This document shows, piece after piece, positions 1 to 64,000 of a stretch of DNA of 64,000 bases (position 1 is the stretch's first letter; every line of letters begins with the position of its first letter). The notes under the pieces are model-generated. The model saw only the letters and a list, made by a program, of their open reading frames with translations, ran no database searches and was not told where the DNA came from. Both the position numbers and the translations under genes were made by a program. Origin of the DNA: Anaerolinea thermophila (GTDB lineage Bacteria; Chloroflexota; Anaerolineae; Anaerolineales; Anaerolineaceae); the NCBI RefSeq assembly GCF_020723905.1, contig NZ_DYHZ01000005.1:124001-188000 (forward strand). The letters run 5' to 3'.

Positions 1-823
1 CCTGCCGAACTTCCAGATCAAATGAGAAACCTGTTCCGAGGATATTCTCTCCCAGGAAACCAAATTCTCGGGCTTGTTTGATAGCAATGTTCAAAGTCTT
101 TACGGCTAATGGATACTCAGCACGACAGTAGATATATCCCTGCCTTGCGCCAATAGCATATGCGGCAATGATCATTCCTTCAATCACTGAATGCGGATCA
201 GATTCAAGCACCCGGCGGTTCATAAAAGCGCCTGGATCGCCTTCATCCGCGTTACAGACCACGTATTTCATGTCTGCCTGACTGTTTCGGCAGAACTGCC
301 ATTTCCGTCCCGTTAAGAAACCTGCGCCTCCACGACCCCTCAGACCCGAACGGGTTACCTCATCAATGACCTGTTCCGGGGTCATTTCTGAGAGGACCTT
401 TGCCAGCGCCATGTAACCATCTTCTGCAATGTAATCCTCGATGTTATTGGGGTCAATGACTCCGCAATTGCGCAAGACGACCCGCACCTCTTTGGCTTTG
501 GGAGCACCCAGTTCTTCATCTACCACTTTTTTCTCTTGAGCGCGGAATTTTTCAACAATCCGCCCCTTTAAGAAGTGCTCCTCTACCAGATAAGGGATAT
601 CATCGGGGCTTAAGCAGGCATAATGTACCCCTTCAGGGTAAACAATCATGTCGGGACCAAATAAGACGGGGTCGCCAATTCGCGATGTCTCTAAAACCTG
701 AATTTCGTCGATGAGCCCCTGTGCTACTAACTCATCATTTAAGGCATCAATAATTTGATGTGCCCCTCGCTTCACGCACTCAGGATCCACCGACACCAGT
801 ACATGTGATCGGTAAAATGCCAT
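1..823 (-). CDS. HydB/NuoF-like NADH-binding subunit of an [FeFe]-hydrogenase or diaphorase complex (C-terminus outside window)
   Basis: This is the N-terminal 274 residues of a NuoF/HydB-type protein, the FMN- and NADH-binding subunit that passes electrons between NADH and the Fe-S chain of electron-bifurcating hydrogenases and related complexes. The flavin/NADH fold is clear: GRGGAGF at residues 163-169 and NADEGDPGA at 191-199. Residues 1-95 form the usual N-terminal thioredoxin-like domain (PEGVHY and the following helix are kept), but of its four [2Fe-2S] cysteines only C16 remains; Ser11 and Arg48/Val53 stand in the other positions. The ATG at 823 is the natural family start. The gene is last in a minus-strand cluster with HydC/NuoE and two ATPase genes. 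The 3' part, which should hold the 4Fe-4S site, and any catalytic HydA lie beyond position 1, so hydrogenase rather than another NADH complex is inferred from context. Confidence 0.9.
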   Translation of the reverse strand, partial: MAFYRSHVLVSVDPECVKRGAHQIIDALNDELVAQGLIDEIQVLETSRIGDPVLFGPDMIVYPEGVHYACLSPDDIPYLVEEHFLKGRIVEKFRAQEKKVVDEELGAPKAKEVRVVLRNCGVIDPNNIEDYIAEDGYMALAKVLSEMTPEQVIDEVTRSGLRGRGGAGFLTGRKWQFCRNSQADMKYVVCNADEGDPGAFMNRRVLESDPHSVIEGMIIAAYAIGARQGYIYCRAEYPLAVKTLNIAIKQAREFGFLGENILGTGFSFDLEVRQ

Positions 824-868
824 AAACCACCTTCTATTCTTTTAGGATCAGGACAAGGCGGTAAATCC

Positions 869-1237
869 TTAACCTTCTAATAAATGATCTTTTACCACCT
901 GTCCGTTCAGGACATGCTCTTTCATAATGCGAATGGCAGCATCAGGAGTCACCTTTCCATAAGTGACTTTTGGCTGTTCTCCAATAACAACCTGAACAAT
1001 CGGTTCGTATGAATCCCAGCCAATGTTGCCCGTCTGTCTGACTGTAATTCCGGAAAGATTTTCTTTTTCAATGAATTCAAGGATGGCTTTTAGAGTTTCA
1101 CGGGCTCCCGCAGCAATGCCCACAGTGCCCATTCCCACAATAATCTGAACCTCCCCTGAAGCGGTTTTTACCTTCCGCTTTTCCAAGGCCTGTTCCCGCA
1201 ATTTTTTCAGATCCTCAAGGCTTTTTACCCTGTCCAT
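869..1237 (-). CDS. Thioredoxin-like [2Fe-2S] ferredoxin-family protein lacking all cysteines
   Basis: This is a 122-residue relative of the small thioredoxin-fold [2Fe-2S] ferredoxins that sit between nuoE- and nuoF-like genes in hydrogenase clusters. The fold signature is kept (GMGTVGIAAGARE at residues 35-47, TPDAAIRIMKEHV near the C-terminus), but the protein contains no cysteine. Where the family has cluster ligands it has Val39, Asn71 and Asp75. It therefore probably cannot bind a [2Fe-2S] cluster and may act as a structural or docking subunit. The start at 1237 is preferred over one 66 bases upstream because AGGAG lies 7 bases before it. It is followed by the HydB/NuoF-like gene and preceded closely by the HATPase gene. 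Confidence 0.85.
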   Translation of the reverse strand: MDRVKSLEDLKKLREQALEKRKVKTASGEVQIIVGMGTVGIAAGARETLKAILEFIEKENLSGITVRQTGNIGWDSYEPIVQVVIGEQPKVTYGKVTPDAAIRIMKEHVLNGQVVKDHLLEG

Positions 1238-1253
1238 ACATGTCTCCTCATGA

Positions 1254-1814
1254 TTATGAGATTTCTGAATAGGACGCCTGGAGTGCCTTAATACCAGATT
1301 CAAATTCCTTGCGCAGATAATTTAAAACAAGTGGATCTGTCAAAGGCACATCACCAAGTTCCTGTTTAACCAATGTATCATCAAACTCAAATTTTTGTTC
1401 ATCCACTTCGTATATAAACGTCCAGTGGACTTCCGGACATCCCACTTCAAGAGAGAAGAAAGTTTCAGCAAGATTTCCTAAGGGCATTCGGTCAATGTGA
1501 CTGCGTTGAAACGTTACTTTCACCTCAGTCCCTTTTCCCGGGGTGGAGTGGATTTCCAGGTTTCCACCGCACGCTTCGGCAGCGGCTTTCAAAAGGGGGA
1601 TGCCCAGCCCTACATTGCGGGTGGTTCGGGTGGTTACAAATGGATCGATCACCTGTTGAACCATTTGGGCATCCATACCTTTACCGTCGTCTTTCACTAC
1701 CAGGGTGAGCAAATCTGATTTTGTATCTTCTTTAACCTCAATCGTAATGTTTCGAGCGTTTGCTGAAACACTGTTGTGGGCGATATCCAGTAAATGTAAA
1801 GCCAGTTCTTTCAC
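1254..1814 (-). CDS. Stand-alone HATPase_c (histidine-kinase-like ATPase) protein of the hydrogenase cluster
   Basis: This 186-residue protein consists of a GHKL ATPase domain. The N box is at residues 11-20 (IAHNSVSANA), the G1 box at 42-48 (DDGKGMD) and a G2-like GLGIPLLKAAAEACGG at 69-84, with a C-terminal extension of about 75 residues. No phospho-acceptor histidine domain or sensor is present, so it resembles anti-sigma-factor kinases or bare kinase ATPase modules. It starts at GTG 1814, which overlaps the stop of the HydC/NuoE-like gene (GTGA), so the two are translationally coupled. Similar ATPases are known in clostridial and Thermotoga-type hydrogenase operons, where a regulatory role is assumed rather than proven. 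The partner protein is unknown. Confidence 0.85.
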   Translation of the reverse strand: MKELALHLLDIAHNSVSANARNITIEVKEDTKSDLLTLVVKDDGKGMDAQMVQQVIDPFVTTRTTRNVGLGIPLLKAAAEACGGNLEIHSTPGKGTEVKVTFQRSHIDRMPLGNLAETFFSLEVGCPEVHWTFIYEVDEQKFEFDDTLVKQELGDVPLTDPLVLNYLRKEFESGIKALQASYSEIS

Positions 1815-2329
1815 GCTTCTTTCTGTTCGTCTTGAATCAAACGAAGCAATTGCGGGAACTTGTTTGGACGAACGCGCCCCTGAATTTCTTCGTCCACCAC
1901 AATCACAGGTGCCTGACTGCAAGCCCCAACGCACCGGCATAATTCAAGGGTAATCTGACCGTCGGGAGTGGTTTCACCGGGGTCAATTCCCAGAATCTGT
2001 TTTGCTTTTTCAATCAGTTGGGGGGTTCCGCCTACATAACAGGCTGTGCCCATGCAGAATTTGATAGTGTGTTTTCCCCGGGGAGTGGTGGTAAAGAAGG
2101 AATAGAAAGAGACCACGCCATGAACTGTACTCACAGGCACGTGAAGTTTATTGGCAATGTATTGTTGCATGGGTTCGGAGATGAAGCCAATCTGGCTTTG
2201 CACCTCATTGAGAATCACCATTAAACCGCCGGGCAAATGTTTGTTTTGCTCTAAAATCTGATCAATAATGGCGCGTTTCTCTTCGATGGCAACAGGGTCG
2301 TTTTCTGGTACGGTAACGGTTCTCAGCAT
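1811..2329 (-). CDS. HydC/NuoE-like [2Fe-2S] subunit
   Basis: This is a 172-residue NuoE-type subunit. It has the N-terminal helical bundle (LPGGLMVILNEVQ, VHGVVSFYSFF) followed by a thioredoxin-like [2Fe-2S] domain with all four ligands present: C92 and C97 (CMGTAC), then C133 and C137 (CVGAC). It should relay electrons to or from the FMN subunit encoded downstream. I chose the ATG at 2329 because TCGGAG lies about 6 bases upstream; an in-frame ATG at 2347 has no ribosome-binding site. The 148 bases upstream, to the PHP gene, are AT-rich and could hold a separate promoter, but I see no convincing box pair there. The intact cluster site contrasts with the two downstream thioredoxin-like domains that lost theirs. 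Confidence 0.93.
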   Translation of the reverse strand: MLRTVTVPENDPVAIEEKRAIIDQILEQNKHLPGGLMVILNEVQSQIGFISEPMQQYIANKLHVPVSTVHGVVSFYSFFTTTPRGKHTIKFCMGTACYVGGTPQLIEKAKQILGIDPGETTPDGQITLELCRCVGACSQAPVIVVDEEIQGRVRPNKFPQLLRLIQDEQKEA

Positions 2330-2477
2330 ACTTTGCTCCGAATGCATAAATTAGATACAAAATATATAAATATTTCCTGGAAACCTACATGAGTTTACCC
2401 TTTGAAAACCAGAATGGTCAATTATCAAATGTCATATAAACAAATGAGACTTGTCAATTCAGGTATTCCTCCAGACA

Positions 2478-3224
2478 TCAATCCGGAATAATCTGGTGCT
2501 TTTGAGGACAAAGGCTCTTGATGGCTTCGGAAATATCTTTCAAGGATATTTCGGGTATGCTCAGATAATTCCATCCAAGAATATCTTCCAGAAAATGGGC
2601 GTCGCCGCTTTGAATCAAAGGGAGATTCTGGATTTGTGGGAATAGCATTGCCGCTTTTTCCACCGGGAGATGCCGGGAGATTTCCACAATTTCAATAGGG
2701 GTATCCAGGGGGATCATCCCCAGTATGGGGATCAATCCAAAGGCTTGCCGATTGACGTGTGCGGGAATGAACAGCCCTTCCAGTGCTTGGACTTCCTCCC
2801 ATGCTTGATGAAGGGTCAGTGTAGTGGAGGTTAGCAACAGGCGTTCTTCTCTGCGGATGAAATCACCGGTCTCATCTACAACAAATTGTTCCCCAAAGTA
2901 TTCGATGTTATTTTCAATGTTGGGCAAATGGGCATCAACGATTTTCTGAAAGGCAAGAGCCTGATCCAGTTCATCGAACAGGCACAATACATGCACTTCC
3001 TCGGAGGTTTGTAATTCCATACCGGGGAGGATTTTTAGTGGAGTATCTTTTGCCGCTTTTTGAACGGCTTCTATGTTTGCAGTGTGGTTGTGGTCTGTGA
3101 TGGCAAGAATGTGAATTTTCTTCCGTAAGGCTTCCTCAACAATCAACGGCGGGATCATTTCAATATCCGCGCACGGAGAAAGGACAGTATGAACATGAAA
3201 TTCTGCCCGCAGGAAGTCACTCAT
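2478..3224 (-). CDS. PHP-domain metal-dependent phosphoesterase
   Basis: This 248-residue protein has a PHP (polymerase and histidinol phosphatase) fold with the metal-binding motifs in order: HVH at residues 10-12, ITDHNH around 42-47, GMEL around 69, PAHVNR in the second half and GDAH near the C-terminus. Such proteins hydrolyse phosphate esters using two or three metal ions; the substrate here is unknown. It starts 8 bases after the stop of the DRTGG gene. An upstream in-frame start would overlap that gene, and the chosen ATG begins right at the conserved fold. PHP genes beside DRTGG and HATPase genes recur in [FeFe]-hydrogenase gene neighbourhoods, which suggests a maturation or signalling role. 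Confidence 0.87.
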   Translation of the reverse strand: MSDFLRAEFHVHTVLSPCADIEMIPPLIVEEALRKKIHILAITDHNHTANIEAVQKAAKDTPLKILPGMELQTSEEVHVLCLFDELDQALAFQKIVDAHLPNIENNIEYFGEQFVVDETGDFIRREERLLLTSTTLTLHQAWEEVQALEGLFIPAHVNRQAFGLIPILGMIPLDTPIEIVEISRHLPVEKAAMLFPQIQNLPLIQSGDAHFLEDILGWNYLSIPEISLKDISEAIKSLCPQKHQIIPD

Positions 3225-3232
3225 GGGAAATT

Positions 3233-3595
3233 CTATTCTTCCGGAGGCATTGCCCTCAACCCCATCTCCCATAACCGTCCAGCCACCTCAAAGGAGCCCT
3301 CTTTTGTCGAGAATAAAATTACTCCTTTTTCATTGGCCTTTTCAATGGTAGAGGGTTCAGGCTGTGCTCCTTCGGTGATGATCACCGCAGAGAGTTCTAA
3401 CAATGCGGCAACGGCGATGATGTTCATATGGGCTTGTAATGTGATCCAGATCCCCCGATGGGGAGCACCAGCCATGACACAGGACAACATATCCGAGGTA
3501 TACCCGGCAGAGGGACGGATTTCTTCCCAATCTTTCGATTGTGTCAGCAGTTCAAGGTTGAGGGCTTTTGCAATCTCTCCAAGGGTTAGATTCAT
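3233..3595 (-). CDS. DRTGG-domain protein
   Basis: This 120-residue protein consists of one DRTGG domain, a small alpha/beta fold otherwise found in phosphotransacetylases and between CBS domains of pyrophosphatases. Recognition rests on overall pattern (AGYTSDMLSCVMAGAP, IIAVAALLELSAVIITEG, GSFEVAGRLWEMGL) and on a second paralogue at 4600-4977. It is thought to be a ligand-binding or regulatory module; in phosphotransacetylases and CBS-type pyrophosphatases the related domain has been linked to nucleotide sensing. It lies between the CBS-HATPase and PHP genes in the hydrogenase cluster. Its function here is inferred from location only. Confidence 0.8.
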   Translation of the reverse strand: MNLTLGEIAKALNLELLTQSKDWEEIRPSAGYTSDMLSCVMAGAPHRGIWITLQAHMNIIAVAALLELSAVIITEGAQPEPSTIEKANEKGVILFSTKEGSFEVAGRLWEMGLRAMPPEE

Positions 3596-3623
3596 GGATT
3601 CTCCTGTTTGACCTTATGATTAT

Positions 3624-4592
3624 TTAAGCCGCAGATTCTTCAGGTTTCATAAATATTCTGACTTTCAAGCGCGTTCCTTTTCCCCAGGTCGATTCCAGAC
3701 GGAATTGATCTACACAGCGCTTGATATTGACCAGTCCCATCCCTGCTCCAAAGCCCAGTTCGCGAATTTCTTCGCTTGCTGTGGAATATCCGGGTTGCAT
3801 TGCCAGGTCAATATCACGGATACCAGGTCCATCGTCGGAGGCTTCGATAGTAATCTGGTGAGGTTCTATTTCCACCCGAATCATTCCTCCGTTGGTGGTA
3901 TGGATGATGAGGTTCATTTCTGCTTCATAAGCGGCAATGCCACACCGTCGCGCTATGTTTGGCGTCGCCCCGAGCCGAAGTAATGCCCGCTTGATATTGC
4001 TGGAAGCGGCGCCTCCATGGCTGAAATCTCTGGGTTTGATCTGGTATCGGAGAATAAGGCTGGTACGGTCGGAAACAATATCTTCAAATAAATGACTGGC
4101 TCGATACCGTCGAAGTTCTTCTGCATGGAAGTCTTTCTGAAGAGCACGAAGAAGCCCTGCTGTAATGTCGCCTTTAGTCAGAATGCCAACAACCTTACGA
4201 TCTTGGTCAACTACAGGTAATCTGCCATGTCGGGTAGAAACGAAGAGCTTCAAGGCTTCAATTACAGGATCCTGTGGGTGAATGAAGAAAGGATTGGGGG
4301 TCATGTAATCGGAGATGCGCGCATCCAGATCCTGTTTCAAGAGGCAGCGAATCAAGTCTTCCATACTGACTACGCCACAGAGGGAAGAATCGCAGGTGAC
4401 TGGTGCGCCTGAAATCCGTTTTGTGCGGAATAACTCTAAAGCATCATGCATCAACATGTCGGGATGCAGACATTGAACATCCCGACTCATCACCTCTTCA
4501 ACTTTTAACTCATAGGCAAGTTCTTCCGCGCGGGTAATCTGTTGAATATCTTGATCGGTGAGAATTCTTTGAGGGTTTGAGTTATCACTCAT
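3624..4592 (-). CDS. CBS-pair plus HATPase_c regulatory protein
   Basis: This 322-residue protein has two modules. Residues about 30-150 form a CBS pair (VEEVMSRDV, ISDYMTPNPFFIHPQD, VVGILTKGDITAGLL), which usually binds adenine nucleotides. Residues about 190-315 form a GHKL ATPase (AAYEAEMNLIIHT as N box, DDGPGI as G1, GFGAGMGLVNIKR as G2), closest in layout to anti-sigma-factor serine kinases. A protein that senses adenylate charge and then phosphorylates or sequesters a partner would fit, but this is inference. It is the second gene of the minus-strand cluster, 31 bases before the next DRTGG gene. No dedicated receiver, STAS protein or sigma factor is visible in the window. Confidence 0.87.
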   Translation of the reverse strand: MSDNSNPQRILTDQDIQQITRAEELAYELKVEEVMSRDVQCLHPDMLMHDALELFRTKRISGAPVTCDSSLCGVVSMEDLIRCLLKQDLDARISDYMTPNPFFIHPQDPVIEALKLFVSTRHGRLPVVDQDRKVVGILTKGDITAGLLRALQKDFHAEELRRYRASHLFEDIVSDRTSLILRYQIKPRDFSHGGAASSNIKRALLRLGATPNIARRCGIAAYEAEMNLIIHTTNGGMIRVEIEPHQITIEASDDGPGIRDIDLAMQPGYSTASEEIRELGFGAGMGLVNIKRCVDQFRLESTWGKGTRLKVRIFMKPEESAA

Positions 4593-4599
4593 GATTCAA

Positions 4600-4977
4600 T
4601 TATCCGCAGTCACAATCATCTGGGTGTATCACCTGTTCCAGACTCGACACACCGGCTACGTACAATTTCCCGCACACTTCAAACATCCCAAGCGGGGTTG
4701 AAATGAGGGGGATCGCTTCTTCATCGGCTAAATCAATTGTTTCCTGAGGGGGTTGTTTTCCTCGAACAAGCACAATAGCGGTGACATCTGCCATGACTGC
4801 AGTGCGGACTACCTGCGGATTGCACAATCCTGTGATAAGCACTGCATGAGGTTGGATAGTTGCCAGCACATCCGACATTAAGTCTGCCGCAAAAGCCCCT
4901 TTGATTTCTTTCATGGATGGCTTTGTATTGTTGAGGAATTTGCCGTTAATCAATCCAGATAATTCGTTGAGATTCAT
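4600..4977 (-). CDS. DRTGG-domain protein, first gene of the hydrogenase cluster
   Basis: This 125-residue single-domain protein is a paralogue of the one at 3233-3595. Both share the start MNL, an AFAADLMSDV/AGYTSDMLSC-type segment and a G-x-FEVCGKL/GSFEVAGRL end. The C-terminus here adds a short acidic, cysteine-bearing tail (DDCDCG). It is probably a regulatory ligand-binding module. It is the first gene of the minus-strand run and its ATG is about 105 bases from the hisS start, so both are presumably transcribed divergently from this gap. I see only a weak TAAAAT-like box for this side. Confidence 0.78.
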   Translation of the reverse strand: MNLNELSGLINGKFLNNTKPSMKEIKGAFAADLMSDVLATIQPHAVLITGLCNPQVVRTAVMADVTAIVLVRGKQPPQETIDLADEEAIPLISTPLGMFEVCGKLYVAGVSSLEQVIHPDDCDCG

Positions 4978-5036
4978 ATGAACGCCTGTTGGAAGTTTTT
5001 AATGATTTTACACCAGATTGATTGGGAAAGGCATGA

Positions 5037-5060
5037 AACCCATCGTTTCCATGTTAAAAT
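5037..5060 (+). promoter_or_regulatory. Extended -10 promoter for hisS
   Basis: TGTTAAAAT at 5052-5060 is an extended -10 box with no good -35 hexamer. The predicted start near 5067 leaves a short leader that includes the ribosome-binding site GGAGAGTGGAGG just before the hisS ATG at 5083. Confidence 0.5.
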
Positions 5061-5082
5061 CGGGGGCAGGAGAGTGGAGGAT

Positions 5083-6363
5083 ATGAAAACAATCGTGCCT
5101 TCTGTTAAAGGAACCCGGGACTTCTACCCGGAAGTAATGGCAATTCGAAACTGGCTGTATGCAAAAATTCGGGAAGTATCAGAAAAATTTGGTTATCAGG
5201 AGTATGAAGGTCCCTTCCTGGAACGGGTTGATTTGTATGCAGCAAAATCGGGAGAAGAACTGGTTAATGAACAGTCGTTTGTATTTCAGGATCGTGGCGG
5301 AGACTACATTGCCCTGCGTCCGGAATTAACACCCACATTAGCGCGCATGGTGGCACAGCGCCAGAATGAACTGGTATATCCTTTACGATGGTGGTCCTTT
5401 GGTCCCTTCTGGCGTTATGAACGTCCTCAAAAGGGACGCACCCGCGAGTTTTTCCAGTGGAATATTGATATGATTGGCTCCCAGTCCATTGAGTCAGATG
5501 CAGAATTGCTGGCTGTGGCTGTGGAATTTTTCAAACGGGTTGGGTTGTCTCCCGAGCAGGTAAAGTTGCTGATTAACAATCGTCGTTTGATGGATGCTCA
5601 ACTGGAAAAACTGGGAATTCGCGAAGAACAAAAGCGGGCGGTCTTTCGTTTGATTGATCGTAAGGAAAAATTGCCTTTGCAGGAATGGCGGCAGTATGCC
5701 CTGGAATTGGGGTTGACTGCAGAACAGTTGTCTGGAATTGAGGAGTTGCTCTCCAATCAATCTCTCTGGGAAACTTCAGACGAACTGAAGCGGGTGTTTG
5801 AACTTCTGGAGGCGATGGGGATCCGTGAATACGTGGAGTTTGCTCCCCAGATCATTCGTGGTTTGGATTATTACACCGGCACAGTCTTTGAGGCTAAGGA
5901 TTTGGATGGCGGGCGTTCCATCCTGGGAGGCGGGCATTATGATAATCTGGTAGCCAATGTCGGTGGAGATCCTCTCCCGGGGGTAGGTTTTGCAATGGGC
6001 GATGTGATGATCACCCTGGTGTTGGAAAAATATGGCAAACTGCCGGCATTTGAAACCTCACCTGCCCAGATTTTAGTCACTGTGTTTGATCAGGAGCGAC
6101 TACCACAGTCCTTCTCTCTGGCGGCTCGTCTGCGTGAGCAGGGGCTGAAGGTTGTCTGGTACCCTGAATCTGCCAGACTCCAAAAGCAGTTGAAATTTGC
6201 TGATCGTAACGGAATCCGGTTTGCAGTGATTTATGGCCCAGATGAAATTGCTGCTGGTCAGGTAGCCCTGAAAGACCTCGCTCAGAGGAATCAGGAACTT
6301 GTCTCTGTAGAGCAAGTAGGTGAGCGTATTCGCCAGATTCTTGCACAGAGCGAAAGGGTGTGA
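5083..6363 (+). CDS. hisS: Histidine-tRNA ligase
   Basis: This is a cytoplasmic class II aminoacyl-tRNA synthetase that charges tRNA-His. Its 426 residues match the family length. Visible motifs are the start KGTRDFYP, the motif-2 region RPELTPTLAR followed by WRYERPQKGRTREFFQWNID, the histidine-A motif GLDYYTGTVFE, and motif 3 GGGHYDNLV...GVGFAMG. A C-terminal anticodon-binding domain follows. I chose ATG 5083, with GGAGG just upstream, over an in-frame start 105 bases earlier that would add a non-conserved extension. tRNA-His lies 22 bases after the stop, so enzyme and substrate RNA are encoded together. Confidence 0.97.
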   Translation: MKTIVPSVKGTRDFYPEVMAIRNWLYAKIREVSEKFGYQEYEGPFLERVDLYAAKSGEELVNEQSFVFQDRGGDYIALRPELTPTLARMVAQRQNELVYPLRWWSFGPFWRYERPQKGRTREFFQWNIDMIGSQSIESDAELLAVAVEFFKRVGLSPEQVKLLINNRRLMDAQLEKLGIREEQKRAVFRLIDRKEKLPLQEWRQYALELGLTAEQLSGIEELLSNQSLWETSDELKRVFELLEAMGIREYVEFAPQIIRGLDYYTGTVFEAKDLDGGRSILGGGHYDNLVANVGGDPLPGVGFAMGDVMITLVLEKYGKLPAFETSPAQILVTVFDQERLPQSFSLAARLREQGLKVVWYPESARLQKQLKFADRNGIRFAVIYGPDEIAAGQVALKDLAQRNQELVSVEQVGERIRQILAQSERV

Positions 6364-6369
6364 TAAAAT
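6341..6369 (+). promoter_or_regulatory. Promoter for tRNA-His, inside the 3' end of hisS
   Basis: TTGCAC (6341-6346), a 17-base spacer and TAAAAT (6364-6369) form a good sigma-70-type pair with an extended TG at 6361-6362. The -35 box lies within the last codons of hisS and the -10 box directly follows its stop codon. The predicted start near 6376 is 10 bases before the tRNA. Confidence 0.6.
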
Positions 6370-6385
6370 AATTTGCGCAAAATAT

Positions 6386-6461
6386 GGTGCCTGTAGCTCA
6401 ATGGCAGAGCGCTTGACTGTGGATCAAGAGGTTGAGGGTTCGAAACCGTCCAGGCACCCCA
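6386..6461 (+). tRNA. tRNA-His (GTG)
   Basis: The cloverleaf has anticodon GTG in the loop CTGTGGA. The extra G at position -1 (6386) faces C73 at 6458, the identity element of tRNA-His. The acceptor stem GTGCCTG pairs with CAGGCAC and the 3' CCA (6459-6461) is encoded. One G-G mismatch is seen in the T stem. Confidence 0.95.
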
Positions 6462-6476
6462 TCAGTATGACTTTTA

Positions 6477-6521
6477 GAGACAACCTGAATCTTTATCAAG
6501 AGGGGTTGTCTCGAATTTTTT
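6477..6521 (+). terminator. Rho-independent terminator after tRNA-His
   Basis: A perfect 9-bp stem, GAGACAACC with GGTTGTCTC (6477-6485 and 6504-6512), is followed by a run of T residues. Confidence 0.85.
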
Positions 6522-6545
6522 AACTTGTTTGTGCAGGTGGTGCCT

Positions 6546-7511
6546 GTGAAGTGCTCCATTGTGATCCGCGCTTTTAATGAAGCAGAACATTTACCCAAAT
6601 TGTTTGAAGGGATTCGTCGCCAGACCATTCAGGATGTAGAAATTATTCTGGTGGATTCAGGTTCTACAGACTCCACCGTGAGCATTGCTCAATCTTTCGG
6701 AGCCAGAATCTGCCATATTTCTTCGAAAGAATTTACTTTTGGCCGCTCGCTCAATGTGGGAATTTCAGCAACAACCCGTGAATATGTGGTAATTGCCAGT
6801 GCGCATGTGTACCCTGTTTATCCGGATTGGCTGGAAAGGTTGCTGGAACCATTTACCAATCCCCAGGTGGGGTTGACTTATGGAAAACAGCGTGGCCCTG
6901 AAACTGCCAAATTCTCAGAAAAACAAATTTTTTATCAATGGTACCCCGAAAGGAGCAATTTCCAGCAGAGCACGCCGTTTTGTAACAATGCGAACGCCGC
7001 TATTCGTCGTTCCCTCTGGGAACGTCATCCTTATGATGAATCCCTTACCGGGCTGGAAGATGTTGCCTGGGCAAAGTGGTTGCTCAATCAAGGTTATATT
7101 GTGGCTTATGTCTCAGAAGCGGAAATTGTCCATATCCATCGAGAAACACCCAGAGGGGTTTACAACCGATACCGCCGGGAAGGCATGGCATTTAAACGCA
7201 TCTTTCCAGAGGCGCACTTCAGCCTTTACGATTTTTTTCGCCTCAGTGTGGAAAACATCTTTTATGATGTGTGGCACGCATTGAAGCAAAAAGTCCCATA
7301 TCGAGATATCCCTTCAATATTCTGGTTCCGTTTAATGCAGTTTTGGGGAACGTATAGGGGATATCGGCGCCCCGGAATGGTCACTCCCCAGTTAAGGGAA
7401 ACCTTTTATTACCCGCGTGGAATGCAACGGATGGATGAAAATTACCGCAACGATGTTGAACCCATTGCCTATTCGTTAGAAAGTCATCAAAAATCACCGC
7501 CGAAGAATTGA
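6546..7511 (+). CDS. Glycosyltransferase family 2 protein
   Basis: This 321-residue protein has a GT-A fold of family GT2. It begins with SIVIRAFNEAEHLPKLFEGI, followed by VDSGSTDST (nucleotide-sugar binding), IASAHVYP in place of the DxD region, and a GLEDVAWAKW segment that carries the usual ED acid pair. It probably transfers a sugar to a glycan or lipid at the cell envelope; donor and acceptor are unknown. The start is uncertain: GTG 6546 is preferred because AGGTGG lies 5 bases before it, although TTG or GTG codons from 6525 on are in frame. It stands alone between a tRNA terminator and the next tRNA promoter. Confidence 0.85.
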   Translation: MKCSIVIRAFNEAEHLPKLFEGIRRQTIQDVEIILVDSGSTDSTVSIAQSFGARICHISSKEFTFGRSLNVGISATTREYVVIASAHVYPVYPDWLERLLEPFTNPQVGLTYGKQRGPETAKFSEKQIFYQWYPERSNFQQSTPFCNNANAAIRRSLWERHPYDESLTGLEDVAWAKWLLNQGYIVAYVSEAEIVHIHRETPRGVYNRYRREGMAFKRIFPEAHFSLYDFFRLSVENIFYDVWHALKQKVPYRDIPSIFWFRLMQFWGTYRGYRRPGMVTPQLRETFYYPRGMQRMDENYRNDVEPIAYSLESHQKSPPKN

Positions 7512-7536
7512 CATTTTGGGCACTTCGCCTTAAAAT
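7508..7536 (+). promoter_or_regulatory. Strong promoter for the tRNA-Met/tRNA-Gln pair
   Basis: TTGACA (7508-7513), a 17-base spacer and TAAAAT (7531-7536) form a near-consensus promoter. The first T residues overlap the stop region of the glycosyltransferase gene. The predicted start is about 6 bases before the first tRNA. Confidence 0.82.
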
Positions 7537-7548
7537 ACACATCGCTCT

Positions 7549-7620
7549 GGCGAGGTAGCTCAACGGTGGAGCAGTGGACTCATAAGCCATTGGTTGTGGG
7601 TTCGAATCCCACCCTCGCCA
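7549..7620 (+). tRNA. tRNA-Met (CAT), probably elongator
   Basis: The acceptor stem GGCGAGG pairs with CCTCGCC, the discriminator is A73 and the anticodon CAT lies in the loop CTCATAA. Position 1 is paired and the anticodon stem lacks three G-C pairs, so it is not the initiator. An Ile tRNA with modified CAT cannot be fully excluded. The last pair of the anticodon stem (A31-G39) is a mismatch. CCA is not encoded. Confidence 0.9.
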
Positions 7621-7672
7621 CTGGCAATCCGCTGAGTGGCGGGTTGGAGAAATACCTCGAGAGAGGTCATAC

Positions 7673-7743
7673 TGGGGGCTCGTCTAATGGCAGGACGACA
7701 GACTCTGGATCTGTTTGTAGAGGTTCGAATCCTTTGCCCCCAG
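7673..7743 (+). tRNA. tRNA-Gln (CTG)
   Basis: The acceptor TGGGGGC pairs with GCCCCCA, with discriminator G73. The anticodon stem ACAGA/TCTGT holds the loop CTCTGGA, giving anticodon CTG. The full CCA is not encoded. A small hairpin (ACCTC-GAGA-GAGGT) lies between this tRNA and the preceding tRNA-Met and may guide processing of the shared transcript. Confidence 0.93.
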
Positions 7744-7748
7744 CCTGT

Positions 7749-7775
7749 AAGCGCCTCAAGGGCGCTTTTCTTTTT
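7749..7775 (+). terminator. Terminator after the tRNA pair
   Basis: The stem AAGCGCC with GGCGCTT is followed by TTCTTTTT. Confidence 0.75.
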
Positions 7776-7870
7776 CCCAATACTCCCATAATTTCTGTAC
7801 AATCCTTCTGATTCCCTTCTTCTAGAAATCTTCTATAATCAAAAATAATCCTCTCTTCAGAGTTTTTCCG

Positions 7871-9061
7871 ATGAGTACCTTCAACGGTAAGGTTGTTGTT
7901 GCTGGACATCTCTGTCTGGATATTTTCCCCGATATGAATCATTTGCCTCCTGGGCAGTTAATGAAACTCCTCCAGCCAGGACATTTGATTCTTACCGGTG
8001 AGGCAGTTATGTGCACAGGGGGTCCGGTATCCAACACGGGGTTGTCATTACACCGTCTGGGTATTCCGGTTTACCTTATTGCTCGAATTGGCAATGATCC
8101 GTTTGGCTGGATTGTTCGAAAACTGGTTGAACAATATGGGGAACATCTGGCACAGGGATTGATGGTGGATCCGCATTCATCAACCTCCTATTCAATTATT
8201 CTGAGCGCTCCTGAGGTCGATCGGATTTTTCTCCATTCCCCTGGCGCCAATGACCTTTTCGGTGTGGAAAACCTCGATGAATCCTGCTTACGGGAGGCTT
8301 GTTTATTTCACTTTGGCTACCCTCCCATTATGAAACGAATGTTTCAGAATGACGGAGAAGAATGTATCAAGATTTTTCAAAAGGTTAAGTCTTTTGGTGT
8401 AACAACTTCTCTGGATATGGCATTGCCGGATCCGCAATCGGAAGGCGGCAGGGCAGACTGGAGGAAGATCCTGGAGCGCCTTTTGCCCTTTGTGGATATC
8501 TTTTTACCAAGTTTCGAAGAAATTTTATTTATGTTACACCGGCAAGAGTGGGAAAAATTTTATCAATCTGCCCCCTCAGGAAATATTCTTTGTTTGGCAA
8601 CACCGGAACGGATGAGTGCATTAGGAGATGAACTGATACAACTCGGTGCCAGGATTGTCTTAATTAAAATGGGAGATCAAGGAATTTACCTGCGAACATC
8701 GGGAGGATGGTTGCCTGAAAGTTTTGGTAGAGCCAGACCTGCCCCATTGGATGAGTGGCAGAACCGTGAACTTCGTGGAGCGTGTTTTCAGGTTAAGGTT
8801 GTGGGAACTACCGGTGCCGGCGATGCCACCATTGCAGGTTTTCTTTCTGCTTTCCTGAGAGGATATTCTCCGGTAGATGCCCTCAACATTGCACTTGCTG
8901 TAGGCGCTTCCAATGTGGAAGCAGAAGATGCTCTCAGTGGTATTCAAGAATGGCAAGCCACGCTTTCCAGACTGCAATCAGATTGGAAAAGGAGAGACCT
9001 GTTACACTCGCTGGATCAATGGGTGCCTCTCATGGATGGTGTCTGGGAAAACAAAAAGTGA
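7871..9061 (+). CDS. PfkB-family carbohydrate kinase
   Basis: This 396-residue ribokinase-type kinase transfers phosphate from ATP to a sugar or nucleoside. The N-terminal strand VVVAGHLCLDIFPD, the GGPVSNTG region and the signature GTTGAGDATIAGF with the catalytic Asp are present. It is longer than the usual ~310 residues because of insertions in the lid region and a C-terminal extension. The substrate cannot be told from the sequence. A TATAAT box at 7834-7839 with a poor -35 may be its promoter. It appears monocistronic. Confidence 0.88.
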   Translation: MSTFNGKVVVAGHLCLDIFPDMNHLPPGQLMKLLQPGHLILTGEAVMCTGGPVSNTGLSLHRLGIPVYLIARIGNDPFGWIVRKLVEQYGEHLAQGLMVDPHSSTSYSIILSAPEVDRIFLHSPGANDLFGVENLDESCLREACLFHFGYPPIMKRMFQNDGEECIKIFQKVKSFGVTTSLDMALPDPQSEGGRADWRKILERLLPFVDIFLPSFEEILFMLHRQEWEKFYQSAPSGNILCLATPERMSALGDELIQLGARIVLIKMGDQGIYLRTSGGWLPESFGRARPAPLDEWQNRELRGACFQVKVVGTTGAGDATIAGFLSAFLRGYSPVDALNIALAVGASNVEAEDALSGIQEWQATLSRLQSDWKRRDLLHSLDQWVPLMDGVWENKK

Positions 9062-9155
9062 GAATTAACCATAACCATTTTAGGGTATCGTCATATAATA
9101 AAGATGACTGTTAGATGACAGAATGCCAGATGTCCTGAAGCAGGGGAGTTGTTAT

Positions 9156-9635
9156 ATGGCAGAATTCTCAAGGTATGAAACCTATATCTTGCTCAATCAG
9201 CCCAAACCCTTATGGTTGAGCCATATTGACCTGAGCGGAATGGATTTGCGCGGGGTAATGCTCTCTGGAGCCACTTTAATTGGCGCAAACCTTTCCAATG
9301 TAGATTTGCGTGGCGCAGTGATGGTTGAAGCCAACCTGGGTGGGGCAAATTTGAGGAATGCTGTCCTTATTGGGGCTGATTTGCGACGTGCTCATCTTCG
9401 CGGCGCTGATCTTCGGGGGGCAGATTTACGAGAAGCCAATTTAGCCGAAGCAGATTTGTCTGAAGCCAACCTTACGGGGGCTAATCTCATTGATGCAAAC
9501 CTTGGGGCAGTAGATTTAACAAATGCGAATCTTACAGACGCTGATCTGACCGGAACAAATGCACCTGACCATCGTTTGTTACGAGCCAAATCGCTTTCAG
9601 GAACGATTATGCCTGACGGACAAAAACACGATTAA
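9156..9635 (+). CDS. Pentapeptide-repeat protein
   Basis: This 159-residue protein consists mainly of about 20 A(D/N)Lxx repeats (roughly residues 30-145), such as GADLRGADLREANLAEADL. Such repeats fold into a right-handed square beta-helix. Members of this type range from DNA mimics that protect gyrase to structural proteins; no specific function can be assigned. I chose ATG 9156 because GGGGAG lies 7 bases upstream; an earlier ATG at 9123 has no ribosome-binding site. A TATAAT at 9094-9099 could be its -10 box. Confidence 0.88.
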   Translation: MAEFSRYETYILLNQPKPLWLSHIDLSGMDLRGVMLSGATLIGANLSNVDLRGAVMVEANLGGANLRNAVLIGADLRRAHLRGADLRGADLREANLAEADLSEANLTGANLIDANLGAVDLTNANLTDADLTGTNAPDHRLLRAKSLSGTIMPDGQKHD

Positions 9636-9656
9636 TGACTGGGTTGTGGATTGTAT

Positions 9657-9692
9657 GCCCCTGCTCAACCAAAAGCAGGGGCTTATTTTTTA
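9657..9692 (+). terminator. Terminator after the pentapeptide-repeat gene
   Basis: A 9-bp stem, GCCCCTGCT with AGCAGGGGC, is followed by TTATTTTTT. Confidence 0.88.
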
Positions 9693-9800
9693 AGTTCAAT
9701 CAAAGAAAAGCGGTTGATAATTGGCTTGGGGTTGTTGGCATATAAGTTATGATAGCCAGGTCTCTGAAGGTATGTGTATACTTGAAATTAGAGGTGTGTT

Positions 9801-10730
9801 ATGAGCAATCACGTGCAGATATTGGTGGAACCAGTCCCAAAAGCGCAATTTATGATTCTGGGGTGGCGTCAGTGGGCAGATGCCGGGGCAGTTTCTTCAG
9901 GGCTTCCGGTTTACCTGATTGAAAAATACCATGGCGAACGAGTAGCGAGTATTGATTCTCAAGGATTTTATTTGTTTCAAATCCCGGGTACTCATGATTT
10001 GCTGCGCCCGATTGTTCATTATCACAATGGTTTTCCTCATAGCCTGGAAGTACCGGAAAATCAATTTTTTATGATTAGACGAGCGGGTAAAAATATTCTG
10101 GTATTTATTGGAGACGAACCTCACTTAAATGTCGAAGAATATATCCAGGCGATATTGAGTGTAGCCGCAGCCTTTGGTGTTGAAAAGATGATAGGACTGG
10201 GCGGCGTTTACGGAGAGTTCCCTTATGATAAGGAGCGAGATATTTCCGGAAGTTACAGTCTGCAGGATATGCAACAGGAAGCCGAGAGGCTGAGTTTGCA
10301 CCTGACCAATTATCACGGTGGTGCCAGTATCGATTCATATCTTTGCAAGCGTGCGGGAGAGGCAGGCATACCTTACATTGGAATGTATGCCATGGTCCCC
10401 TATTATGATCTTTCCCCACTATTGAATGTTGAGCAAACATTGCGCATTGAAAACGATTACATGGCTTGGCTGGGGATTATGCGCAGGATTAACTACCTTT
10501 TTAAGACCGATTTTGATGTTCTGGATCTGGCTCAAAAAAGCCGCCAGTTAATTCAGGAAGTTGCTCAAAATGTTCAGGAACTCTCCAGGCAGGTTCCTGA
10601 GGCTGGGATTCAAGAATATTTTGAGAATCTCTCAAAGGATTTTAAAGAAACGCCCTTTATTCCCCTGGAAGATGTCTGGGAAACGCATCTGAGAAAAATT
10701 TTGAAAAAGATGGATGGTGAGGGGGAATAA
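9801..10730 (+). CDS. PAC2-family protein
   Basis: This 309-residue protein is recognised as PAC2 (proteasome assembly chaperone-like) family by its layout: GWRQWADAGAVSSGLPVYLI at the start, the central IGLGGVYGEFPYD and YHGGASIDSYL. Bacterial members are also called ATP-grasp-associated PAC2 proteins and have no proven biochemical role; no proteasome genes are seen nearby. It has its own upstream region of about 110 bases and converges on comM. Confidence 0.82.
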   Translation: MSNHVQILVEPVPKAQFMILGWRQWADAGAVSSGLPVYLIEKYHGERVASIDSQGFYLFQIPGTHDLLRPIVHYHNGFPHSLEVPENQFFMIRRAGKNILVFIGDEPHLNVEEYIQAILSVAAAFGVEKMIGLGGVYGEFPYDKERDISGSYSLQDMQQEAERLSLHLTNYHGGASIDSYLCKRAGEAGIPYIGMYAMVPYYDLSPLLNVEQTLRIENDYMAWLGIMRRINYLFKTDFDVLDLAQKSRQLIQEVAQNVQELSRQVPEAGIQEYFENLSKDFKETPFIPLEDVWETHLRKILKKMDGEGE

Positions 10731-10742
10731 ACCTGTATCCGG

Positions 10743-12266
10743 TCAAACAAATAAGTCTTTTGGACGGTATTGCAGGGCTTCTGCCAGATGAATGGACTGA
10801 ATCTGCTCACTGCCGGAAAGATCGGCAATGGTACGAGCCAGTTTTAAAATGCGGTGGTATGCTCTGGCAGAGAGATCCATTTGGGACATGGCAGTTTTCA
10901 TTAAAGCACTGGTGGCTTGATCCAGTGCGCAGTATTTTCGAATATCTGCCGGACGCATTTCTGCGTTGCAAGTCACTCCGTTGGATGTTCCAAACCGTTG
11001 CCGTTGAATTTCGCGGGCTTTTTCCACTCTTGCCCGGATGACTTCGACTGATTCACCGGTGCGACGGTCACTGAGCTTTTCGTAATCAATGCGGGGGACG
11101 GTGACAAAGATATCAATTCGATCCAGCAAGGGTCCAGAGATGCGTTTTTGATATTTCACCACTGTACCCGGTGAGCAGGTGCAGGGTTTAACAGGGTCAC
11201 CAAAATAACCGCAGGGACATGGATTCATTGCTGCTACAAGCTGGAAGTTGGCAGGAAAGGTCAAAGATCCCTGTGCCCGGCTGATGGTCACAATTTTATC
11301 TTCCATAGGCTGCCGTAAAACTTCCAGAACGCGAGAACCAAATTCAGGAAGTTCGTCCAGGAAAAGCACCCCGCGGTGGGCAAGAGAAATTTCACCGGGG
11401 TGAGGCTGATTGCCACCACCAACCAGACCGGCATGGCTGATGGTATGATGTGGCGCGCGAAAAGGACGCGAACGAATTAGAGGGATGTCCTCGGGAAGTT
11501 GATCGGCAACCGAATAAATTCGGGTCACATCCAGGGCTTCGTCAATAGTCATCTGAGGCAAAATACCCGGCAATGCTCTTGCCAGAAGCGTTTTACCGGA
11601 GCCAGGAGGCCCGATCATCAGCAGGTTGTGTCCACCTGCCGCAGCAACTTCTAAAGCCCGTTTTACGTGTTCCTGCCCTTTAATTTCACTGAAGTCCGTT
11701 GCAACTTCAATGGGAATGTTTTCTGGTTGGGTAGGGGGATGCGGAGGGATGGTGATGGTATTTCTCAGATGAGCCACAAGTTCTGCAAGCGAGTCTACAG
11801 GAATAACCTCAAGATTGGGGAGCAGGGCGGCTTCGGCAGCATCCGTTTTGGGTACGAATACCCGCGAGATTCCCTGCTCTCTTGCCACTGCAGCCATCGG
11901 AAGGACCCCGCGGACGTGACGCACACTTCCATCCAGTGAAAGTTCTCCGATAACCAGACTGTTTTCCAATGCATCACAGGGAATTTGTTCGCTTGCCGCC
12001 AAAACCCCTAACGCAATTGGTAAATCGTAGGCAGGCCCTTCTTTCCTGACGGAAGCCGGCGCCAGATTGACAGTAACCCTTTTGCGGGGGAATACCAGCC
12101 CGGTATTTTTAATGGCAGACTGCACCCTTTCGCGGCTTTCCTGCACTGCCGTATCCGGTAATCCAACAATGACCATGCCGGGCAGTCCAGGGCTGGTATC
12201 CACTTCAACTTCAACCAGAACACCATCCAGACCAATGACAGCACAGGAATAGATCCGGGCGAGCAT
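10743..12266 (-). CDS. comM: YifB/ComM-type Mg-chelatase-like AAA+ ATPase
   Basis: This 507-residue protein has the three-part YifB/ComM layout: an N-terminal lon-protease-like domain (about 1-170), an AAA+ module with Walker A GPPGSGKT and sensor segment FLDELPEF, and a C-terminal helical domain. Within the AAA+ part is the zinc motif CPCGYFGD...CTC. ComM is a hexameric helicase that promotes branch migration during natural transformation. dprA at 53879 in the same window fits some uptake or recombination capacity, but no uptake machinery is visible. The mRNA appears leaderless (see the promoter at 12273-12301). Confidence 0.92.
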   Translation of the reverse strand: MLARIYSCAVIGLDGVLVEVEVDTSPGLPGMVIVGLPDTAVQESRERVQSAIKNTGLVFPRKRVTVNLAPASVRKEGPAYDLPIALGVLAASEQIPCDALENSLVIGELSLDGSVRHVRGVLPMAAVAREQGISRVFVPKTDAAEAALLPNLEVIPVDSLAELVAHLRNTITIPPHPPTQPENIPIEVATDFSEIKGQEHVKRALEVAAAGGHNLLMIGPPGSGKTLLARALPGILPQMTIDEALDVTRIYSVADQLPEDIPLIRSRPFRAPHHTISHAGLVGGGNQPHPGEISLAHRGVLFLDELPEFGSRVLEVLRQPMEDKIVTISRAQGSLTFPANFQLVAAMNPCPCGYFGDPVKPCTCSPGTVVKYQKRISGPLLDRIDIFVTVPRIDYEKLSDRRTGESVEVIRARVEKAREIQRQRFGTSNGVTCNAEMRPADIRKYCALDQATSALMKTAMSQMDLSARAYHRILKLARTIADLSGSEQIQSIHLAEALQYRPKDLFV

Positions 12267-12272
12267 GAAATT

Positions 12273-12301
12273 AGTATAGGTAAGGAAAATAAAAAAGTCA
12301 A
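12273..12301 (-). promoter_or_regulatory. Promoter giving a leaderless comM transcript
   Basis: On the minus strand, TTGACT (12301-12296), a 17-base spacer and TATACT (12278-12273) lie so close to the gene that the predicted start falls on the A of the comM ATG (12266). There is no ribosome-binding site. Confidence 0.65.
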
Positions 12302-12379
12302 ATCAAACCGTGGAATATCTGTACAAATACCATGATAGATTAAAAGAGGGCTGCCCACTACTTTTTGGACAGTTCCAGA

Positions 12380-12508
12380 ATGATTAATCCGCACATCAGG
12401 GATAAGCCGAATTGTTTTCAATGTGGCAAATGTGGATACGAAAAAAATCGAATGGCTTTAGAAGCAAGGAAAACCACCCATGACCAGGCTTTTTTAGAGG
12501 GCAAGTAA
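12380..12508 (+). CDS. Possible 42-residue cysteine-motif peptide (uncertain)
   Basis: A short ORF lies alone in the 478-base gap between comM and the ABC operon. It reads MINPHIRD then CFQCGKCGYEKN, a CxxCxxC zinc-ribbon-like cluster, and ends in a charged helix. It has no ribosome-binding site and no recognised relatives. It may be a remnant of a longer zinc-ribbon protein or transposase. The rest of 12267-12670 shows nothing that I recognise. Confidence 0.25.
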   Translation: MINPHIRDKPNCFQCGKCGYEKNRMALEARKTTHDQAFLEGK

Positions 12509-12670
12509 AGGTGCATTTTCAGTGATGAAGAGGGAAAAAGTCAAACAGACCGGGTATTTTCACAGATCGAAGGATTATGTCAATTTGTTTGCAGAAAGCG
12601 AATTGATTGACCGGGAGCAGGGCTGTTCTGCCAATCTCCTTTGCTTTTAATGCTTTCTCGGGCTTTCTCA

Positions 12671-12699
12671 TTGACATCGTTCAAAAATTCACATATACT
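12671..12699 (+). promoter_or_regulatory. Strong promoter of the ABC importer operon
   Basis: Consensus TTGACA (12671-12676), exactly 17 bases, then TATACT (12694-12699). The predicted start near 12706 lies within the palindrome at 12705-12721. Confidence 0.82.
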
Positions 12700-12704
12700 A
12701 CCTG

Positions 12705-12721
12705 TACTCACTAAGTGAGTA
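12705..12721. promoter_or_regulatory. 17-bp perfect palindrome at the start site (operator)
   Basis: TACTCACT-A-AGTGAGTA has two perfect 8-base arms around a central A and covers the predicted transcription start of the importer operon. The size and position fit a dimeric repressor such as a TetR- or DtxR-type regulator. No such regulator gene is adjacent. Confidence 0.65.
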
Positions 12722-12744
12722 ACCCAGTTGAACAGGAGAACATG

Positions 12745-13887
12745 ATGAATCGGGTTTTGTTTGTTGTGATAATCAGCCTGGTGTTGTTAAACGCCTGTTC
12801 CGCACCTGCTAAACCGGAAACGATCACCCCCTTTGCACAGGAGACTGTTGAAGCGATGGAAACTGAAATCGCCCCGAGAACGGATATGGCGCAACCTTCC
12901 ATCGTCATTGTGGATGCACTTGGTAGAGAAGTGACTTTTTCCAAAGTGCCCTCACGTATTGTGATCACCGGTAAGGGGTTGATTCAGATTCTGGATGCTG
13001 CGTATATGTTTCCAGAAGCACCCGAGCGGATTGTTGCTTTAGGTAAAGCCACCCAGGGTACCGGAAACTTTATTTCGCTTATTGATCCCGGTTATGGTTC
13101 TAAAAAACTTCTGGAAAACGATGCCAGTGCAGAGCAAATCGCCGCGGTACAACCGGACCTGGTCATTCTAAAAAGTTATCTGGCTGAAACGGTTGGTAAG
13201 CCAATTGAAACGCTCAACATCCCTGTGGTGTATGTGGATTTTGAGACACCTGAACAATATACGCGCGATCTTGCCATTCTGGGCAAGGTATTCCAAAATG
13301 AAAGCAGGGCACAGGAACTGGTTGATTTTTATCAAAATAAAGTCAACTTCATTCAAGAAGCGTTGAAAGATGTAAAAGAAAAACCGAGTGTTCTGATGCT
13401 TTACCACAACGATAAAGATGGAGCGGTTGCCTTCAGCGTGCCGCCAATGACCTGGATACAGACTCAAATGGTCGAACTTGCCGGCGGAATGCCTGTCTGG
13501 GGTTCTGCAAACCCGGGCAAAGGTTGGACTGTGGTCACTCTGGAGCAAATTGCTGCCTGGAATGCAGACCAGATCTTCATCATCGCTTATCAAAAGGATT
13601 CATCTGAAATTACTGCCTCGTTAAAAAATGACCCGCAATGGAGCGCTTTGCGTGCAGTGAAGGAAGGGCACCTGTACGGATTTCCCGCCGATTTATACAG
13701 CTGGGATCAACCAGATTCACGCTGGATTCTGGGACTTTCCTGGCTGGCTGCCCGCTTGCATCCTGATCGCTTTCCGCAGTTTGATATCGTTGCTGAAGCC
13801 CAGCAGTTCTACCAGCGGTTATATGGCCTGGACGTTCAATTCTTTGAGTCCAGGATCAAGCCCACATTCCGGGGAGATTTACCTTGA
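12745..13887 (+). CDS. ABC transporter substrate-binding lipoprotein (iron-siderophore/cobalamin type)
   Basis: This 380-residue periplasmic-binding-protein homologue of the FepB/BtuF class captures a metal chelate outside the membrane and delivers it to the permease. It has a lipoprotein signal with lipobox LNAC at about residue 20, a threonine/glutamate-rich linker, then the class signature DALGREVTF...PSRIVITG and two lobes joined by a long helix (RAQELVDFYQNKV). I chose ATG 12745 with AGGAG 6 bases upstream; the ATG codon just before (12742) is too close to it. It overlaps the permease gene by 4 bases. The cargo (Fe-siderophore, haem, cobalamin or another chelate) is not decided by sequence. 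Confidence 0.92.
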   Translation: MNRVLFVVIISLVLLNACSAPAKPETITPFAQETVEAMETEIAPRTDMAQPSIVIVDALGREVTFSKVPSRIVITGKGLIQILDAAYMFPEAPERIVALGKATQGTGNFISLIDPGYGSKKLLENDASAEQIAAVQPDLVILKSYLAETVGKPIETLNIPVVYVDFETPEQYTRDLAILGKVFQNESRAQELVDFYQNKVNFIQEALKDVKEKPSVLMLYHNDKDGAVAFSVPPMTWIQTQMVELAGGMPVWGSANPGKGWTVVTLEQIAAWNADQIFIIAYQKDSSEITASLKNDPQWSALRAVKEGHLYGFPADLYSWDQPDSRWILGLSWLAARLHPDRFPQFDIVAEAQQFYQRLYGLDVQFFESRIKPTFRGDLP

Positions 13888-14921
13888 ACACTGCCGTCAG
13901 CATTGCTGCAATGCAGAAATTGAATTCCCGTAACCACACCAGAGCCTGGATATTCGCATGGCTGGGTGTTGGGCTTCTCACATTCTTCATTCTGTCACTG
14001 TTGTTTGGGCGTTATCCGGGAATGGGTTTCATATCCCTGGAACACCTCCGCAATGACGAATTGGCAAGGTTACTGGTTTTCAATTTACGTTTACCACGGT
14101 TGTTGACAGCCATGCTGCTGGGCATGTCGCTTTCCGCTGCCGGGACTGTCTTTCAAATGTTGTTCACTAACCCCCTGGTGGAACCCGGTTTTCTGGGGGT
14201 CTCCCAGGGAGCCGCTTTTGGAGCCGCATTTTGTATTGTTTTTCTGGGTGGAGCAGCAGTGGTGACGCAGATCAGCGCTGCTGCATTTGCCCTTGCCGGA
14301 TTAGGGCTCTCTTATCTGCTCGCGCGGCACATCCGATACGGTGGCTGGGTGCTTCGCCTGGTGCTTTCAGGCATTGCCGTTTCAGCCATGTTCTCAGCAG
14401 GACTTGGCGTTTTAAAATATCTGGCTGACCCGCTCAGCCAACTGCCGGAGATCACTTTCTGGTTGCTGGGTGGGCTCTCCAGTATCACCTGGACAAAGTT
14501 CCTTTCCATCTTGCCTGCAGTTACCCTGGGCCTGGCATTTCTCTTTCTGTTTCGTTGGAGGCTCAACCTGCTGGCTTTGAATGAAGAGACTGCGTTCTCT
14601 ATGGGACTTTCGCCAAAACAAGAGCGGCTGCTGATGCTTACTGCTGCTGTGCTACCTGCTGCGGCGGTGATCTCCGTGGCGGGTATGGTTAGCTGGGTGG
14701 GATTGATCATTCCTCATATCGCTCGCCGTCTTTTCGGCTCGGATACGCGCTTTGTGCTTCCGGCATCCATGTTGCTGGGTGGAATTTTTGTCATCCTGTG
14801 TGATGATCTCAGCCGGACGCTTCTGGCTGGTGAAATTCCGTTAGGTATCCTGACATCTTTGTTGGGAGCAGTTATCTTTATCGGGCTGATGATGTCTCGT
14901 GGGGTAAAGGTGGACCGATGA
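13884..14921 (+). CDS. FecCD-family ABC transporter permease
   Basis: This 345-residue membrane protein of the FecCD/BtuC class has about ten hydrophobic segments. Diagnostic pieces are RLPRLLTAMLLGMSLSAAG, the long TNPLVEPGFLGVSQGAAFGA region, and VGLIIPHIARRLFG near the cytoplasmic coupling helix. It forms the dimeric channel for the chelate delivered by the upstream lipoprotein. The start is TTG 13884, supported by GGGGAG 7 bases before and by the 4-base overlap with the binding-protein gene. It overlaps the ATPase gene by ATGA. Confidence 0.94.
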   Translation: MNTAVSIAAMQKLNSRNHTRAWIFAWLGVGLLTFFILSLLFGRYPGMGFISLEHLRNDELARLLVFNLRLPRLLTAMLLGMSLSAAGTVFQMLFTNPLVEPGFLGVSQGAAFGAAFCIVFLGGAAVVTQISAAAFALAGLGLSYLLARHIRYGGWVLRLVLSGIAVSAMFSAGLGVLKYLADPLSQLPEITFWLLGGLSSITWTKFLSILPAVTLGLAFLFLFRWRLNLLALNEETAFSMGLSPKQERLLMLTAAVLPAAAVISVAGMVSWVGLIIPHIARRLFGSDTRFVLPASMLLGGIFVILCDDLSRTLLAGEIPLGILTSLLGAVIFIGLMMSRGVKVDR

Positions 14922-15694
14922 ATGCGGAGTTAATCACCTTACAAGAAGTGGTGTTTGGCTACGACCGTCGAAAACCCGCGGTGATAGAGGGTTTCAATCT
15001 CTCCATCTACGAAGGTAGCATCACTGCGATTTTAGGTCCAAACGGAGTTGGGAAAACCACATTACTGAAACTGGTGCTGGGCTGGTTAAAGCCATGGAGT
15101 GGGAAGATCCATTTGAATGGAAAGCCCCTGGAACATTACAGCCGGCGGGAAATGGGTAAGCAAATTGCTCTGATCCCTCAGAGTGAACACACACCTTTTG
15201 AATACAGTGTTCTGGAATACGTCCTGCTGGGTCGCACACCGTATATGCCTCCATTGGGCTTACCTTCCTCATCTGATGAGATGATCGCTTATGAGGCGCT
15301 GGAACAGGCAGGCATTGCTCACCTGAGTGACCATTCCATTATCGGGCTTAGTGGCGGAGAGCGTCAACTGGTACTGGTTGCCAGGGCACTTGCGCAACAG
15401 ACGAAAATTCTGTTATTGGATGAACCCACTTCTCATCTGGACCTCAGTAATAAACACAGACTGGTTAATATCCTGCAGAGATTAAAAGAAAATGGCACAA
15501 CAATTTTGATGACCACTCATGAACCGGATATTGCCTTGGCGCTAAGCAACCAGACTATCCTGATAGCAAACGGGCGTATTCTGGCTGCCGGTCCTACGGA
15601 CGAAGTCGTTAACAGCGGATCCCTCACACAGGTTTATCATCTTCCAATAAAAATCATTAACTTAGACGGAAAAAAACAGGTATTATGGCTGTAA
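14918..15694 (+). CDS. ABC transporter ATP-binding protein (FepC/BtuD type)
   Basis: This 258-residue ATPase powers the importer. It has Walker A GPNGVGKTT, the Q-loop IPQSE, signature LSGGERQ, Walker B ILLLDEPTSHLDL and the switch His in TTHEPD. Length and motifs fit the siderophore/cobalamin class. It is translationally coupled to the permease and overlaps the following NTPase gene by 10 bases, so the four genes form one operon. Confidence 0.95.
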   Translation: MNAELITLQEVVFGYDRRKPAVIEGFNLSIYEGSITAILGPNGVGKTTLLKLVLGWLKPWSGKIHLNGKPLEHYSRREMGKQIALIPQSEHTPFEYSVLEYVLLGRTPYMPPLGLPSSSDEMIAYEALEQAGIAHLSDHSIIGLSGGERQLVLVARALAQQTKILLLDEPTSHLDLSNKHRLVNILQRLKENGTTILMTTHEPDIALALSNQTILIANGRILAAGPTDEVVNSGSLTQVYHLPIKIINLDGKKQVLWL

Positions 15695-16248
15695 ATCTCT
15701 GGATCGTTACAGGGTGGCGCGGAAGTGGGAAAACCACATTTTGCCGGGAAATGGTGCAGGCAGCCAGTCGGATCGGTTTGGACCCGGCTGGACTCATATC
15801 GCCAGCCGGTTTCAAACAGGATCAAAAAGATTCCATTTGGGCTGAAGCAATCCGCTCCGGAGAAAAGAGATTATTAGCAACTGATCGCCCTCGCACACAA
15901 GAGGATTTGGCTTTTGGCGACTGGTACTTTAACCAAAGCACATTAGAATGGGGTAATGAGGTACTGAAATCCAGCGTTCCCTGTGACGTGCTTGTGATTG
16001 ACGAGTTAGGTCCACTGGAGTTTCATTTTTCTTTGGGTTGGGTGAGCGCAATGGATGTGATCAGAACAGGAAACTATCATCTCGCTCTGGTTGTTGTCAG
16101 ACCTGAATTGCTTGAAACTGCAAAAATAATCCTTCAACCTGTTAATACCATCCAGATGACCAATGTTGAAGAGGTAAATTCCAGAGTACTTCAATTCACA
16201 CCTTTGTTGTTTCAGGTTAAAGAGATTGTGTGCCGAACCTCAATGTAA
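15685..16248 (+). CDS. THEP1-like P-loop nucleoside-triphosphatase
   Basis: This 187-residue P-loop protein has Walker A GWRGSGKTT near residue 10 and Walker B VLVIDELGPLE around 113-120, the layout of the small NTPase_1/THEP1 family, which hydrolyses NTPs in vitro but has few known roles. It is the last gene of the ABC importer operon, overlapping the ATPase gene. A role in metal-chelate handling after uptake, like the ATP-dependent steps of cofactor salvage, is possible but speculative. Confidence 0.8.
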   Translation: MAVNLWIVTGWRGSGKTTFCREMVQAASRIGLDPAGLISPAGFKQDQKDSIWAEAIRSGEKRLLATDRPRTQEDLAFGDWYFNQSTLEWGNEVLKSSVPCDVLVIDELGPLEFHFSLGWVSAMDVIRTGNYHLALVVVRPELLETAKIILQPVNTIQMTNVEEVNSRVLQFTPLLFQVKEIVCRTSM

Positions 16249-16268
16249 ACACACAGAGATTCGTTCTC

Positions 16269-16297
16269 TTGACATTGTCATGGGAACATGATAATCT
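16269..16297 (+). promoter_or_regulatory. Promoter of the cold-shock gene
   Basis: TTGACA (16269-16274), 17 bases, then TAATCT (16292-16297). It leaves an unusually long leader of about 105 bases before the ATG. Confidence 0.72.
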
Positions 16298-16303
16298 TGC
16301 GCT

Positions 16304-16408
16304 CACTGTACGACGCCGGGAATTCGCCTGACCATCGCGCAGCCCTGGACGGCTCGGGGGTTGTTGGCGAGCAAGCGTCATCGAATTCAATTTTATGGAG
16401 TGTGTTTC
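16304..16408 (+). promoter_or_regulatory. Long structured 5' leader of the cold-shock gene
   Basis: The GC-rich leader can fold: TCGCC (16324-16328) can pair with GGCGA (16367-16371), enclosing AGCC-CTGGAC-GGCT. Two GAATTC copies (16320 and 16382) are another pairing option. Long leaders that refold with temperature are known for cspA-type genes; here the thermosensor role is inferred. Confidence 0.4.
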
Positions 16409-16627
16409 ATGTCTGTTCGTTATACTGGAACCGTAAAATGGTTCAACGCCACAAAAGGGTACGGCTTCATCGGGCGTGATGACAATGCCGGGGATGATGT
16501 GTTCGTTCATTTCTCGGCGATCCAGATGGAAGGGTATCGCACCCTGAAAGAAGGTCAAAAGGTTGAATTTGAAATTGAGCAGGGTCCAAAAGGACTTCAG
16601 GCTGCTCAGGTCATTCCACTGTCCTGA
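16409..16627 (+). CDS. csp: Cold-shock-domain RNA chaperone
   Basis: This 72-residue protein is one cold-shock domain that binds single-stranded RNA and DNA. RNP1 is KGYGFIGRD and RNP2 DVFVHFSAI, after the start [11 protein letters not shown]. Such proteins melt RNA structure in the cytoplasm. ATG 16409 has GGAG about 8 bases upstream. Expression is probably controlled through its long leader. Confidence 0.96.
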
Positions 16628-16649
16628 CACCACGAGAATCAATACTTAT

Positions 16650-16690
16650 GCGCCGTTTCGAAATGAAAACGGCGCTTTTTATTTTTTGCC
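16650..16690. terminator. Terminator between csp and the YdcF gene
   Basis: GCGCCGTTT pairs with AAACGGCGC and is followed by TTTTTATTTTTT on the plus strand. The hairpin overlaps the last codons and stop of the convergent YdcF gene (ends at 16679). Confidence 0.85.
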
Positions 16691-17284
16691 CAAAAATGCG
16701 AGCAGAGAAATTAATTCCCGAACAACCGAATTCCTGGAATCCCTGTCCAGATACCACAGCCATGCATTCAAACGGGGTTCTTTTGAAGATACGACGATAA
16801 ATTCTACAGGCTCTTTGCTCAAAACTTGCTGGAATATGAGTTGACTCCTTCTCGTGTGATATGGGTCGGTCACCACAATCAAGGTGTTCCATCCTCTTTC
16901 TTTGAGGATATCCAGAGTGGCAATGGCTTCTTCTTGAGTGTTTGTAGCAACTTTTCGGGTAATGACGATTTGGGGTACAGGGATACCCCGTTGGTGGGCT
17001 TCACTGGCTAGATAGTCGGCAGTTTTCCATCCACTCTCAGTTGTTTCCTGCGTTTCAGTCAGAATTAAGTATCTCGCTTTTTCCGCCTTGATGATGTTGA
17101 CTGCTTTCTCCAGCCGGTCCAGTTCTCCGCCACTCAAGACGACCACGGCATCTGCAGGTTGCAATGGCTCATTTACGACTAAAAAGTTTCCCAGTGCTCC
17201 CAGGACAAAGAGGGCACTACACAAACAAAATAAGCCGATTCCTGCCAGGATCAAACCGATCGAAATAATGTGTTTGTGTTTCAT
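16679..17284 (-). CDS. YdcF/DUF218-family membrane-anchored protein
   Basis: This 201-residue protein has one N-terminal membrane segment (about residues 7-30) and a DUF218 domain: ADAVVVLSGGELDRLEKA, then TETQETTESG, ATNTQEEA and VVTDPYHTRRS. Members of this type (YdcF, SanA, ElyC) act at the cell envelope and may bind nucleotides or lipid-linked intermediates; the reaction is unknown. Its ATG overlaps the stop of the aminotransferase gene, so the two form one operon. The longer ORF start within that gene is not used. Confidence 0.85.
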   Translation of the reverse strand: MKHKHIISIGLILAGIGLFCLCSALFVLGALGNFLVVNEPLQPADAVVVLSGGELDRLEKAVNIIKAEKARYLILTETQETTESGWKTADYLASEAHQRGIPVPQIVITRKVATNTQEEAIATLDILKERGWNTLIVVTDPYHTRRSQLIFQQVLSKEPVEFIVVSSKEPRLNAWLWYLDRDSRNSVVRELISLLAFLGKK

Positions 17285-18432
17285 GAGTAAAGGGCGTGTT
17301 TCATTCTTTCCAGTGCTTGCTGGAGGGTCTTTCTTGGGCAAGCAAAGTTCAAACGCACAAAACCTTCCCCCTCTTTTCCGAACCATTTTCCATCCACTAA
17401 TGCAACTTTTGCCTTTTCAAGGAAAAACTTGGCGGGGTTGGAATGAGTAGAGAGGAGTTTTCGGCAGTCAATCCATGCCAGGTAAGTCCCTTCAGGTTTG
17501 GACATTTGAAGTTCAGGGAATTCGGTATATATCATCTCGAAGAGAAAATCCCGGTTGGATTGAAGGTAGTCTAGAAGCTGGATAAGCCATTCTTCGCCAT
17601 CCTGGTATGCTGCCAGAGCAGCAGTCAGTCCCATCACATTGACTCCACCGACCAGCCCTTGTCTGGCAATTTGAAACGTTTCTCTCAATTTTGGATTTTG
17701 GATGATGGCGAAGGAACAATACAAACCGGGCAGGTTGAAAGTTTTTGATGGTGCCATCAATGTAATGGTGTTTTGCGCAATTTCTGGTGAAATTGCTGCA
17801 ACTGGTGTGTGAGGGTGCCCTTCGTAAACCAGGTCGCAGTGGATTTCATCCGAACATAATATCACTTCGTTCCGAAGGCAGAATTCTGCAACTTGTTCCA
17901 ATTCTTTTGACGTCCAGACTCTGCCGACCGGATTATGTGGACTGCAGAGAATCATTAGCCGGGCTTCATTTGAAAGAGCAGAAGCCAGGATATCCCAGTC
18001 GATTTCGTATTCTCCGGTTTCTTTTTCCACAAGGGGTGCATCAATACGAATGGCTCTGGCATTTTGAGGGGCGGTTAGAAACGGACCATAAACCGGAGGC
18101 TGGATTACCACCCCTTTATTTTGGGCAAAAGCGTGGCAGGTGATATTGATTCCCGGAACAACACCCGGTATCAAGACAATGTCATCGGGAGTAATTTTCC
18201 ATGAGTATAGTTTTTCCATTCGCGAGACCAGGGTCTCTTTTAGAGCCAATGCCTGGTTGGGATACCCAAAAATCCCATGATCTGCTCTTGCTTTCAGGGC
18301 TTCTATAACGGGTTCAGGAGAACGAAAATCCATATCGGCTACCCATAAAGGAATGACATCTTCCGGGTAAAGGCTCCATTTTTCACTGTCAGTATTTTGG
18401 CGAGGAATAATTACGTCGAAGTCGTATTTCAT
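17281..18432 (-). CDS. MalY/PatB-type PLP-dependent C-S lyase/aminotransferase
   Basis: This 383-residue fold-type I PLP enzyme resembles cystathionine beta-lyase PatB/MalY. Motifs seen are PLWVADMDF at the start, CSPHNPVGR, SDEIHCDLVY and the PLP-lysine segment APSKTFNLPGL. It likely cleaves cystathionine or cysteine to give homocysteine or sulfide, pyruvate and ammonia; an aminotransferase role is the alternative. It is the first gene of a two-gene minus-strand operon with the YdcF gene. Confidence 0.9.
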   Translation of the reverse strand: MKYDFDVIIPRQNTDSEKWSLYPEDVIPLWVADMDFRSPEPVIEALKARADHGIFGYPNQALALKETLVSRMEKLYSWKITPDDIVLIPGVVPGINITCHAFAQNKGVVIQPPVYGPFLTAPQNARAIRIDAPLVEKETGEYEIDWDILASALSNEARLMILCSPHNPVGRVWTSKELEQVAEFCLRNEVILCSDEIHCDLVYEGHPHTPVAAISPEIAQNTITLMAPSKTFNLPGLYCSFAIIQNPKLRETFQIARQGLVGGVNVMGLTAALAAYQDGEEWLIQLLDYLQSNRDFLFEMIYTEFPELQMSKPEGTYLAWIDCRKLLSTHSNPAKFFLEKAKVALVDGKWFGKEGEGFVRLNFACPRKTLQQALERMKHALYS

Positions 18433-18455
18433 TTTGGTGTCCTCTTAATTTTTTA

Positions 18456-18482
18456 TTGATTATAAACGCTCCATGATATACT
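18456..18482 (+). promoter_or_regulatory. Putative promoter of the methyltransferase-proC pair
   Basis: TTGATT (18456-18461) with a 15-base spacer to TATACT (18477-18482). The spacer is short. The likely start near 18489 is only about 5 bases before the chosen ATG. Confidence 0.4.
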
Positions 18483-18493
18483 TTTACTCCAGA

Positions 18494-19411
18494 ATGAACA
18501 CTACCCCTCCTTTAGAACTTCGGTTGCTCTACCCACAAAACTGGAAGGATTATGAACTTCTGGATTGTGGGAATGGATATCGTTTGGAACGGTTTGGCCC
18601 TTTTCGGGTGGTTCGCCCGGACGCAGAAGCAATCTGGGATCCAGTATTGCCTGAAAAAGAATGGAAAGATATTCATGCTCGATTTGTTCCCTCACCAGAA
18701 GAAAATGGGGGACACTGGGAGAAAATTCGGCTGATTCCAGAGCGCTGGTATATTCAGTATAAGAATCTAAAATTCTGGCTTCAGATGGGTGGATCAAAGC
18801 ATTTAGGAGTTTTCCCTGAGCAATCTGTACAATGGGAATGGATTCAGGATCAAATTACAACGTTTTCTCACCCTGTGCGTGTTCTAAATTTATTTGGTTA
18901 CACTGGTTTATCCACCCTTGCTGCTGCTGAATCTGGGGCAAGTGTTACTCATGTGGATGCCTCTCGAAAGGCGATTTCCTGGGCAAGAGAAAATCAAATC
19001 CTTTCTGGATTAGACCATAAACCTGTGCGCTGGCTGGTGGATGACGCCTTGAAATTTGTCCAACGGGAAGCGAGACGTGGAATGACCTATGAGGGAATCA
19101 TTCTGGACCCACCTAAATTTGGTAGAGGTCCCAAAGGCGAAGTGTGGGAATTTTATAAGTTGCTTCCTGAATTGCTACAGGCGTGCAAAACCATTTTAAG
19201 TCCAAAACCGTGTTTTATTGTATTGACGGCATATGCCGTGAAAGCCTCTGCTGCCACGATGTATTATGCACTTGAAGACATTGTGAAAGGGAAAGGTGGG
19301 CATCTGGAGGCTGGCGAAATCGCGCTGAGAGAAAATAATAAAAGAGCAAGGTTGCTTGCAACAGCATTATTTGCACGGTGGACGTATCAGAGAGGAGTAG
19401 AAGGTTTATGA
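18494..19411 (+). CDS. Class I SAM-dependent methyltransferase (RlmI/RlmK-like)
   Basis: This 305-residue methyltransferase has the Rossmann motifs RVLNLFGYTGLSTLAAAESG (motif I), THVDASRKAISWARENQ and the catalytic-type DPPKFGRG segment, which is common in rRNA m5C methyltransferases of the RlmI class. The N-terminal part lacks a clear PUA domain. The target is probably a nucleic acid. The start is uncertain: an in-frame ATG at 18473 lies in the predicted -10 box, so ATG 18494 is preferred though it lacks a ribosome-binding site. It overlaps proC by 4 bases. Confidence 0.84.
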   Translation: MNTTPPLELRLLYPQNWKDYELLDCGNGYRLERFGPFRVVRPDAEAIWDPVLPEKEWKDIHARFVPSPEENGGHWEKIRLIPERWYIQYKNLKFWLQMGGSKHLGVFPEQSVQWEWIQDQITTFSHPVRVLNLFGYTGLSTLAAAESGASVTHVDASRKAISWARENQILSGLDHKPVRWLVDDALKFVQREARRGMTYEGIILDPPKFGRGPKGEVWEFYKLLPELLQACKTILSPKPCFIVLTAYAVKASAATMYYALEDIVKGKGGHLEAGEIALRENNKRARLLATALFARWTYQRGVEGL

Positions 19412-20253
19412 ATCCGAAAATTGCCTTGATTGGACCAGGAGCCATGGGAGAAGCCATAATCATTGGTCTGCTTAATAAAAAAATTACATTACCGGAATTT
19501 ATTTATGCCTCTGGTCCTGTTGTGGAACGTGGCGAAGAGTTAAAAGCAAAATATGGGATTATCCCGTTGACGGATAATGTTCAGGCTGTCCAGCAGGCCG
19601 ATCTTATTATTATGGCGGTCAAGCCTCAAATTTTGAAAAAGGTCATGAAGGGGTTGAAAGGACATATTCCCCCCGGGGCACTGGTGCTTTCTATTGTGGC
19701 AGGCGCGTCTATCCAGACTTTGAGTGAGGGTTTAGCGCATCCATCCATTGTTCGTGCCATGCCCAATACGCCGGCTCAAATCGGGGAAGGAATTACCGTA
19801 TGGACGGCTTCTTCATCCGTCACTCCTTCCCAAATGGAATTGGCCAGGCAGGTTCTGACAGCGCTTGGTGTGGAAATATATGAGGAAGAAGAATCCCACC
19901 TGGATATGGCTACGGCATTGTCGGGCACAGGTCCTGCCTATGTATTTCTCTTTATGGAAGCCCTGATTGATGCCGGGGTGCATATGGGGTTTGCTCGAAA
20001 AACAGCAGAGCAACTGGTTACTCAAACAATTTTAGGTTCGGTGCTGTATTATAAGAAAATTGGGATTCATCCTGCCCAACTGAGAAACCAGGTGACCTCG
20101 CCGGGTGGCACCTCTGCTGAGGCGCTGTATTATCTGGAAAAGGCAGGCTTTAGAACTGCTTTATCTCGAGCCATTTGGGCAGCCTATGAGCGTTCGCTCG
20201 AACTTGGGAAGGGGCTGAACAGCAAACCGCCGGAGAGCAAGAGCGAGTCATAA
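19408..20253 (+). CDS. proC: Pyrroline-5-carboxylate reductase
   Basis: This 281-residue enzyme makes proline from pyrroline-5-carboxylate with NAD(P)H. It has the nucleotide-binding start ALIGPGAMGEAII, then MAVKPQ, RAMPNTPAQIGEG, and the signature segment ALSGTGPAYVFLF...TSPGGTSAEAL. The start ATG 19408 overlaps the methyltransferase stop, with AAGG just upstream. proA and proB are not in the window. Confidence 0.96.
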   Translation: MNPKIALIGPGAMGEAIIIGLLNKKITLPEFIYASGPVVERGEELKAKYGIIPLTDNVQAVQQADLIIMAVKPQILKKVMKGLKGHIPPGALVLSIVAGASIQTLSEGLAHPSIVRAMPNTPAQIGEGITVWTASSSVTPSQMELARQVLTALGVEIYEEEESHLDMATALSGTGPAYVFLFMEALIDAGVHMGFARKTAEQLVTQTILGSVLYYKKIGIHPAQLRNQVTSPGGTSAEALYYLEKAGFRTALSRAIWAAYERSLELGKGLNSKPPESKSES

Positions 20254-20271
20254 CTTTGACCATGAGCAAGC

Positions 20272-20316
20272 AAAAAGAGACTGCCTGGTGGATGTTGGTA
20301 GTGGCAGTCTCTTTTT
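20272..20316. terminator. Bidirectional terminator after proC
   Basis: AAAAAGAGACTGCC and GGCAGTCTCTTTTT form a 14-bp stem with a 17-base loop. It can serve both proC and the convergent small membrane-protein gene. Confidence 0.85.
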
Positions 20317-20332
20317 GTCGGCTGAAAAATTA

Positions 20333-20548
20333 CTACACAGCCCAAAATGTCTGAACCAGTTTGAACCAATCTGTGGAAAAGAGAATGGAGAGTACAAGGA
20401 TTAAGAATATGAGAAAAATAATGAATCCGCACCCGCATCCTGTACACGAGCCACTTTTCCATCCAAAGGTTTTTTGAAAGAACTCATAAGCCCACTTTAA
20501 AAGAGTGAGTTTGAGCAATCCAACCAGGCAACCGGGGCGATCATCCAT
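20333..20548 (-). CDS. Small cysteine-rich membrane protein
   Basis: This predicted 71-residue protein has an amphipathic N-terminal half, a CTGCGCG cluster and one hydrophobic stretch FIIFLIFLILVLSILF. ATG 20548 has a strong AGGAGG 5 bases upstream, which makes it a credible gene despite its size. I recognise no family. The cysteines at the membrane boundary could bind metal or form disulfides. Confidence 0.6.
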   Translation of the reverse strand: MDDRPGCLVGLLKLTLLKWAYEFFQKTFGWKSGSCTGCGCGFIIFLIFLILVLSILFSTDWFKLVQTFWAV

Positions 20549-20621
20549 TGTGTCCTCCTCATACATGCTTTTGCTTTTCATATCTTTTTACGCACATCCG
20601 ATAGAAAAGTTGCAAAATGGC

Positions 20622-20648
20622 TAAAAAAAAGAGGCGCAAACGCGCCTC
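20622..20648 (-). terminator. Terminator of the formate-tetrahydrofolate ligase gene
   Basis: On the minus strand GAGGCGC-GTTT-GCGCCTC is followed by eight T residues. Confidence 0.88.
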
Positions 20649-20670
20649 TGAGGGTATTCCTGGAAGGAAG

Positions 20671-22578
20671 TTACGATAATCCAATAATTTTTTCCGTGTC
20701 CGGATCTATGTCGATTTCAAAGAAAGCAGGGCGAGTGGGCAATCCAGGCATGGTGCTCATCTTTCCAATGAGTGGATACAGGAAACCCGCCCCGGCTGAG
20801 GCTCGAACTTCCCGAACAGGTAGTCGAAAGCCCTTGGGAACCCCTTTCAGATTTGGATCATGGCTCAGGCTGAGATGGGTTTTTGCCATGCAGATGGGTA
20901 ATGTGTCAAAGCCCATTCGGGTGTATTCCTCAATTTGTTTTTCTGCTTCTGGAGAATAATCCACGCCATCTGCTCCGTACACCTCACGGGCAATGGTTTC
21001 AATTTTTTCTTTAATCGGCATCTCGAGAGGATATAAGAAACGGAAGTTTCGGGGCTTTTGTGAAGCCCGAACCACGGCGTTTGCAAGGTCAATGGCGCCT
21101 TCTCCACCAAGTTCCCAGTGCCGTGAAACAACTGCATCCTCTGCCCCCGCCTGGACTGCCGCTTCCTGAATCATGGCTAATTCTGCCGGGGTATCAGTAT
21201 GGAAACGGTTAATGGCTACCACAACTGGAATACCAAACTTGCGCACAATTTGGATATGGTGGATGAGGTTCCCAAGACCTTCCCTGAGCAACGGAAGATT
21301 TTCATCCGTGTACGCAGGGTCTAATGGCTTTCCGGCTACCACCCTGGGTCCTCCCCCGTGCATTTTCAAAGCGCGGACAGTCGCTACCAGTACCACTACA
21401 CTGGGAAGCAAGCCGGAGTATCGGCATTTGATGTCAAAGAATTTTTCCATGCCGATGTCAGAACCAAATCCCGATTCGGTCACCACAAAATCGGCCAACT
21501 TGAGAGCAATTTGATCGGCGAGAATGGAACTGTTGCCATGAGCAATATTGGCGAATGGACCTGCGTGAACAAAAACAGGCGTTCCCTCAAGGGTTTGCAT
21601 CAGATTAGGTTTGATAGCGTCTTTCATTAACACCGTAAGCGCACCTGCCACTCCCAGATCCTCAGCAGTGATCGGCTCGCCACTACGGCTAACAGCAACT
21701 ACAATGCGACCGATTCTCTCACGCATGTCTTTGAGACTGGTGGTGAGGGCAAGAATTGCCATTAATTCACTGGCAACAGTGATATCAAAACCCGTTTCTC
21801 GTTCAAACCCGGCTTCTTCAGGTCCTTTGCCAATGATAATTCCACGCAGGAAACGATCGCTGGTATCGAGAACCCTTCTCCATGTGATAGTTGCAGGATC
21901 AATGTCCAGACGAACCAGTCTGGAGCGTTCTTCTGGTGTCAGATCATCAGGATCGGTTTTCTGAATGCCCAGTTTTTTAAGTCTTCCGAGCAAGCCGGGA
22001 GCGAAACGGCGTTTCCCATTTTTATCAGTCGGACATAATCGGTTGAATAATTGCTCGTCGGTGGCTCCAGATTCGTGTAAAACTCTGGCATCAATGGCTG
22101 CGGCGAGAAGATTATTTGCGGCAGTGATGGCGTGGATATCTCCGGTCAGGTGGAGGTTGAAATCCTCCATAGGGATAACCTGGCTATACCCCCCGCCAGC
22201 CGCTCCGCCTTTAATACCGAATGTAGGTCCCTGGCTGGGTTGTCGAATACAGGTGAACACACTGTAACCCAGATGGGCACCTAATGCCTGACTCAGTCCA
22301 ACGGTTGTGGTCGTTTTTCCTTCTCCCAGAGGAGTTGGAGTAATAGCAGTTACATCAATATATTGTCCATTGGGGACATCTTTGAGCCGTTCCAGAATGG
22401 ATAGTTTAACTTTGGCTTTATAGGGCCCGTATAATTCCAGTTCTTCCGGCAAAATACCAATCTCTTCTGCAAGTTGGGCAATGGGCTTAAGAGTAGCAGA
22501 TTGAGCAATCTCAATATCCGCTGGAACAGGTGTAACTCGTTTGAGCGGAGTAGGGGTAACCGGTTTTCGGGATGTCAT
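20671..22578 (-). CDS. fhs: Formate-tetrahydrofolate ligase, long eukaryote-like form
   Basis: This 635-residue cytoplasmic enzyme makes 10-formyl-THF from formate, THF and ATP. It has the P-loop-like [14 protein letters not shown], the [19 protein letters not shown] motif, and [18 protein letters not shown]. It is about 75 residues longer than typical bacterial enzymes (about 556) and carries the [20 protein letters not shown] insert known from the C-terminal domain of eukaryotic C1-THF synthase. ATG 22578 is chosen; a TTG eight codons earlier is less likely. Its role may be one-carbon supply for purines or formate use; no other Wood-Ljungdahl gene is in the window. Confidence 0.95.
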
Positions 22579-22696
22579 AATGTTGTGGGTCCTTTCTCTC
22601 AAGGTAGGGGTACACTGAATTATCTTTCAGGTTGGAGAAAAGCGCAAGGCAATTGATATTGTCGGACAAATTTGAAAGAAAGTTTATCCTGTCTCC

Positions 22697-22897
22697 TTAC
22701 CGTTTCTTGAAAGCACCCAGAATGGTAGCCGTTGCTGTAACACCGCAGCGGGTGCATCCTGCTTCAATGACCTTCGATAAAGAATTCAGGGGTCGCACTC
22801 CACCAATTACCTCCTGTTGGGTTTTCTCTGGGCGGAGCAAAGAATGAACAATAACCTTTGCAATTTGTTCACAGGTCAAATTTTCAGTCCTGAACAT
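22697..22897 (-). pseudogene. deoC: deoC remnant with the central barrel deleted
   Basis: This 66-codon ORF joins the two ends of deoxyribose-phosphate aldolase. Residues 1-30 (LTCEQIAKVIVHSLLRPE) match the family N-terminus, normally (I)DHTLLKP, with the conserved Asp replaced by Val. The rest (GGVRPLNSLSKVIEAGCTRCGVTATATI) matches the last 35 residues of the barrel. About 150 residues, including the catalytic lysines, are missing without a frameshift. It cannot be an active aldolase and is most likely a decayed gene. It lies directly after the GH130 remnant. Confidence 0.7.
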
Positions 22898-23120
22898 GCC
22901 TCATTCTTCTTTTAATCCCGAATGGCATCGGCTTTTCCCAATCCAACATCTCATTGACATAGGCGAATGCCAGCGCCGTTACAGGATCAGCAGCACCGTG
23001 ATAAATTTCCATTCTCCCTGTTCGCCCGTCTATGAGTGCCTTGCAGGGAATTACCACGGTTAGAACATCTCCAATGCATTCATACAGTATTGGGGGAGAC
23101 ATTAAGTTAGGGTATATCAT
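22884..23120 (-). pseudogene. GH130 glycoside phosphorylase C-terminal remnant
   Basis: This 78-codon ORF resembles the C-terminal end of GH130 beta-mannoside phosphorylases: PILYECIGDV, VVIPCKALIDG and EIYHGAADPVTALAFA, ending ...LDWEK. The full family is about 300-350 residues. Upstream, in another minus-strand frame between 23125 and about 23190, KKYHQIEAVFLEQDQLLKDD could be the preceding part of the same protein, which would mean a frameshift. Decay of an old sugar-use cluster (with the deoC remnant) is the simplest reading. Confidence 0.55.
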
Positions 23121-23340
23121 CTTTCAGGAGTTGATCCTGCTCAAGGAAAACCGCTTCTATTTGGTGGTATTTTTTATGGGAACCGGTGTTATATTAATTA
23201 CCTTGACAATGATATAACAAAATCATTCGCTTGTGTTTTACTTTTTGAGCAGAATCTCTGCTGGAGTACCCAAACGGGTCATTTTGAATAAGGAACTTCC
23301 CGTAAAATTAACTCAGGTTTTGGCGAAGGTTCACATTCCC

Positions 23341-25536
23341 ATGACAACCATGCTTCTCAGTGTATTAGAGAATCTCAATCGTATTGGCAGAGCGATTAAT
23401 CAAATTGGCGCAGAAGCCAGTGAAAATGAGCACGCGGTTTTACAGCAAATCGTTGAAAGTGCCATACAGGTAATCCCCGGATCTGCCGCTGTCATTTTCA
23501 CTTATAATGAAGCCCAAAAAAGTTTTGATCCCCAATCAAGAGTCTCAGCAGGTGAATTTGTACAGGGCCTGGCGGGAGAAAAGCCTCGTCCAAAAGGCTT
23601 TGGCTTTCGCGCTATCGAGCAAAAACGTCCAGTTCTTTCCTATGAGGAAGTAGATCTGGATATAGACCCTGTGAAAAGGAAACAGGGCGCACAGACTCTT
23701 GTTTGTTTTCCTTTGATTGTCGCTCGCGAGCCAGTTGGAGTGTTATACGTTTACCTGAAGGAAGAAAGGCGATTTACTCGCCTCGAACTGCTGATGCTGG
23801 AAAATTTTACCAATCAGGCGGCAATGGCTTTATATCAGGCGCATCACCTGGCAAATGTATCCCGAGATCTGGCTCGGAAAGAAGAACAAATGGCGCGCCT
23901 GCAAAGAGCCAGCATGATCATTTCATCCCGACTGAGATTGGAAGAAACCCTGGAAGCCATTTTACAAATGGCTTTAGAAGTGACCAATGCCCAGTACGGT
24001 ATCTTCCGATTATTAGACCCTGTGCGGAATGTTTTGGTGACCCGGGCTTATGCAGGGGAAGGTTTAGGCCATCCATTTGTTCAGGAGTTGCCTTTAGATC
24101 AACCCAGTATTAGTGCATGGGTGGTAAAAAATCGCCAGTCTGTACTCATTCCGGATCTCACTGCCCAGCCGTGGTCAAAAATTTACTTTCCATTGGATGC
24201 CAATTTGAGCATGAAATCGGAACTGGCGGTACCGTTAATTTCATCAAGTGGTCGGTTAGAAGGCGTTTTGAATTTAGAAAGTCCAAGGAAAAACGCGTTT
24301 TCAGAAGAGGATCGCCTCCTGTTACAATCGCTTGCAACTCATGCAGTGATTGCAATTCATGAAGTTCGCTTACTGGATGCTTTGCAGGAGATTTCGCAGT
24401 TATTGCTTACACAACCGGAAGAGGTGGTTCTGAAGCGGTTGGTATCTCTGGCAAAGGACTTGCTGGATTCCCTGGTTTGCGGAATCTGGATGCTGGATGA
24501 ACAACGTTTGATATTGCGCGTAGCCGAAAGTGAAGAGAAAATTTCTCTAAAATTCATTGTTCCTGAAATATCAGAAATTCTTAATTCAGAAAAAGAAATC
24601 TTTCAGATCCCTGCCGCGTCGTTTCTGATGGAGATTCCTCAAGAATTACCTGCATCTGCCTGGGTGGTTCCCATTGGTTCTTTGCCGGAATATGGGGCGG
24701 GGGGAATTTTGCTGGTTTACCCTGTCTTTGCCAAAGGGGCAGAAAATGAATGGGAAAAGAAAGTCCTTTCTTTGCTGGCACATTATGCAGAAATGGCAAT
24801 TTTCTTCTCCTCTCATCAAAAAGAACTGAGACAGGCTCAAGAACAGCGTTCCGTTGCTGAAATGTTTGCCGCTGTGGGAGACATTGCCACAAATCTGTTA
24901 CACCAATTGAACAATAAAATTGGCACAATTCCTGTGCGAATTCAAAGTATTCAGGATAGAAGACAGGAACTATTATCGCAAGACCCCTATTTATCGAATC
25001 ATCTGGAGGAAATTGAGCGCAGTGCCACCGAAGCCATGCGGATTGTGAGAAAAAATCTGTCCCACCTTCATCCTGTACAAATTGTTCCGGTTAATCTGGC
25101 TACCTGCATTCAAGAGGCTATCCAGATGGCTAACCTGGGTGCCGAGATTGAGGTACAGGTTGAGAATCTCCAGAACTTGCCCGAAATTGCCGGTGCTCAA
25201 TATAACCTTGCCCTTGCTTTTGCAAACTTACTCGAAAATGCTTCTCATGCTATGGAAGGCAGAGGGAAGATTATCATCAGCGGGAGTCAGTCTTCTTCCT
25301 GGGTTGAAGTTGTCGTGCGAGATTTTGGGCCCGGAATTCCGCCAGAGATGCATCAACGGATTTTTGAACTGAATTTTTCCAGCGGATCCCCCAGTCATGC
25401 AGGGAAACTGGGGTTTGGTTTGTACTGGGTTAAAGCCTTGATGATCCGACTGGGTGGCAGTGTGGATGTTGAAAGCGATGGAATGAGTGGTACGGCTTTT
25501 CGCTTGAGATTTCCCTTACGGAGGAAACCTTTATGA
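23341..25536 (+). CDS. GAF-domain sensor histidine kinase
   Basis: This 731-residue soluble kinase has about two clear GAF domains (roughly residues 20-170 and 195-360), a third GAF-like region (about 370-515), then a dimerisation helix with the phospho-acceptor candidate His521 in LLHQLNNKIG, and a GHKL ATPase domain with LLENASHAMEG (N box), RDFGPGIP (G1) and GKLGFGLYWVK (G2). No membrane segment is seen, so it senses a cytoplasmic signal or small ligand. The start is uncertain: GTG 23233 gives a longer form; ATG 23341 is preferred because it begins at the conserved fold. Its stop overlaps the regulator gene by ATGA. Confidence 0.88.
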   Translation: MTTMLLSVLENLNRIGRAINQIGAEASENEHAVLQQIVESAIQVIPGSAAVIFTYNEAQKSFDPQSRVSAGEFVQGLAGEKPRPKGFGFRAIEQKRPVLSYEEVDLDIDPVKRKQGAQTLVCFPLIVAREPVGVLYVYLKEERRFTRLELLMLENFTNQAAMALYQAHHLANVSRDLARKEEQMARLQRASMIISSRLRLEETLEAILQMALEVTNAQYGIFRLLDPVRNVLVTRAYAGEGLGHPFVQELPLDQPSISAWVVKNRQSVLIPDLTAQPWSKIYFPLDANLSMKSELAVPLISSSGRLEGVLNLESPRKNAFSEEDRLLLQSLATHAVIAIHEVRLLDALQEISQLLLTQPEEVVLKRLVSLAKDLLDSLVCGIWMLDEQRLILRVAESEEKISLKFIVPEISEILNSEKEIFQIPAASFLMEIPQELPASAWVVPIGSLPEYGAGGILLVYPVFAKGAENEWEKKVLSLLAHYAEMAIFFSSHQKELRQAQEQRSVAEMFAAVGDIATNLLHQLNNKIGTIPVRIQSIQDRRQELLSQDPYLSNHLEEIERSATEAMRIVRKNLSHLHPVQIVPVNLATCIQEAIQMANLGAEIEVQVENLQNLPEIAGAQYNLALAFANLLENASHAMEGRGKIIISGSQSSSWVEVVVRDFGPGIPPEMHQRIFELNFSSGSPSHAGKLGFGLYWVKALMIRLGGSVDVESDGMSGTAFRLRFPLRRKPL

Positions 25537-26606
25537 GCAATATCTCCCTTCGGGCTTTGGTGGTTGATGATGATCCCTCGTGGCTGGAACTGATTGCTGA
25601 GATTCTGGAAGAAGTAGGATATCTTGTTGAACGGGCTGCAAGCCTCGAACAGGCGCAATCATTACTGAAGCGTCCCTTTCATTTGGCGGTGGTTGATTTG
25701 TCTTTAGATACTTATGATCATCATAACCAGGAAGGGTTGAAAATTCTGGAGGAAATTCATCATCTGTACCCGGATTGTGCTACCATCTTACTGAGTGGAT
25801 ACGCAACCGTAGAGATAGCGGTAAGTGTCATCAAGGATTTAGGCGGGTACACCTGTTTACGTAAAGAAGTTTTTCGACGTTCAGAATTTCGCACACTTGC
25901 CAGCAGACTTTTAGAACAAACCCTGATGGCAGAGCAACTCGCCGGCGCAAAGATGGATACCCGGCGTCCCAAACCGGAGGAATCGCTGGCGCACTCGACC
26001 ATACTTGTTGTTGAAGATGATGCCGGATGGAGAGATTTATTGGAAGAAATTTTGCTGGACGCTGGTTACTCTGTAAGGGTTTGTACGGGATATGGTGATG
26101 CACAGGGAATTCTCCGGCGGGAACGATTTTCTCTGGTGATTTTAGATCTAAACCTCAGAGGAAATTTGCTGGAAAGCCCACGAATGTTGAAAGGGGAATC
26201 TCTGGATCAGTTGGAAGGATTTCGCTTACTTGCCAGTGCCAGAGCAAGTGGCGCTCAAATTATTGTCATCAGCGGGTTATCTTCTCCCAATATCATCGAT
26301 AAGATGTTCAAGAAGGGAAAAATTTTTGCATATTTAGAAAAGCACTCTTTTGAACGCAGAGGGTTTCTTCAAACGGTTCGGGAGGCAATTCTTATGGGAG
26401 GGCGTTCCGATGATTTATCATCCCTCACCGAACGGGAGCGTGAAGTTCTCTTGTTGCTGGCGCAGGGGCTAACAAATCGTGAGATTGCCGAAACACTGGT
26501 TATCTCTAATAACACGGTAAAACGGCATTTGAAATCTATTTTTGCAAAACTCAATATCCATACTCGCTCTGCGGCAGTTGCAAAGGTTACTGGACTGGAG
26601 AAATAA
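25533..26606 (+). CDS. Response regulator with two receiver domains and a LuxR-type HTH
   Basis: This 357-residue protein has two receiver domains in tandem (VVDDDPSW with phospho-acceptor D55; VVEDDAGW with D205) and a C-terminal LuxR/FixJ DNA-binding domain at about 300-350 (LTEREREVLLLLAQGLTNREIAETL). It is translationally coupled to the upstream kinase, so they are almost certainly partners. Two receiver sites allow stepwise or branched phosphorylation. The lysine motif is altered in both receivers (RKE and EKH). Target genes are unknown; the neighbouring convergent gltB is one candidate by position only. Confidence 0.92.
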   Translation: MSNISLRALVVDDDPSWLELIAEILEEVGYLVERAASLEQAQSLLKRPFHLAVVDLSLDTYDHHNQEGLKILEEIHHLYPDCATILLSGYATVEIAVSVIKDLGGYTCLRKEVFRRSEFRTLASRLLEQTLMAEQLAGAKMDTRRPKPEESLAHSTILVVEDDAGWRDLLEEILLDAGYSVRVCTGYGDAQGILRRERFSLVILDLNLRGNLLESPRMLKGESLDQLEGFRLLASARASGAQIIVISGLSSPNIIDKMFKKGKIFAYLEKHSFERRGFLQTVREAILMGGRSDDLSSLTEREREVLLLLAQGLTNREIAETLVISNNTVKRHLKSIFAKLNIHTRSAAVAKVTGLEK

Positions 26607-26621
26607 ACCGGATTGGGGTGA

Positions 26622-26660
26622 AAAAAGGCTGTCTGTGAGTCATTCCAGACAGCCTTTTTC
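26622..26660. terminator. Bidirectional terminator between the regulator gene and gltB
   Basis: AAAAAGGCTGTCTG pairs with CAGACAGCCTTTTT around a 10-base loop. The run of T residues works on both strands, matching the convergent genes. Confidence 0.88.
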
Positions 26661-26661
26661 T

Positions 26662-29600
26662 TCATGAATGGATAGCCGGAACAATTTTCACAAAACGATG
26701 CATCAGGAGAAAATCATCCTGCAAAAAAGCCCGGAGTCTTTCGGCTGTCTCATACTGATAAGTTTGTTCCAGGGCAAATAAGTAATGTGACATGAGCGCA
26801 CGAATCTCTTTAAGATCTTCATGAGTAATGGATTCTATGCACACCTGAGCACCTTTGGCGATTCGCCGTTTGAGCATTTCCTGGTCAAAACCAAATTCTG
26901 GGGTTAATTTTTGGTACACAACCCCTCCCGTCATGCCAGAAAATGCATAAGGTCCCGGATCTCCCATAATGATCACTGTACCAGACGTCATATACTCGCA
27001 GGCAAATCCTTTGAGGTTAGCAACTGTACCGGGATTTTCGTTTTCAGAAATGGGCTGGGTAATTTCCCCGCCAAAAATCACCTTTGCTCCTGAAAGACGG
27101 ACGCAGGCTCTTGAATCCGCATTTCCTTGCACAATGAGAATGCCATCCTGAGCCCCATAAGCAAAGGATTTTCCTACACTGCCATCGATTCTTAATCCAT
27201 CATGGTTCAATCCTTTCATGATTGCTACCCGTCCTCCGCTTGCCCCTTTTGCAACGCCATCCTGTGCTCCACCTTCTATAAGCACATCCATTTTTTCTGT
27301 GTTCCATGCCGCGAAGCCATTGCCAGCCAGAGCAGAGGGACCAAAGCGGAGATGGATCATATCCATTTGTTCTGCAACTTCAGGATGACGCATGATCTCA
27401 CCGGCAAGCCGGGAACCCAGAGCCCGGTCAATTGCAGACACGGTATCCTGATAGGTGACTTCCCGTTCCTGATCAGCAATCGTTTTCATGATGAGATCCG
27501 TCAATATGGTGGTCAGGCTGTTTCGAGGACGAATCAGTAAGACCCCCACCCCGGGTTGAGAGGCGCTTTTGTTTTGAACAGGCAGTGGTTCAAACAGGGA
27601 TGACAGATCAATTTTGTCATGAAGATGTCCCTGCTCAAGCAGGTCCGCTCTGCCTACCAGGTCCTGCAAACGCGTGGTGCCTAAACGGGCAGCGATAGAA
27701 CGGATTTCTTCTCCAATTCCCCTAAACAGGCGGACAACCCGTTCATAATCCTCTTCAAAATGAAGAGGGACGAAATGTTTAAGCCCTTTTTCTTGTGCCT
27801 CTTCCTTTGTCTGGATTTGGGTGGCAATACCTACATGACAGGTGCCTAAATTACATTGTCGACATATCGTGCATCCAAGGGCAACCATTGCCATGGTGGC
27901 AAATCCAACCCGATTTGCTCCTAAAAGAATCATCTTAACAGCATCTGCGCCGGTTTTCATTCCGCCATTTGCCCACAATTCCACTTTGTGACGGATCCCT
28001 GCAGCAAGAAGGGCGCGGTGTGCCTGGATGATTCCTATTTCTGTGGGTAAGCCCACGTATTGCAGGGAATGTTTACGGGCAGCCCCAGTACCACCATCAT
28101 ATCCTGAGATGTTGATAATATCTGCACCAGCCTTGGCAATTCCAACGGCGATAACCCCGATTCCGGGAACAACAGGCACTTTAACAGAAATTTTTGCCTG
28201 TGGATTCACCATTTTCAGTTCTTCAATCAATTGCGCGAGATCTTCTATAGAATATAAATCGTGATTATTTGAAGGCGAAAGAAGGGTGACGTAAGGCGGC
28301 GTTCGTCTTGCACGGGCAACTTTTGGGGTAACTTTGTAACCGGGTAACATTCCGCCTTCGCCGGGTTTTGCTCCCTGCCCAATTTTAATTTCCAGTACAG
28401 AAGCAGAATTCAAAAATTCTGCATTCACACCAAATCTTCCGCTTGCCACCTGCTGACCACGGTTATGACGGTACTTACCCAAAATTTCTGGAAGTTCTCC
28501 GCCCTCGCCGTTTATACAGATGATATTTAAGATGGATGCTGCATGGATATAAGACTTAAAAGAATTTTCTCCCTGAGACCCGTAAGACATTGCATCAATG
28601 ACAATAGGCAAGTCATAGCCATTAATGGAAATATCCACTTGATCCGTGGTTATCTCCTCTTTTCCAGAAGAGCGAAAATTAATTAGATGCCGAAGCGCTA
28701 CTGGAGAGTCTGAACAGATGGTCTGATAGACCTTCTGGATTTCGGAATATGGGGTTTCACCTTTGGCAAATTGATGAGCAACTTTCCAGAATTTTGGAAA
28801 CACGCGGGTCTGATAGGGTATTCGGGGTTCGGGGATTTCCTTTCTCAGTTCTGCACCTCTTTGTTTTGAATCTGCATGCAGAAATTCCCAGGTAACCCCT
28901 GCTGTTTCATTCCCAAAATAATTGGGTACTCCAAACACCGCTGCAACACTAGGCGCCAATCCAATTGTGCTGAAGACCCTGCCATATCCTCTCAATTCAT
29001 GACATCCCATGGTGGAGGTTACTTTTTCCAGACCGCTGGTTAAGTTTTCAACCAGTCGTTTCAATACGGTTTGAGTATGCTCGGCTGATTGTGGCTTTGC
29101 GAGTGCTATCGCAGATGCAATCATTGCATACGGGTTGACTGCATCGGCGCCTAAACCGCAAAGCAATGCTACATCATGAAGCGTGCGGATGGCTGCACTG
29201 CGTACAACCAGCCCCGTCCTTCTTCTCAAGTTTTCCTGAGGTAAAGAAGGTGCGTTCCGGAGAGCGTTATCCAGATGACTGGTTGCCAGGTGTGGATCCA
29301 GCCAGTTTAATCCCTTTAAGAGCGCTTCTTCATCATCAAGAATCAGACATTGGACCCCATTCTGGACATGGGCAACTGCTTGCCCGGCAAGACGCTCCAA
29401 GGCTTCTTGAACTGTTTCCTCAGGATAAACACCCAGAACCAGCCATCCTAATTTGCCTTGAAATGCAGATGCCAGTTCTTCAATGGTCAATGTGCTAAAC
29501 TGGTGGGCAATGGCTCTGGATATTGATTCACCCACACAGGTATGCCCACCCGTGAGAATGGGGGTTTCCAGAACAATAACGGTGTCTTCAGGGTTGGGAG

Positions 29601-31302
29601 TTTTCCCGATGGGTGCACAGGCGCCTATCAGTGTACTGGTAGAAAACGCTTCAACCTCCCGAGCGTGATCGATGGCAGGGTTTGTAACCACAGCAACGGA
29701 CTCTTTGAAATAATCAGCAAGGTTTACACGGACCTTACTCAATGGGGCAAGAGGGCCATCATAACCCAGGGAACTCACCAGGTCATCTTTGTTTTCACTG
29801 ATCAGTGATGATACTTCATTGAAATGATCCTTCAACCATCCATTCACTGCAAAGACCAGAGAGTCGAGTTCCATTTTCCATCGGTTTTCTAAAGAGGTTC
29901 CTTCAGGGTGAAAAAGATGGGCGGGTTGGCTGTCAAAAGAAACTCCCCGATTTTTTTGAAGGACTGGAAGAATGCCAGGATGGGATATAGCAATCTCTTC
30001 TCTTACTAATGGGTATGGCTGTCCCCATCCAGCCCAATATTGACGTGCCAGTTGAGGCACCTCCCGTTGAAACATTTGAATCATGACATGCTGGCGAATC
30101 TGTCCATGGTTCAGCAGAATTAATGGATCTCCCCGGCGAATGCGTATCGCTATTTTCTCTCCGGGTGAGAGGGCTCTGGCATCTGTAACCCAGTTTTCCA
30201 GAGGAATGGCTCCTCTTTCTGAACTGAAAATATACTCTTTCTCCGTCTCTACGAACCAGAGTGGACGTAATCCCAGGGCATCTACACTTGCCACGACAGT
30301 ATCCCCATACCGGGCAATAATCCCTGCAGGACCCTGGGCATAGGGACCAAAGGATTGCCTGATGCGTTGATACGTGGCGCGAAGGTCGGGAGGGAATTGC
30401 TCCACTTCATATGGAATGGGCGGGAAAACCATTTCCATTGCTTCTATGAGGTCGAGCCCATATTCCACACAGAGCGTATGGAGGAGGCGGTCTAAATCCT
30501 GTGAGTCTGAGCCATCGTTGGGGAGAATTGTGCCAATTTGCCGGGCTTCAATCCGCAATCGTTGAATCGTATTAATTTCCCCATTGTGCCCCAGAATGGC
30601 AAAGGGTTGTGCTCTTTCAAAAGTGGATATGGTGTTTGTGGAATAGCGGGCATGACACAGCACAATAGAGGTATCGTAATTGTGATCCTGGAGGTCTGGA
30701 TAATAATGGGTAAGGGCTTCAACGGAGCCTCTCATCTTATAAACTACAGTGTGTGCGCTGAGCGAAGCAAAGTGTAGAGGTAATTGCTGTTCTAAAGCCA
30801 GTTGAACACGAAAAAGCCTTTGATCCAGATCAGGGATATTATCATGTCCAGCCAGTTGCCAGAACTGGGGAGGATTCTGGCGTGCATGTTGCCCGAGCAT
30901 CTCTTTCCTTGTGCGCCCCTCCTGGATCAAGAGTAAGTTGAGCCCTTGCTCGTTGAATTGCTCAAGGATACTTTCCTTAATCGACTCCATATTTAAGTGG
31001 GGAGGAATAAACAAATGTCCAACCCAGAAACCTGGATGGGTAGCCAGATATGAAGGCATTCCTGCCTGGCTTAACTTTTTTGCCCACAATCGCCGTGGAA
31101 TATCGGTTTGTACACCTGCCCCATCCCCCTCTCCGTTGACGAACCCTGTCCGGTGCCCCATACTGATCAGTGCGCCTAATGCACGCTTAAGAGTGCCAAA
31201 GGTACTCTGTCCGTGTTTTCTGGCGCTCATGTAAATGGCACAGGCATCGTGTTCTTCACCGTCCTCAAATGGATTGGGAATATCTGTGCGAATGTTTTTC
31301 AT
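26662..31302 (-). CDS. gltB: Glutamate synthase, large subunit
   Basis: This 1546-residue enzyme makes glutamate from glutamine and 2-oxoglutarate. Domains in order are: N-terminal class II glutaminase with nucleophile C21 (DACAIYMSARKHGQ), the central domain, the FMN-binding barrel (GEGGELPEI, ANGGMKTGADAVKMILLGANRVG) with 3Fe-4S ligands in CTICRQCNLGTCHVGIATQ, and the C-terminal GXGXG beta-helix. Cleavage before C21 is expected in this family. I chose ATG 31302 since AAAGGAG lies 9 bases upstream; two in-frame ATG codons precede it. No small gltD subunit lies next to it. A leader with competing hairpins precedes it. Confidence 0.96.
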   Translation of the reverse strand: MKNIRTDIPNPFEDGEEHDACAIYMSARKHGQSTFGTLKRALGALISMGHRTGFVNGEGDGAGVQTDIPRRLWAKKLSQAGMPSYLATHPGFWVGHLFIPPHLNMESIKESILEQFNEQGLNLLLIQEGRTRKEMLGQHARQNPPQFWQLAGHDNIPDLDQRLFRVQLALEQQLPLHFASLSAHTVVYKMRGSVEALTHYYPDLQDHNYDTSIVLCHARYSTNTISTFERAQPFAILGHNGEINTIQRLRIEARQIGTILPNDGSDSQDLDRLLHTLCVEYGLDLIEAMEMVFPPIPYEVEQFPPDLRATYQRIRQSFGPYAQGPAGIIARYGDTVVASVDALGLRPLWFVETEKEYIFSSERGAIPLENWVTDARALSPGEKIAIRIRRGDPLILLNHGQIRQHVMIQMFQREVPQLARQYWAGWGQPYPLVREEIAISHPGILPVLQKNRGVSFDSQPAHLFHPEGTSLENRWKMELDSLVFAVNGWLKDHFNEVSSLISENKDDLVSSLGYDGPLAPLSKVRVNLADYFKESVAVVTNPAIDHAREVEAFSTSTLIGACAPIGKTPNPEDTVIVLETPILTGGHTCVGESISRAIAHQFSTLTIEELASAFQGKLGWLVLGVYPEETVQEALERLAGQAVAHVQNGVQCLILDDEEALLKGLNWLDPHLATSHLDNALRNAPSLPQENLRRRTGLVVRSAAIRTLHDVALLCGLGADAVNPYAMIASAIALAKPQSAEHTQTVLKRLVENLTSGLEKVTSTMGCHELRGYGRVFSTIGLAPSVAAVFGVPNYFGNETAGVTWEFLHADSKQRGAELRKEIPEPRIPYQTRVFPKFWKVAHQFAKGETPYSEIQKVYQTICSDSPVALRHLINFRSSGKEEITTDQVDISINGYDLPIVIDAMSYGSQGENSFKSYIHAASILNIICINGEGGELPEILGKYRHNRGQQVASGRFGVNAEFLNSASVLEIKIGQGAKPGEGGMLPGYKVTPKVARARRTPPYVTLLSPSNNHDLYSIEDLAQLIEELKMVNPQAKISVKVPVVPGIGVIAVGIAKAGADIINISGYDGGTGAARKHSLQYVGLPTEIGIIQAHRALLAAGIRHKVELWANGGMKTGADAVKMILLGANRVGFATMAMVALGCTICRQCNLGTCHVGIATQIQTKEEAQEKGLKHFVPLHFEEDYERVVRLFRGIGEEIRSIAARLGTTRLQDLVGRADLLEQGHLHDKIDLSSLFEPLPVQNKSASQPGVGVLLIRPRNSLTTILTDLIMKTIADQEREVTYQDTVSAIDRALGSRLAGEIMRHPEVAEQMDMIHLRFGPSALAGNGFAAWNTEKMDVLIEGGAQDGVAKGASGGRVAIMKGLNHDGLRIDGSVGKSFAYGAQDGILIVQGNADSRACVRLSGAKVIFGGEITQPISENENPGTVANLKGFACEYMTSGTVIIMGDPGPYAFSGMTGGVVYQKLTPEFGFDQEMLKRRIAKGAQVCIESITHEDLKEIRALMSHYLFALEQTYQYETAERLRAFLQDDFLLMHRFVKIVPAIHS

Positions 31303-31354
31303 GGCTATCATCTCCTTTGGCATCTTCCGAATGCATTATTGTGTCCGGAAATGG

Positions 31355-31387
31355 ATAAAAAAATAAGGCTCACCTACCGGTGAGCCT
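31355..31387 (-). terminator. Intrinsic terminator in the gltB leader (attenuator)
   Basis: On the minus strand AGGCTCACC and GGTGAGCCT form a 9-bp stem with a 4-base loop, followed by TATTTTTTT. It lies about 53 bases before the gltB ATG and so would stop transcription before the gene. Confidence 0.8.
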
Positions 31388-31411
31388 GTTTTGGAAATAG
31401 AGAAGATCACT

Positions 31412-31465
31412 TCACCGGTAGGGTAAGAGGAAAATCTTGATAGCGCGGAAATGGTGTTTTTTCAT
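31412..31465 (-). CDS. Possible 17-residue leader peptide upstream of gltB
   Basis: A short ORF runs MKKHHFRAIKIFLLPYR with its TGA stop inside the antiterminator segment. A ribosome at its end would block the antiterminator and favour the terminator. There is no clear ribosome-binding site and no Glu or Gln codon, so its use in attenuation is uncertain. Confidence 0.25.
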   Translation of the reverse strand: MKKHHFRAIKIFLLPYR

Positions 31466-31495
31466 ATGTATACAAGGGTAGTGTTAATTAGCGCG

Positions 31496-31523
31496 ATTAT
31501 ACAATACTGAGGCCGTTTGTGAA
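31496..31523 (-). promoter_or_regulatory. Promoter of gltB
   Basis: On the minus strand, TTCACA (31523-31518), 16 bases, then TATAAT (31501-31496). Predicted start near 31489, about 187 bases before the gltB ATG. Confidence 0.6.
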
Positions 31524-31621
31524 GTCCCGAAGCGGGTAATTTATTGGCTATTTTCAATCCTATTTGTGACCCATTGACAGTTGCAGCAAGGAAAAAAGGA
31601 GCCGCAGGTAAACACGTTATA

Positions 31622-33067
31622 ATGGATTTAATGAAGTTCATCGAAAAGAGCCTGGGATTTCGTTTATTGATACTGGGTATTCTCCTGATCCTTTTAAACC
31701 CTTTTCCTGTGGATGGGAGGGATTGGGAAGATTCTTCAATCGCCAGGAAGGCTCAGTATGAACACCTTTATCAGGTTCAAACTGAGGCGCTCGGGAGAAT
31801 CTTCAACCGCCATCCCTGGCGTCAGGATTTAAACGAATCTCTGGGGATCCGGGCGTTCTTACAGAAAAATTATGAGGAAGCGCTGGCTTACCTCATGCCT
31901 CCTTATCATTCCGGACTCTTGTCAGATCATGGGAAGTACACTCTGGTGTTGATCTTGCTGGAACAGGGAAGGGTGGTTGATGCCAGCCAAATTTTAATGC
32001 AATTAAATCCTGTAACCGCATGTCAGGTTTATTCAACCAATCCTGTTTTGAAAAAAATTCCACTTGAGGAGAGAGTGAATATCTTAAGAATTTTGGTGGA
32101 GAGATGTCCGGGAAATCCAGATTTTCTTTACCAGTGGGGGTTGTATCAAATTGTGGATAACTATGAAGAAGGCATCAGTTATATCAGGAATGCCGCTCAA
32201 ATTCATCCGGGGTATCATTCGGCGGTTAATCTAATAGAGCAAGCCCAGGCATTAAGTCTATTGGAGAGGGCTCCTGCTTATCGTCTTACATTGTTTGGAA
32301 GGTCATACCTGAATCTGGGGGAGTATGAACTGGCGCAACGGGTACTGGAAAAAGCAGTACACCTCCAGCCTGATTATTCGGAAGCCTGGGCTTTTCTGGG
32401 AGAAGCCAAATTACAAATGGGAGATGGATCCGGAAAAGACGACCTGGAAAAAGCCATTGCACAAAATCCTCAATCTGTGATGTCCAGAGTGCTCTTCAGT
32501 CTGTACCTTTCGAGAATGGGTGAACTGGACCTGGCAATAGACGAAATGAGAAAGGTGATTGAGATTGAGCCTCACCAGTCTATCTGGTATCTTGAAATGG
32601 GAAGGCTGACTGCCCAAAAAGGGAATTTGTTTGATGCATACACCTTTTATGAAAGAGCATCCCAACTGGATCCTGATAATCCGTTGGTGTGGAAGGCTTT
32701 AGCCAAATTTTGTGTAACCTATCACTTTGATTTATCTGGGAGAGGTTTATATTCTGCAAGAATGGCTTTGAAGTTAGCCCCGAAGGATGCAGAGTCTTAT
32801 AAAGTGATGGGGGACGTACTGTATAATCTTGGGGATTTAGCCACTGCAGAACGTTTTTGGGCTGTTTCCTTGAAGTTGAATCCCTCTTATGCTGAAGCAT
32901 ATTTAGCGCTTGGCCAGTTATATCTGCAAGAAAACCGCCTCAAAGAATCCCGGCAAATGTTGAAAAATGCTGAATCTTTCGCGTCACAGGATGAAATCAG
33001 GTCCTTGGCCGTAAAATTGCTGGAGCGTTATTTCTCCGAGTCAGTATTTACAGGAAATACCCCATGA
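31622..33067 (+). CDS. TPR-repeat protein with N-terminal membrane segment
   Basis: This 481-residue protein has one hydrophobic N-terminal stretch (about residues 13-30, LLILGILLILLNPFPV), which is either a signal peptide or an anchor. Tetratricopeptide repeats fill about residues 220-470; examples are YLNLGEYELAQRVLEKAVHL and ALGQLYLQENRLKESRQML. TPR arrays hold protein complexes together. The start is uncertain: ATG 31622 overlaps a TATAAT (31618-31623), so a leaderless ATG 31631 is an alternative. It overlaps the next gene by 4 bases, so it probably works with that lipoprotein at the envelope. Confidence 0.85.
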   Translation: MDLMKFIEKSLGFRLLILGILLILLNPFPVDGRDWEDSSIARKAQYEHLYQVQTEALGRIFNRHPWRQDLNESLGIRAFLQKNYEEALAYLMPPYHSGLLSDHGKYTLVLILLEQGRVVDASQILMQLNPVTACQVYSTNPVLKKIPLEERVNILRILVERCPGNPDFLYQWGLYQIVDNYEEGISYIRNAAQIHPGYHSAVNLIEQAQALSLLERAPAYRLTLFGRSYLNLGEYELAQRVLEKAVHLQPDYSEAWAFLGEAKLQMGDGSGKDDLEKAIAQNPQSVMSRVLFSLYLSRMGELDLAIDEMRKVIEIEPHQSIWYLEMGRLTAQKGNLFDAYTFYERASQLDPDNPLVWKALAKFCVTYHFDLSGRGLYSARMALKLAPKDAESYKVMGDVLYNLGDLATAERFWAVSLKLNPSYAEAYLALGQLYLQENRLKESRQMLKNAESFASQDEIRSLAVKLLERYFSESVFTGNTP

Positions 33068-33702
33068 AGACTTTTCATCTTTCTCTTCTTCTGGTGTTTG
33101 TTCTGGTAATTTATTCCGGATGTTCTCAAATAGATGAAAAAAAGAGCACTGAGAATGTTCTGTTTCGGGATGATTTTACAGAACCCGGCAATGATTGGGG
33201 ACTCATTAACAGTGAGGAGGGAGTGATTGAATACGCTCAAGGCGGATTGAGATTTTTTGTCAGGAAACAAAACACAGACCTCTGGACGATAACCGGAAGG
33301 AATTTCCCCAATGTGGATATCCATGTACAGGCCACACGTCGCAACGCAATCGTGAACAATTTATTCGGCGTAATTTGTCGATACCAGAACAGCCATCATT
33401 TTTATATGCTTGTAGTCAGCAGTGATGGTTATTTCGGCGCTTTGAAGAAAAATGGGGAATCCTATAGTTTAATCGGACAAGAGCAGTTAAAATACAGCGA
33501 TGAGTTGAAGAATACCGGAGATACGGTTCAACTCCGGGCAGTGTGTAAAGGAAATCAGTTATCCATGTTCGTCAATGACAGGAAACTGCTGGATGTACAG
33601 GACGATGAGTTTACAGATGGCGCAGTTGGTCTGATGGTTGGCGCCTTATCAGAGCCAGGTGTGGATATCTTATTTGATTTTTTTGAGGTGAGAGACCCTT
33701 AG
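33064..33702 (+). CDS. Putative lipoprotein with a concanavalin-like (DUF1080/LamG) domain
   Basis: This 212-residue protein has a lipoprotein signal (lipobox IYSGC at residue 20) and then a jelly-roll-like domain. Typical features are FRDDFTEPGNDWG, the core GVICRYQNSHHFYMLVV and FVNDRKLLDVQDD...GAVGLMVG. Such domains bind sugars or polymers outside the cell. It is coupled to the TPR gene (ATGA overlap), and mtaB follows 4 bases after its stop. No enzymatic residues can be assigned. Confidence 0.75.
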   Translation: MKTFHLSLLLVFVLVIYSGCSQIDEKKSTENVLFRDDFTEPGNDWGLINSEEGVIEYAQGGLRFFVRKQNTDLWTITGRNFPNVDIHVQATRRNAIVNNLFGVICRYQNSHHFYMLVVSSDGYFGALKKNGESYSLIGQEQLKYSDELKNTGDTVQLRAVCKGNQLSMFVNDRKLLDVQDDEFTDGAVGLMVGALSEPGVDILFDFFEVRDP

Positions 33703-33706
33703 AGAC

Positions 33707-34996
33707 ATGAAGGTGTATCTGGATTCAATTGGTTGCCGTTTGAATCAAAGCGAAATCGAAAAATTTGCCCTTCAATTTCGTGCTGCCGGGCATACAATTG
33801 TTGCCTCTCCCGCAGAAGCAGATTTAGTGGTGGTCAATACCTGTGCTGTGACGGCTGAAGCAGCATCTGATTCTCGGCAAAAGATTCGTCAGGCGGCTCG
33901 GCTTACGCCGGGAGGAATTACCGTCACGGGATGCTGGGCAACGCTGGATCGGGCAGGGGCTATGGCTTTGCCCGGAGTGGATCGGGTTGTGCTCAATGAT
34001 GAAAAAGACACCCTTGTTTCGACCGTGCTGGGTATTCCTTCAGAAAGTTTCGATTTGGAGCCTTTGGCGCGTCAACCTTTACCCGGATTACATACACGCA
34101 CCCGCGCCTTTATTAAAGTTCAGGATGGATGTGACAACCACTGTACTTTTTGTGTGACTCGCCTGGCAAGGGGGAAAGGGAGAAGCCGGGGCGTTTCAGA
34201 AATTCTATCAGATATCCGCGTGGCTCAAGCCGGCGGTGCTAAAGAAGTGGTTCTGACAGGCGTACATTTAGGTTCCTGGGGGCAGGACTTTACTCCCAAA
34301 AATCATTTGCGAGACTTGATACAGGCTATTTTACAGGAAAGTGATGTGCCCCGTTTACGACTATCCTCTCTGGAGCCGTGGGATTTGGATGAAACCTTTT
34401 TTTCTCTTTGGAAAAATCCCCGGCTATGTCGACATTTACATCTGCCTCTTCAGTCTGGGTGTTCTGCCACTTTAAAACGGATGGCAAGAAAGACCACCCC
34501 TCAACAATTTGAGGCTTTGGTAAAACAGGCGCGCGAATTGATCCCGGATGTTGCCATTACGACCGATATCATTGTAGGGTTTCCTGGAGAGACTGAAGAG
34601 GAATTTCAGGAAAGTCTTGACTTTGTTGAGCGGATGCAATTTGCCGGGGGGCATGTGTTTACGTATTCTGATCGCGCAGGCACAGCGGCAACCCGGCTTC
34701 CCAATCCTGTTCCTTCAGAAGTTCGAAAACGTCGCAATGCGCTCATGCGGGAAGTCATACGTCTTTCCAGCCAAAGATATCTGGAACGTTTTTTAGGCTC
34801 TGAGGTGATTGTGCTGTGGGAGTCTACAGATTCCTTGAGCCCATCTGGATGGAACATCCATGGGCTTACAGATCATTACGTCAAGGTCGTATCTCAGGCT
34901 AAGGAAAGGATTTGGAATCAATTTAGCCGGGTCAAATTATTAGAGGTGGATAACGATCGAATCAAGGGTGAAATTCTGGAAATTTTCCCAGATTAA
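33707..34996 (+). CDS. mtaB: tRNA t6A37 methylthiotransferase
   Basis: This 429-residue radical-SAM enzyme probably converts t6A to ms2t6A at tRNA position 37. It has the three N-terminal cluster cysteines C10 (GCRLNQSE), C46 (NTCAVTAEA) and C76 (GCWA), then the radical-SAM motif CxxxCxxC in DGCDNHCTFC, and a C-terminal TRAM-like region. The GCRLNQ start and total length fit MtaB rather than MiaB or RimO. It follows the lipoprotein gene at 4 bases and may share its transcript. Confidence 0.9.
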   Translation: MKVYLDSIGCRLNQSEIEKFALQFRAAGHTIVASPAEADLVVVNTCAVTAEAASDSRQKIRQAARLTPGGITVTGCWATLDRAGAMALPGVDRVVLNDEKDTLVSTVLGIPSESFDLEPLARQPLPGLHTRTRAFIKVQDGCDNHCTFCVTRLARGKGRSRGVSEILSDIRVAQAGGAKEVVLTGVHLGSWGQDFTPKNHLRDLIQAILQESDVPRLRLSSLEPWDLDETFFSLWKNPRLCRHLHLPLQSGCSATLKRMARKTTPQQFEALVKQARELIPDVAITTDIIVGFPGETEEEFQESLDFVERMQFAGGHVFTYSDRAGTAATRLPNPVPSEVRKRRNALMREVIRLSSQRYLERFLGSEVIVLWESTDSLSPSGWNIHGLTDHYVKVVSQAKERIWNQFSRVKLLEVDNDRIKGEILEIFPD

Positions 34997-35060
34997 ACAC
35001 CTTCTCTTCCGAATTTCCAAGTATAATGTTGCCGCTTAGACTTTTTCAAGGAGGCACATC

Positions 35061-36758
35061 ATGGCGCGCGTTACCGATCTCAAATGGTGGCAGAAGGTTG
35101 TTTTTTATCAAATTTACCCTCGTAGTTTTGCTGATGGAAACGGGGATGGCATTGGTGATTTTTATGGTGTCATTGAAAAACTGGATTACCTGAAAGCATT
35201 AGGGGTTGGGGGTTTGTGGATTTCTCCTCACTTCCCGTCTCCCCTTTTTGATTGCGGGTATGATGTGGCAGATTATTGTGATGTGGCACCAGAATATGGG
35301 GATTTAAATCTGTTCGCTCGATTCCTGGAGGAAGCCCATCGTCGGGACATTCGAGTCATTCTGGATCTGGTGTTAAATCATACCTCTGACCAGCACCCCT
35401 GGTTCATCGAGGCTCGGTCCAGCCGGGATAATCCTAGACGGAATTGGTACATCTGGAAAGATGGGAAAAACGGTGGGCCTCCAAACAACTGGTATTCCAC
35501 TTTTGGCGGTTCTGCCTGGGAGTGGGATGAGAACACCGGACAGTATTACTATCATTTCTTCTTCAAACAGCAACCTGATTTAAACTGGCGTAATCCAGAA
35601 GTCAAACAAGCGATGTGGGATTCCGTCCGCTTCTGGCTGAAAATGGGGGTGGATGGTTTCCGTCTTGACGCTGTAGGGACTATTTTTGAGGTTGAGGATT
35701 TACGCAATCAGGATTCTGGAATTACTCAGGAAGAGTTATTTTTAATGGGATATCGGGCAAAGACCCCTCAGGAACAGCGTAAAGTGGGGAAGTTCTGGGA
35801 AAAGATGTATCGCTATCAGGTTGACCTCCCCGAAGTCCATGATCTCATGAAGGAACTGCGTCAGGTGGTAGATGAATTCCCTGATAAAGTTCTGGTAGGG
35901 GAAACAGATGATATCCGTTTCTATGGGAATGGGAATGATGAACTTCACCTGAATTTCAACTTCCCATTGATGCGGACGCGATTTATCACTCCAACCTGGG
36001 TAAGAAAAAATCAGCGCGAACGCCTGGGACAATTGCCTTCAATGGCATGGCCCTGCAATACACTGGGAAATCATGATAGCCCGCGGATGTACAGTCGGTA
36101 TGGAGATGGGATACATAATGATGCTATAGCGCGAGTAAATCTGGCATTAATCCTGACCTTAAAGGGAACCCCATTTCTTTACAATGGCGAAGAAATCGGG
36201 ATGAGTGATTATCTGTTCACCGATGAATCGCGTTTTCGTGATTTACTTGCGCTGTTTTTCTTGAAACTGGCTCGTGAACACCCCGACCTTATTGCACCTG
36301 AAGAAGCGCCTTTGATTGCTGCCCAGCGCGGAAGAGATAAGTGCCGCACACCTTTCCAGTGGGCAAACAAGCCGAACGGTGGTTTTTCTCCCGAAGGTGT
36401 GGAGACATGGCTCCCTGTCAATCCGAATTACGCTGAGGGCGTGAATGCTGAAGATCAGGAACGTGATTCCGGTTCTCTGCTTCACTTTTATCGTGAGATG
36501 ATTCGAATACGCCAAGAGAACCCCTCCCTCATTGCGGGTGACTATCAGGAATTAGGAAAAGATAAGGATTGTCTGGCATTTTTCCGGCAATCCGATGAGC
36601 AAACCTGTCTGGTTGTACTTAACATGTCCAATCGCAAACGCCGATTGAAGGCTTTTGTGAATGAGAACAGGTTGCAAACCTTGTTCTGTTCTCGTCCGCG
36701 AAAAGACCAGAAATGGGAATTTGAACCTTACGAGGTTTGGATTGCGCAGGTGAATTAA
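35061..36758 (+). CDS. GH13 alpha-glucosidase / oligo-1,6-glucosidase-like
   Basis: This 565-residue glycoside hydrolase family 13 enzyme has the four regions: DLVLNHTSDQHPWF, DGFRLDAVG (nucleophile Asp), VLVGETD (acid/base Glu) and LGNHDSPR. It begins with WWQKVVFYQIYPRSFADGNG, typical of alpha-glucosidases that cut short alpha-glucans from the non-reducing end. No signal peptide is visible, so it acts in the cytoplasm. AAGGAGG lies 6 bases before ATG 35061. A TATAAT at 35022-35027 is a likely -10 box. Confidence 0.94.
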   Translation: MARVTDLKWWQKVVFYQIYPRSFADGNGDGIGDFYGVIEKLDYLKALGVGGLWISPHFPSPLFDCGYDVADYCDVAPEYGDLNLFARFLEEAHRRDIRVILDLVLNHTSDQHPWFIEARSSRDNPRRNWYIWKDGKNGGPPNNWYSTFGGSAWEWDENTGQYYYHFFFKQQPDLNWRNPEVKQAMWDSVRFWLKMGVDGFRLDAVGTIFEVEDLRNQDSGITQEELFLMGYRAKTPQEQRKVGKFWEKMYRYQVDLPEVHDLMKELRQVVDEFPDKVLVGETDDIRFYGNGNDELHLNFNFPLMRTRFITPTWVRKNQRERLGQLPSMAWPCNTLGNHDSPRMYSRYGDGIHNDAIARVNLALILTLKGTPFLYNGEEIGMSDYLFTDESRFRDLLALFFLKLAREHPDLIAPEEAPLIAAQRGRDKCRTPFQWANKPNGGFSPEGVETWLPVNPNYAEGVNAEDQERDSGSLLHFYREMIRIRQENPSLIAGDYQELGKDKDCLAFFRQSDEQTCLVVLNMSNRKRRLKAFVNENRLQTLFCSRPRKDQKWEFEPYEVWIAQVN

Positions 36759-36770
36759 AATTAACAAGCA

Positions 36771-36805
36771 AAAGCCCTCGCAGATTTTTTTACTGCGAGG
36801 GCTTT
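36771..36805. terminator. Terminator between the GH13 gene and ldh
   Basis: AAAGCCCTCGCAG and CTGCGAGGGCTTT form a 13-bp stem around a 9-base loop. The T-rich tail (TTTGCTTGTT) is better on the minus strand, so it mainly serves ldh. Confidence 0.75.
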
Positions 36806-36809
36806 CCTC

Positions 36810-37769
36810 TTAGAACCCCAGATCTTCGATCATTTTTCTCAGAACCGAGGCGGATTTTCTTAAGCCAATAACTTCCTCATCACTTAATTCGAGGTAAATT
36901 ATTTTTTCTACTCCACCCCGGTCAATGACACAGGGTAAACTCAGGTATACATCGTTGATACCGTAATAGTTTTCAATGAGATTTGAAACGGAAAGAACCG
37001 TGCTTTGATCTCGGATGATGGCTTCAACAATGCGGAGTAACCCGGCGCCGATGGCGTAATACGTAGCCCCTTTGCGTTCGATGATGTGGTATGCAGCATC
37101 CCGTGTTTGGGTAAAGATTTCTTCCAGATCCCGGTCTATGCACCCCATATTGTTTCGGGAACAGAATATGGGTAATCTCATACCCGCAATATTTGCCAGA
37201 GACCAGACAGGAACTTCGCTGTCCCCGTGTTCGCCAATAATATATGCATGGACACTTCTGGGATCTACCTGGAAATATTCACTCAGCAAGTATCTGAATC
37301 TCGCTGTATCCAGAATGGTCCCCGAACCAATAATCTGGTTGTGAGGCAATCCAGAGAGTTTCCATGCCACGTAAGACAGAATATCTACCGGGTTTGTGGC
37401 GACAAGGATGATGCCATTAGGGTTATACCGGGTGATTTGCGGAATGATGTTTCGGAAGATGTCAGCATTTCGTCCTGCAAGATCCAGGCGCGTTTCACCG
37501 GGTCTTTGGGCACTTCCTGCAGTAACGACAGTGACCACTGAGCCTTGCAGGTCCGGGTAATCTCCAGCAAAAACACGTCCCGGACGGGCAAGAGGAACCG
37601 CATGATTAAGATCCATGGCTTCCCCCTCTGCCCTAGCCCGGTTGCTATCAATTAAGACAATTTCCGTTGCTAAGCCAGAAAGGAGTAATGCATAAGCAAA
37701 AGTGGCTCCAACGTTGCCCGTTCCAACTATTCCAACTTTGACGGGGCGATGGATTTCTTCAGGGGGCAT
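36810..37769 (-). CDS. ldh: L-lactate dehydrogenase
   Basis: This 319-residue enzyme reduces pyruvate to L-lactate with NADH. It has the nucleotide-binding VGIVGTGNVGATFAYAL, the substrate-specificity segment AGSAQRPGETRLDL (Gln at the position where malate dehydrogenases have Arg), VATNPVDILSYVAWK, and the catalytic His in IGEHGDSEVPVWS. It provides an outlet for NADH in fermentation. It lies 27 bases after tatA on the same strand and probably shares its promoter. Confidence 0.93.
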   Translation of the reverse strand: MPPEEIHRPVKVGIVGTGNVGATFAYALLLSGLATEIVLIDSNRARAEGEAMDLNHAVPLARPGRVFAGDYPDLQGSVVTVVTAGSAQRPGETRLDLAGRNADIFRNIIPQITRYNPNGIILVATNPVDILSYVAWKLSGLPHNQIIGSGTILDTARFRYLLSEYFQVDPRSVHAYIIGEHGDSEVPVWSLANIAGMRLPIFCSRNNMGCIDRDLEEIFTQTRDAAYHIIERKGATYYAIGAGLLRIVEAIIRDQSTVLSVSNLIENYYGINDVYLSLPCVIDRGGVEKIIYLELSDEEVIGLRKSASVLRKMIEDLGF

Positions 37770-37796
37770 AATTTAACGCATCTTTCTGGAAGATTT

Positions 37797-37982
37797 CTAT
37801 TCGTTCTTCTCTTCCGGCTTTTTTTCTTCGGATTTTTCTTCAGAACTTTTCAGCCCTTCACGAAAAGCACGAATACCCGTGCCAAGTTCTCCGGCGATTT
37901 TCCCAATCCGTCCTACACCGAAGAGGAGGATGACAATCACCAGGATCAGGACCAGTTCAGGTACACCAAGTCGAATAGGCAT
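37797..37982 (-). CDS. tatA: TatA/E-family twin-arginine translocase subunit
   Basis: This 61-residue protein has one membrane helix (PELVLILVIVILLFG), the hinge GVGRIGKIAGELGTGIRAFREG amphipathic helix (split here by GRIGKIAGELG), and a charged tail, the layout of TatA. It forms the pore for folded Tat substrates. AGGAG lies 6 bases before ATG 37982; an upstream extension of the ORF is not used. tatC is not in the window. Its position beside ldh is curious. Confidence 0.88.
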   Translation of the reverse strand: MPIRLGVPELVLILVIVILLFGVGRIGKIAGELGTGIRAFREGLKSSEEKSEEKKPEEKNE

Positions 37983-38001
37983 AGCATGCTCCTTGATAGA
38001 G

Positions 38002-38024
38002 AATTCAATTGTGGTTGAATTATA
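38002..38024 (-). promoter_or_regulatory. Possible -10 box and inverted repeat before tatA-ldh
   Basis: TATAAT on the minus strand (38024-38019) partly overlaps an inverted repeat AATTCAA-TTGTGG-TTGAATT (38002-38021). The repeat covers the likely start site near 38012. The -35 is poor. An operator function is suggested only by position. Confidence 0.35.
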
Positions 38025-38056
38025 CCGCATCATTGTGAAAGAAGGATGAGAAAACT

Positions 38057-38085
38057 TTGACAAAGCCGGCAAGGCATGTTAAACT
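38057..38085 (+). promoter_or_regulatory. Strong promoter of the mtnA operon
   Basis: TTGACA (38057-38062), 17 bases, then TAAACT (38080-38085) with an extended TG at 38077-38078. Predicted start near 38092. Confidence 0.8.
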
Positions 38086-38106
38086 TTGACCGTTCAAGTG
38101 AACAGT

Positions 38107-38140
38107 GGGGTTTTGCCTGCGGAAATTATGGCAAAGCCCT
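38107..38140 (+). promoter_or_regulatory. Hairpin in the mtnA leader
   Basis: GGGTTTTGCC pairs with GGCAAAGCCC (one G-T pair) around a 12-base loop in the short leader, without a following run of T. It may affect RNA stability or translation. No known SAM or SAH riboswitch is recognised. Confidence 0.4.
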
Positions 38141-38165
38141 ATTAAAATGTCTGTTGGAATGAACC

Positions 38166-39209
38166 ATGCGTTCGATTGAGTGGGATGAAACCAATAACAT
38201 TGTTCGTATGATTGATCAGCGCTATTTGCCCCGGCGCTTTGAATGGGTATTATGTTCCACTTATCAAGAAGTGGCTAAAGCGATTCAGGATATGGTGATT
38301 CGAGGGGCTCCGGCAATCGGCGTTGCTGGAGCGATGGGAATGGCGCTGGCGGCAATAAATTGCCCTGATGACGACCCCAATCAGTTTCGTGCTTTTCTGA
38401 ATACAGCCCATCAAACTTTACGTTCTTCTCGTCCAACGGCAGTTAATTTGTTTTGGGCGCTTGATAGAATACAAAGTGTCATTCAACGTCCCATTGATAA
38501 TGTCGAAAAATTAAAAAAACTGATCCTCGCAGAGGCAATGCGAATTGCTGAAGAGGATGTGGTGATCAATCATCAAATATCAACCCATGGTGCCGAATTG
38601 ATTCAGGATGGAGACGTTATTCTTCATCATTGCAATACAGGTGCACTGGCTACCGTGGATTGGGGTACTGCTCTTGGTTGCATTCGCAAGGCGCATCTTC
38701 AGGGGAAGAGAATTCATGTACTGGTTGATGAAACTCGCCCGAGGTTACAAGGTGCCAGGTTGACGGCATGGGAGTTGGAACAATATGGCATCCCCTATGA
38801 AATCATTGTGGATGGCGCTGCAGGTTATTTCCTGAGATCCGGGAAGGTGAAAAAAGTATTTTTTGGGGCAGATCGAATCGCTGCAAACGGGGATGTGGCA
38901 AATAAGATTGGCACATATATGCTTGCTCTATCGGCACATGAGAATGGGGTTCCGGTTTATTGTGCTGCTCCAACAAGTACCATTGATATGTCGATTCCAA
39001 ATGGAGACGTTATCCCGATAGAAGAACGGTCTGCAGATGAAGTGCTGGATATTCAATATAAAGGGGAAGCGGTTGCTCCAATTGGGGCAAAAGCGAGGAA
39101 TCCCGCTTTTGATATCACTCCTCATTCCCTGATCACTGCATTAATTACAGAAAAAGGCGTGATTTATCCGCCTTTTCAAGAGAGGTTGCTTCAATTTTTG
39201 AGCCATTAA
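38166..39209 (+). CDS. mtnA: S-methyl-5-thioribose-1-phosphate isomerase
   Basis: This 347-residue enzyme isomerises methylthioribose-1-phosphate to methylthioribulose-1-phosphate in methionine salvage. It has VIRGAPAIGVAGAMGMA, the active-site Cys segment HHCNTGALATVDWGTALG, the DETRPRLQGARLTAWEL motif and GADRIAANGDVANKIG with the catalytic Asp. It belongs to the eIF2B-like fold. It is the first gene of a three-gene operon with a PfkB kinase and ahcY. Some MtnA-type isomerases use 5-deoxyribose-1-phosphate instead, so the exact salvage substrate is inferred. Confidence 0.94.
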   Translation: MRSIEWDETNNIVRMIDQRYLPRRFEWVLCSTYQEVAKAIQDMVIRGAPAIGVAGAMGMALAAINCPDDDPNQFRAFLNTAHQTLRSSRPTAVNLFWALDRIQSVIQRPIDNVEKLKKLILAEAMRIAEEDVVINHQISTHGAELIQDGDVILHHCNTGALATVDWGTALGCIRKAHLQGKRIHVLVDETRPRLQGARLTAWELEQYGIPYEIIVDGAAGYFLRSGKVKKVFFGADRIAANGDVANKIGTYMLALSAHENGVPVYCAAPTSTIDMSIPNGDVIPIEERSADEVLDIQYKGEAVAPIGAKARNPAFDITPHSLITALITEKGVIYPPFQERLLQFLSH

Positions 39210-39221
39210 TGAGAGGTAAGC

Positions 39222-40202
39222 GTGAAAATCGTTGTCACTGGTTCAGTTGCATATGATTATTTGATGACTTTTCCCGGTTACTTTCGGGATCATATTTTGC
39301 CAGAGAGGCTCGAGTCCATCAGCCTTTCATTCCTCGTGGATTCGATGGTGAGGCAGCGGGGAGGCACTGCTCCAAATATAGCCTATACCCTGGCGTTACT
39401 TGGCGAAAAGCCCTCAGTTTTAGCCACAGTAGGAGAAGATTTTGGGGATTATCGCGTCTGGCTGGAAAATCATGGTGTTGACACCAGCCTGATAAAAGAA
39501 ATCCCCGGTTTATACACCGCTTCCTTCTTCGCAAATACGGATCAGGCAAACAATCAGATTGCCAGTTTTTATCCAGGGGCAATGGCATTTGCTTCTAAAC
39601 TTTCTTTATATGATGTAAATCCCAAACCGGACCTGGTGGTTATTTCTCCCAACGATCCTACGGCAATGGATCAGTATGTCCGTGAATGCAAAGAACTGGG
39701 CATTCCTTATGTATATGATCCCAGTCAACAGGTGGTTCGAGTAAGCGGGGAAGAATTAAGACGGGGTGTGGACGGGGCGCATAGCCTGTTCGTAAATGAG
39801 TATGAATTTGGGTTGCTCCAGAAACACACTGGTTTTTCTGCTGAGGAGATTGTTCAGCGGGTTGGCTTTGTAGTGGTAACCCTCGGCGCAAATGGTGCTG
39901 ACATTTATGCAGAAGGCATCAAGTACCATGTCAGTTCGGTTCCCCCGCGGGAGATTCTGGACCCAACAGGGGTAGGAGATGCATTCAGAGGAGGATTCTT
40001 AAGAGGATATGCTTTAGGGTTGGATTGGGAAATTTGTGGCAGAATGGGTGCGGTTGCAGCGGCATACTGCCTGGAAGTGAAAGGTCCCCAGGAACATTTC
40101 TATACCATTGAAGAATTTGTCAGCCGGTATCGTCAGAATTTTGATGATGACGGTAAACTGGATATCCTGTTATCAAAAGTCGCAAAAGAAATTAAGAACT
40201 GA
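39222..40202 (+). CDS. PfkB-family kinase, probable adenosine kinase
   Basis: This 326-residue ribokinase-fold kinase has an N-terminal GSVAYDYLM strand, GGTAPNIAYTLALLG, the ATP-binding NEYEFGLL region and the anion-hole/catalytic signature DPTGVGDAFRGGF. Position between mtnA and ahcY suggests it phosphorylates adenosine released by AhcY (adenosine kinase), which would pull that reversible reaction forward. A methylthioribose or other nucleoside kinase role is the alternative. It begins with GTG 39222, with GAGAGGT upstream. Confidence 0.85.
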   Translation: MKIVVTGSVAYDYLMTFPGYFRDHILPERLESISLSFLVDSMVRQRGGTAPNIAYTLALLGEKPSVLATVGEDFGDYRVWLENHGVDTSLIKEIPGLYTASFFANTDQANNQIASFYPGAMAFASKLSLYDVNPKPDLVVISPNDPTAMDQYVRECKELGIPYVYDPSQQVVRVSGEELRRGVDGAHSLFVNEYEFGLLQKHTGFSAEEIVQRVGFVVVTLGANGADIYAEGIKYHVSSVPPREILDPTGVGDAFRGGFLRGYALGLDWEICGRMGAVAAAYCLEVKGPQEHFYTIEEFVSRYRQNFDDDGKLDILLSKVAKEIKN

Positions 40203-40211
40203 AAAAAGTAA

Positions 40212-41480
<1,269 letters not shown>

Positions 41481-41499
41481 ATCGTCTGATGAAAAGATG

Positions 41500-41534
41500 C
41501 CGGGCTGGAGTTTAATCCCAGCCCGGTTTTTCTT
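41500..41534 (+). terminator. Terminator after ahcY
   Basis: CCGGGCTGG pairs with CCAGCCCGG around a 9-base loop, followed by TTTTTCTT. Confidence 0.9.
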
Positions 41535-42000
41535 ACTTAACAGGAATTATCCAGGCTTTTGTAAACTCTTTCAAATGAAACGGGGAAACAGGAAATACAG
41601 AATTGGGAGTTCCTGCTGCCGCCCATACCACGTCGAATTGGAGAAGATCCTCATCCATGTAGGTGGGAATGGGTTGCCGGTGGCCGACAGGAGGTACGCC
41701 ACCAATGGGAAATCCAGTGATTTGTCCGACTTCCTGGGCGGTGGCTTTTCTGATTTTATCCTTAAGAAGATCACCCACCTTTGATTCATCTACCCGATTT
41801 CGTCCGCTGACCAACAATAAAATGGGAGTCTGATCCCTGGAAAGAATAAAAACCAGTGATTTCACAATTTGTCCAACTTCACACCCAATCGATTGTGCCG
41901 CTTCCGTAGCTGTTCGGGTACTGGTGGGTAATTCCTGTACCTGTCCAAAATAACCCAAAGCATTCAAAGTGATCTGGACTTTTTCTGCCAGTGGATGCAT
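41533..42000 (-). CDS. YbaK/EbsC-family aminoacyl-tRNA deacylase
   Basis: This 155-residue protein has the YbaK/ProRS-editing fold: IGCEVGQIVKSLVF with the conserved Lys, KDKIRKATAQEV and FPIGGVPPVGH. Such proteins hydrolyse mischarged tRNAs in the cytoplasm. I chose ATG 42000; the longer start would overlap the upstream M20 gene, though the ribosome-binding site here is weak (AAGAAAG). It is the last gene of a minus-strand run. Confidence 0.88.
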   Translation of the reverse strand: MHPLAEKVQITLNALGYFGQVQELPTSTRTATEAAQSIGCEVGQIVKSLVFILSRDQTPILLLVSGRNRVDESKVGDLLKDKIRKATAQEVGQITGFPIGGVPPVGHRQPIPTYMDEDLLQFDVVWAAAGTPNSVFPVSPFHLKEFTKAWIIPVK

Positions 42001-42011
42001 CTTTCTCTTTC

Positions 42012-43133
42012 TTACGGGACAAAAATATTGCAGTTCCAAATTTGTCGAAGAAGTTCTCTTAATTGCCAGAGACCTTGTTCAATGGGAAGGCATTCAATGT
42101 ACTCTTCAGCAGTATGGGCTTTAGCGCCGTTTGTAATTCCAATGGTTACGGCAGGTATTCCAAGGCTCAATGGAAGATTGGCTTCCGTCGAACCGATTTC
42201 GTGCCTTGGTGGAATATCCATCTGGCGCAAGATGTTTTCCAGTAAGGTAACCATAGGATGATTCTCTGAAATGCTCCCTGCAGGGCGATTCCCGATAGGA
42301 GTAAGAAATACCTTGACTGAACCGGACTCAAATCGCCGGACAGTTTCCTGTAGTAAATTTTCAATCCTTCTCAGTGCCTCTGAGGTTTCAGATCGGAGAT
42401 CCACTTCAATCAAGGCGTGTGGGGCGATACTGTTTATAGAAGTTCCTCCACGGATGATGCCAATGTTCAGGGTAGTGCGGGGAAACCGGGGAAGTTGCAT
42501 ATCTAACAGGGCTCTGGAAAGGCGAATAATTTCATGGACAGCCGAGGGGGCTCCCGCATCTGACCAGGAATGACCTCCGGGAGTCTGAATCTCGATACGG
42601 TATCGGCTCACTCCCAACCCTCGATGAAGAATACATCCCAACCCCATACCTTCTAAGGAAATATAAACGGTTGGCATCCCTTCAAAACGTTTCAGGAGGG
42701 CTTTCATCCCCTTTAAGTTTCCCAATCCCTCTTCACCAGTTGTTGCAACCAGCCAGAGATTTCCCCTTGTGGCGGGGTTCTCGTCTATCAAGGAAGGCAA
42801 ATTTAACAATGCCGCACAGCCAAGTGCATTGTCTCCAATACCTGCTCCGCATATTCGATTTTCTTCCCGAATAAGGTGAAGGGGAAATTCCGCTGGAAAT
42901 ACGGTGTCCATGTGAGCAGTAATGACCACCTGGAAGGTGGTAAGGGTTCCGGGGTAAAGAGCCAGTACATTTCCCGCTTCGTCAATTTCGGGTTGAAGTT
43001 GTCTTAAGGCATTCCAGCGTGAGGAAATAAAATCCGCTCTTGCCTTTTCCTGAAAGGTTGGCGCAGGGATTTGTTGAATGGTGCAGGCATCTTCGATCAC
43101 TCTTTGGGTGATTTCCTGAAGACTTGCCGTCAT
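42012..43133 (-). CDS. M20-family metallopeptidase/amidohydrolase
   Basis: This 373-residue zinc-dependent hydrolase has the metal-site segments AHMDTVFP, GIGDNALGCAAL, TTGEEGLGN and a C-terminal His in AHTAEEYIECL, plus the bacterial dimerisation domain (RYRIEIQTPGGHSWSD). It removes amino acids or acyl groups from small peptides or amides. It overlaps the upstream PfkB gene by 4 bases, so a joint pathway is likely, but its substrate cannot be named. Confidence 0.9.
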   Translation of the reverse strand: MTASLQEITQRVIEDACTIQQIPAPTFQEKARADFISSRWNALRQLQPEIDEAGNVLALYPGTLTTFQVVITAHMDTVFPAEFPLHLIREENRICGAGIGDNALGCAALLNLPSLIDENPATRGNLWLVATTGEEGLGNLKGMKALLKRFEGMPTVYISLEGMGLGCILHRGLGVSRYRIEIQTPGGHSWSDAGAPSAVHEIIRLSRALLDMQLPRFPRTTLNIGIIRGGTSINSIAPHALIEVDLRSETSEALRRIENLLQETVRRFESGSVKVFLTPIGNRPAGSISENHPMVTLLENILRQMDIPPRHEIGSTEANLPLSLGIPAVTIGITNGAKAHTAEEYIECLPIEQGLWQLRELLRQIWNCNIFVP

Positions 43134-44149
43134 ACCTGCCTCACCCGTTCTTTAAGGAGTTCTAGACGGGCTTTTGCCAGTCCGGGTAAAGCATCCAACG
43201 CATAAAAGGGGTCTGTTCCTTCCACCACCAGGGAAGAGGAAATGCTTCCTTGAAGGGCGGCTTGAACGGGGTCATAGGTTGTGTAGTATCCGACAAGAAA
43301 TCCTCCACAGAAAGCATCACCCGCGCCTGCAGGACAGCGCACGTTTGAGGGGTACGCAGGAATGACCCATTTTTTACGGGATGCTGTTTCGAAGAGGTAC
43401 TGTCCTTGCGCACCTCGACGAATTACAACAAATTCACATCCCATTGCAGCAATGCTTTCTGCCATTTCCCATAGGTTCTCTGTTCTTCCCGAAAATAAAC
43501 GGGAAATATTCTTTTCGCTGGTGTGAAACACCGTCAAACCATTTACCATCAAAGGAATATCATCCCAAAAGGCAGGGTCCATATACCCTTTTCCTGTATC
43601 CAGAGAAATAGTATTGATTTGCCCTTGTCGTAAATTTGCTGGTAGCAAGAGATGAGAAAGGAAATCAATTGAACAAATGTGGACTGCAGACGCGTCAAGA
43701 TATTCTGCTGGAATTTCATGGCTTCGAATTGTAAAAGGTCCCGGTTTGTTTCTCGAGTCCAGAGAATTCGTGCTCGCTTTATAGCCAATAAGTTCCCGGG
43801 GAAAAGGACGGTTTAAACTATTCAGGAAAACCTCTAAATTTTCGTCCTCTTCAAAACTGGAATTTTGATAAACAATTAATTCCCGATGATCAATGGTGTC
43901 TTCTACCCGTTGAAGTCCCCGGATGTCAAAATTCCAACGTTTGATTTTATTAATCCATTCCTCTGGATAATCATGGCTTACCCGGGCAACAATTCCAATA
44001 TCCTTTTCCCAGACAGCGGCTCCAACCGCTGCATACAGGGCGTTTCCTCCGGGCTGGTTTTGAATAAATTCGTTATTGGGTAAGGCAATAAACGACTTTC
44101 TCAGCTGGCCAATAATGACAAACCTTATTGGAGATACCGGCAGGTCCAT
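43130..44149 (-). CDS. PfkB-family carbohydrate/nucleoside kinase (divergent)
   Basis: This 339-residue ribokinase-fold protein retains IGQLRKSFIALPNNEF...GGNALYAAVGA and the C-terminal CPAGAGDAFCGGF. The usual DxTGAGDAF reads CPAGAGDAF, so the first Asp is lost though the catalytic Asp stays. It sits 20 bases after the small membrane protein gene at 44170 and overlaps the M20 gene. The substrate is unknown. The third PfkB member of the window, it is the most divergent. Confidence 0.83.
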   Translation of the reverse strand: MDLPVSPIRFVIIGQLRKSFIALPNNEFIQNQPGGNALYAAVGAAVWEKDIGIVARVSHDYPEEWINKIKRWNFDIRGLQRVEDTIDHRELIVYQNSSFEEDENLEVFLNSLNRPFPRELIGYKASTNSLDSRNKPGPFTIRSHEIPAEYLDASAVHICSIDFLSHLLLPANLRQGQINTISLDTGKGYMDPAFWDDIPLMVNGLTVFHTSEKNISRLFSGRTENLWEMAESIAAMGCEFVVIRRGAQGQYLFETASRKKWVIPAYPSNVRCPAGAGDAFCGGFLVGYYTTYDPVQAALQGSISSSLVVEGTDPFYALDALPGLAKARLELLKERVRQV

Positions 44150-44169
44150 AAATTCTGGAAATGAGAAGG

Positions 44170-44364
44170 CTACTTGCTGCTCAATTCAGAAAGAAGGCGC
44201 AACACTGCCATAAGCCCAACACCTACCTTTACGCCATCGCCGGCGGTGAGCCTGGGAGGTTGCCCTGCTTTTTCTCCCGATTGAATGAGCACCAACGCAC
44301 CAATTGCACCAGTGACTGCGCCTACCAAAATTCCCATCAGAAGGGTTTTCTTCTTCCAGTCCAT
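44170..44364 (-). CDS. Small membrane protein (unknown)
   Basis: This 64-residue protein has one hydrophobic N-terminal helix (KKTLLMGILVGAVTGAIGALVLIQSG) split here as LLMGILVGAVTGAIGALVLI, resembling GxxG-rich YtxH-like anchors, and a second amphipathic stretch. ATG 44364 is preferred over 44370 since AGGAG lies 7 bases away. It overlaps no gene but follows the 44367 gene closely. Function unknown. Confidence 0.6.
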   Translation of the reverse strand: MDWKKKTLLMGILVGAVTGAIGALVLIQSGEKAGQPPRLTAGDGVKVGVGLMAVLRLLSELSSK

Positions 44365-44366
44365 AT

Positions 44367-44792
44367 TCATGCTCCTTTTTTGTTTTTCAAAACTTTTATG
44401 GAAGATAGAGAACTATCTAACTTTATCCATGGAGAAATGATTGTGTTGCAGATGGTCTGGGTTTGTTTTTCTATTCTGGAGAACACCTGTTGAACTTTTG
44501 CCATCCATACAGGTGTTTTTCTTAGTATGTGGCTCAACCCTCTGATGCTTAGGACAATGATTATGAGGTTAATCAGGCTGATGAATAAAACAGGGCTGAT
44601 TAACAGAATTGCAGAGATGTTTCCCCAGTGGTTGATCAGGGTGCTTTTTTGAACCGTTCCCAGAATAGATAACCCTGTCAAAACCAGAACAAGTAGAATG
44701 GTAAACCCAAGAGGTAGAAATATTTGATCTCGGACTTGTTTCTGATGAGAGGCTTTAGTGGAAACATTTAAGGATATATTTGTCTGTGCCAT
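44367..44792 (-). CDS. Two-helix membrane protein (unknown)
   Basis: This 141-residue protein has two membrane segments (about residues 26-46 and 60-82), with a basic N-terminus and a C-terminal cytoplasmic tail of about 55 residues. It is the first gene of a minus-strand run leading through the small membrane protein to the PfkB, M20 and YbaK genes. I recognise no family. Confidence 0.6.
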   Translation of the reverse strand: MAQTNISLNVSTKASHQKQVRDQIFLPLGFTILLVLVLTGLSILGTVQKSTLINHWGNISAILLISPVLFISLINLIIIVLSIRGLSHILRKTPVWMAKVQQVFSRIEKQTQTICNTIISPWIKLDSSLSSIKVLKNKKGA

Positions 44793-44850
44793 GACCTAAT
44801 TTTATACTATTTCCATGATTTACTGCATACTGTAATGGATTTGATGCGTT

Positions 44851-44879
44851 TTTATATACGCAATTTTCTTTATTTTCAA
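44851..44879 (-). promoter_or_regulatory. Promoter of the 44792-41533 operon
   Basis: On the minus strand, TTGAAA (44879-44874), exactly 17 bases, then TATAAA (44856-44851). Predicted start near 44844, about 50 bases before the first ATG. Confidence 0.65.
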
Positions 44880-44920
44880 GTATAATAATTTCAGGATAAT
44901 TTGTCGGTTGCCCGAGATTT

Positions 44921-45187
44921 GAATTAAGGCTTAAACCTTTCGAAATTGGACCACTCCAACAGGAGTGTTTTGAGAATTTTGAGAAAATTGGTTAAGGATG
45001 ATGTGAAGAGGTCTTTTGGATGTAATCATTGTGAAGTACTGGTTTACTATCCAGGGGCCTTCCTGTCCGATACCATTTTGATTCAGGGATAATATTATTA
45101 CCTGAGTCGTTATTTATTCGCTCCGTGTTGATTGAGTCATCGAAGGTTTAAGCCGCATTCAGATGAGATTGCGGCTTTTAGGTTTTT
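44921..45187 (+). ncRNA. Structured leader or small RNA upstream of recX, with a terminator
   Basis: The 397-base gap before recX holds a strongly structured element. GGCTTAAACCTTTCGA (44928-44943) pairs with TCGAAGGTTTAAGCC (45140-45154): 15 bp with one bulged T, extended by GAAT (44921) with ATTC (45157). Inside lie CACTCC-AACA-GGAGTG (44952-44967) and a TCAGG...CCTGA hairpin (about 45083-45105). The closing helix shares 45150-45154 with the terminator, so the two exclude each other. It could be a riboswitch-like antiterminator, or a free RNA with paired ends, somewhat like 6S RNA. I recognise no known class. A TATAAT lies at 44881-44886 with no good -35. Confidence 0.55.
45150..45187 (+). 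terminator. Terminator directly before recX
   Basis: AAGCCGCA (45150-45157) and TGCGGCTT (45170-45177) form an 8-bp stem, followed by TTAGGTTTTT. It ends 3 bases before the recX ATG; the only ribosome-binding-like AGG for recX lies in its tail. Confidence 0.75.
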
Positions 45188-45189
45188 AA

Positions 45190-45873
45190 ATGGCTGGCGT
45201 TGTTACTGCTCTGGTATCACAAAAACGAAATGCTCAAAGGATCAATGTGTTCATTGATGGTAAGTTTGCTTTTTCACTCTCAAGAATCGTAGCCGCATGG
45301 TTGAAAGTAGGACAGTTTTTGCCGGACGAAAAAATTGAGCAGTTAAAGCAAGAGGATGCCAGAGAAGCGGCGATGCAATCAGCCCTGAGGCTTATCAGTG
45401 TTCGACCCAGGTCTGAAGCAGAGATTCGGGAGCGGCTTCAATCCAAAAACTTTCCTGAGAACGTCGTGGAAAGCGTCATTTCCCGTCTAAAGGAAAGTGG
45501 ATTGGTAGGGGATGTCGAATTTGCCCGCTTGTGGCTGGAACAAAGACAACATTTTCGTCAGAAAAGCCGCAAAGTTATTGCAATGGAGCTTCGTCAAAAA
45601 GGCGTGACAGACGAGATTATTCAAGAGGTTCTGGCGGAGTCTCCCGGAGATGATCAGACTGCCTATTTTGCGGGACAGAAATACCTGAGGCGGATCATTC
45701 ATTTAGGAAAAAGAGAATTTTTTCAAAAAATGGTGACTTATCTTGCCCGAAAAGGTTTCTCTTATGAAGTGTCTCGCGAGACAGCAAATCGTCTTTGGGA
45801 AGAAATTTCTGATGGTTCCTCAAAATTCGATGGAAGAGAGGATACAGAAAAATGGGACAATTTGGATGGGTGA
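45190..45873 (+). CDS. recX: Regulatory protein RecX
   Basis: This 227-residue protein has the three-helix repeats of RecX, which binds RecA filaments and modulates recombination. Typical parts are ALRLISVRPRSEAEIRERL, VISRLKESGLVGDVEFARLW and KSRKVIAMELRQKGVTDEII. recA is not in the window. The gene overlaps the rny start by 22 bases, so both are co-translated. It lies directly behind the leader terminator, so its expression likely depends on readthrough. Confidence 0.92.
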   Translation: MAGVVTALVSQKRNAQRINVFIDGKFAFSLSRIVAAWLKVGQFLPDEKIEQLKQEDAREAAMQSALRLISVRPRSEAEIRERLQSKNFPENVVESVISRLKESGLVGDVEFARLWLEQRQHFRQKSRKVIAMELRQKGVTDEIIQEVLAESPGDDQTAYFAGQKYLRRIIHLGKREFFQKMVTYLARKGFSYEVSRETANRLWEEISDGSSKFDGREDTEKWDNLDG

Positions 45874-47390
45874 TTATACTTGTAGTGTTGATTCTTGAAA
45901 TAATTCTTGGGATTGTGGCAGTATATTTCCTCAATCGAAAGTACCGTGAAGAGTACCGGAAAGAACAGGAAGCAAAAGCCGATAATATTATTAATCAAGC
46001 CACAGAAAAAGCGCGCATCATTCAACTCGAAGCAAAGGACAAGGCTCTAAAAATTCAGCAGGAAGCGGAAACAGAAATCAGCCGCAGACGTCAGGAACTT
46101 GCTCGCGAGGAGGAGCGGTTAACCAAACGAAGAGCCGAGCTGGATCATCGTATGGAGCGCCTTGAACAACGCGAACAGATGTTGAATAAACGGCAGAGTG
46201 CAATTGATAAACGGGCAAATGAGATTGAGAAACTTTACTCTGATCAAATGCTTGAACTTCAGCGCATTGCCGAAATGAGCAAAGAACAGGCGCGTGAGGT
46301 GCTTCTGCAGGAGGTAGAAAAAGAAGCCCGCAATGATATGGCACGCATTATTCGGCAAATTGAAGCCGAAGCCCGCGTGGAAGGAGAAAAACGCGCTCGT
46401 GAGATCATTGCCGATGCTATTCAGCGCGTTGCCTCTGAACATGTTTCTGAGGTGACCACCTCGGTTGTTTCTCTTCCTAATGATGAGATGAAGGGGAGGA
46501 TTGTTGGCAGAAATGGGCGGAACATTCGTACCTTTGAACAACTGGCGGGAGTGGATGTTATTGTGGATGACACTCCTGAAGCCGTCACCATTTCCTGTTT
46601 TGATTCCGTACGACGTGAAGTGGCTCGCCGCGCCTTGGAGCGTTTGATTCTTGATGGCAGAATTCATCCTGCTCATATTGAGAAAATTCTCAACGAAGAA
46701 CAGCGCAATGTGGAAAAAGAAATTGAGGAGGCTGGACAGCAGGCAGCCTTTGATGCCAACGTTGCGGGGCTGCATCCGGAAATTCTCAAAATCTTGGGAA
46801 GATTGAAATTCCGTACCTCCTATGGACAAAATCAACTGGCGCATGCAGTTGAGGTTTCCCGCCTGGCGGCTGTGATTGCTTCTGAATTGGGGGCCGATGT
46901 TGAGGTGTGTAAAGCCGGTGCATTGCTCCATGATTTGGGCAAAGCCATGGATCACAATACCGAAGGAACCCATGCCATGTTAGGCGCAGAGTTTGCCCGC
47001 CGATATGGCGTACATCCAAAAGTGGTCAATTGTATTGCTTCTCATCACCATGAAGTGGAACAGGAATCTGTTGAGGCTGTAATTGTTGAAGCCGCCGATG
47101 CGATTTCTGGCGCACGTCCTGGGGCGCGCCGTGAGGATTTGGAGCAATACATCAAGCGCTTACGGGCTTTGGAGGAAATTGCCAATTCCTTCAAGGGGGT
47201 AAGCCAGTCGTTTGCTATTCAGGCAGGGCGAGAGGTAAGAATTATTGTGCGTCCCGAAGATGTAGATGACCTGGCTGCAACACGAATGGCGCGAGATATT
47301 GCCAAGAAGATTGAAGAAACCATGCAGTATCCCGGTCAGATTAAAGTGACAGTCATTCGAGAAACGCGTGCGATTGATTACGCAAAATAA
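45852..47390 (+). CDS. rny: Ribonuclease Y
   Basis: This 512-residue membrane-anchored endoribonuclease starts mRNA decay. It has an N-terminal membrane helix (WVIILVVLILEIILGIVAVY), a long coiled coil rich in Glu/Arg (about 35-200), a KH domain (GRIVGRNGRNIRTFEQLAG) and the catalytic HD domain (LLHDLGKAMDH, then HHEVEQES). Length matches the family. It is co-transcribed with recX, so it may share the leader control. The terminator at 47417 ends the operon. Confidence 0.96.
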   Translation: MGQFGWVIILVVLILEIILGIVAVYFLNRKYREEYRKEQEAKADNIINQATEKARIIQLEAKDKALKIQQEAETEISRRRQELAREEERLTKRRAELDHRMERLEQREQMLNKRQSAIDKRANEIEKLYSDQMLELQRIAEMSKEQAREVLLQEVEKEARNDMARIIRQIEAEARVEGEKRAREIIADAIQRVASEHVSEVTTSVVSLPNDEMKGRIVGRNGRNIRTFEQLAGVDVIVDDTPEAVTISCFDSVRREVARRALERLILDGRIHPAHIEKILNEEQRNVEKEIEEAGQQAAFDANVAGLHPEILKILGRLKFRTSYGQNQLAHAVEVSRLAAVIASELGADVEVCKAGALLHDLGKAMDHNTEGTHAMLGAEFARRYGVHPKVVNCIASHHHEVEQESVEAVIVEAADAISGARPGARREDLEQYIKRLRALEEIANSFKGVSQSFAIQAGREVRIIVRPEDVDDLAATRMARDIAKKIEETMQYPGQIKVTVIRETRAIDYAK

Positions 47391-47416
47391 ACCTTTACGG
47401 AATGTGGAACACAAGG

Positions 47417-47444
47417 AGCCCGCGATAAAAGCGGGCTTTTTGTT
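47417..47444 (+). terminator. Terminator after rny
   Basis: AGCCCGC-GATAAAA-GCGGGCT followed by TTTTGTT. Confidence 0.85.
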
Positions 47445-48079
47445 CAAATGGTAATGTATGGATTTTCCATTTTTTCTTCTCCAACGGTTGTAGTTGGACC
47501 ATGACCGCTTAACAGCAGGTACTCCTCTGGAAGGGTATATATCTGCTCAAGGATGCTCTGGAAAAGTAATCTGGGATCTCCTCCGGGTAAATCTGTCCTT
47601 CCTATACCGCGGTAGAAAATTAAATCACCGGTAAAAGCCATTTTTTGAGTGTGCAAAATAAAGCACACATGCCCGGGACTATGACCTGGGGTGTGAACAA
47701 CTTCTATGGTTGTATTCCCCAGTTGCAGAGTTTGATGATGAACGAGCATGATCTCAGGATTGGGCAGTGGTTTCATATGGAAACCAAAATATTGAGATCC
47801 ACCGCCGTCTTTCCATAGATCAAGATCGAGTGCATGGAGCGCTATGGTTGCCCGGGGAAATTGCTTACGAATGGCTTCAATTCCCCCAATGTGGTCAAAA
47901 TGTGCATGTGTAATCCAAATGTTTTCAATGGTAATTTGTTTTTCCAGACATGTTTTAACAATTGTTGAAGAACCAAATGCCGGGTCGATCACCGTGGCAG
48001 ATGAAGAACTTGTATCGACTAGCAGGTAAGTATTGTTGGAAAGTGGTCCTAATTCAAAGGTGAGGATTTCCAGAGTCAT
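47444..48079 (-). CDS. Metallo-beta-lactamase-fold hydrolase
   Basis: This 211-residue MBL-fold protein has the metal motif HAHFDHIGG, then HTPGHSPGHV and TGDLIFYRG, in the order of glyoxalase II-like hydrolases. It probably cleaves a thioester or related small ester in the cytoplasm. It overlaps the MFS gene by 4 bases (ATGA). The substrate is not known. Confidence 0.9.
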   Translation of the reverse strand: MTLEILTFELGPLSNNTYLLVDTSSSSATVIDPAFGSSTIVKTCLEKQITIENIWITHAHFDHIGGIEAIRKQFPRATIALHALDLDLWKDGGGSQYFGFHMKPLPNPEIMLVHHQTLQLGNTTIEVVHTPGHSPGHVCFILHTQKMAFTGDLIFYRGIGRTDLPGGDPRLLFQSILEQIYTLPEEYLLLSGHGPTTTVGEEKMENPYITI

Positions 48080-49251
48080 TCCGTCTTCTCCATTTCCAAT
48101 GAGGCTGGATTCTTTAAGTCCAGAGTTTGAGGTTTGAAAAAGGTTACTCTCAGGATAAGGTTAAAGATCAAAACAGCGCCAATAAGAATCAGAGCAAATG
48201 AGTACATCCCTCTGGGGGATTGTTGATAGAGAAACCCGGCAACTGTAGGGGCAAAAAACGCCGCCAGTCCGTTGGCTGTTTCAATCAATCCATAGGCTGT
48301 TCCGGTTTCCTTTGCTTTGATATAGGTTCTGGCAAAAGCCAGACCCATTAAGCGCATTAACCGAAATCCTCCCATGAAGAGATACCCAAACGCAAAAACG
48401 TATACACTTTGCCCTTTCCAGAAAGAAAGGACGTAGATCATCCCAAGGATCTGCCCAACCAGAAAGCCATCTGGACCTTTCATTCCCCCAAAAATAAAAG
48501 CAATGAGCACATTACCCAGGCTCGCTATTGTTCCAAGGGTTCCTAACTCATTAACAGAAATTCCGGCTTCGTTGGTCAGGAAATTCGGTGTCAATGGTTG
48601 GGGCAAGTATAGAGCAAAAGAAGTAATTCCAATCGATGCCAGCAAAATAAAAAACTTCCTGTTGGATAGTAATTCAGGATTCCTTTGGGTTTCTGCGTGA
48701 CTTTCGGTTTCTACAGACTTCCTGGCAAACAGGATGATAATTGTCGAAAATATAAACAGGCCCGCAGAGAACGGATAAATGCTTTTTATCCCGCTTGCCT
48801 CAGCGATAATCCCTCCGACTTTGGGACCTACAATCATTCCCAGATTGAATGCGATTGCGGTAATGGTTAATGCGCGCTCAATACTCCAGTTTTCCCGAAC
48901 ACTGGTGATGTATGCATTCATTGGAGCAATGACAAACGAAGTAAGGCCATATAACAGCATTCCCGCAATGAAAATATCTGCTGTAGGCGCCAAAGCCATG
49001 ATGATTGCCGAGGCACTTCCCAGAAACCATGACGCCCACATCACAGGGCGATTTCCAATTTTGTCTGCAAGATAACCTGCAGGAGCCTGAGCAATTGTCA
49101 TGGCAATGCCCAGTGCCCCATAAATCACGCCAATGGTTACAGAAGAGGCTCCCAGTTGTTGGAGATAAACGGGCTGGAAGTATGTGAAAAATCCTTCACC
49201 GATGCCCCAAAAAAACAGAGATATTGCGACGAGGAGAATATTTTTAGGCAT
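48076..49251 (-). CDS. MFS transporter
   Basis: This 391-residue major facilitator protein has about 12 membrane segments and the conserved loop 2-3 motif GYLADKIGNRPVMW. It moves a small solute, perhaps exporting a drug or metabolite, across the cytoplasmic membrane. ATG 49251 overlaps the stop of the M24 gene (TAATG); a longer start upstream is not used. It is the middle gene of a run M24-MFS-MBL, so it could export or import a peptide-derived product, which is inference. Confidence 0.9.
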   Translation of the reverse strand: MPKNILLVAISLFFWGIGEGFFTYFQPVYLQQLGASSVTIGVIYGALGIAMTIAQAPAGYLADKIGNRPVMWASWFLGSASAIIMALAPTADIFIAGMLLYGLTSFVIAPMNAYITSVRENWSIERALTITAIAFNLGMIVGPKVGGIIAEASGIKSIYPFSAGLFIFSTIIILFARKSVETESHAETQRNPELLSNRKFFILLASIGITSFALYLPQPLTPNFLTNEAGISVNELGTLGTIASLGNVLIAFIFGGMKGPDGFLVGQILGMIYVLSFWKGQSVYVFAFGYLFMGGFRLMRLMGLAFARTYIKAKETGTAYGLIETANGLAAFFAPTVAGFLYQQSPRGMYSFALILIGAVLIFNLILRVTFFKPQTLDLKNPASLEMEKTE

Positions 49252-50354
49252 TACAGGATGACCAGTTCGCGAGGTAAGTCTGAGAGAGAGTGACAACCTT
49301 CATGGGTAATGACTACATCATCTTCAATCCGAACCCCACCTTTACCAGGAAGGTAGATTCCAGGCTCAATGGTGAAAGTCATTCCATTTTCGATCACCAG
49401 GCGGTTTTCAGAAAAGAGATAGGGAGGTTCATGTCCCTCGAGACCTAAACCATGTCCTGTCCGGTGGGTGAAGAATTCACCATAACCGGCAGTTTCTATA
49501 ATTCTTCGAGTGGCTTTATCAACCTCTCCGATGGGAATCCCGCTTCGCGCAACTTTTTTCCCTTCGTTATTTGCCTGTAAAACGATTTCAGCAATTCTTT
49601 GGAGTTCTGGTTCGACTTTTCCAATGGCAAAGGTACGAGTCAAGTCGGCGACATACCCCTGGTAGGATGCTCCCCAATCAATAACGAAAAGATCGCCTGG
49701 TTGAAGAGGGCGTTCTGTAGGAGTAGCGTGTGGATTAGCGCTATTTGGGCCTCCGGATACAATGGGGTAAAACGGAAATTCAGGATCGGAGCCATGACGG
49801 AGAAGTTGTGCAGTTAATTCTGAAGCAATCTCTTTTTCCGTGATTCCTGGTCGGATGATGGGTAAAGTTGCAATTAACCCTTTTTGCGCAATCTCAACGG
49901 CTTTTTGCATTCTTTTTATTTCTTCGTCATCCTTTTTCATCCTCATTGTTGCGATTATGTTTTCAGCATTGAAGAGATCACATTCAGGGGCTGAATTCAT
50001 GATCAGGAATAACTCCAGCGCACGCAGGCGAACAGTCTCATATCCTAATCTTTTGTTCTTCAGGTTCAGATGGGCGCTTGCCTGGTTAAAAGCACTTTGC
50101 CATGTCTCTGGATTGTCATCAAAGAAAATTCCTTCTAATGGAATTTGGCTTTGCCCAAGTTTCTCTTTTTCCAGTTTAGGAAGAATCATGAGGGGATGCT
50201 GTTTTTGAGAAATGAACAGCACCACCGGCCTTTCGCTCAAGTGAAAAGACAAACCAGTAAGATACAACAGAGAAGGTCCAGGATTGAAAACAAGAACATC
50301 ACAATGATTTTCTTGCATCAGGGCTTGGAGTTTATGATATCGGTTTGCGTACAT
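49251..50354 (-). CDS. M24-family Xaa-Pro peptidase
   Basis: This 367-residue enzyme removes the N-terminal residue from X-Pro peptides. It has the N-terminal creatinase-like domain and a C-terminal pita-bread domain with the five metal ligands: Asp in VIDWGASY, Asp in VADLTRTF, His in TGHGLGLEGHE, Glu in TIEPGIY and Glu in RIEDDVVI. It is probably cytoplasmic. It heads the minus-strand M24-MFS-MBL run. Confidence 0.94.
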   Translation of the reverse strand: MYANRYHKLQALMQENHCDVLVFNPGPSLLYLTGLSFHLSERPVVLFISQKQHPLMILPKLEKEKLGQSQIPLEGIFFDDNPETWQSAFNQASAHLNLKNKRLGYETVRLRALELFLIMNSAPECDLFNAENIIATMRMKKDDEEIKRMQKAVEIAQKGLIATLPIIRPGITEKEIASELTAQLLRHGSDPEFPFYPIVSGGPNSANPHATPTERPLQPGDLFVIDWGASYQGYVADLTRTFAIGKVEPELQRIAEIVLQANNEGKKVARSGIPIGEVDKATRRIIETAGYGEFFTHRTGHGLGLEGHEPPYLFSENRLVIENGMTFTIEPGIYLPGKGGVRIEDDVVITHEGCHSLSDLPRELVIL

Positions 50355-50392
50355 ACAGGTCCTTCAGAGGTGAGATAGAGGAATTATATCCT

Positions 50393-50428
50393 TAAAGAAA
50401 ATGGCTCTGAGAGAATTTCAGAGCCATT
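50393..50428 (-). terminator. Terminator of the ArsR-type regulator gene
   Basis: On the minus strand AATGGCTCTGA-AATTCTC-TCAGAGCCATT is followed by TTCTTT. It lies between the ArsR gene and the M24 gene start. Confidence 0.75.
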
Positions 50429-50446
50429 CCATAGTGAAGTTTATCC

Positions 50447-51031
50447 TTATTTTATACGCCAGTAAATTCCATTCTCGCGTTGCATGAATTGATAGTCAAT
50501 GAGGTATCGGCGTATAGAGGCGAAGTCATCATGAAATTTTTTGATAATTTCGTTTACCTCTCGCTCCGGGTATTTCTTTCCGATCTCAAAGGCTTGAATG
50601 ATGTACCGTAGAATAGCAAGAAGTTTTTTTCCCTGGGCAGGAAGGGCCTTTAGTTTCCCATTTGAAGCCAGATAATCCCGAACCACTTTTTGGTCAAAGG
50701 ACTCAAGATCAACGGGTTCTGCTACTTGGGCTAAATTTTCCTTCTTCAACAGGCGCTGGGACATTTCTTCCAGGGCAGTCTGGTTCAGGCTGTAAATGTT
50801 GTAATACCCCTCGGCTTTTGCACTGACCAACCCCGCATCACTCAATTTGGCAAGGTGGTGAGACACAGTGCTGGCGCTTAAATTAAGAGCCGTAGCAAGT
50901 TGCTCCACGCTCATCGGTTGATTAGCAAGAATTCCCAGAATTCTTAAACGATTTGAATCTGAAAGGGCTTTAAAGAAAGTCAGCAATTCATCTGAAGGAT
51001 TCGATGTTGAGGTTTGAGCGTTGTTTGTCAT
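50447..51031 (-). CDS. ArsR-family regulator with a DUF2087 domain
   Basis: This 194-residue transcription factor has an N-terminal winged helix (about residues 12-90: LSDSNRLRILGIL, NLSASTVSHHLAKLSDAGLV) and a C-terminal DUF2087 domain (LKALPAQGKKLLAILRYII, EIIKKFHDDFASIRRYLIDY). No clear metal-binding cysteines are present, so the effector is unknown. It has its own promoter with a direct repeat close by, which suggests self-regulation. Neighbours do not reveal a target. Confidence 0.9.
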   Translation of the reverse strand: MTNNAQTSTSNPSDELLTFFKALSDSNRLRILGILANQPMSVEQLATALNLSASTVSHHLAKLSDAGLVSAKAEGYYNIYSLNQTALEEMSQRLLKKENLAQVAEPVDLESFDQKVVRDYLASNGKLKALPAQGKKLLAILRYIIQAFEIGKKYPEREVNEIIKKFHDDFASIRRYLIDYQFMQRENGIYWRIK

Positions 51032-51043
51032 TTCAATCTCCTG

Positions 51044-51078
51044 GAAATAATTTTATGTTTATAGAAATAATTTGTCAA
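51044..51078 (-). promoter_or_regulatory. Promoter of the ArsR gene with a direct repeat
   Basis: On the minus strand, TTGACA (51078-51073), 17 bases, then TAAAAT (51055-51050). Two copies of GAAATAATTT (51044-51053 and 51064-51073, plus-strand reading) lie 20 bases apart and cover the -10 box and the spacer up to the -35, a plausible operator for the regulator itself. Confidence 0.68.
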
Positions 51079-51112
51079 GGATAAAATTTGTTAGAGGACG
51101 CTTTTCATTCTC

Positions 51113-51141
51113 TTGACCAATGAGCCTACTAAGGATAAAAT
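51113..51141 (+). promoter_or_regulatory. Promoter of ffh
   Basis: TTGACC (51113-51118), 17 bases, then TAAAAT (51136-51141). A CCTCCC-GAGA-GGGAGG hairpin follows in the leader at about 51153-51168. Confidence 0.75.
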
Positions 51142-51197
51142 GACATTCAAAGCCTCCCGAGAGGGAGGTAGATTATTGATTGATGTGAGTAGATATT

Positions 51198-52520
51198 GTG
51201 TTTGAAACACTAACGCAACGGCTGGAACAAATCTTCACCAATCTGCGGAGGCGAGGAAAACTCACCGAGCAGGATGTGGATGCTGTGATGCGCGAAGTCA
51301 GGCTTGCTCTTCTGGAAGCAGATGTGCATTACAGCGTTGTGAAGGATTTTGTTTCTCGTGTACGTGAACGAGCCGTAGGTGCAGAGGTCTCTCAGGCATT
51401 AAATCCTGCCCAGCAGGTCATTAAGATTGTTCATGAAGAACTGATTAAAACTTTAGGGGAACCTCAATGGTTGAACCTGACAGGACCCAAACCGCGGGCG
51501 TTAATGCTGGTCGGTTTACAGGGTTCTGGAAAGACAACTGCTGCGGCAAAATTAGCCCGCCTTTTACGTTCTCAGGGTGAACGAGTTTTACTGGTTGCAG
51601 CGGATCCTTATCGTCCTGCGGCGGTAAAACAATTGCAAACTTTGGGTGAGAAGGTGGGGGTACCAGTTTTTTATGAAGAAAAAGTACCGCCACCGCTTCT
51701 TTGCGCAAAGGCATTTGATCATGCCCAAAAAGGCGGTTACTCGGTCATGATTATGGATACAGCAGGGCGTTCTCAACTGGATGATGCCCTTATGTCCGAA
51801 CTAAAAGCCATTACTGAAAAAGTGCCTGTCGCAGACATCTTACTGGTTGTAGATTCGATGATTGGTCAGGAAGCTCTTCATGTGGCACAGGGTTTCCGTC
51901 AAGCCGTCAATTTGACTGGTTTGATTATGACCAAAATGGATGGTGACTCGCGAGGTGGGGCGGCAATTTCTATCCGCTCTGTCACAGGAGTTCCCATAAA
52001 ATTTCTTGGTACGGGGGAGGGGATTGATGCTCTTGAAGTTTATGACCCCTCTCGCCTTGCTTCCCGAATCCTGGGGATGGGAGATGTTATCGGCTTGATT
52101 GAAAAGGCTCAACAAGCCTACGATGAGAAAACTGCCCGCGAGCAAGCCGAGAAAATGATGAGCGGGCGCTTCACCCTGGAGGATTTTGCTAACCAGTTGA
52201 GACAGGTGAAAAAGTTAGGTCCTCTGGCGCAAATTTTGGAAATGCTCCCGGGACAATTAGGACAAGCCGCCAAAATGGTAGATCCTAAGGACGCCGAGCG
52301 TCAATTGAAGATGACAGAAGCGATTATCAATTCCATGACCAGAGAAGAACGGTTGAACCCTGATATTCTTAATGCTTCCCGCCGGCGCAGGATTGCGCGA
52401 GGCTCTGGAACGGATGTTCAGGACGTCAATCGTCTGATTAAACAATTCCGGGAAGCACAAAAGTTGTTTAAGACTCTGCAAAAGACAGGAGGGCGCGGTA
52501 TGCCCAACCTGTTTGGATAG
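51198..52520 (+). CDS. ffh: Signal recognition particle protein Ffh
   Basis: This 440-residue GTPase binds signal sequences and SRP RNA and targets ribosomes to the membrane. It has the N domain, G domain with GLQGSGKTTAAAKLA, DTAGRSQLD and TKMDGDSRGG, and the methionine-rich M domain (EMLPGQLGQAAKM, MTREERLNPDIL). The start is GTG 51198, as no ATG lies in a better position. The rpsP start follows 118 bases later, so they may be one transcript. Confidence 0.97.
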   Translation: MFETLTQRLEQIFTNLRRRGKLTEQDVDAVMREVRLALLEADVHYSVVKDFVSRVRERAVGAEVSQALNPAQQVIKIVHEELIKTLGEPQWLNLTGPKPRALMLVGLQGSGKTTAAAKLARLLRSQGERVLLVAADPYRPAAVKQLQTLGEKVGVPVFYEEKVPPPLLCAKAFDHAQKGGYSVMIMDTAGRSQLDDALMSELKAITEKVPVADILLVVDSMIGQEALHVAQGFRQAVNLTGLIMTKMDGDSRGGAAISIRSVTGVPIKFLGTGEGIDALEVYDPSRLASRILGMGDVIGLIEKAQQAYDEKTAREQAEKMMSGRFTLEDFANQLRQVKKLGPLAQILEMLPGQLGQAAKMVDPKDAERQLKMTEAIINSMTREERLNPDILNASRRRRIARGSGTDVQDVNRLIKQFREAQKLFKTLQKTGGRGMPNLFG

Positions 52521-52638
52521 CCACTGGTGATCGGCTGTATGAGATTTGCGTCCTCCCGCAACCCTCTACCGTACAGCCAGCGCCGGGTAAAATCAACAAC
52601 ATCTACGAGAATTTGTGAGATTTGAAGGAGAAAGATTC

Positions 52639-52986
52639 ATGGTTCGCATTCGATTGCGCCGCACTGGTTTGAAGAAACAACCTACCTATCGTGTCGTTGT
52701 CGCCAATAGCGAAGCTCCGCGCGATGGTCGTTTCATTGAAATTTTGGGGCACTATAATCCCCGCACGGAGCCTTTTACGCTAGAGGTGGATGAAGGACGG
52801 GTTTATTACTGGATGAGCGTAGGTGCTCAGCCCAGCGAAGCGGTCCTGAAACTGTTCAAATCCACTGGTATTTTGGACCGTTTTGCCCGTTTCAAGAATG
52901 GCGAGCCGGCAGAAAAATTGCTGGAGGAGTCCAAAGCCTACTTTGCAGAACGAGGCACAAGCGTCAAAACCCGTATCGCTTCCTAG
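52639..52986 (+). CDS. rpsP: Ribosomal protein bS16
   Basis: This 115-residue small-subunit protein starts MVRIRLRRTGLKKQPTYRVV with RFIEILGHYNPRT next. It has a C-terminal extension past the usual ~85 residues. ATG 52639 has AAGGAG 8 bases upstream. It lies in the usual order before a KH protein and rimM. Confidence 0.97.
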   Translation: MVRIRLRRTGLKKQPTYRVVVANSEAPRDGRFIEILGHYNPRTEPFTLEVDEGRVYYWMSVGAQPSEAVLKLFKSTGILDRFARFKNGEPAEKLLEESKAYFAERGTSVKTRIAS

Positions 52987-53071
52987 TTTGGGTCTGGGTT
53001 GCTGAGGATTTCAGGAGGATGCCCTCCTGAAATCCTCCTATTGGTTTGTCCTGTTTTGAAGGAGCAGGTCT

Positions 53072-53311
53072 GTGAAAGACTTAATTGAGTATATTGCACG
53101 TTCTCTGGTGGATCAGGTAGATAAAGTAGAGGTTACCCAGCAGAAGGGACCCGGGGGAAGGATTAAATTCGAGTTACGAGTAGCAAGGGAAGATATGGGA
53201 CGGGTAATTGGCAAAGGTGGAAAAGTTGCCAATGCCATGCGTATCCTCCTTCGGGTGGCTGCCGCTCGTGACGAGAAACAGGCTACGCTGGATGTAGTAG
53301 AACCCAAATGA
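53072..53311 (+). CDS. khpA: KH-domain RNA-binding protein KhpA
   Basis: This 79-residue single-KH-domain protein has the GRVIGKGGK loop. It binds RNA and in other bacteria pairs with KhpB. It starts at GTG 53072 with GGAG 7 bases upstream and overlaps rimM by ATGA. Confidence 0.93.
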   Translation: MKDLIEYIARSLVDQVDKVEVTQQKGPGGRIKFELRVAREDMGRVIGKGGKVANAMRILLRVAAARDEKQATLDVVEPK

Positions 53312-53871
53312 GACGGAAGGTACCATTCTCGCCCCAATCCAGAGATCAAACGGCAGGCTCGCCAGTTGAGGGTGAGCCTGTGTTTGTTGCTGTTGGCTTC
53401 TTACGACGTCCTCATGGAATTCATGGCGAAATGCTCATGGATGTCCTTACTGATTTCCCCGAAAGAATGAAGCCAAATCGCCAACTATTCCTGGGTGAGG
53501 CTCACGAGCCGGTAAGGATTGAGAAAGTCAGATGGGCTAATCAATCCTTGTTGATCAAGTTTGAAGGTTTGAATACAGCCGAAGACATAGGACGCTACCG
53601 CAACACGGTGGTTTACGTGCGTACCGATCAGTTACCTCCTTTGCCAGAAGGACAATATTACCATCACCAGTTGTTGGGACTCAAAGTGACAAGCGACCAG
53701 GGGGTTTTTCTGGGGATTCTGGAACAAATTCTTGAAACAGGCGCGAATGATGTATATCTCATCCGTACCCCTGAGGAAAAAGAGTTGCTCTTACCCGCTA
53801 TTGAGGAAGTCGTATTATCCGTTAATCTGGATAGTGGTGAAATGATTGTGCATCTCCAGGAGTGGGCATAA
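53308..53871 (+). CDS. rimM: 16S rRNA processing protein RimM
   Basis: This 187-residue protein binds bS19 and aids 30S maturation. It has the start FVAVGFLRRPHGIHGEM and the PRC-barrel part (YYHHQLLGLKV, LLPAIEEVVLSVNLDSGEM). It is coupled to khpA. The usual trmD and rplS do not follow; dprA comes next after 7 bases. Confidence 0.95.
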   Translation: MRRKVPFSPQSRDQTAGSPVEGEPVFVAVGFLRRPHGIHGEMLMDVLTDFPERMKPNRQLFLGEAHEPVRIEKVRWANQSLLIKFEGLNTAEDIGRYRNTVVYVRTDQLPPLPEGQYYHHQLLGLKVTSDQGVFLGILEQILETGANDVYLIRTPEEKELLLPAIEEVVLSVNLDSGEMIVHLQEWA

Positions 53872-53878
53872 ATAGTCT

Positions 53879-54991
53879 GTGGATTCTCGTTTGTATTGGC
53901 TTGGTTTCAATATGGTGCGTGGGGTGGGAGCGGTTCGATTTCGAACCCTCTTGAACCATTTTGGCGATTTAGAGATTGCCTGGAATGCTCCCCTGGAAAC
54001 CCTCAAAGAAATTGGTTTGTCGCCAAAATCGTTGCAACATTTGCAGCGTTTACGTGAAGAACCAGATTTTTTTAAAAGACTGTCCGATTACTTAAACCGA
54101 CACCAGATTCGTTTTGTTCTTTGGGGTGATCCTGAATATCCACCTTTATTAAAACAGATAGATCAGCCACCTCCGGTGTTGTATTTCAAGGGTGATATTC
54201 TTCCCCAAGATGAAATTGCTGTGGCGATTGTAGGCACAAGAAAAGTAACAGCCTACGGACGTCAGGTTGCGGAGGAAATTGCTACTTTTTTAGCGAGGAA
54301 TGGAATTTGTGTTGTCAGTGGTTTAGCGAGGGGGATTGATGCTATTGCTCACGAATCGGCATTAAAGGCTGGAGGCAGGACATTTGCAGTACTGGGTTGT
54401 GGACTGGATCGAATCTATCCGCCTGAACATGGTAAACTTGCCGAAAGAATTACCCAACAAGGAGCCCTCATAAGCGATTATGCCCCTGGAACTCCTCCAG
54501 ATGCGATCAATTTCCCTCCTCGCAATCGAATCATTTCCGGTTTGAGCCTGGCAACTGTGGTCGTAGAGGCAGGGGAAGAAAGCGGAGCTTTAATTACCGC
54601 AACGTTTGCTGTTGAACAGGGGAGAGAAGTGTTTGCAGTTCCTGGAAACATCAATGCACCTCAAAGCAAAGGTACCAATCGTCTGATTCAGCAGGGAGCG
54701 ATTCCTCTATTATCTCCAGAGGATATTTTGGAAGACTTACATCTGGCGAATGTATCTGCAAAACAAACCGCAAAGCAAATTCTCCCTGCTGACCCCATGG
54801 AAGAAAGGATTTTGAAAATATTGGAAGGTCAATCCCTCCATATTGATGAAATCAGTGCAAACATGGATTTACCCGTTGAACAGGTTTCTGCAATCTTGAC
54901 GTTCATGGAATTAAAAGGTTTGATTCGAAATCTGGGAGGGATGACGTACGCTTCGTTGTACGAGGTGCCTTCATCAAAAAGGGGAAAATGA
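53879..54991 (+). CDS. dprA: DNA processing protein DprA
   Basis: This 370-residue protein binds incoming single-stranded DNA and loads RecA. It has the Rossmann-like GTRKVTAYGRQVAEEIA, VVSGLARGIDAIAH, the FAVLGCGLDRIYPPEH loop and FPPRNRIISGLS, with a C-terminal winged-helix part. Start is GTG 53879. It lies between rimM and manC; with comM it suggests some competence or recombination role. Confidence 0.94.
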   Translation: MDSRLYWLGFNMVRGVGAVRFRTLLNHFGDLEIAWNAPLETLKEIGLSPKSLQHLQRLREEPDFFKRLSDYLNRHQIRFVLWGDPEYPPLLKQIDQPPPVLYFKGDILPQDEIAVAIVGTRKVTAYGRQVAEEIATFLARNGICVVSGLARGIDAIAHESALKAGGRTFAVLGCGLDRIYPPEHGKLAERITQQGALISDYAPGTPPDAINFPPRNRIISGLSLATVVVEAGEESGALITATFAVEQGREVFAVPGNINAPQSKGTNRLIQQGAIPLLSPEDILEDLHLANVSAKQTAKQILPADPMEERILKILEGQSLHIDEISANMDLPVEQVSAILTFMELKGLIRNLGGMTYASLYEVPSSKRGK

Positions 54992-54992
54992 A

Positions 54993-56126
54993 ATGGACTA
55001 CGCTCATTTCTTTGCTGTGATAATGGCTGGGGGAGGAGGCACCAGACTTTGGCCTCTATCTCGACAGAATCATCCTAAACACATGATTCGTTTAGGCAAT
55101 GATCGTAGTTTTTTTCAACAGACGGTAGATCGTCTGAATGGGTTAATTACTCCGGACCGTATGTATGTTGTCACTGTTGCAGAGCAAGCCCAAGAATTGC
55201 AAACCCAATGTCCTGAAATCCCGGCTGAGAATTTCCTGATCGAGCCTTTTCCGCGAGGGACTGCTTCGGTTGTGGGCTTGGCTTCAGTGGTCATCCATGC
55301 TGTTGATCCTGAAGCAACGATGGTTGTATTGCCATCCGATCATGTCATTAAGAATGTAGATAAGTTTCAAAATTTACTGAAAAGTGCGTATTTACTTGCT
55401 CAGGAAAAACGTTTAGTCACTTTAGGCATTAAACCAACACGAGCCTCAACCGGTTACGGGTATATTCAACGAGGGGAGTTCCTGGGGTATTATGAAAACT
55501 TCCCTGCCTATCAGGTTGTTCAGTTCACAGAGAAACCAAATCGAGATAAGGCTCTGGAATTTATCCGTAGTGAAAATTATGACTGGAATTCCGGCATTTT
55601 TATTTGGCGAGTAGATCAAATTCGGAATGAAATCGAAAATGCAATGCCTGACCTGTTTAAGTCAATGGAAAGGCTGGCATCAGACTGGAATACCGAACAA
55701 TGGCAAACTTCAGTAATTATGGAGTGGTTGGAACTGGAAACCCAAACGATAGATTATGGTATTATGGAGAGAACGACGCGGGCTGTGGTATTGCCGGCTG
55801 ATGGTTTGGGATGGAATGATGTCGGAACATGGGATTCATTCTTTGAGGTCTTTGATCTGGACGAAAACGGAAATGTTGTTCATCAATCAAAGCATGTGGG
55901 TTTGTCCACCAGTAACACATTGGTCATATCTGAAAAAACTGAAAGAGTGATTGTCACCATTGGCATAAATGACTTAATCATTGTAGATACTCCAGATGCA
56001 GTGTTGGTTTGCTCGAAAGATCAGGCTCAAAGGGTTAAGGAGATTGTTACTCTTCTCAAAGAGGGCAATAGCGAGTTGCTGAAAGACCTTCTTCGATATG
56101 GAGATGATCCAAAACAATACTTGTAG
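54993..56126 (+). CDS. manC: Mannose-1-phosphate guanylyltransferase
   Basis: This 377-residue enzyme forms GDP-mannose from GTP and mannose-1-phosphate for glycan synthesis. It has the signature MAGGGGTRLWPLSR, the FPRGTAS and VLPSDHVI segments, FTEKPNRDKA and WNSGIFIWR. It starts 1 base after the dprA stop. No isomerase C-terminal domain is present. Confidence 0.93.
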   Translation: MDYAHFFAVIMAGGGGTRLWPLSRQNHPKHMIRLGNDRSFFQQTVDRLNGLITPDRMYVVTVAEQAQELQTQCPEIPAENFLIEPFPRGTASVVGLASVVIHAVDPEATMVVLPSDHVIKNVDKFQNLLKSAYLLAQEKRLVTLGIKPTRASTGYGYIQRGEFLGYYENFPAYQVVQFTEKPNRDKALEFIRSENYDWNSGIFIWRVDQIRNEIENAMPDLFKSMERLASDWNTEQWQTSVIMEWLELETQTIDYGIMERTTRAVVLPADGLGWNDVGTWDSFFEVFDLDENGNVVHQSKHVGLSTSNTLVISEKTERVIVTIGINDLIIVDTPDAVLVCSKDQAQRVKEIVTLLKEGNSELLKDLLRYGDDPKQYL

Positions 56127-56143
56127 GCGTTTTTGAGGGAGAT

Positions 56144-58474
56144 ATGACAATTGAAGCCTATTGTGTAAAATGCAAAACCAAACGGGAAATCCAGGAACCG
56201 GTTGCTGAATTTACAGCCTCAGGCTCTCCAGTTACCAGAGGAACCTGTCCAGTGTGTGGAACCCGTATCTTCAGGTTGGGTAAGACGCTCGAACACGAAC
56301 ATCTTACCCCTCCAACCCCGGTCAAGAAAGAGAAAACTAAACAAAGGTCAGGAAAACTGGTTATTGTTGAGTCTCCTGCTAAAGCAAAAACAGTAGGCAG
56401 ATTTTTAGGGAAAGGTTACACGGTTAAAGCCTCTGTAGGGCATGTGAGGGATTTGCTCCGTTCGGAACTTTCTGTAGATGTGGAACATGACTTTCAACCC
56501 AAGTACCGTGTGCCTAATGAAAAAAGAGCAGTGGTAAAGGAATTAAAAGCCCTGGCGCAGGAAGCCGAAGAGATTTATCTGGCAACGGACCCAGATCGCG
56601 AAGGCGAGGCAATTGCCTGGCATCTCATGCAAGCCGCAGAGATTGACCCCAGCCTTTCCAAGCGAGTTGTTTTCCATGAAATCACTAAACCAGCCATTGA
56701 TGAGGCTTTTTCTCATCCGAGAGATATTAACATGGCGCTGGTTGATGCCCAACAAGCGCGACGTGTATTGGATCGTCTGGTTGGGTATAACCTGAGCCCG
56801 TTGCTTTGGGAAAAGGTTCGCAGTCGGCTTTCAGCAGGTCGAGTACAGTCTGTAGCATTAAGGCTGGTGGTGGAACGAGAAAGAGAAATCCAGGCTTTTG
56901 TCCCTGTCGAATATTGGACGATTGAGGCAGAACTTCGTCCGGAGGGCTCTTCTTCAACTTTTATTGCAAAGTTAACCAGGATTGATGATGCCGAGCCTGA
57001 ACTGCCTGACCAGGAAGTGGTTCATCAATACCTGGGGGATTTGGAGCCGGCAACATTTACTATCACCAGAATTAAACGAAGTGAACGGCGTAGGAAGCCG
57101 GCAGCACCTTTTATCACTTCAACGCTTCAACAGGAAGCCTCCCGCCGATTGGGGTTTACAGCACGCCGTACAATGGCAATCGCTCAGCAACTTTATGAGG
57201 GTTTAGATGTTGGAGAAGGCGGAACCACAGGTCTTATTACCTATATGCGTACCGACTCCACAAACATTTCAGAAATTGCTTTGAAGGAAGTACGGGAATT
57301 CATCAGAGATACATATGGGAATAATTACTTACCCGAATCTTCTCTTCAGTACAAAACTCGGGCAGCCTCTGCTCAGGAAGCGCACGAAGCCATTCGTCCG
57401 ACTTCGGTTTTAAGAACGCCAGAAAAGGTGAAGCCCTTTTTATCACCTGAGCAATTTAAACTGTACCAGTTGATTTGGCAGCGCTTTGTTGCCTGCCAGA
57501 TGGAAACAGCCATTTATGATACCCTCTCGGTAGAGGTTGAAGCCGTTGGTAAGCAACATCATTACCTGTTTAGAGCAAGTGGCTCTACTCTTAAGTTCCC
57601 GGGTTTCTTAATTGTTTATGAGGAAACGCGGGATGAGGATCAGTCCTCCGAAGATGAAAACGCCGAAGTTCGGATTCCAGCGCAGGTACAGGAAGGCCAG
57701 AAACAGGAACTAATGCGCCTTATTCCTGAACAGCATTTTACTCAACCGCCACCAAGATATACAGAAGCCTCCCTGGTGCAGGTGTTGGAAGAAAATGGTA
57801 TAGGGCGACCTTCAACGTACGCGCCAATTTTGTCCACAATTCAGGAGCGAGGCTATGTGACCCGTGAAGGAAAGCGTTTAATTCCAACGGAGACCGGTGT
57901 GCTGGTAAACGACTTAATTGTTTCTCATTTCCCTGACATTGTGGATACCGGTTTCACCGCGAAAATGGAAGAAGATCTGGATCGAATTGCAGAGGGAAAC
58001 GAAAAATGGGTGGAGGTAATTCGTAAGTTTTATCAAACTTTCTCTCCACAGGTGGAACGTGCAAGAATGCTCATGCCAGAGAGCAAGTCAGAGCCCGAAA
58101 AAGTGGGTCGAAAGTGTCCGCAGTGTGGACATGAACTGATTGTCCGATGGGGACGCTTTGGCAAATTTATCTCCTGCAGCGATTTCCCCAACTGTCGCTA
58201 TACTGAGCCGTGGCTGGAAAAGATTGGGGTTCGGTGCCCTAAAGATGGCGGCGAAATTGTCGAAAGACGCACCCGAAAAGGACGTGTCTTTTATGGTTGT
58301 GAAAACTATCCGAATTGCGATTTCACTTCCTGGAAACGTCCTGTTCCTGCCGCTTGTCCTCAATGCGGAGGTTTGCTGGTTATAACCAATAAACGGGAAG
58401 TGCAGTGTATTGCCTGTGGGGAAGTCTTCTTACAAGAACAATTTGTTGAAAATGTGGAAGTTAATCAATCCTGA
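56144..58474 (+). CDS. topA: DNA topoisomerase I with N-terminal zinc ribbon (DUF5679)
   Basis: This 776-residue type IA topoisomerase relaxes negative supercoils. It begins with a zinc ribbon (about residues 1-50: YCVKCKTKREI, then GTCPVCGTRIFRLG) fused by a Lys-rich linker to the Toprim domain (KLVIVESPAKAKTVGRFLG, ATDPDREGEAIAWHL). The catalytic Tyr lies in TYMRTDSTNI. Three C-terminal zinc-ribbon segments (CPQCG...CSDFPNC, CPKDGGE...CENYPNC, CPQCG...CIACG) follow. N-terminal zinc-ribbon fusions are common in Chloroflexota and their job is unknown. Confidence 0.96.
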   Translation: MTIEAYCVKCKTKREIQEPVAEFTASGSPVTRGTCPVCGTRIFRLGKTLEHEHLTPPTPVKKEKTKQRSGKLVIVESPAKAKTVGRFLGKGYTVKASVGHVRDLLRSELSVDVEHDFQPKYRVPNEKRAVVKELKALAQEAEEIYLATDPDREGEAIAWHLMQAAEIDPSLSKRVVFHEITKPAIDEAFSHPRDINMALVDAQQARRVLDRLVGYNLSPLLWEKVRSRLSAGRVQSVALRLVVEREREIQAFVPVEYWTIEAELRPEGSSSTFIAKLTRIDDAEPELPDQEVVHQYLGDLEPATFTITRIKRSERRRKPAAPFITSTLQQEASRRLGFTARRTMAIAQQLYEGLDVGEGGTTGLITYMRTDSTNISEIALKEVREFIRDTYGNNYLPESSLQYKTRAASAQEAHEAIRPTSVLRTPEKVKPFLSPEQFKLYQLIWQRFVACQMETAIYDTLSVEVEAVGKQHHYLFRASGSTLKFPGFLIVYEETRDEDQSSEDENAEVRIPAQVQEGQKQELMRLIPEQHFTQPPPRYTEASLVQVLEENGIGRPSTYAPILSTIQERGYVTREGKRLIPTETGVLVNDLIVSHFPDIVDTGFTAKMEEDLDRIAEGNEKWVEVIRKFYQTFSPQVERARMLMPESKSEPEKVGRKCPQCGHELIVRWGRFGKFISCSDFPNCRYTEPWLEKIGVRCPKDGGEIVERRTRKGRVFYGCENYPNCDFTSWKRPVPAACPQCGGLLVITNKREVQCIACGEVFLQEQFVENVEVNQS

Positions 58475-58586
58475 TGGCATAGTCCTTGCAACAATTCGAA
58501 TATGGAATGGAGTTGCGAACTTTCAATCTTTAATCTACAATGACTTTGGGGTAACTCCAGCACGAAATTAAAATCAGGAGCAGAAC

Positions 58587-59663
58587 ATGGAAAAGATTAG
58601 CGAACTCTTGAAACGGCCACTGGTAATTGGAGTTATTGCATTCCTACTCGGCACGGTTTTTGGCCTGGTGGTGCTGGGTTGGGGATTGTGGCCAGTCCAA
58701 TGGGTGGATGCCTCAGCAAAAGAATTGCGGGAAGATTTGCGCGAAGATTATCTTCGCATGGCAATTGATTCGTATTCCAGAAACCCTGATGAAGCGGTGG
58801 CACAACGGCGTTTGAATGAATTGGGAGACAAAGCAAAAGAAACGCTGGAAAAAATCAAAAAGGAAAATCGAAATCAAGACCCCGCTGCGATTGGTGTTTT
58901 CGATAAGATCCTGCAATCCCAAACTGGAGAGATCCCTTCGGCAGTCACCCCTGAGCCTGAAGGGACGGTTGCGGAGGGAGCGCAGGTAACCACCCCCGAG
59001 GAGCAAGCCGTCACTGCCACCCCGACGGAAGAAAAATCTGCAGGCACACGCTCAAATCTGACGGTTGTTCTTGGTTTGTTGTGCTTGCTCACTTTAGTTG
59101 TAGGCGGCATTTTGGCATATCTTTTCCTCTTCAAAGGACGTGGACTTCGTTCCAGTAGTGATGCTGGAGTAACCATTCCACGGAGCCAGCGGGTTACTTC
59201 TCCAGTGTATGAGGAGGAAGCAGGAGAGGCTCCACTTCACACTTTCAACTCTTATTATCACTTAGGGGCCGACCTGTATGATGACTCGTTCAGCATTGAC
59301 TCTGTGACAGGCGAATTTCTTGGTGAGTGTGGGGTAGGAATATCTGAGACCATTGGTGTGGGCGATCCGAAGAAAGTAACAGCCTTTGAAGTCTGGGTAT
59401 TTGATAAAAATGATATCCAAACGGTGACAAAGGTCTTGATGAGCCAACACGCCTACAACGACCCGGTTATTTCTCAACGCCTTGCCTCGAAGGGGGAAGT
59501 TATTCTGGCTGAGCCTGGAAAACGCCTGACGCTTGAAACAAAGACTCTGATCCTTGAAGCACGCATTGTGAATATGGAATATGGCAAAGGCGCACTTCCT
59601 GAGAACAGTTATTTCGAAGAGTTCTCTCTGGAATTAAGTGTATACAGAAAACCGTCTGCTTAA
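58587..59663 (+). CDS. Membrane protein with two TM helices and a soluble C-terminal domain (unknown)
   Basis: This 358-residue protein has an N-terminal TM helix (about residues 12-35), a helical charged segment, a Pro/Thr/Glu-rich linker (about 115-150), a second TM (about 160-185) and a C-terminal beta-rich domain (about 215-358) with GADLYDDSFSIDSVTGEFLG. The middle part lies between the two helices on one face. AGGAG lies 6 bases before the ATG. I recognise no function; it looks lineage-specific. Confidence 0.65.
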   Translation: MEKISELLKRPLVIGVIAFLLGTVFGLVVLGWGLWPVQWVDASAKELREDLREDYLRMAIDSYSRNPDEAVAQRRLNELGDKAKETLEKIKKENRNQDPAAIGVFDKILQSQTGEIPSAVTPEPEGTVAEGAQVTTPEEQAVTATPTEEKSAGTRSNLTVVLGLLCLLTLVVGGILAYLFLFKGRGLRSSSDAGVTIPRSQRVTSPVYEEEAGEAPLHTFNSYYHLGADLYDDSFSIDSVTGEFLGECGVGISETIGVGDPKKVTAFEVWVFDKNDIQTVTKVLMSQHAYNDPVISQRLASKGEVILAEPGKRLTLETKTLILEARIVNMEYGKGALPENSYFEEFSLELSVYRKPSA

Positions 59664-59670
59664 AAATTAC

Positions 59671-59711
59671 AAAAAAAACAAGCGGCGCAAAAGCGCCGCT
59701 TGTTTTTTTTT
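59671..59711. terminator. Bidirectional terminator before greA
   Basis: AACAAGCGGCGC and GCGCCGCTTGTT form a 12-bp stem with a 4-base loop and T runs on both sides. It ends both the 58587 gene and the convergent greA. Confidence 0.92.
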
Positions 59712-59712
59712 A

Positions 59713-60180
59713 TTATTCAATAGAAAGAATTTTGAAAGTGATTTTCCCCGTAGGAGTCTCAGCGGTTACGATATCTCCAACCGTCCGCCCAATAAGGGCT
59801 TTTCCAATGGGAGACTCATGGGAAATACGATTTTTCTTGGGGTCTGCTTCTTTGGGCCCCACAACTTGATAGGTTTCGGGTTCAAAACCATCTTCTTGAA
59901 TAGTCACCTTCGCGCCCAGATTGACAACGTCTCTGTGGTTTCCACTTTCATCAATCAATACATAATTATTGAGAATCTGTGTCAGTTCCAGGATTCTACC
60001 TTCCAGGAACCCCTGTTCTTCCTTTGCCTGAATGTAATCAGCATTTTCGGAAAGATCTCCCTGTTGAATGGCAAAACGCAAGCGTCTGGAAAGTTCTTCC
60101 CGTGCAGGACCCTTTAAGAATTCCAGTTCTTCTTGAAGTTTTTTCAACCCATCTGCTGTGAGATAATGCACATCAGCCAT
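59713..60180 (-). CDS. greA: Transcription elongation factor GreA
   Basis: This 155-residue factor rescues backtracked RNA polymerase. The N-terminal coiled coil (KKLQEELEFLK, then GDLSENADYIQAKEEQGFLE with the acidic tip residues) and the C-terminal FKBP-like domain (SHESPIGKALIGRTVGD) are present. ATG 60180 has AAGGTGG 6 bases upstream. Confidence 0.96.
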   Translation of the reverse strand: MADVHYLTADGLKKLQEELEFLKGPAREELSRRLRFAIQQGDLSENADYIQAKEEQGFLEGRILELTQILNNYVLIDESGNHRDVVNLGAKVTIQEDGFEPETYQVVGPKEADPKKNRISHESPIGKALIGRTVGDIVTAETPTGKITFKILSIE

Positions 60181-60267
60181 ATCCAACCACCTTAAATCCT
60201 AAAGATGGCGGAATTTTACCTGATTTTAGAGAGTTTGACAATTTGAGTTAAGAAATTCTTATTCCTA

Positions 60268-61419
60268 TCAGGGCAGTCGAACAGGATCGAATAATTTTTG
60301 GTGTTCTTCAATCGCATAACGATCTGTCATCCCTGCAATATAGTCACAGATAGTCCTCTCCAGACCCCATTTTGCAATGTTCTCCTGAACGTGTTTGGGC
60401 AGGATAGTAGGTTCTTCGCGGTAGGCATTGAAAAGGTCTGAAATGATACGTTCGGCTTTCACAGCCATCCGCACAACCCGCCAATGACGATAAAGATTCT
60501 TGTATAGAAAGTCTTTCAATTCGCGATTACGCCGGCGCATATCCTCGCTCATGGTCACCACATTGAAAGGCAAGCGCTGGAGTTCCTCAACTGATCGCAC
60601 CAAACTCTCGCGAAGTCTTTGTTCAGTGTTTTGAATAATATCATTTACTGTCATTCCGATTAACCGACGGATGATTTGATGCCGGATCATATCCGTCAAG
60701 ATACCACCTTTCCAGCCAATACTTTCACAGACAACTTCCCAGAGAGAAATTCCTTGAAGCATTTCCACTGTAATCATTCCGGAACGTAAGCCATCATCCA
60801 GATCATGCGCTGTGTACGTCAATTCATCGGCAATATTGGCAATTTGCGCTTCTAAGTGCCCGCGTAAATCGGGGTTGAAATCTCTGGCATCGGCTCTATC
60901 ATATTCAGTTTCGTGTTTGACAATCCCTTCAAGAACTTCCCAGGACAGGTTTAAACCCGGAAACTCAGGGTATCGCTGTTCCAGTTCCGTTACAATTCGC
61001 AAGGATTGTTTATTATGGTCAAAACCGCCATAATCTTTCATCAACCGGGACAGGGTAAGTTCTCCAGAATGCCCGAAAGCCGGATGTCCTAAATCGTGAG
61101 CAAGGCATATGGCTTCTGTGAGGATTTCATTTGCCCCCAGGGCAACTGCAATAGAGCGCCCTATTTGGGCTACTTCCAGAGTATGAGTTAATCGTGTCCG
61201 ATAATAATCTCCCTCATAATTGATAAAAACCTGAGTTTTGTATTCCAGCCTTCTGAATGCGGTAGTATGGAGGATACGGTCTCGATCCCGTTGAAAACAC
61301 GTACGAAATTGTGGCTCGTCTTCCGGGTATTTTCGCCCCCGCGAATTTCGACTTTTCACCGCATAAGGGGCGAGGGTTTGCTCTTCGATTTCTTCCAATC
61401 GCTCACGTGTGTATGCCAT
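60268..61419 (-). CDS. dgt: dGTPase-like HD-domain nucleotidohydrolase
   Basis: This 383-residue HD-domain protein probably hydrolyses dNTPs to nucleoside and triphosphate. It has FQRDRDRILHTTAFRRLEYK, the metal residues in HTLEVAQIGR and HDLGHPAFGHSGE, and DGLRSGM. AGGAGG lies 4 bases before the ATG. It belongs to the dGTPase-like type rather than the E. coli enzyme in length, so substrate preference is uncertain. Confidence 0.9.
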   Translation of the reverse strand: MAYTRERLEEIEEQTLAPYAVKSRNSRGRKYPEDEPQFRTCFQRDRDRILHTTAFRRLEYKTQVFINYEGDYYRTRLTHTLEVAQIGRSIAVALGANEILTEAICLAHDLGHPAFGHSGELTLSRLMKDYGGFDHNKQSLRIVTELEQRYPEFPGLNLSWEVLEGIVKHETEYDRADARDFNPDLRGHLEAQIANIADELTYTAHDLDDGLRSGMITVEMLQGISLWEVVCESIGWKGGILTDMIRHQIIRRLIGMTVNDIIQNTEQRLRESLVRSVEELQRLPFNVVTMSEDMRRRNRELKDFLYKNLYRHWRVVRMAVKAERIISDLFNAYREEPTILPKHVQENIAKWGLERTICDYIAGMTDRYAIEEHQKLFDPVRLP

Positions 61420-61430
61420 TTTTCCTCCTC

Positions 61431-62237
61431 TCAGGAACTCTGGTAAAGAATTTTTGTTCCAATGGATTTCCCTTGTAACGCCCTTAAAATATTGCCTTTT
61501 CTAACACCGCTGAAAATCCATGCTTCTAAACCAGGGATCTTCTGGCTGAGTGAGAGCATAGATTTGACCTTTTCCAGCATACCTCCGGTTACATCCACTG
61601 CAGATGAGCCGCCAATTTGAATTCGTTCTAATTTCAATGTGTCTTGAGAAATTTCTTCAATGAGTTTCTGGCAGGTTGGGTAATCTGCCCAAACACCTTC
61701 CTCTACTCCCGCCAGCAATACCCGTTTAGGAGCAAAATCAGGGGCGATTTCGGAAAACACTTCTTCTGTGGACAGTATTGTACCGCCCTGATTCAGATCA
61801 AAAATAACATCACCTTGGACGACAGGAATAAGCCCTTTTTGTAAGGCAAATTGAATGAGGGTCGTGTCAAACCGTACCTTCTGATCTTTTCGAAAAGCAA
61901 TGGCACTTGGAGGAAAGGAGATCACCGGTAGTCCGACGGAAAACAACGCCTCAATCACAAGTTGATTTAATGCTCGAGCGTCGTACCACACATGAGCAAA
62001 CCCGCGCCAGTCTTCTTGAGAGAAGACTCCGTCTCTGGTTCGGTATTGCCTGGCAGTGTTATGTCCAAACGAACCGGATCCATGCCCGATAATCAACTTC
62101 ATTTCAGGATTTTCTTGCAGGGCCTGGTAAATTTCATCTGCAACTTGCTGGATGATTTTTATCCGGGGCGTACGAGGTTTATCTTTTTCTGTAATTAGAG
62201 AACCGCCGAGTTTCAAGAACGTTAGATTGGGAAACAT
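61431..62237 (-). CDS. ipk: Isopentenyl phosphate kinase
   Basis: This 268-residue amino-acid-kinase-fold enzyme phosphorylates isopentenyl phosphate to isopentenyl diphosphate. It has the phosphate-binding LKLGGSLITEKDKP, the IPK signature IGHGSGSFGH with the substrate-contact His, VQGDVIFD and VDVTGGMLEKV. It lies directly after mevalonate kinase, so the two fit the mevalonate route that decarboxylates before the last phosphorylation. Confidence 0.92.
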   Translation of the reverse strand: MFPNLTFLKLGGSLITEKDKPRTPRIKIIQQVADEIYQALQENPEMKLIIGHGSGSFGHNTARQYRTRDGVFSQEDWRGFAHVWYDARALNQLVIEALFSVGLPVISFPPSAIAFRKDQKVRFDTTLIQFALQKGLIPVVQGDVIFDLNQGGTILSTEEVFSEIAPDFAPKRVLLAGVEEGVWADYPTCQKLIEEISQDTLKLERIQIGGSSAVDVTGGMLEKVKSMLSLSQKIPGLEAWIFSGVRKGNILRALQGKSIGTKILYQSS

Positions 62238-62259
62238 GGTTGAGTGGATACCTTATGTA

Positions 62260-63201
62260 TTACCGGATTTCTGTAGCAATTACCAGAGTAGCGCCGGCAT
62301 CGCGAAGGGCTTGAGTGATTTCGGGAATTCTTTCGGGGGTTGCCAGTGCAATCATGTTTCCCCCTTTCCCTCCTCCACTTAACTTGGCACCCAGTGCCCC
62401 GGTGTGGATTGCCGTCTCTACCAGACGATCCAGTTCATGACAGGAGACACCCATTTCCTGAAGGAGTTTGTGATTCTCTGTGAGTAAGGGACCTAACTCA
62501 TTAACATTCCCCTTTTCAATAAATTCCCTTGCCTGGTAAACGATTCGACTGATATTTTCGAAAATAGAATTGTATTTTTCCGGATTTTGTTCTCGGTTTC
62601 TTCTTACCTCCGCAACAACTTCACCCGTAGGACTTGCGATTCCTGTATTTCCAATCAAAATCCTGAAAGGCTTTTCAACGTTTAATAATTGATAGGGCTT
62701 TTCTTTTTGAAAGAATATGGGTTGGTTGTAGGTGATCACCGTGTTGTCAATGCCAGAGGGAGTGCCGTGGTAACTGTGCTCTGCCCGAAAAGCAATAGCG
62801 CAGAGGGTTTCATCAGGCAGAGGATGTCCAAGAAAGTTGGATAAAGCCCTGGCTAATGCAACGCTAACTGCTGCACCAGATCCCAATCCTGCAGCTACAG
62901 GAATGGTTGAAGTGATTCGAATCTTCATTGGGGGGAGGTAAGAGAGACGCAGGGCATTTTGCACTTCTTCGATGACTATTCTCAAGGGATTCTTAAAAGG
63001 GAGTTGGTTTAAGTGGGAATTCAGGTGAATATCGGGGGCTTCAATATACACCTCATCGGGCTTGTTCTCCGGTATGGGCATGATGAGCGCTTTGGCGCGC
63101 ACCTGGCTTACCGGGACTGCAATAGCGGGGTGACCATAAACTACGGCGTGTTCGCCGAATAAAATGACTTTTCCTGGTGCGGTTGCAAAAATCCCGGCCA
63201 T
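62260..63201 (-). CDS. mvk: Mevalonate kinase
   Basis: This 313-residue GHMP kinase has ATAPGKVILFGEHAVVYGHP at the start, the phosphate loop PVAAGLGSGAAVSVAL, HGTPSGIDN with the substrate contacts, and the C-terminal GAKLSGGGKGGNM motif. It forms mevalonate-5-phosphate. AAGGT lies 4 bases before the ATG, and it begins 2 bases after the UbiA stop, so they share an operon. Confidence 0.93.
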   Translation of the reverse strand: MAGIFATAPGKVILFGEHAVVYGHPAIAVPVSQVRAKALIMPIPENKPDEVYIEAPDIHLNSHLNQLPFKNPLRIVIEEVQNALRLSYLPPMKIRITSTIPVAAGLGSGAAVSVALARALSNFLGHPLPDETLCAIAFRAEHSYHGTPSGIDNTVITYNQPIFFQKEKPYQLLNVEKPFRILIGNTGIASPTGEVVAEVRRNREQNPEKYNSIFENISRIVYQAREFIEKGNVNELGPLLTENHKLLQEMGVSCHELDRLVETAIHTGALGAKLSGGGKGGNMIALATPERIPEITQALRDAGATLVIATEIR

Positions 63202-63203
63202 GT

Positions 63204-64000
63204 TTACCTTAAGAAATAGAAAATAATGAGAACTGCAAGACCGTAAAGAAGTAAATCTATCTGCAATGGACGATCACTTAATAGCATTTCTTCAGGTGCT
63301 CCCCCCTCCTGTTTAATCTGAATTAAGTAAAGATACCGGAAAATCCCGTACATGACAAATGGAATTGTCAGCATCATGGTGTGATTATCCGGCAGATTTG
63401 GGGCTGAGAAGGTATACAGGCTATAAGCCAGAATCGTTGATGAGGAAACAATTGTGATAAGTTGATCCAGAAGGGGAAGATTGTAACCATCTAAAACTTT
63501 TCGATGTGAGTTTGCATTTTCCTCCAGTAAGGTGAGTTCTGCTCTTCTTTTCCCGAATCCCAGATACAAAGAAAGAAGGGTTGTGACTACGTAAAGCCAG
63601 GGGGAAAAACGTTGCACCTCGATGACCGTAACACCCCCAGCCACTCTCAAAACGAATCCTGTGGCAATAATCATGACGTCAATTAGAGGAATGTGCTTGA
63701 GCCATCCTGAATAAGCCAGGTTTATCACAAAGTACAGAACTGTGATAATGCCAAAGTCCTTTGAAAGAAGAAATGCTAGAGGGATGACAATGAGTACAAT
63801 TCCAATTGCCGTGGTGATGGCAACACTTACTGGAAGTTTTCCCGATGCTATGGGACGGTTCCGTTTGGTGGGATGTGCACGATCGGCTTCCAGGTCGATT
63901 AAATCATTTATCAGGTAAACACTGCTGGATAACAGACAAAAAATGACAAAAGCCCCAATAGATCTGAGGAGCGGGTCAAAATTATGGAGACTCAATTGAC
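63204..64000 (-). CDS. UbiA-family prenyltransferase, likely decaprenyl-phosphate phosphoribosyltransferase type (N-terminus outside window)
   Basis: This membrane enzyme of at least 265 residues has about eight hydrophobic segments and the Asp motif NDLIDLEADRAHPTKRNRPI, followed by a second acidic site around LLEENANSHRKVLDGY. The pattern fits the phosphoribosyl-decaprenyl phosphate branch used in sugar-lipid synthesis. The frame stays open to 64000, so the first 30-40 residues are missing. It uses prenyl products of the pathway encoded downstream. Confidence 0.88.
   Translation of the reverse strand, partial: QLSLHNFDPLLRSIGAFVIFCLLSSSVYLINDLIDLEADRAHPTKRNRPIASGKLPVSVAITTAIGIVLIVIPLAFLLSKDFGIITVLYFVINLAYSGWLKHIPLIDVMIIATGFVLRVAGGVTVIEVQRFSPWLYVVTTLLSLYLGFGKRRAELTLLEENANSHRKVLDGYNLPLLDQLITIVSSSTILAYSLYTFSAPNLPDNHTMMLTIPFVMYGIFRYLYLIQIKQEGGAPEEMLLSDRPLQIDLLLYGLAVLIIFYFLR

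Follow-up and report, generated by a model that had tools for sequence, protein, structure and literature searches.

The recX-rny locus and its leader

The window (the whole stretch of 64,000 nucleotides that was analysed) carries recX, which encodes a DNA-repair regulator, followed by rny, the gene of RNase Y, the main RNA-degrading enzyme (Table 1). The first-pass annotation had proposed that the leader would control both genes, and a recX-rny operon is supported by the Pfam domains of their products and by the gene neighbourhood: rny adjoins recX in all 31 loci checked, among them one Dehalococcoidia record (a RecX search of named genomes returned only five distant loci, of which one was used). 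The 22 bases common to the two reading frames (45852-45873) suggest that their translation may be coupled. The small divergent gene on the other side of the leader was recognised at only four of 30 other loci (L036, L041, L049 and L054). The two genes upstream of recX in the window are not recA; one has no Pfam match and the other is PfkB. Elsewhere recX lies downstream of recA in the majority of species studied, and the two are co-transcribed in several cases (PMC3062782).

Table 1. Features of the recX-rny leader and neighbouring genes, in window coordinates
Feature	Position	Strand	Remarks
Small divergent gene	44370-44792	-	No Pfam match; the leader lies between this gene and recX
-35-region element TATATACGCAA	44853..44863	+	17 nt before the -10 box; part of a once-per-genome pattern in four of five genus genomes
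-10 box TATAAT, preceded by G (GTATAAT 44880-44886)	44881..44886	+	GTATAAT recurs 220-560 nt before recX in most loci
Leader RNA (predicted)	44893..45189	+	Start placed from the -10 box, end at the last base ahead of the recX ATG; ~297 nt
Strand A, 5' strand of the long-range (putative antiterminator) helix	44928..44943	+	Pairs with 45140-45154; own-versus-swapped test
Hairpin P2, CACTCC-AACA-GGAGTG	44952..44967	+	CTCC/GGAG-type hairpin, recurrent across loci
Portion of the long-range helix's 3' strand that lies outside the hairpin	45140..45149	+	Flank alone z -5.0 (36 groups)
Strand B, 5' arm of the hairpin	45150..45157	+	Arm alone z -5.8 (36 groups); where its bases vary, they still match A as well as C
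Terminator-like hairpin (45150-45177) and T-rich tail (45178-45187)	45150..45187	+	Hairpin in 122 of 140 loci, T-rich tail in 92 of 140
Strand C, 3' arm of the hairpin	45170-45177	+	Local partner of strand B
recX	45190..45873	+	First gene of the operon; Pfam RecX_HTH1, HTH2, HTH3
rny (RNase Y)	45852..47390	+	Pfam RNase_Y_N, KH_1, HD; overlaps the end of recX

The annotation had described a 15-bp long-range helix in the leader, extended by GAAT/ATTC, which encloses about 195 bases and shares 45150-45154 with the 5' arm of a terminator. Direct reading of the sequence bears this out. G44928-T44939 pairs with A45143-C45154 without a mismatch and C44941-A44943 with T45140-G45142, leaving T44940 as the one bulged base; 196 bases are enclosed, the shared bases are confirmed and the extension is present in the minimum-energy fold, where 44917-44924 pairs with 45157-45164. 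The hairpin itself has 8 bp and consists of AAGCCGCA (45150-45157), a 12-nt loop and TGCGGCTT (45170-45177), followed by TTAGGTTTTTAA. The T tract ends at 45187, just before the recX ATG at 45190, and is interrupted in the window (AGG). Its 8 bp, 12-nt loop and interrupted tail make the strength of this hairpin as a terminator uncertain. It is absent from the output of a terminator scan that allows only loops of 3-8.

The 310-nt region folds with an energy of -87.7 kcal/mol, compared with -72.7 +/- 5.2 kcal/mol for shuffled sequences (z -2.9; one of 100 as good). For the 298-nt leader, too, the fold with the long helix lies at -87.7 kcal/mol. The best fold in which the hairpin is enforced reaches -84.3 kcal/mol, a gap of 3.4 kcal/mol, and it is in this terminator-enforced fold that P2 is formed, P2 being absent from the minimum-energy fold of the window.

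Collection of orthologous loci

A DNA similarity search of 60 relatives gave, as its best match outside the window's own genome, an E value of 0.019 over 29 bases, and RecX is only 45-49% identical within the window's genus. Since the leader has no clear relatives at the DNA level even in the genus, recX was located by its protein. RecX matches were obtained in 58 of 61 own and near-relative genomes, 134 of 147 family genomes and 275 of 298 class genomes. The set assembled from these contains 141 loci: 131 from the 134 family genomes with a RecX match (38 genera; G071, G088 and G139 are missing) and ten from other families of the order. One locus, L114, is without a usable recX start, which leaves 140. 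The duplex tests used 107 of the 140 loci, the others being dropped for want of an exact TATAAT, of a hairpin or arm motif, or of a leader of at least 150 nt. The pool of loci from outside the family comprises 24 from the class search and the ten order-level loci (34 in all, 29 usable).

A conserved promoter upstream of the leader

The promoter was sought in the 137 loci with 560 nt of upstream sequence. GTATAAT occurs 220-560 nt before recX in 118 of these (2.9% in shuffled sequences), namely in 114 of 127 family loci and four of ten order-level loci, and at least one such locus is present in 37 of the 38 family genera. TGTATAAT lies at the same distance in 96 of the 137 loci (1.2% in shuffles). 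GTATAAT alone is not rare, with seven occurrences in the 64-kb window for 3.7 expected. The -10 box, poorly matched in its -35 region, is not among the sites reported by a sigma-70 consensus scan, nor were such sites in excess (three, against 2.0 in shuffles), so that the case for a promoter rests on conservation. The same scan gave no + strand promoter between 44901 and 45190, and the short gap between hairpin and ATG leaves no room for one there.

In the -35 region, TATATACGCAA or a near form of it is present across the window's genus. A slightly shortened form, TATACGCAA-N14-18-TATAAT, which was fitted to known sequences, has a single occurrence in each of four of the five genus genomes, every time upstream of recX; the fifth genome, 61% complete, has no recX match. 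The element (44853-44863) also overlaps an inverted repeat at 44845-44862 and could serve as an operator.

All six genus sets compared (four to 15 loci each, some only subsets of the genus) show higher conservation over the first part of the leader, from 12 to 150 nt past the -10 box, than over the DNA that precedes the promoter, for example 84% versus 58% in one set and 66% versus 31% in another.

The hairpin before recX

A hairpin with a dG of -10 or lower precedes recX in 122 of 140 loci, and the median distance from its end to the ATG is 9 nt (136 hairpins). Its 5' arm often starts with (C)AGCC and continues with variable bases. Close to the 3' end of the hairpin, 92 of the 140 loci have five or more T within 8 nt. 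The remaining 48 either have no recognised hairpin or have fewer than five T in every 8-nt stretch near the hairpin end, and the T-rich tail is missing in genera g4, g8, g30 and g31.

Some of these loci keep the long-range pairing described below without a run of T: L060, L071, L072 (g30), L074, L077, L080 and L100 (g4). The T-less loci of g30 and g4 rank 0-10 among 120 swapped duplexes, as if these two lineages had moved from transcriptional to translational control.

Outside the family, a hairpin starting with AGCC, AGCT or a similar sequence is present in 29 of 34 loci, in a search that required such a start. Because it persists in other families of the order and class, the hairpin seems to be older than the family. 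A GCYGYGRY-like 5' arm is found in the last ~125 nt before recX in ten of the 24 class-search loci (L186, L187, L192, L195, L197, L200, L201, L203, L205 and L206), again by a search that required a related start. Conservation of this arm exceeds the needs of a bare terminator; the long helix is unsupported in these loci.

Long-range pairing between genera

Pairing of strand A with strand B was assessed by comparing the duplexes formed by a locus's own partners with duplexes whose partners had been exchanged between genera, a control that retains both composition and the AGCC motif. Each duplex joined the first 110-150 nt of the leader to 39 nt comprising the flank and the first part of the hairpin arm. 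One locus was drawn from each of 36 groups (32 family genera and four order-level loci) in 40 resamplings, with 2000 permutations each. Own partners pair at -25.9 kcal/mol and swapped partners at -20.1 kcal/mol (median z -9.8, range -8.7 to -11.0), and p stands at its floor of 5e-4 in 40 of 40 resamplings. Hairpin arm and flank each give a signal when taken alone (Table 1). Own partners also have the advantage in two control stretches that lie further upstream (z -2.2 and -2.5), so that a lesser share of the effect is general.

Considered individually, 54 of the 107 loci rank within the best 5% of their swapped duplexes, and 20 outperform all 120. The window's own duplex, at -33.8 kcal/mol, is better than all 120 duplexes with partners from other genera. 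Pairing of at least six arm bases with a dG of -22 or lower is reached by 70% of the 107 own duplexes and by 18% of 2140 swapped ones. At variable positions of the arm, for example the fifth to seventh, B carries three or four different bases, and in many genera both A and C match them; such counts come from fitted duplexes, and the swap test is for this reason the proper evidence. Genus g8 is an exception, with no A:B signal in four of its five loci. A conserved anti-antiterminator hairpin (Z:A), appealing in a few genera, was not supported overall (z -0.85, p about 0.2).

The test fails outside the family (z +0.9 in 29 loci, where some of the chosen hairpins lie far from recX or look wrong), both in 12 loci of one neighbouring family group (z +0.3) and in the 17 others (z +0.7). 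The long helix is thus unsupported in other families of the order and class, and we claim the switch for the family only.

These results bear on the possibility of a plain leader, in which the hairpin would lower recX-rny expression by a fixed amount and the long helix would be a by-product of GC-rich arms. Such a leader could account for the own-partner advantage of the control stretches, for the modest number of individually significant loci (54 of 107), for the unsupported anti-antiterminator and for the conservation of the hairpin alone outside the family. It does not lead one to expect that swapped partners, which share the arm motif and the composition, pair about 5.9 kcal/mol worse on average, a difference which argues that A and B have changed together. 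We consider this explanation unlikely. The sequence between promoter and hairpin turns over between genera while the pairing of the 5' strand persists.

Pairing within single genera

Covariation inside genera is weak. In an unfitted MAFFT alignment of 13 sequences from g11 (A1), a 7-bp A:B helix is paired in all cells and includes one compensated pair, a count reached by 64 of 500 shuffles. A second helix proposed there is no more than 29% paired; taken together, the two reach 70.5%, versus 26-50% when slid. The g11 hairpin is paired in 95.7% of cells, with two compensated pairs (reached by two of 500 shuffles). In a g16 set (A3) the A:B helix is 84% paired versus 21-44% when slid, and its A:B covariation is no higher than in shuffles.

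The enclosed domain

A CTCC/GGAG-type hairpin corresponding to P2 was sought in the early leader of the 125 loci with an exact TATAAT and is present in 54 of them, from 20 of 38 groups (4.2% of shuffled leaders); as the search required the motif, these counts are no proof of covariation. The most enriched 5-letter words are GGAGT and CGGTT, each in 19 of 36 groups (7.4 and 8.5 expected, respectively). Profile HMMs built from two genera matched other genera only weakly and over short stretches (best E 0.0086). Beyond the CTCC/GGAG hairpin, word enrichment and profiles, which can miss a small core, found no strongly conserved aptamer core across genera. A peptide-leader attenuator was also considered and set aside: in eight genera there is no conserved leader peptide or short reading frame (a start in at least 80% of members, at least eight codons and a common stop).

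A riboswitch for a metabolite or ion, belonging to a new class and using the enclosed 196 bases as its aptamer, would be a special case of a switch. The ON-switch geometry, the recurrence of the CTCC/GGAG hairpin in 54 of 125 loci and the high conservation of the first ~140 nt within genera speak for it, but no core of shared bases extends between genera, GGAGT and CGGTT being the best words and the profile matches short and weak, and recX and rny point to no metabolite. We regard a riboswitch of this kind as very unlikely.

Comparison with known RNAs

At gathering scores Rfam gave no match at the region, and in the whole window only three tRNAs. Relaxing the limit to E <= 10 produced three sub-threshold matches in the region, to unrelated families and all on the other strand. 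Twenty orthologous loci were likewise without a match at gathering scores, and a search of 20 such loci at E <= 2 gave three sub-threshold matches, all to an animal RNA-editing element. The first-pass annotation recognised no known riboswitch family here, which agrees with these searches. It had named two outcomes that would count against a new element, an Rfam hit or a lack of conservation and covariation in relatives, and the comparisons made here did not refute it on either point. No description of a recX-rny leader RNA was found in Rfam 15, in literature searches or in the main text of the structured-RNA discovery papers searched. The Chloroflexi-1 motif is known from the literature and has an Rfam number; Rfam gave no match to it at the leader.

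The annotation had left open two readings, an ON-type switch or a free RNA with paired ends resembling 6S RNA. The first part of this proposal stands in so far as the family has conserved the switch geometry (helix formed, readthrough; hairpin formed, stop) and the swap tests show the partners changing in concert. The identity with 6S does not. 6S RNA has a closing helix around a large internal region, and the leader is like it in both respects, but the region does not match RF00013 even at E <= 10, and the genome has a separate 6S gene (80.7 bits) on another contig. RNase P RNA and tmRNA were rejected as identities on the same grounds, each gene being found elsewhere in the genome, outside the window (283.3 and 151.8 bits, respectively).

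A free small RNA could also be of another kind: an abundant transcript of ~290 nt, its ends paired through A:B, would act in trans and recX-rny would receive the leftover read-through, an arrangement that is not strictly exclusive with a switch. A near-consensus extended -10 box in most loci would suit such an RNA. So would the greater stability of A:B than of the hairpin in 29 of 33 listed groups (medians), by which the terminated RNA could refold, and small RNA genes co-transcribed with a downstream gene are known, as in the case of 6S RNA and ygfA. Against this, the pairing takes in the hairpin arm and not the flanks alone, the RNA remains beside recX while the upstream gene changes, and it is not 6S, RNase P or tmRNA. 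In addition, the 29 loci with four or fewer T after the hairpin keep A:B on average (own partners -25.4 and swapped partners -19.0 kcal/mol; 15 of 29 in the best 5%), as is expected if the element serves recX-rny and would not be predicted for a small RNA that needs its 3' end. We judge a free small RNA quite unlikely, and the conserved overlap of A:B with the hairpin arm makes the switch the better fit.

Transcription attenuators and ON-type riboswitch platforms are built from a promoter, a structured leader, and an antiterminator and terminator with a common strand. The recX leader shares with them the promoter, the long structured leader and the short distance to the first gene, as well as a putative antiterminator and a putative terminator that are mutually exclusive and use one strand. 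It differs in having no known sensor domain, no leader peptide in the eight genera searched, a putative antiterminator span of ~200 nt, and recX-rny as its genes.

We know of no terminator switch in the 5' UTR of E. coli rne, which encodes another enzyme than RNase Y. The likeness lies in a 5' UTR before the gene of the main decay endonuclease and in feedback in cis: RNase E is feedback-regulated through the rne 5' UTR (PMC10989929). In B. subtilis, RNase Y controls its own mRNA by cleavage in the coding region and the 5' UTR (PMC10303841). What invites comparison is the use of the rny mRNA, 5' UTR included, to control how much of the decay enzyme RNase Y is expressed; the B. subtilis system works by cleavage and mRNA stability, whereas the recX leader has the anatomy of a terminator and antiterminator, and a role of RNase Y in it is a guess.

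Proposed mechanism and significance

The comparisons across loci show a conserved promoter, a conserved hairpin and two mutually exclusive predicted pairings of strand B that are kept through sequence change in the family. From these we infer that the hairpin terminates transcription, that A:B prevents termination and that the balance between the two is regulated. The 5' leader of recX-rny is thus probably a two-state transcription attenuator. The promoter at 44853-44886 would start a leader RNA of ~297 nt, in which strand A could pair, over ~200 nt, with the segment before the hairpin and with the first part of hairpin arm B. With A:B paired the hairpin would be blocked and RNA polymerase would read into recX and rny; with B:C paired transcription would stop a few bases before the start of recX. 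Where the T tail has been lost and the pairing kept, the hairpin may instead hide the recX start.

As to the trigger, the little sequence that the enclosed domain shares between genera leads us to guess that a protein, and not a metabolite, is sensed. This could be RNase Y, whose level would be registered as it binds or cuts the leader, or another RNA-binding protein. Feedback by RNase Y is the leading guess, and a natural one, since recX and rny would hardly be reached except through the hairpin. In a self-sensing switch of this type, RNase Y or a partner would bind or cut strand A or the enclosed domain and so favour the terminator, and when RNase Y is scarce the long helix would form and the operon would be read. 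We hold this particular version to be rather unlikely. If true, control of RecX, and with it of homologous recombination, and control of mRNA decay would be coupled through one family-wide attenuator.

The data point to an on/off RNA switch that a bacterial family has conserved without conserving its sequence, pairing alone being kept as the bases change from genus to genus. This would be a cis-regulatory RNA of large size, family-wide, placed ahead of two genes that connect DNA recombination with global RNA decay, and it would offer a testable case of an mRNA-decay enzyme under transcription attenuation.
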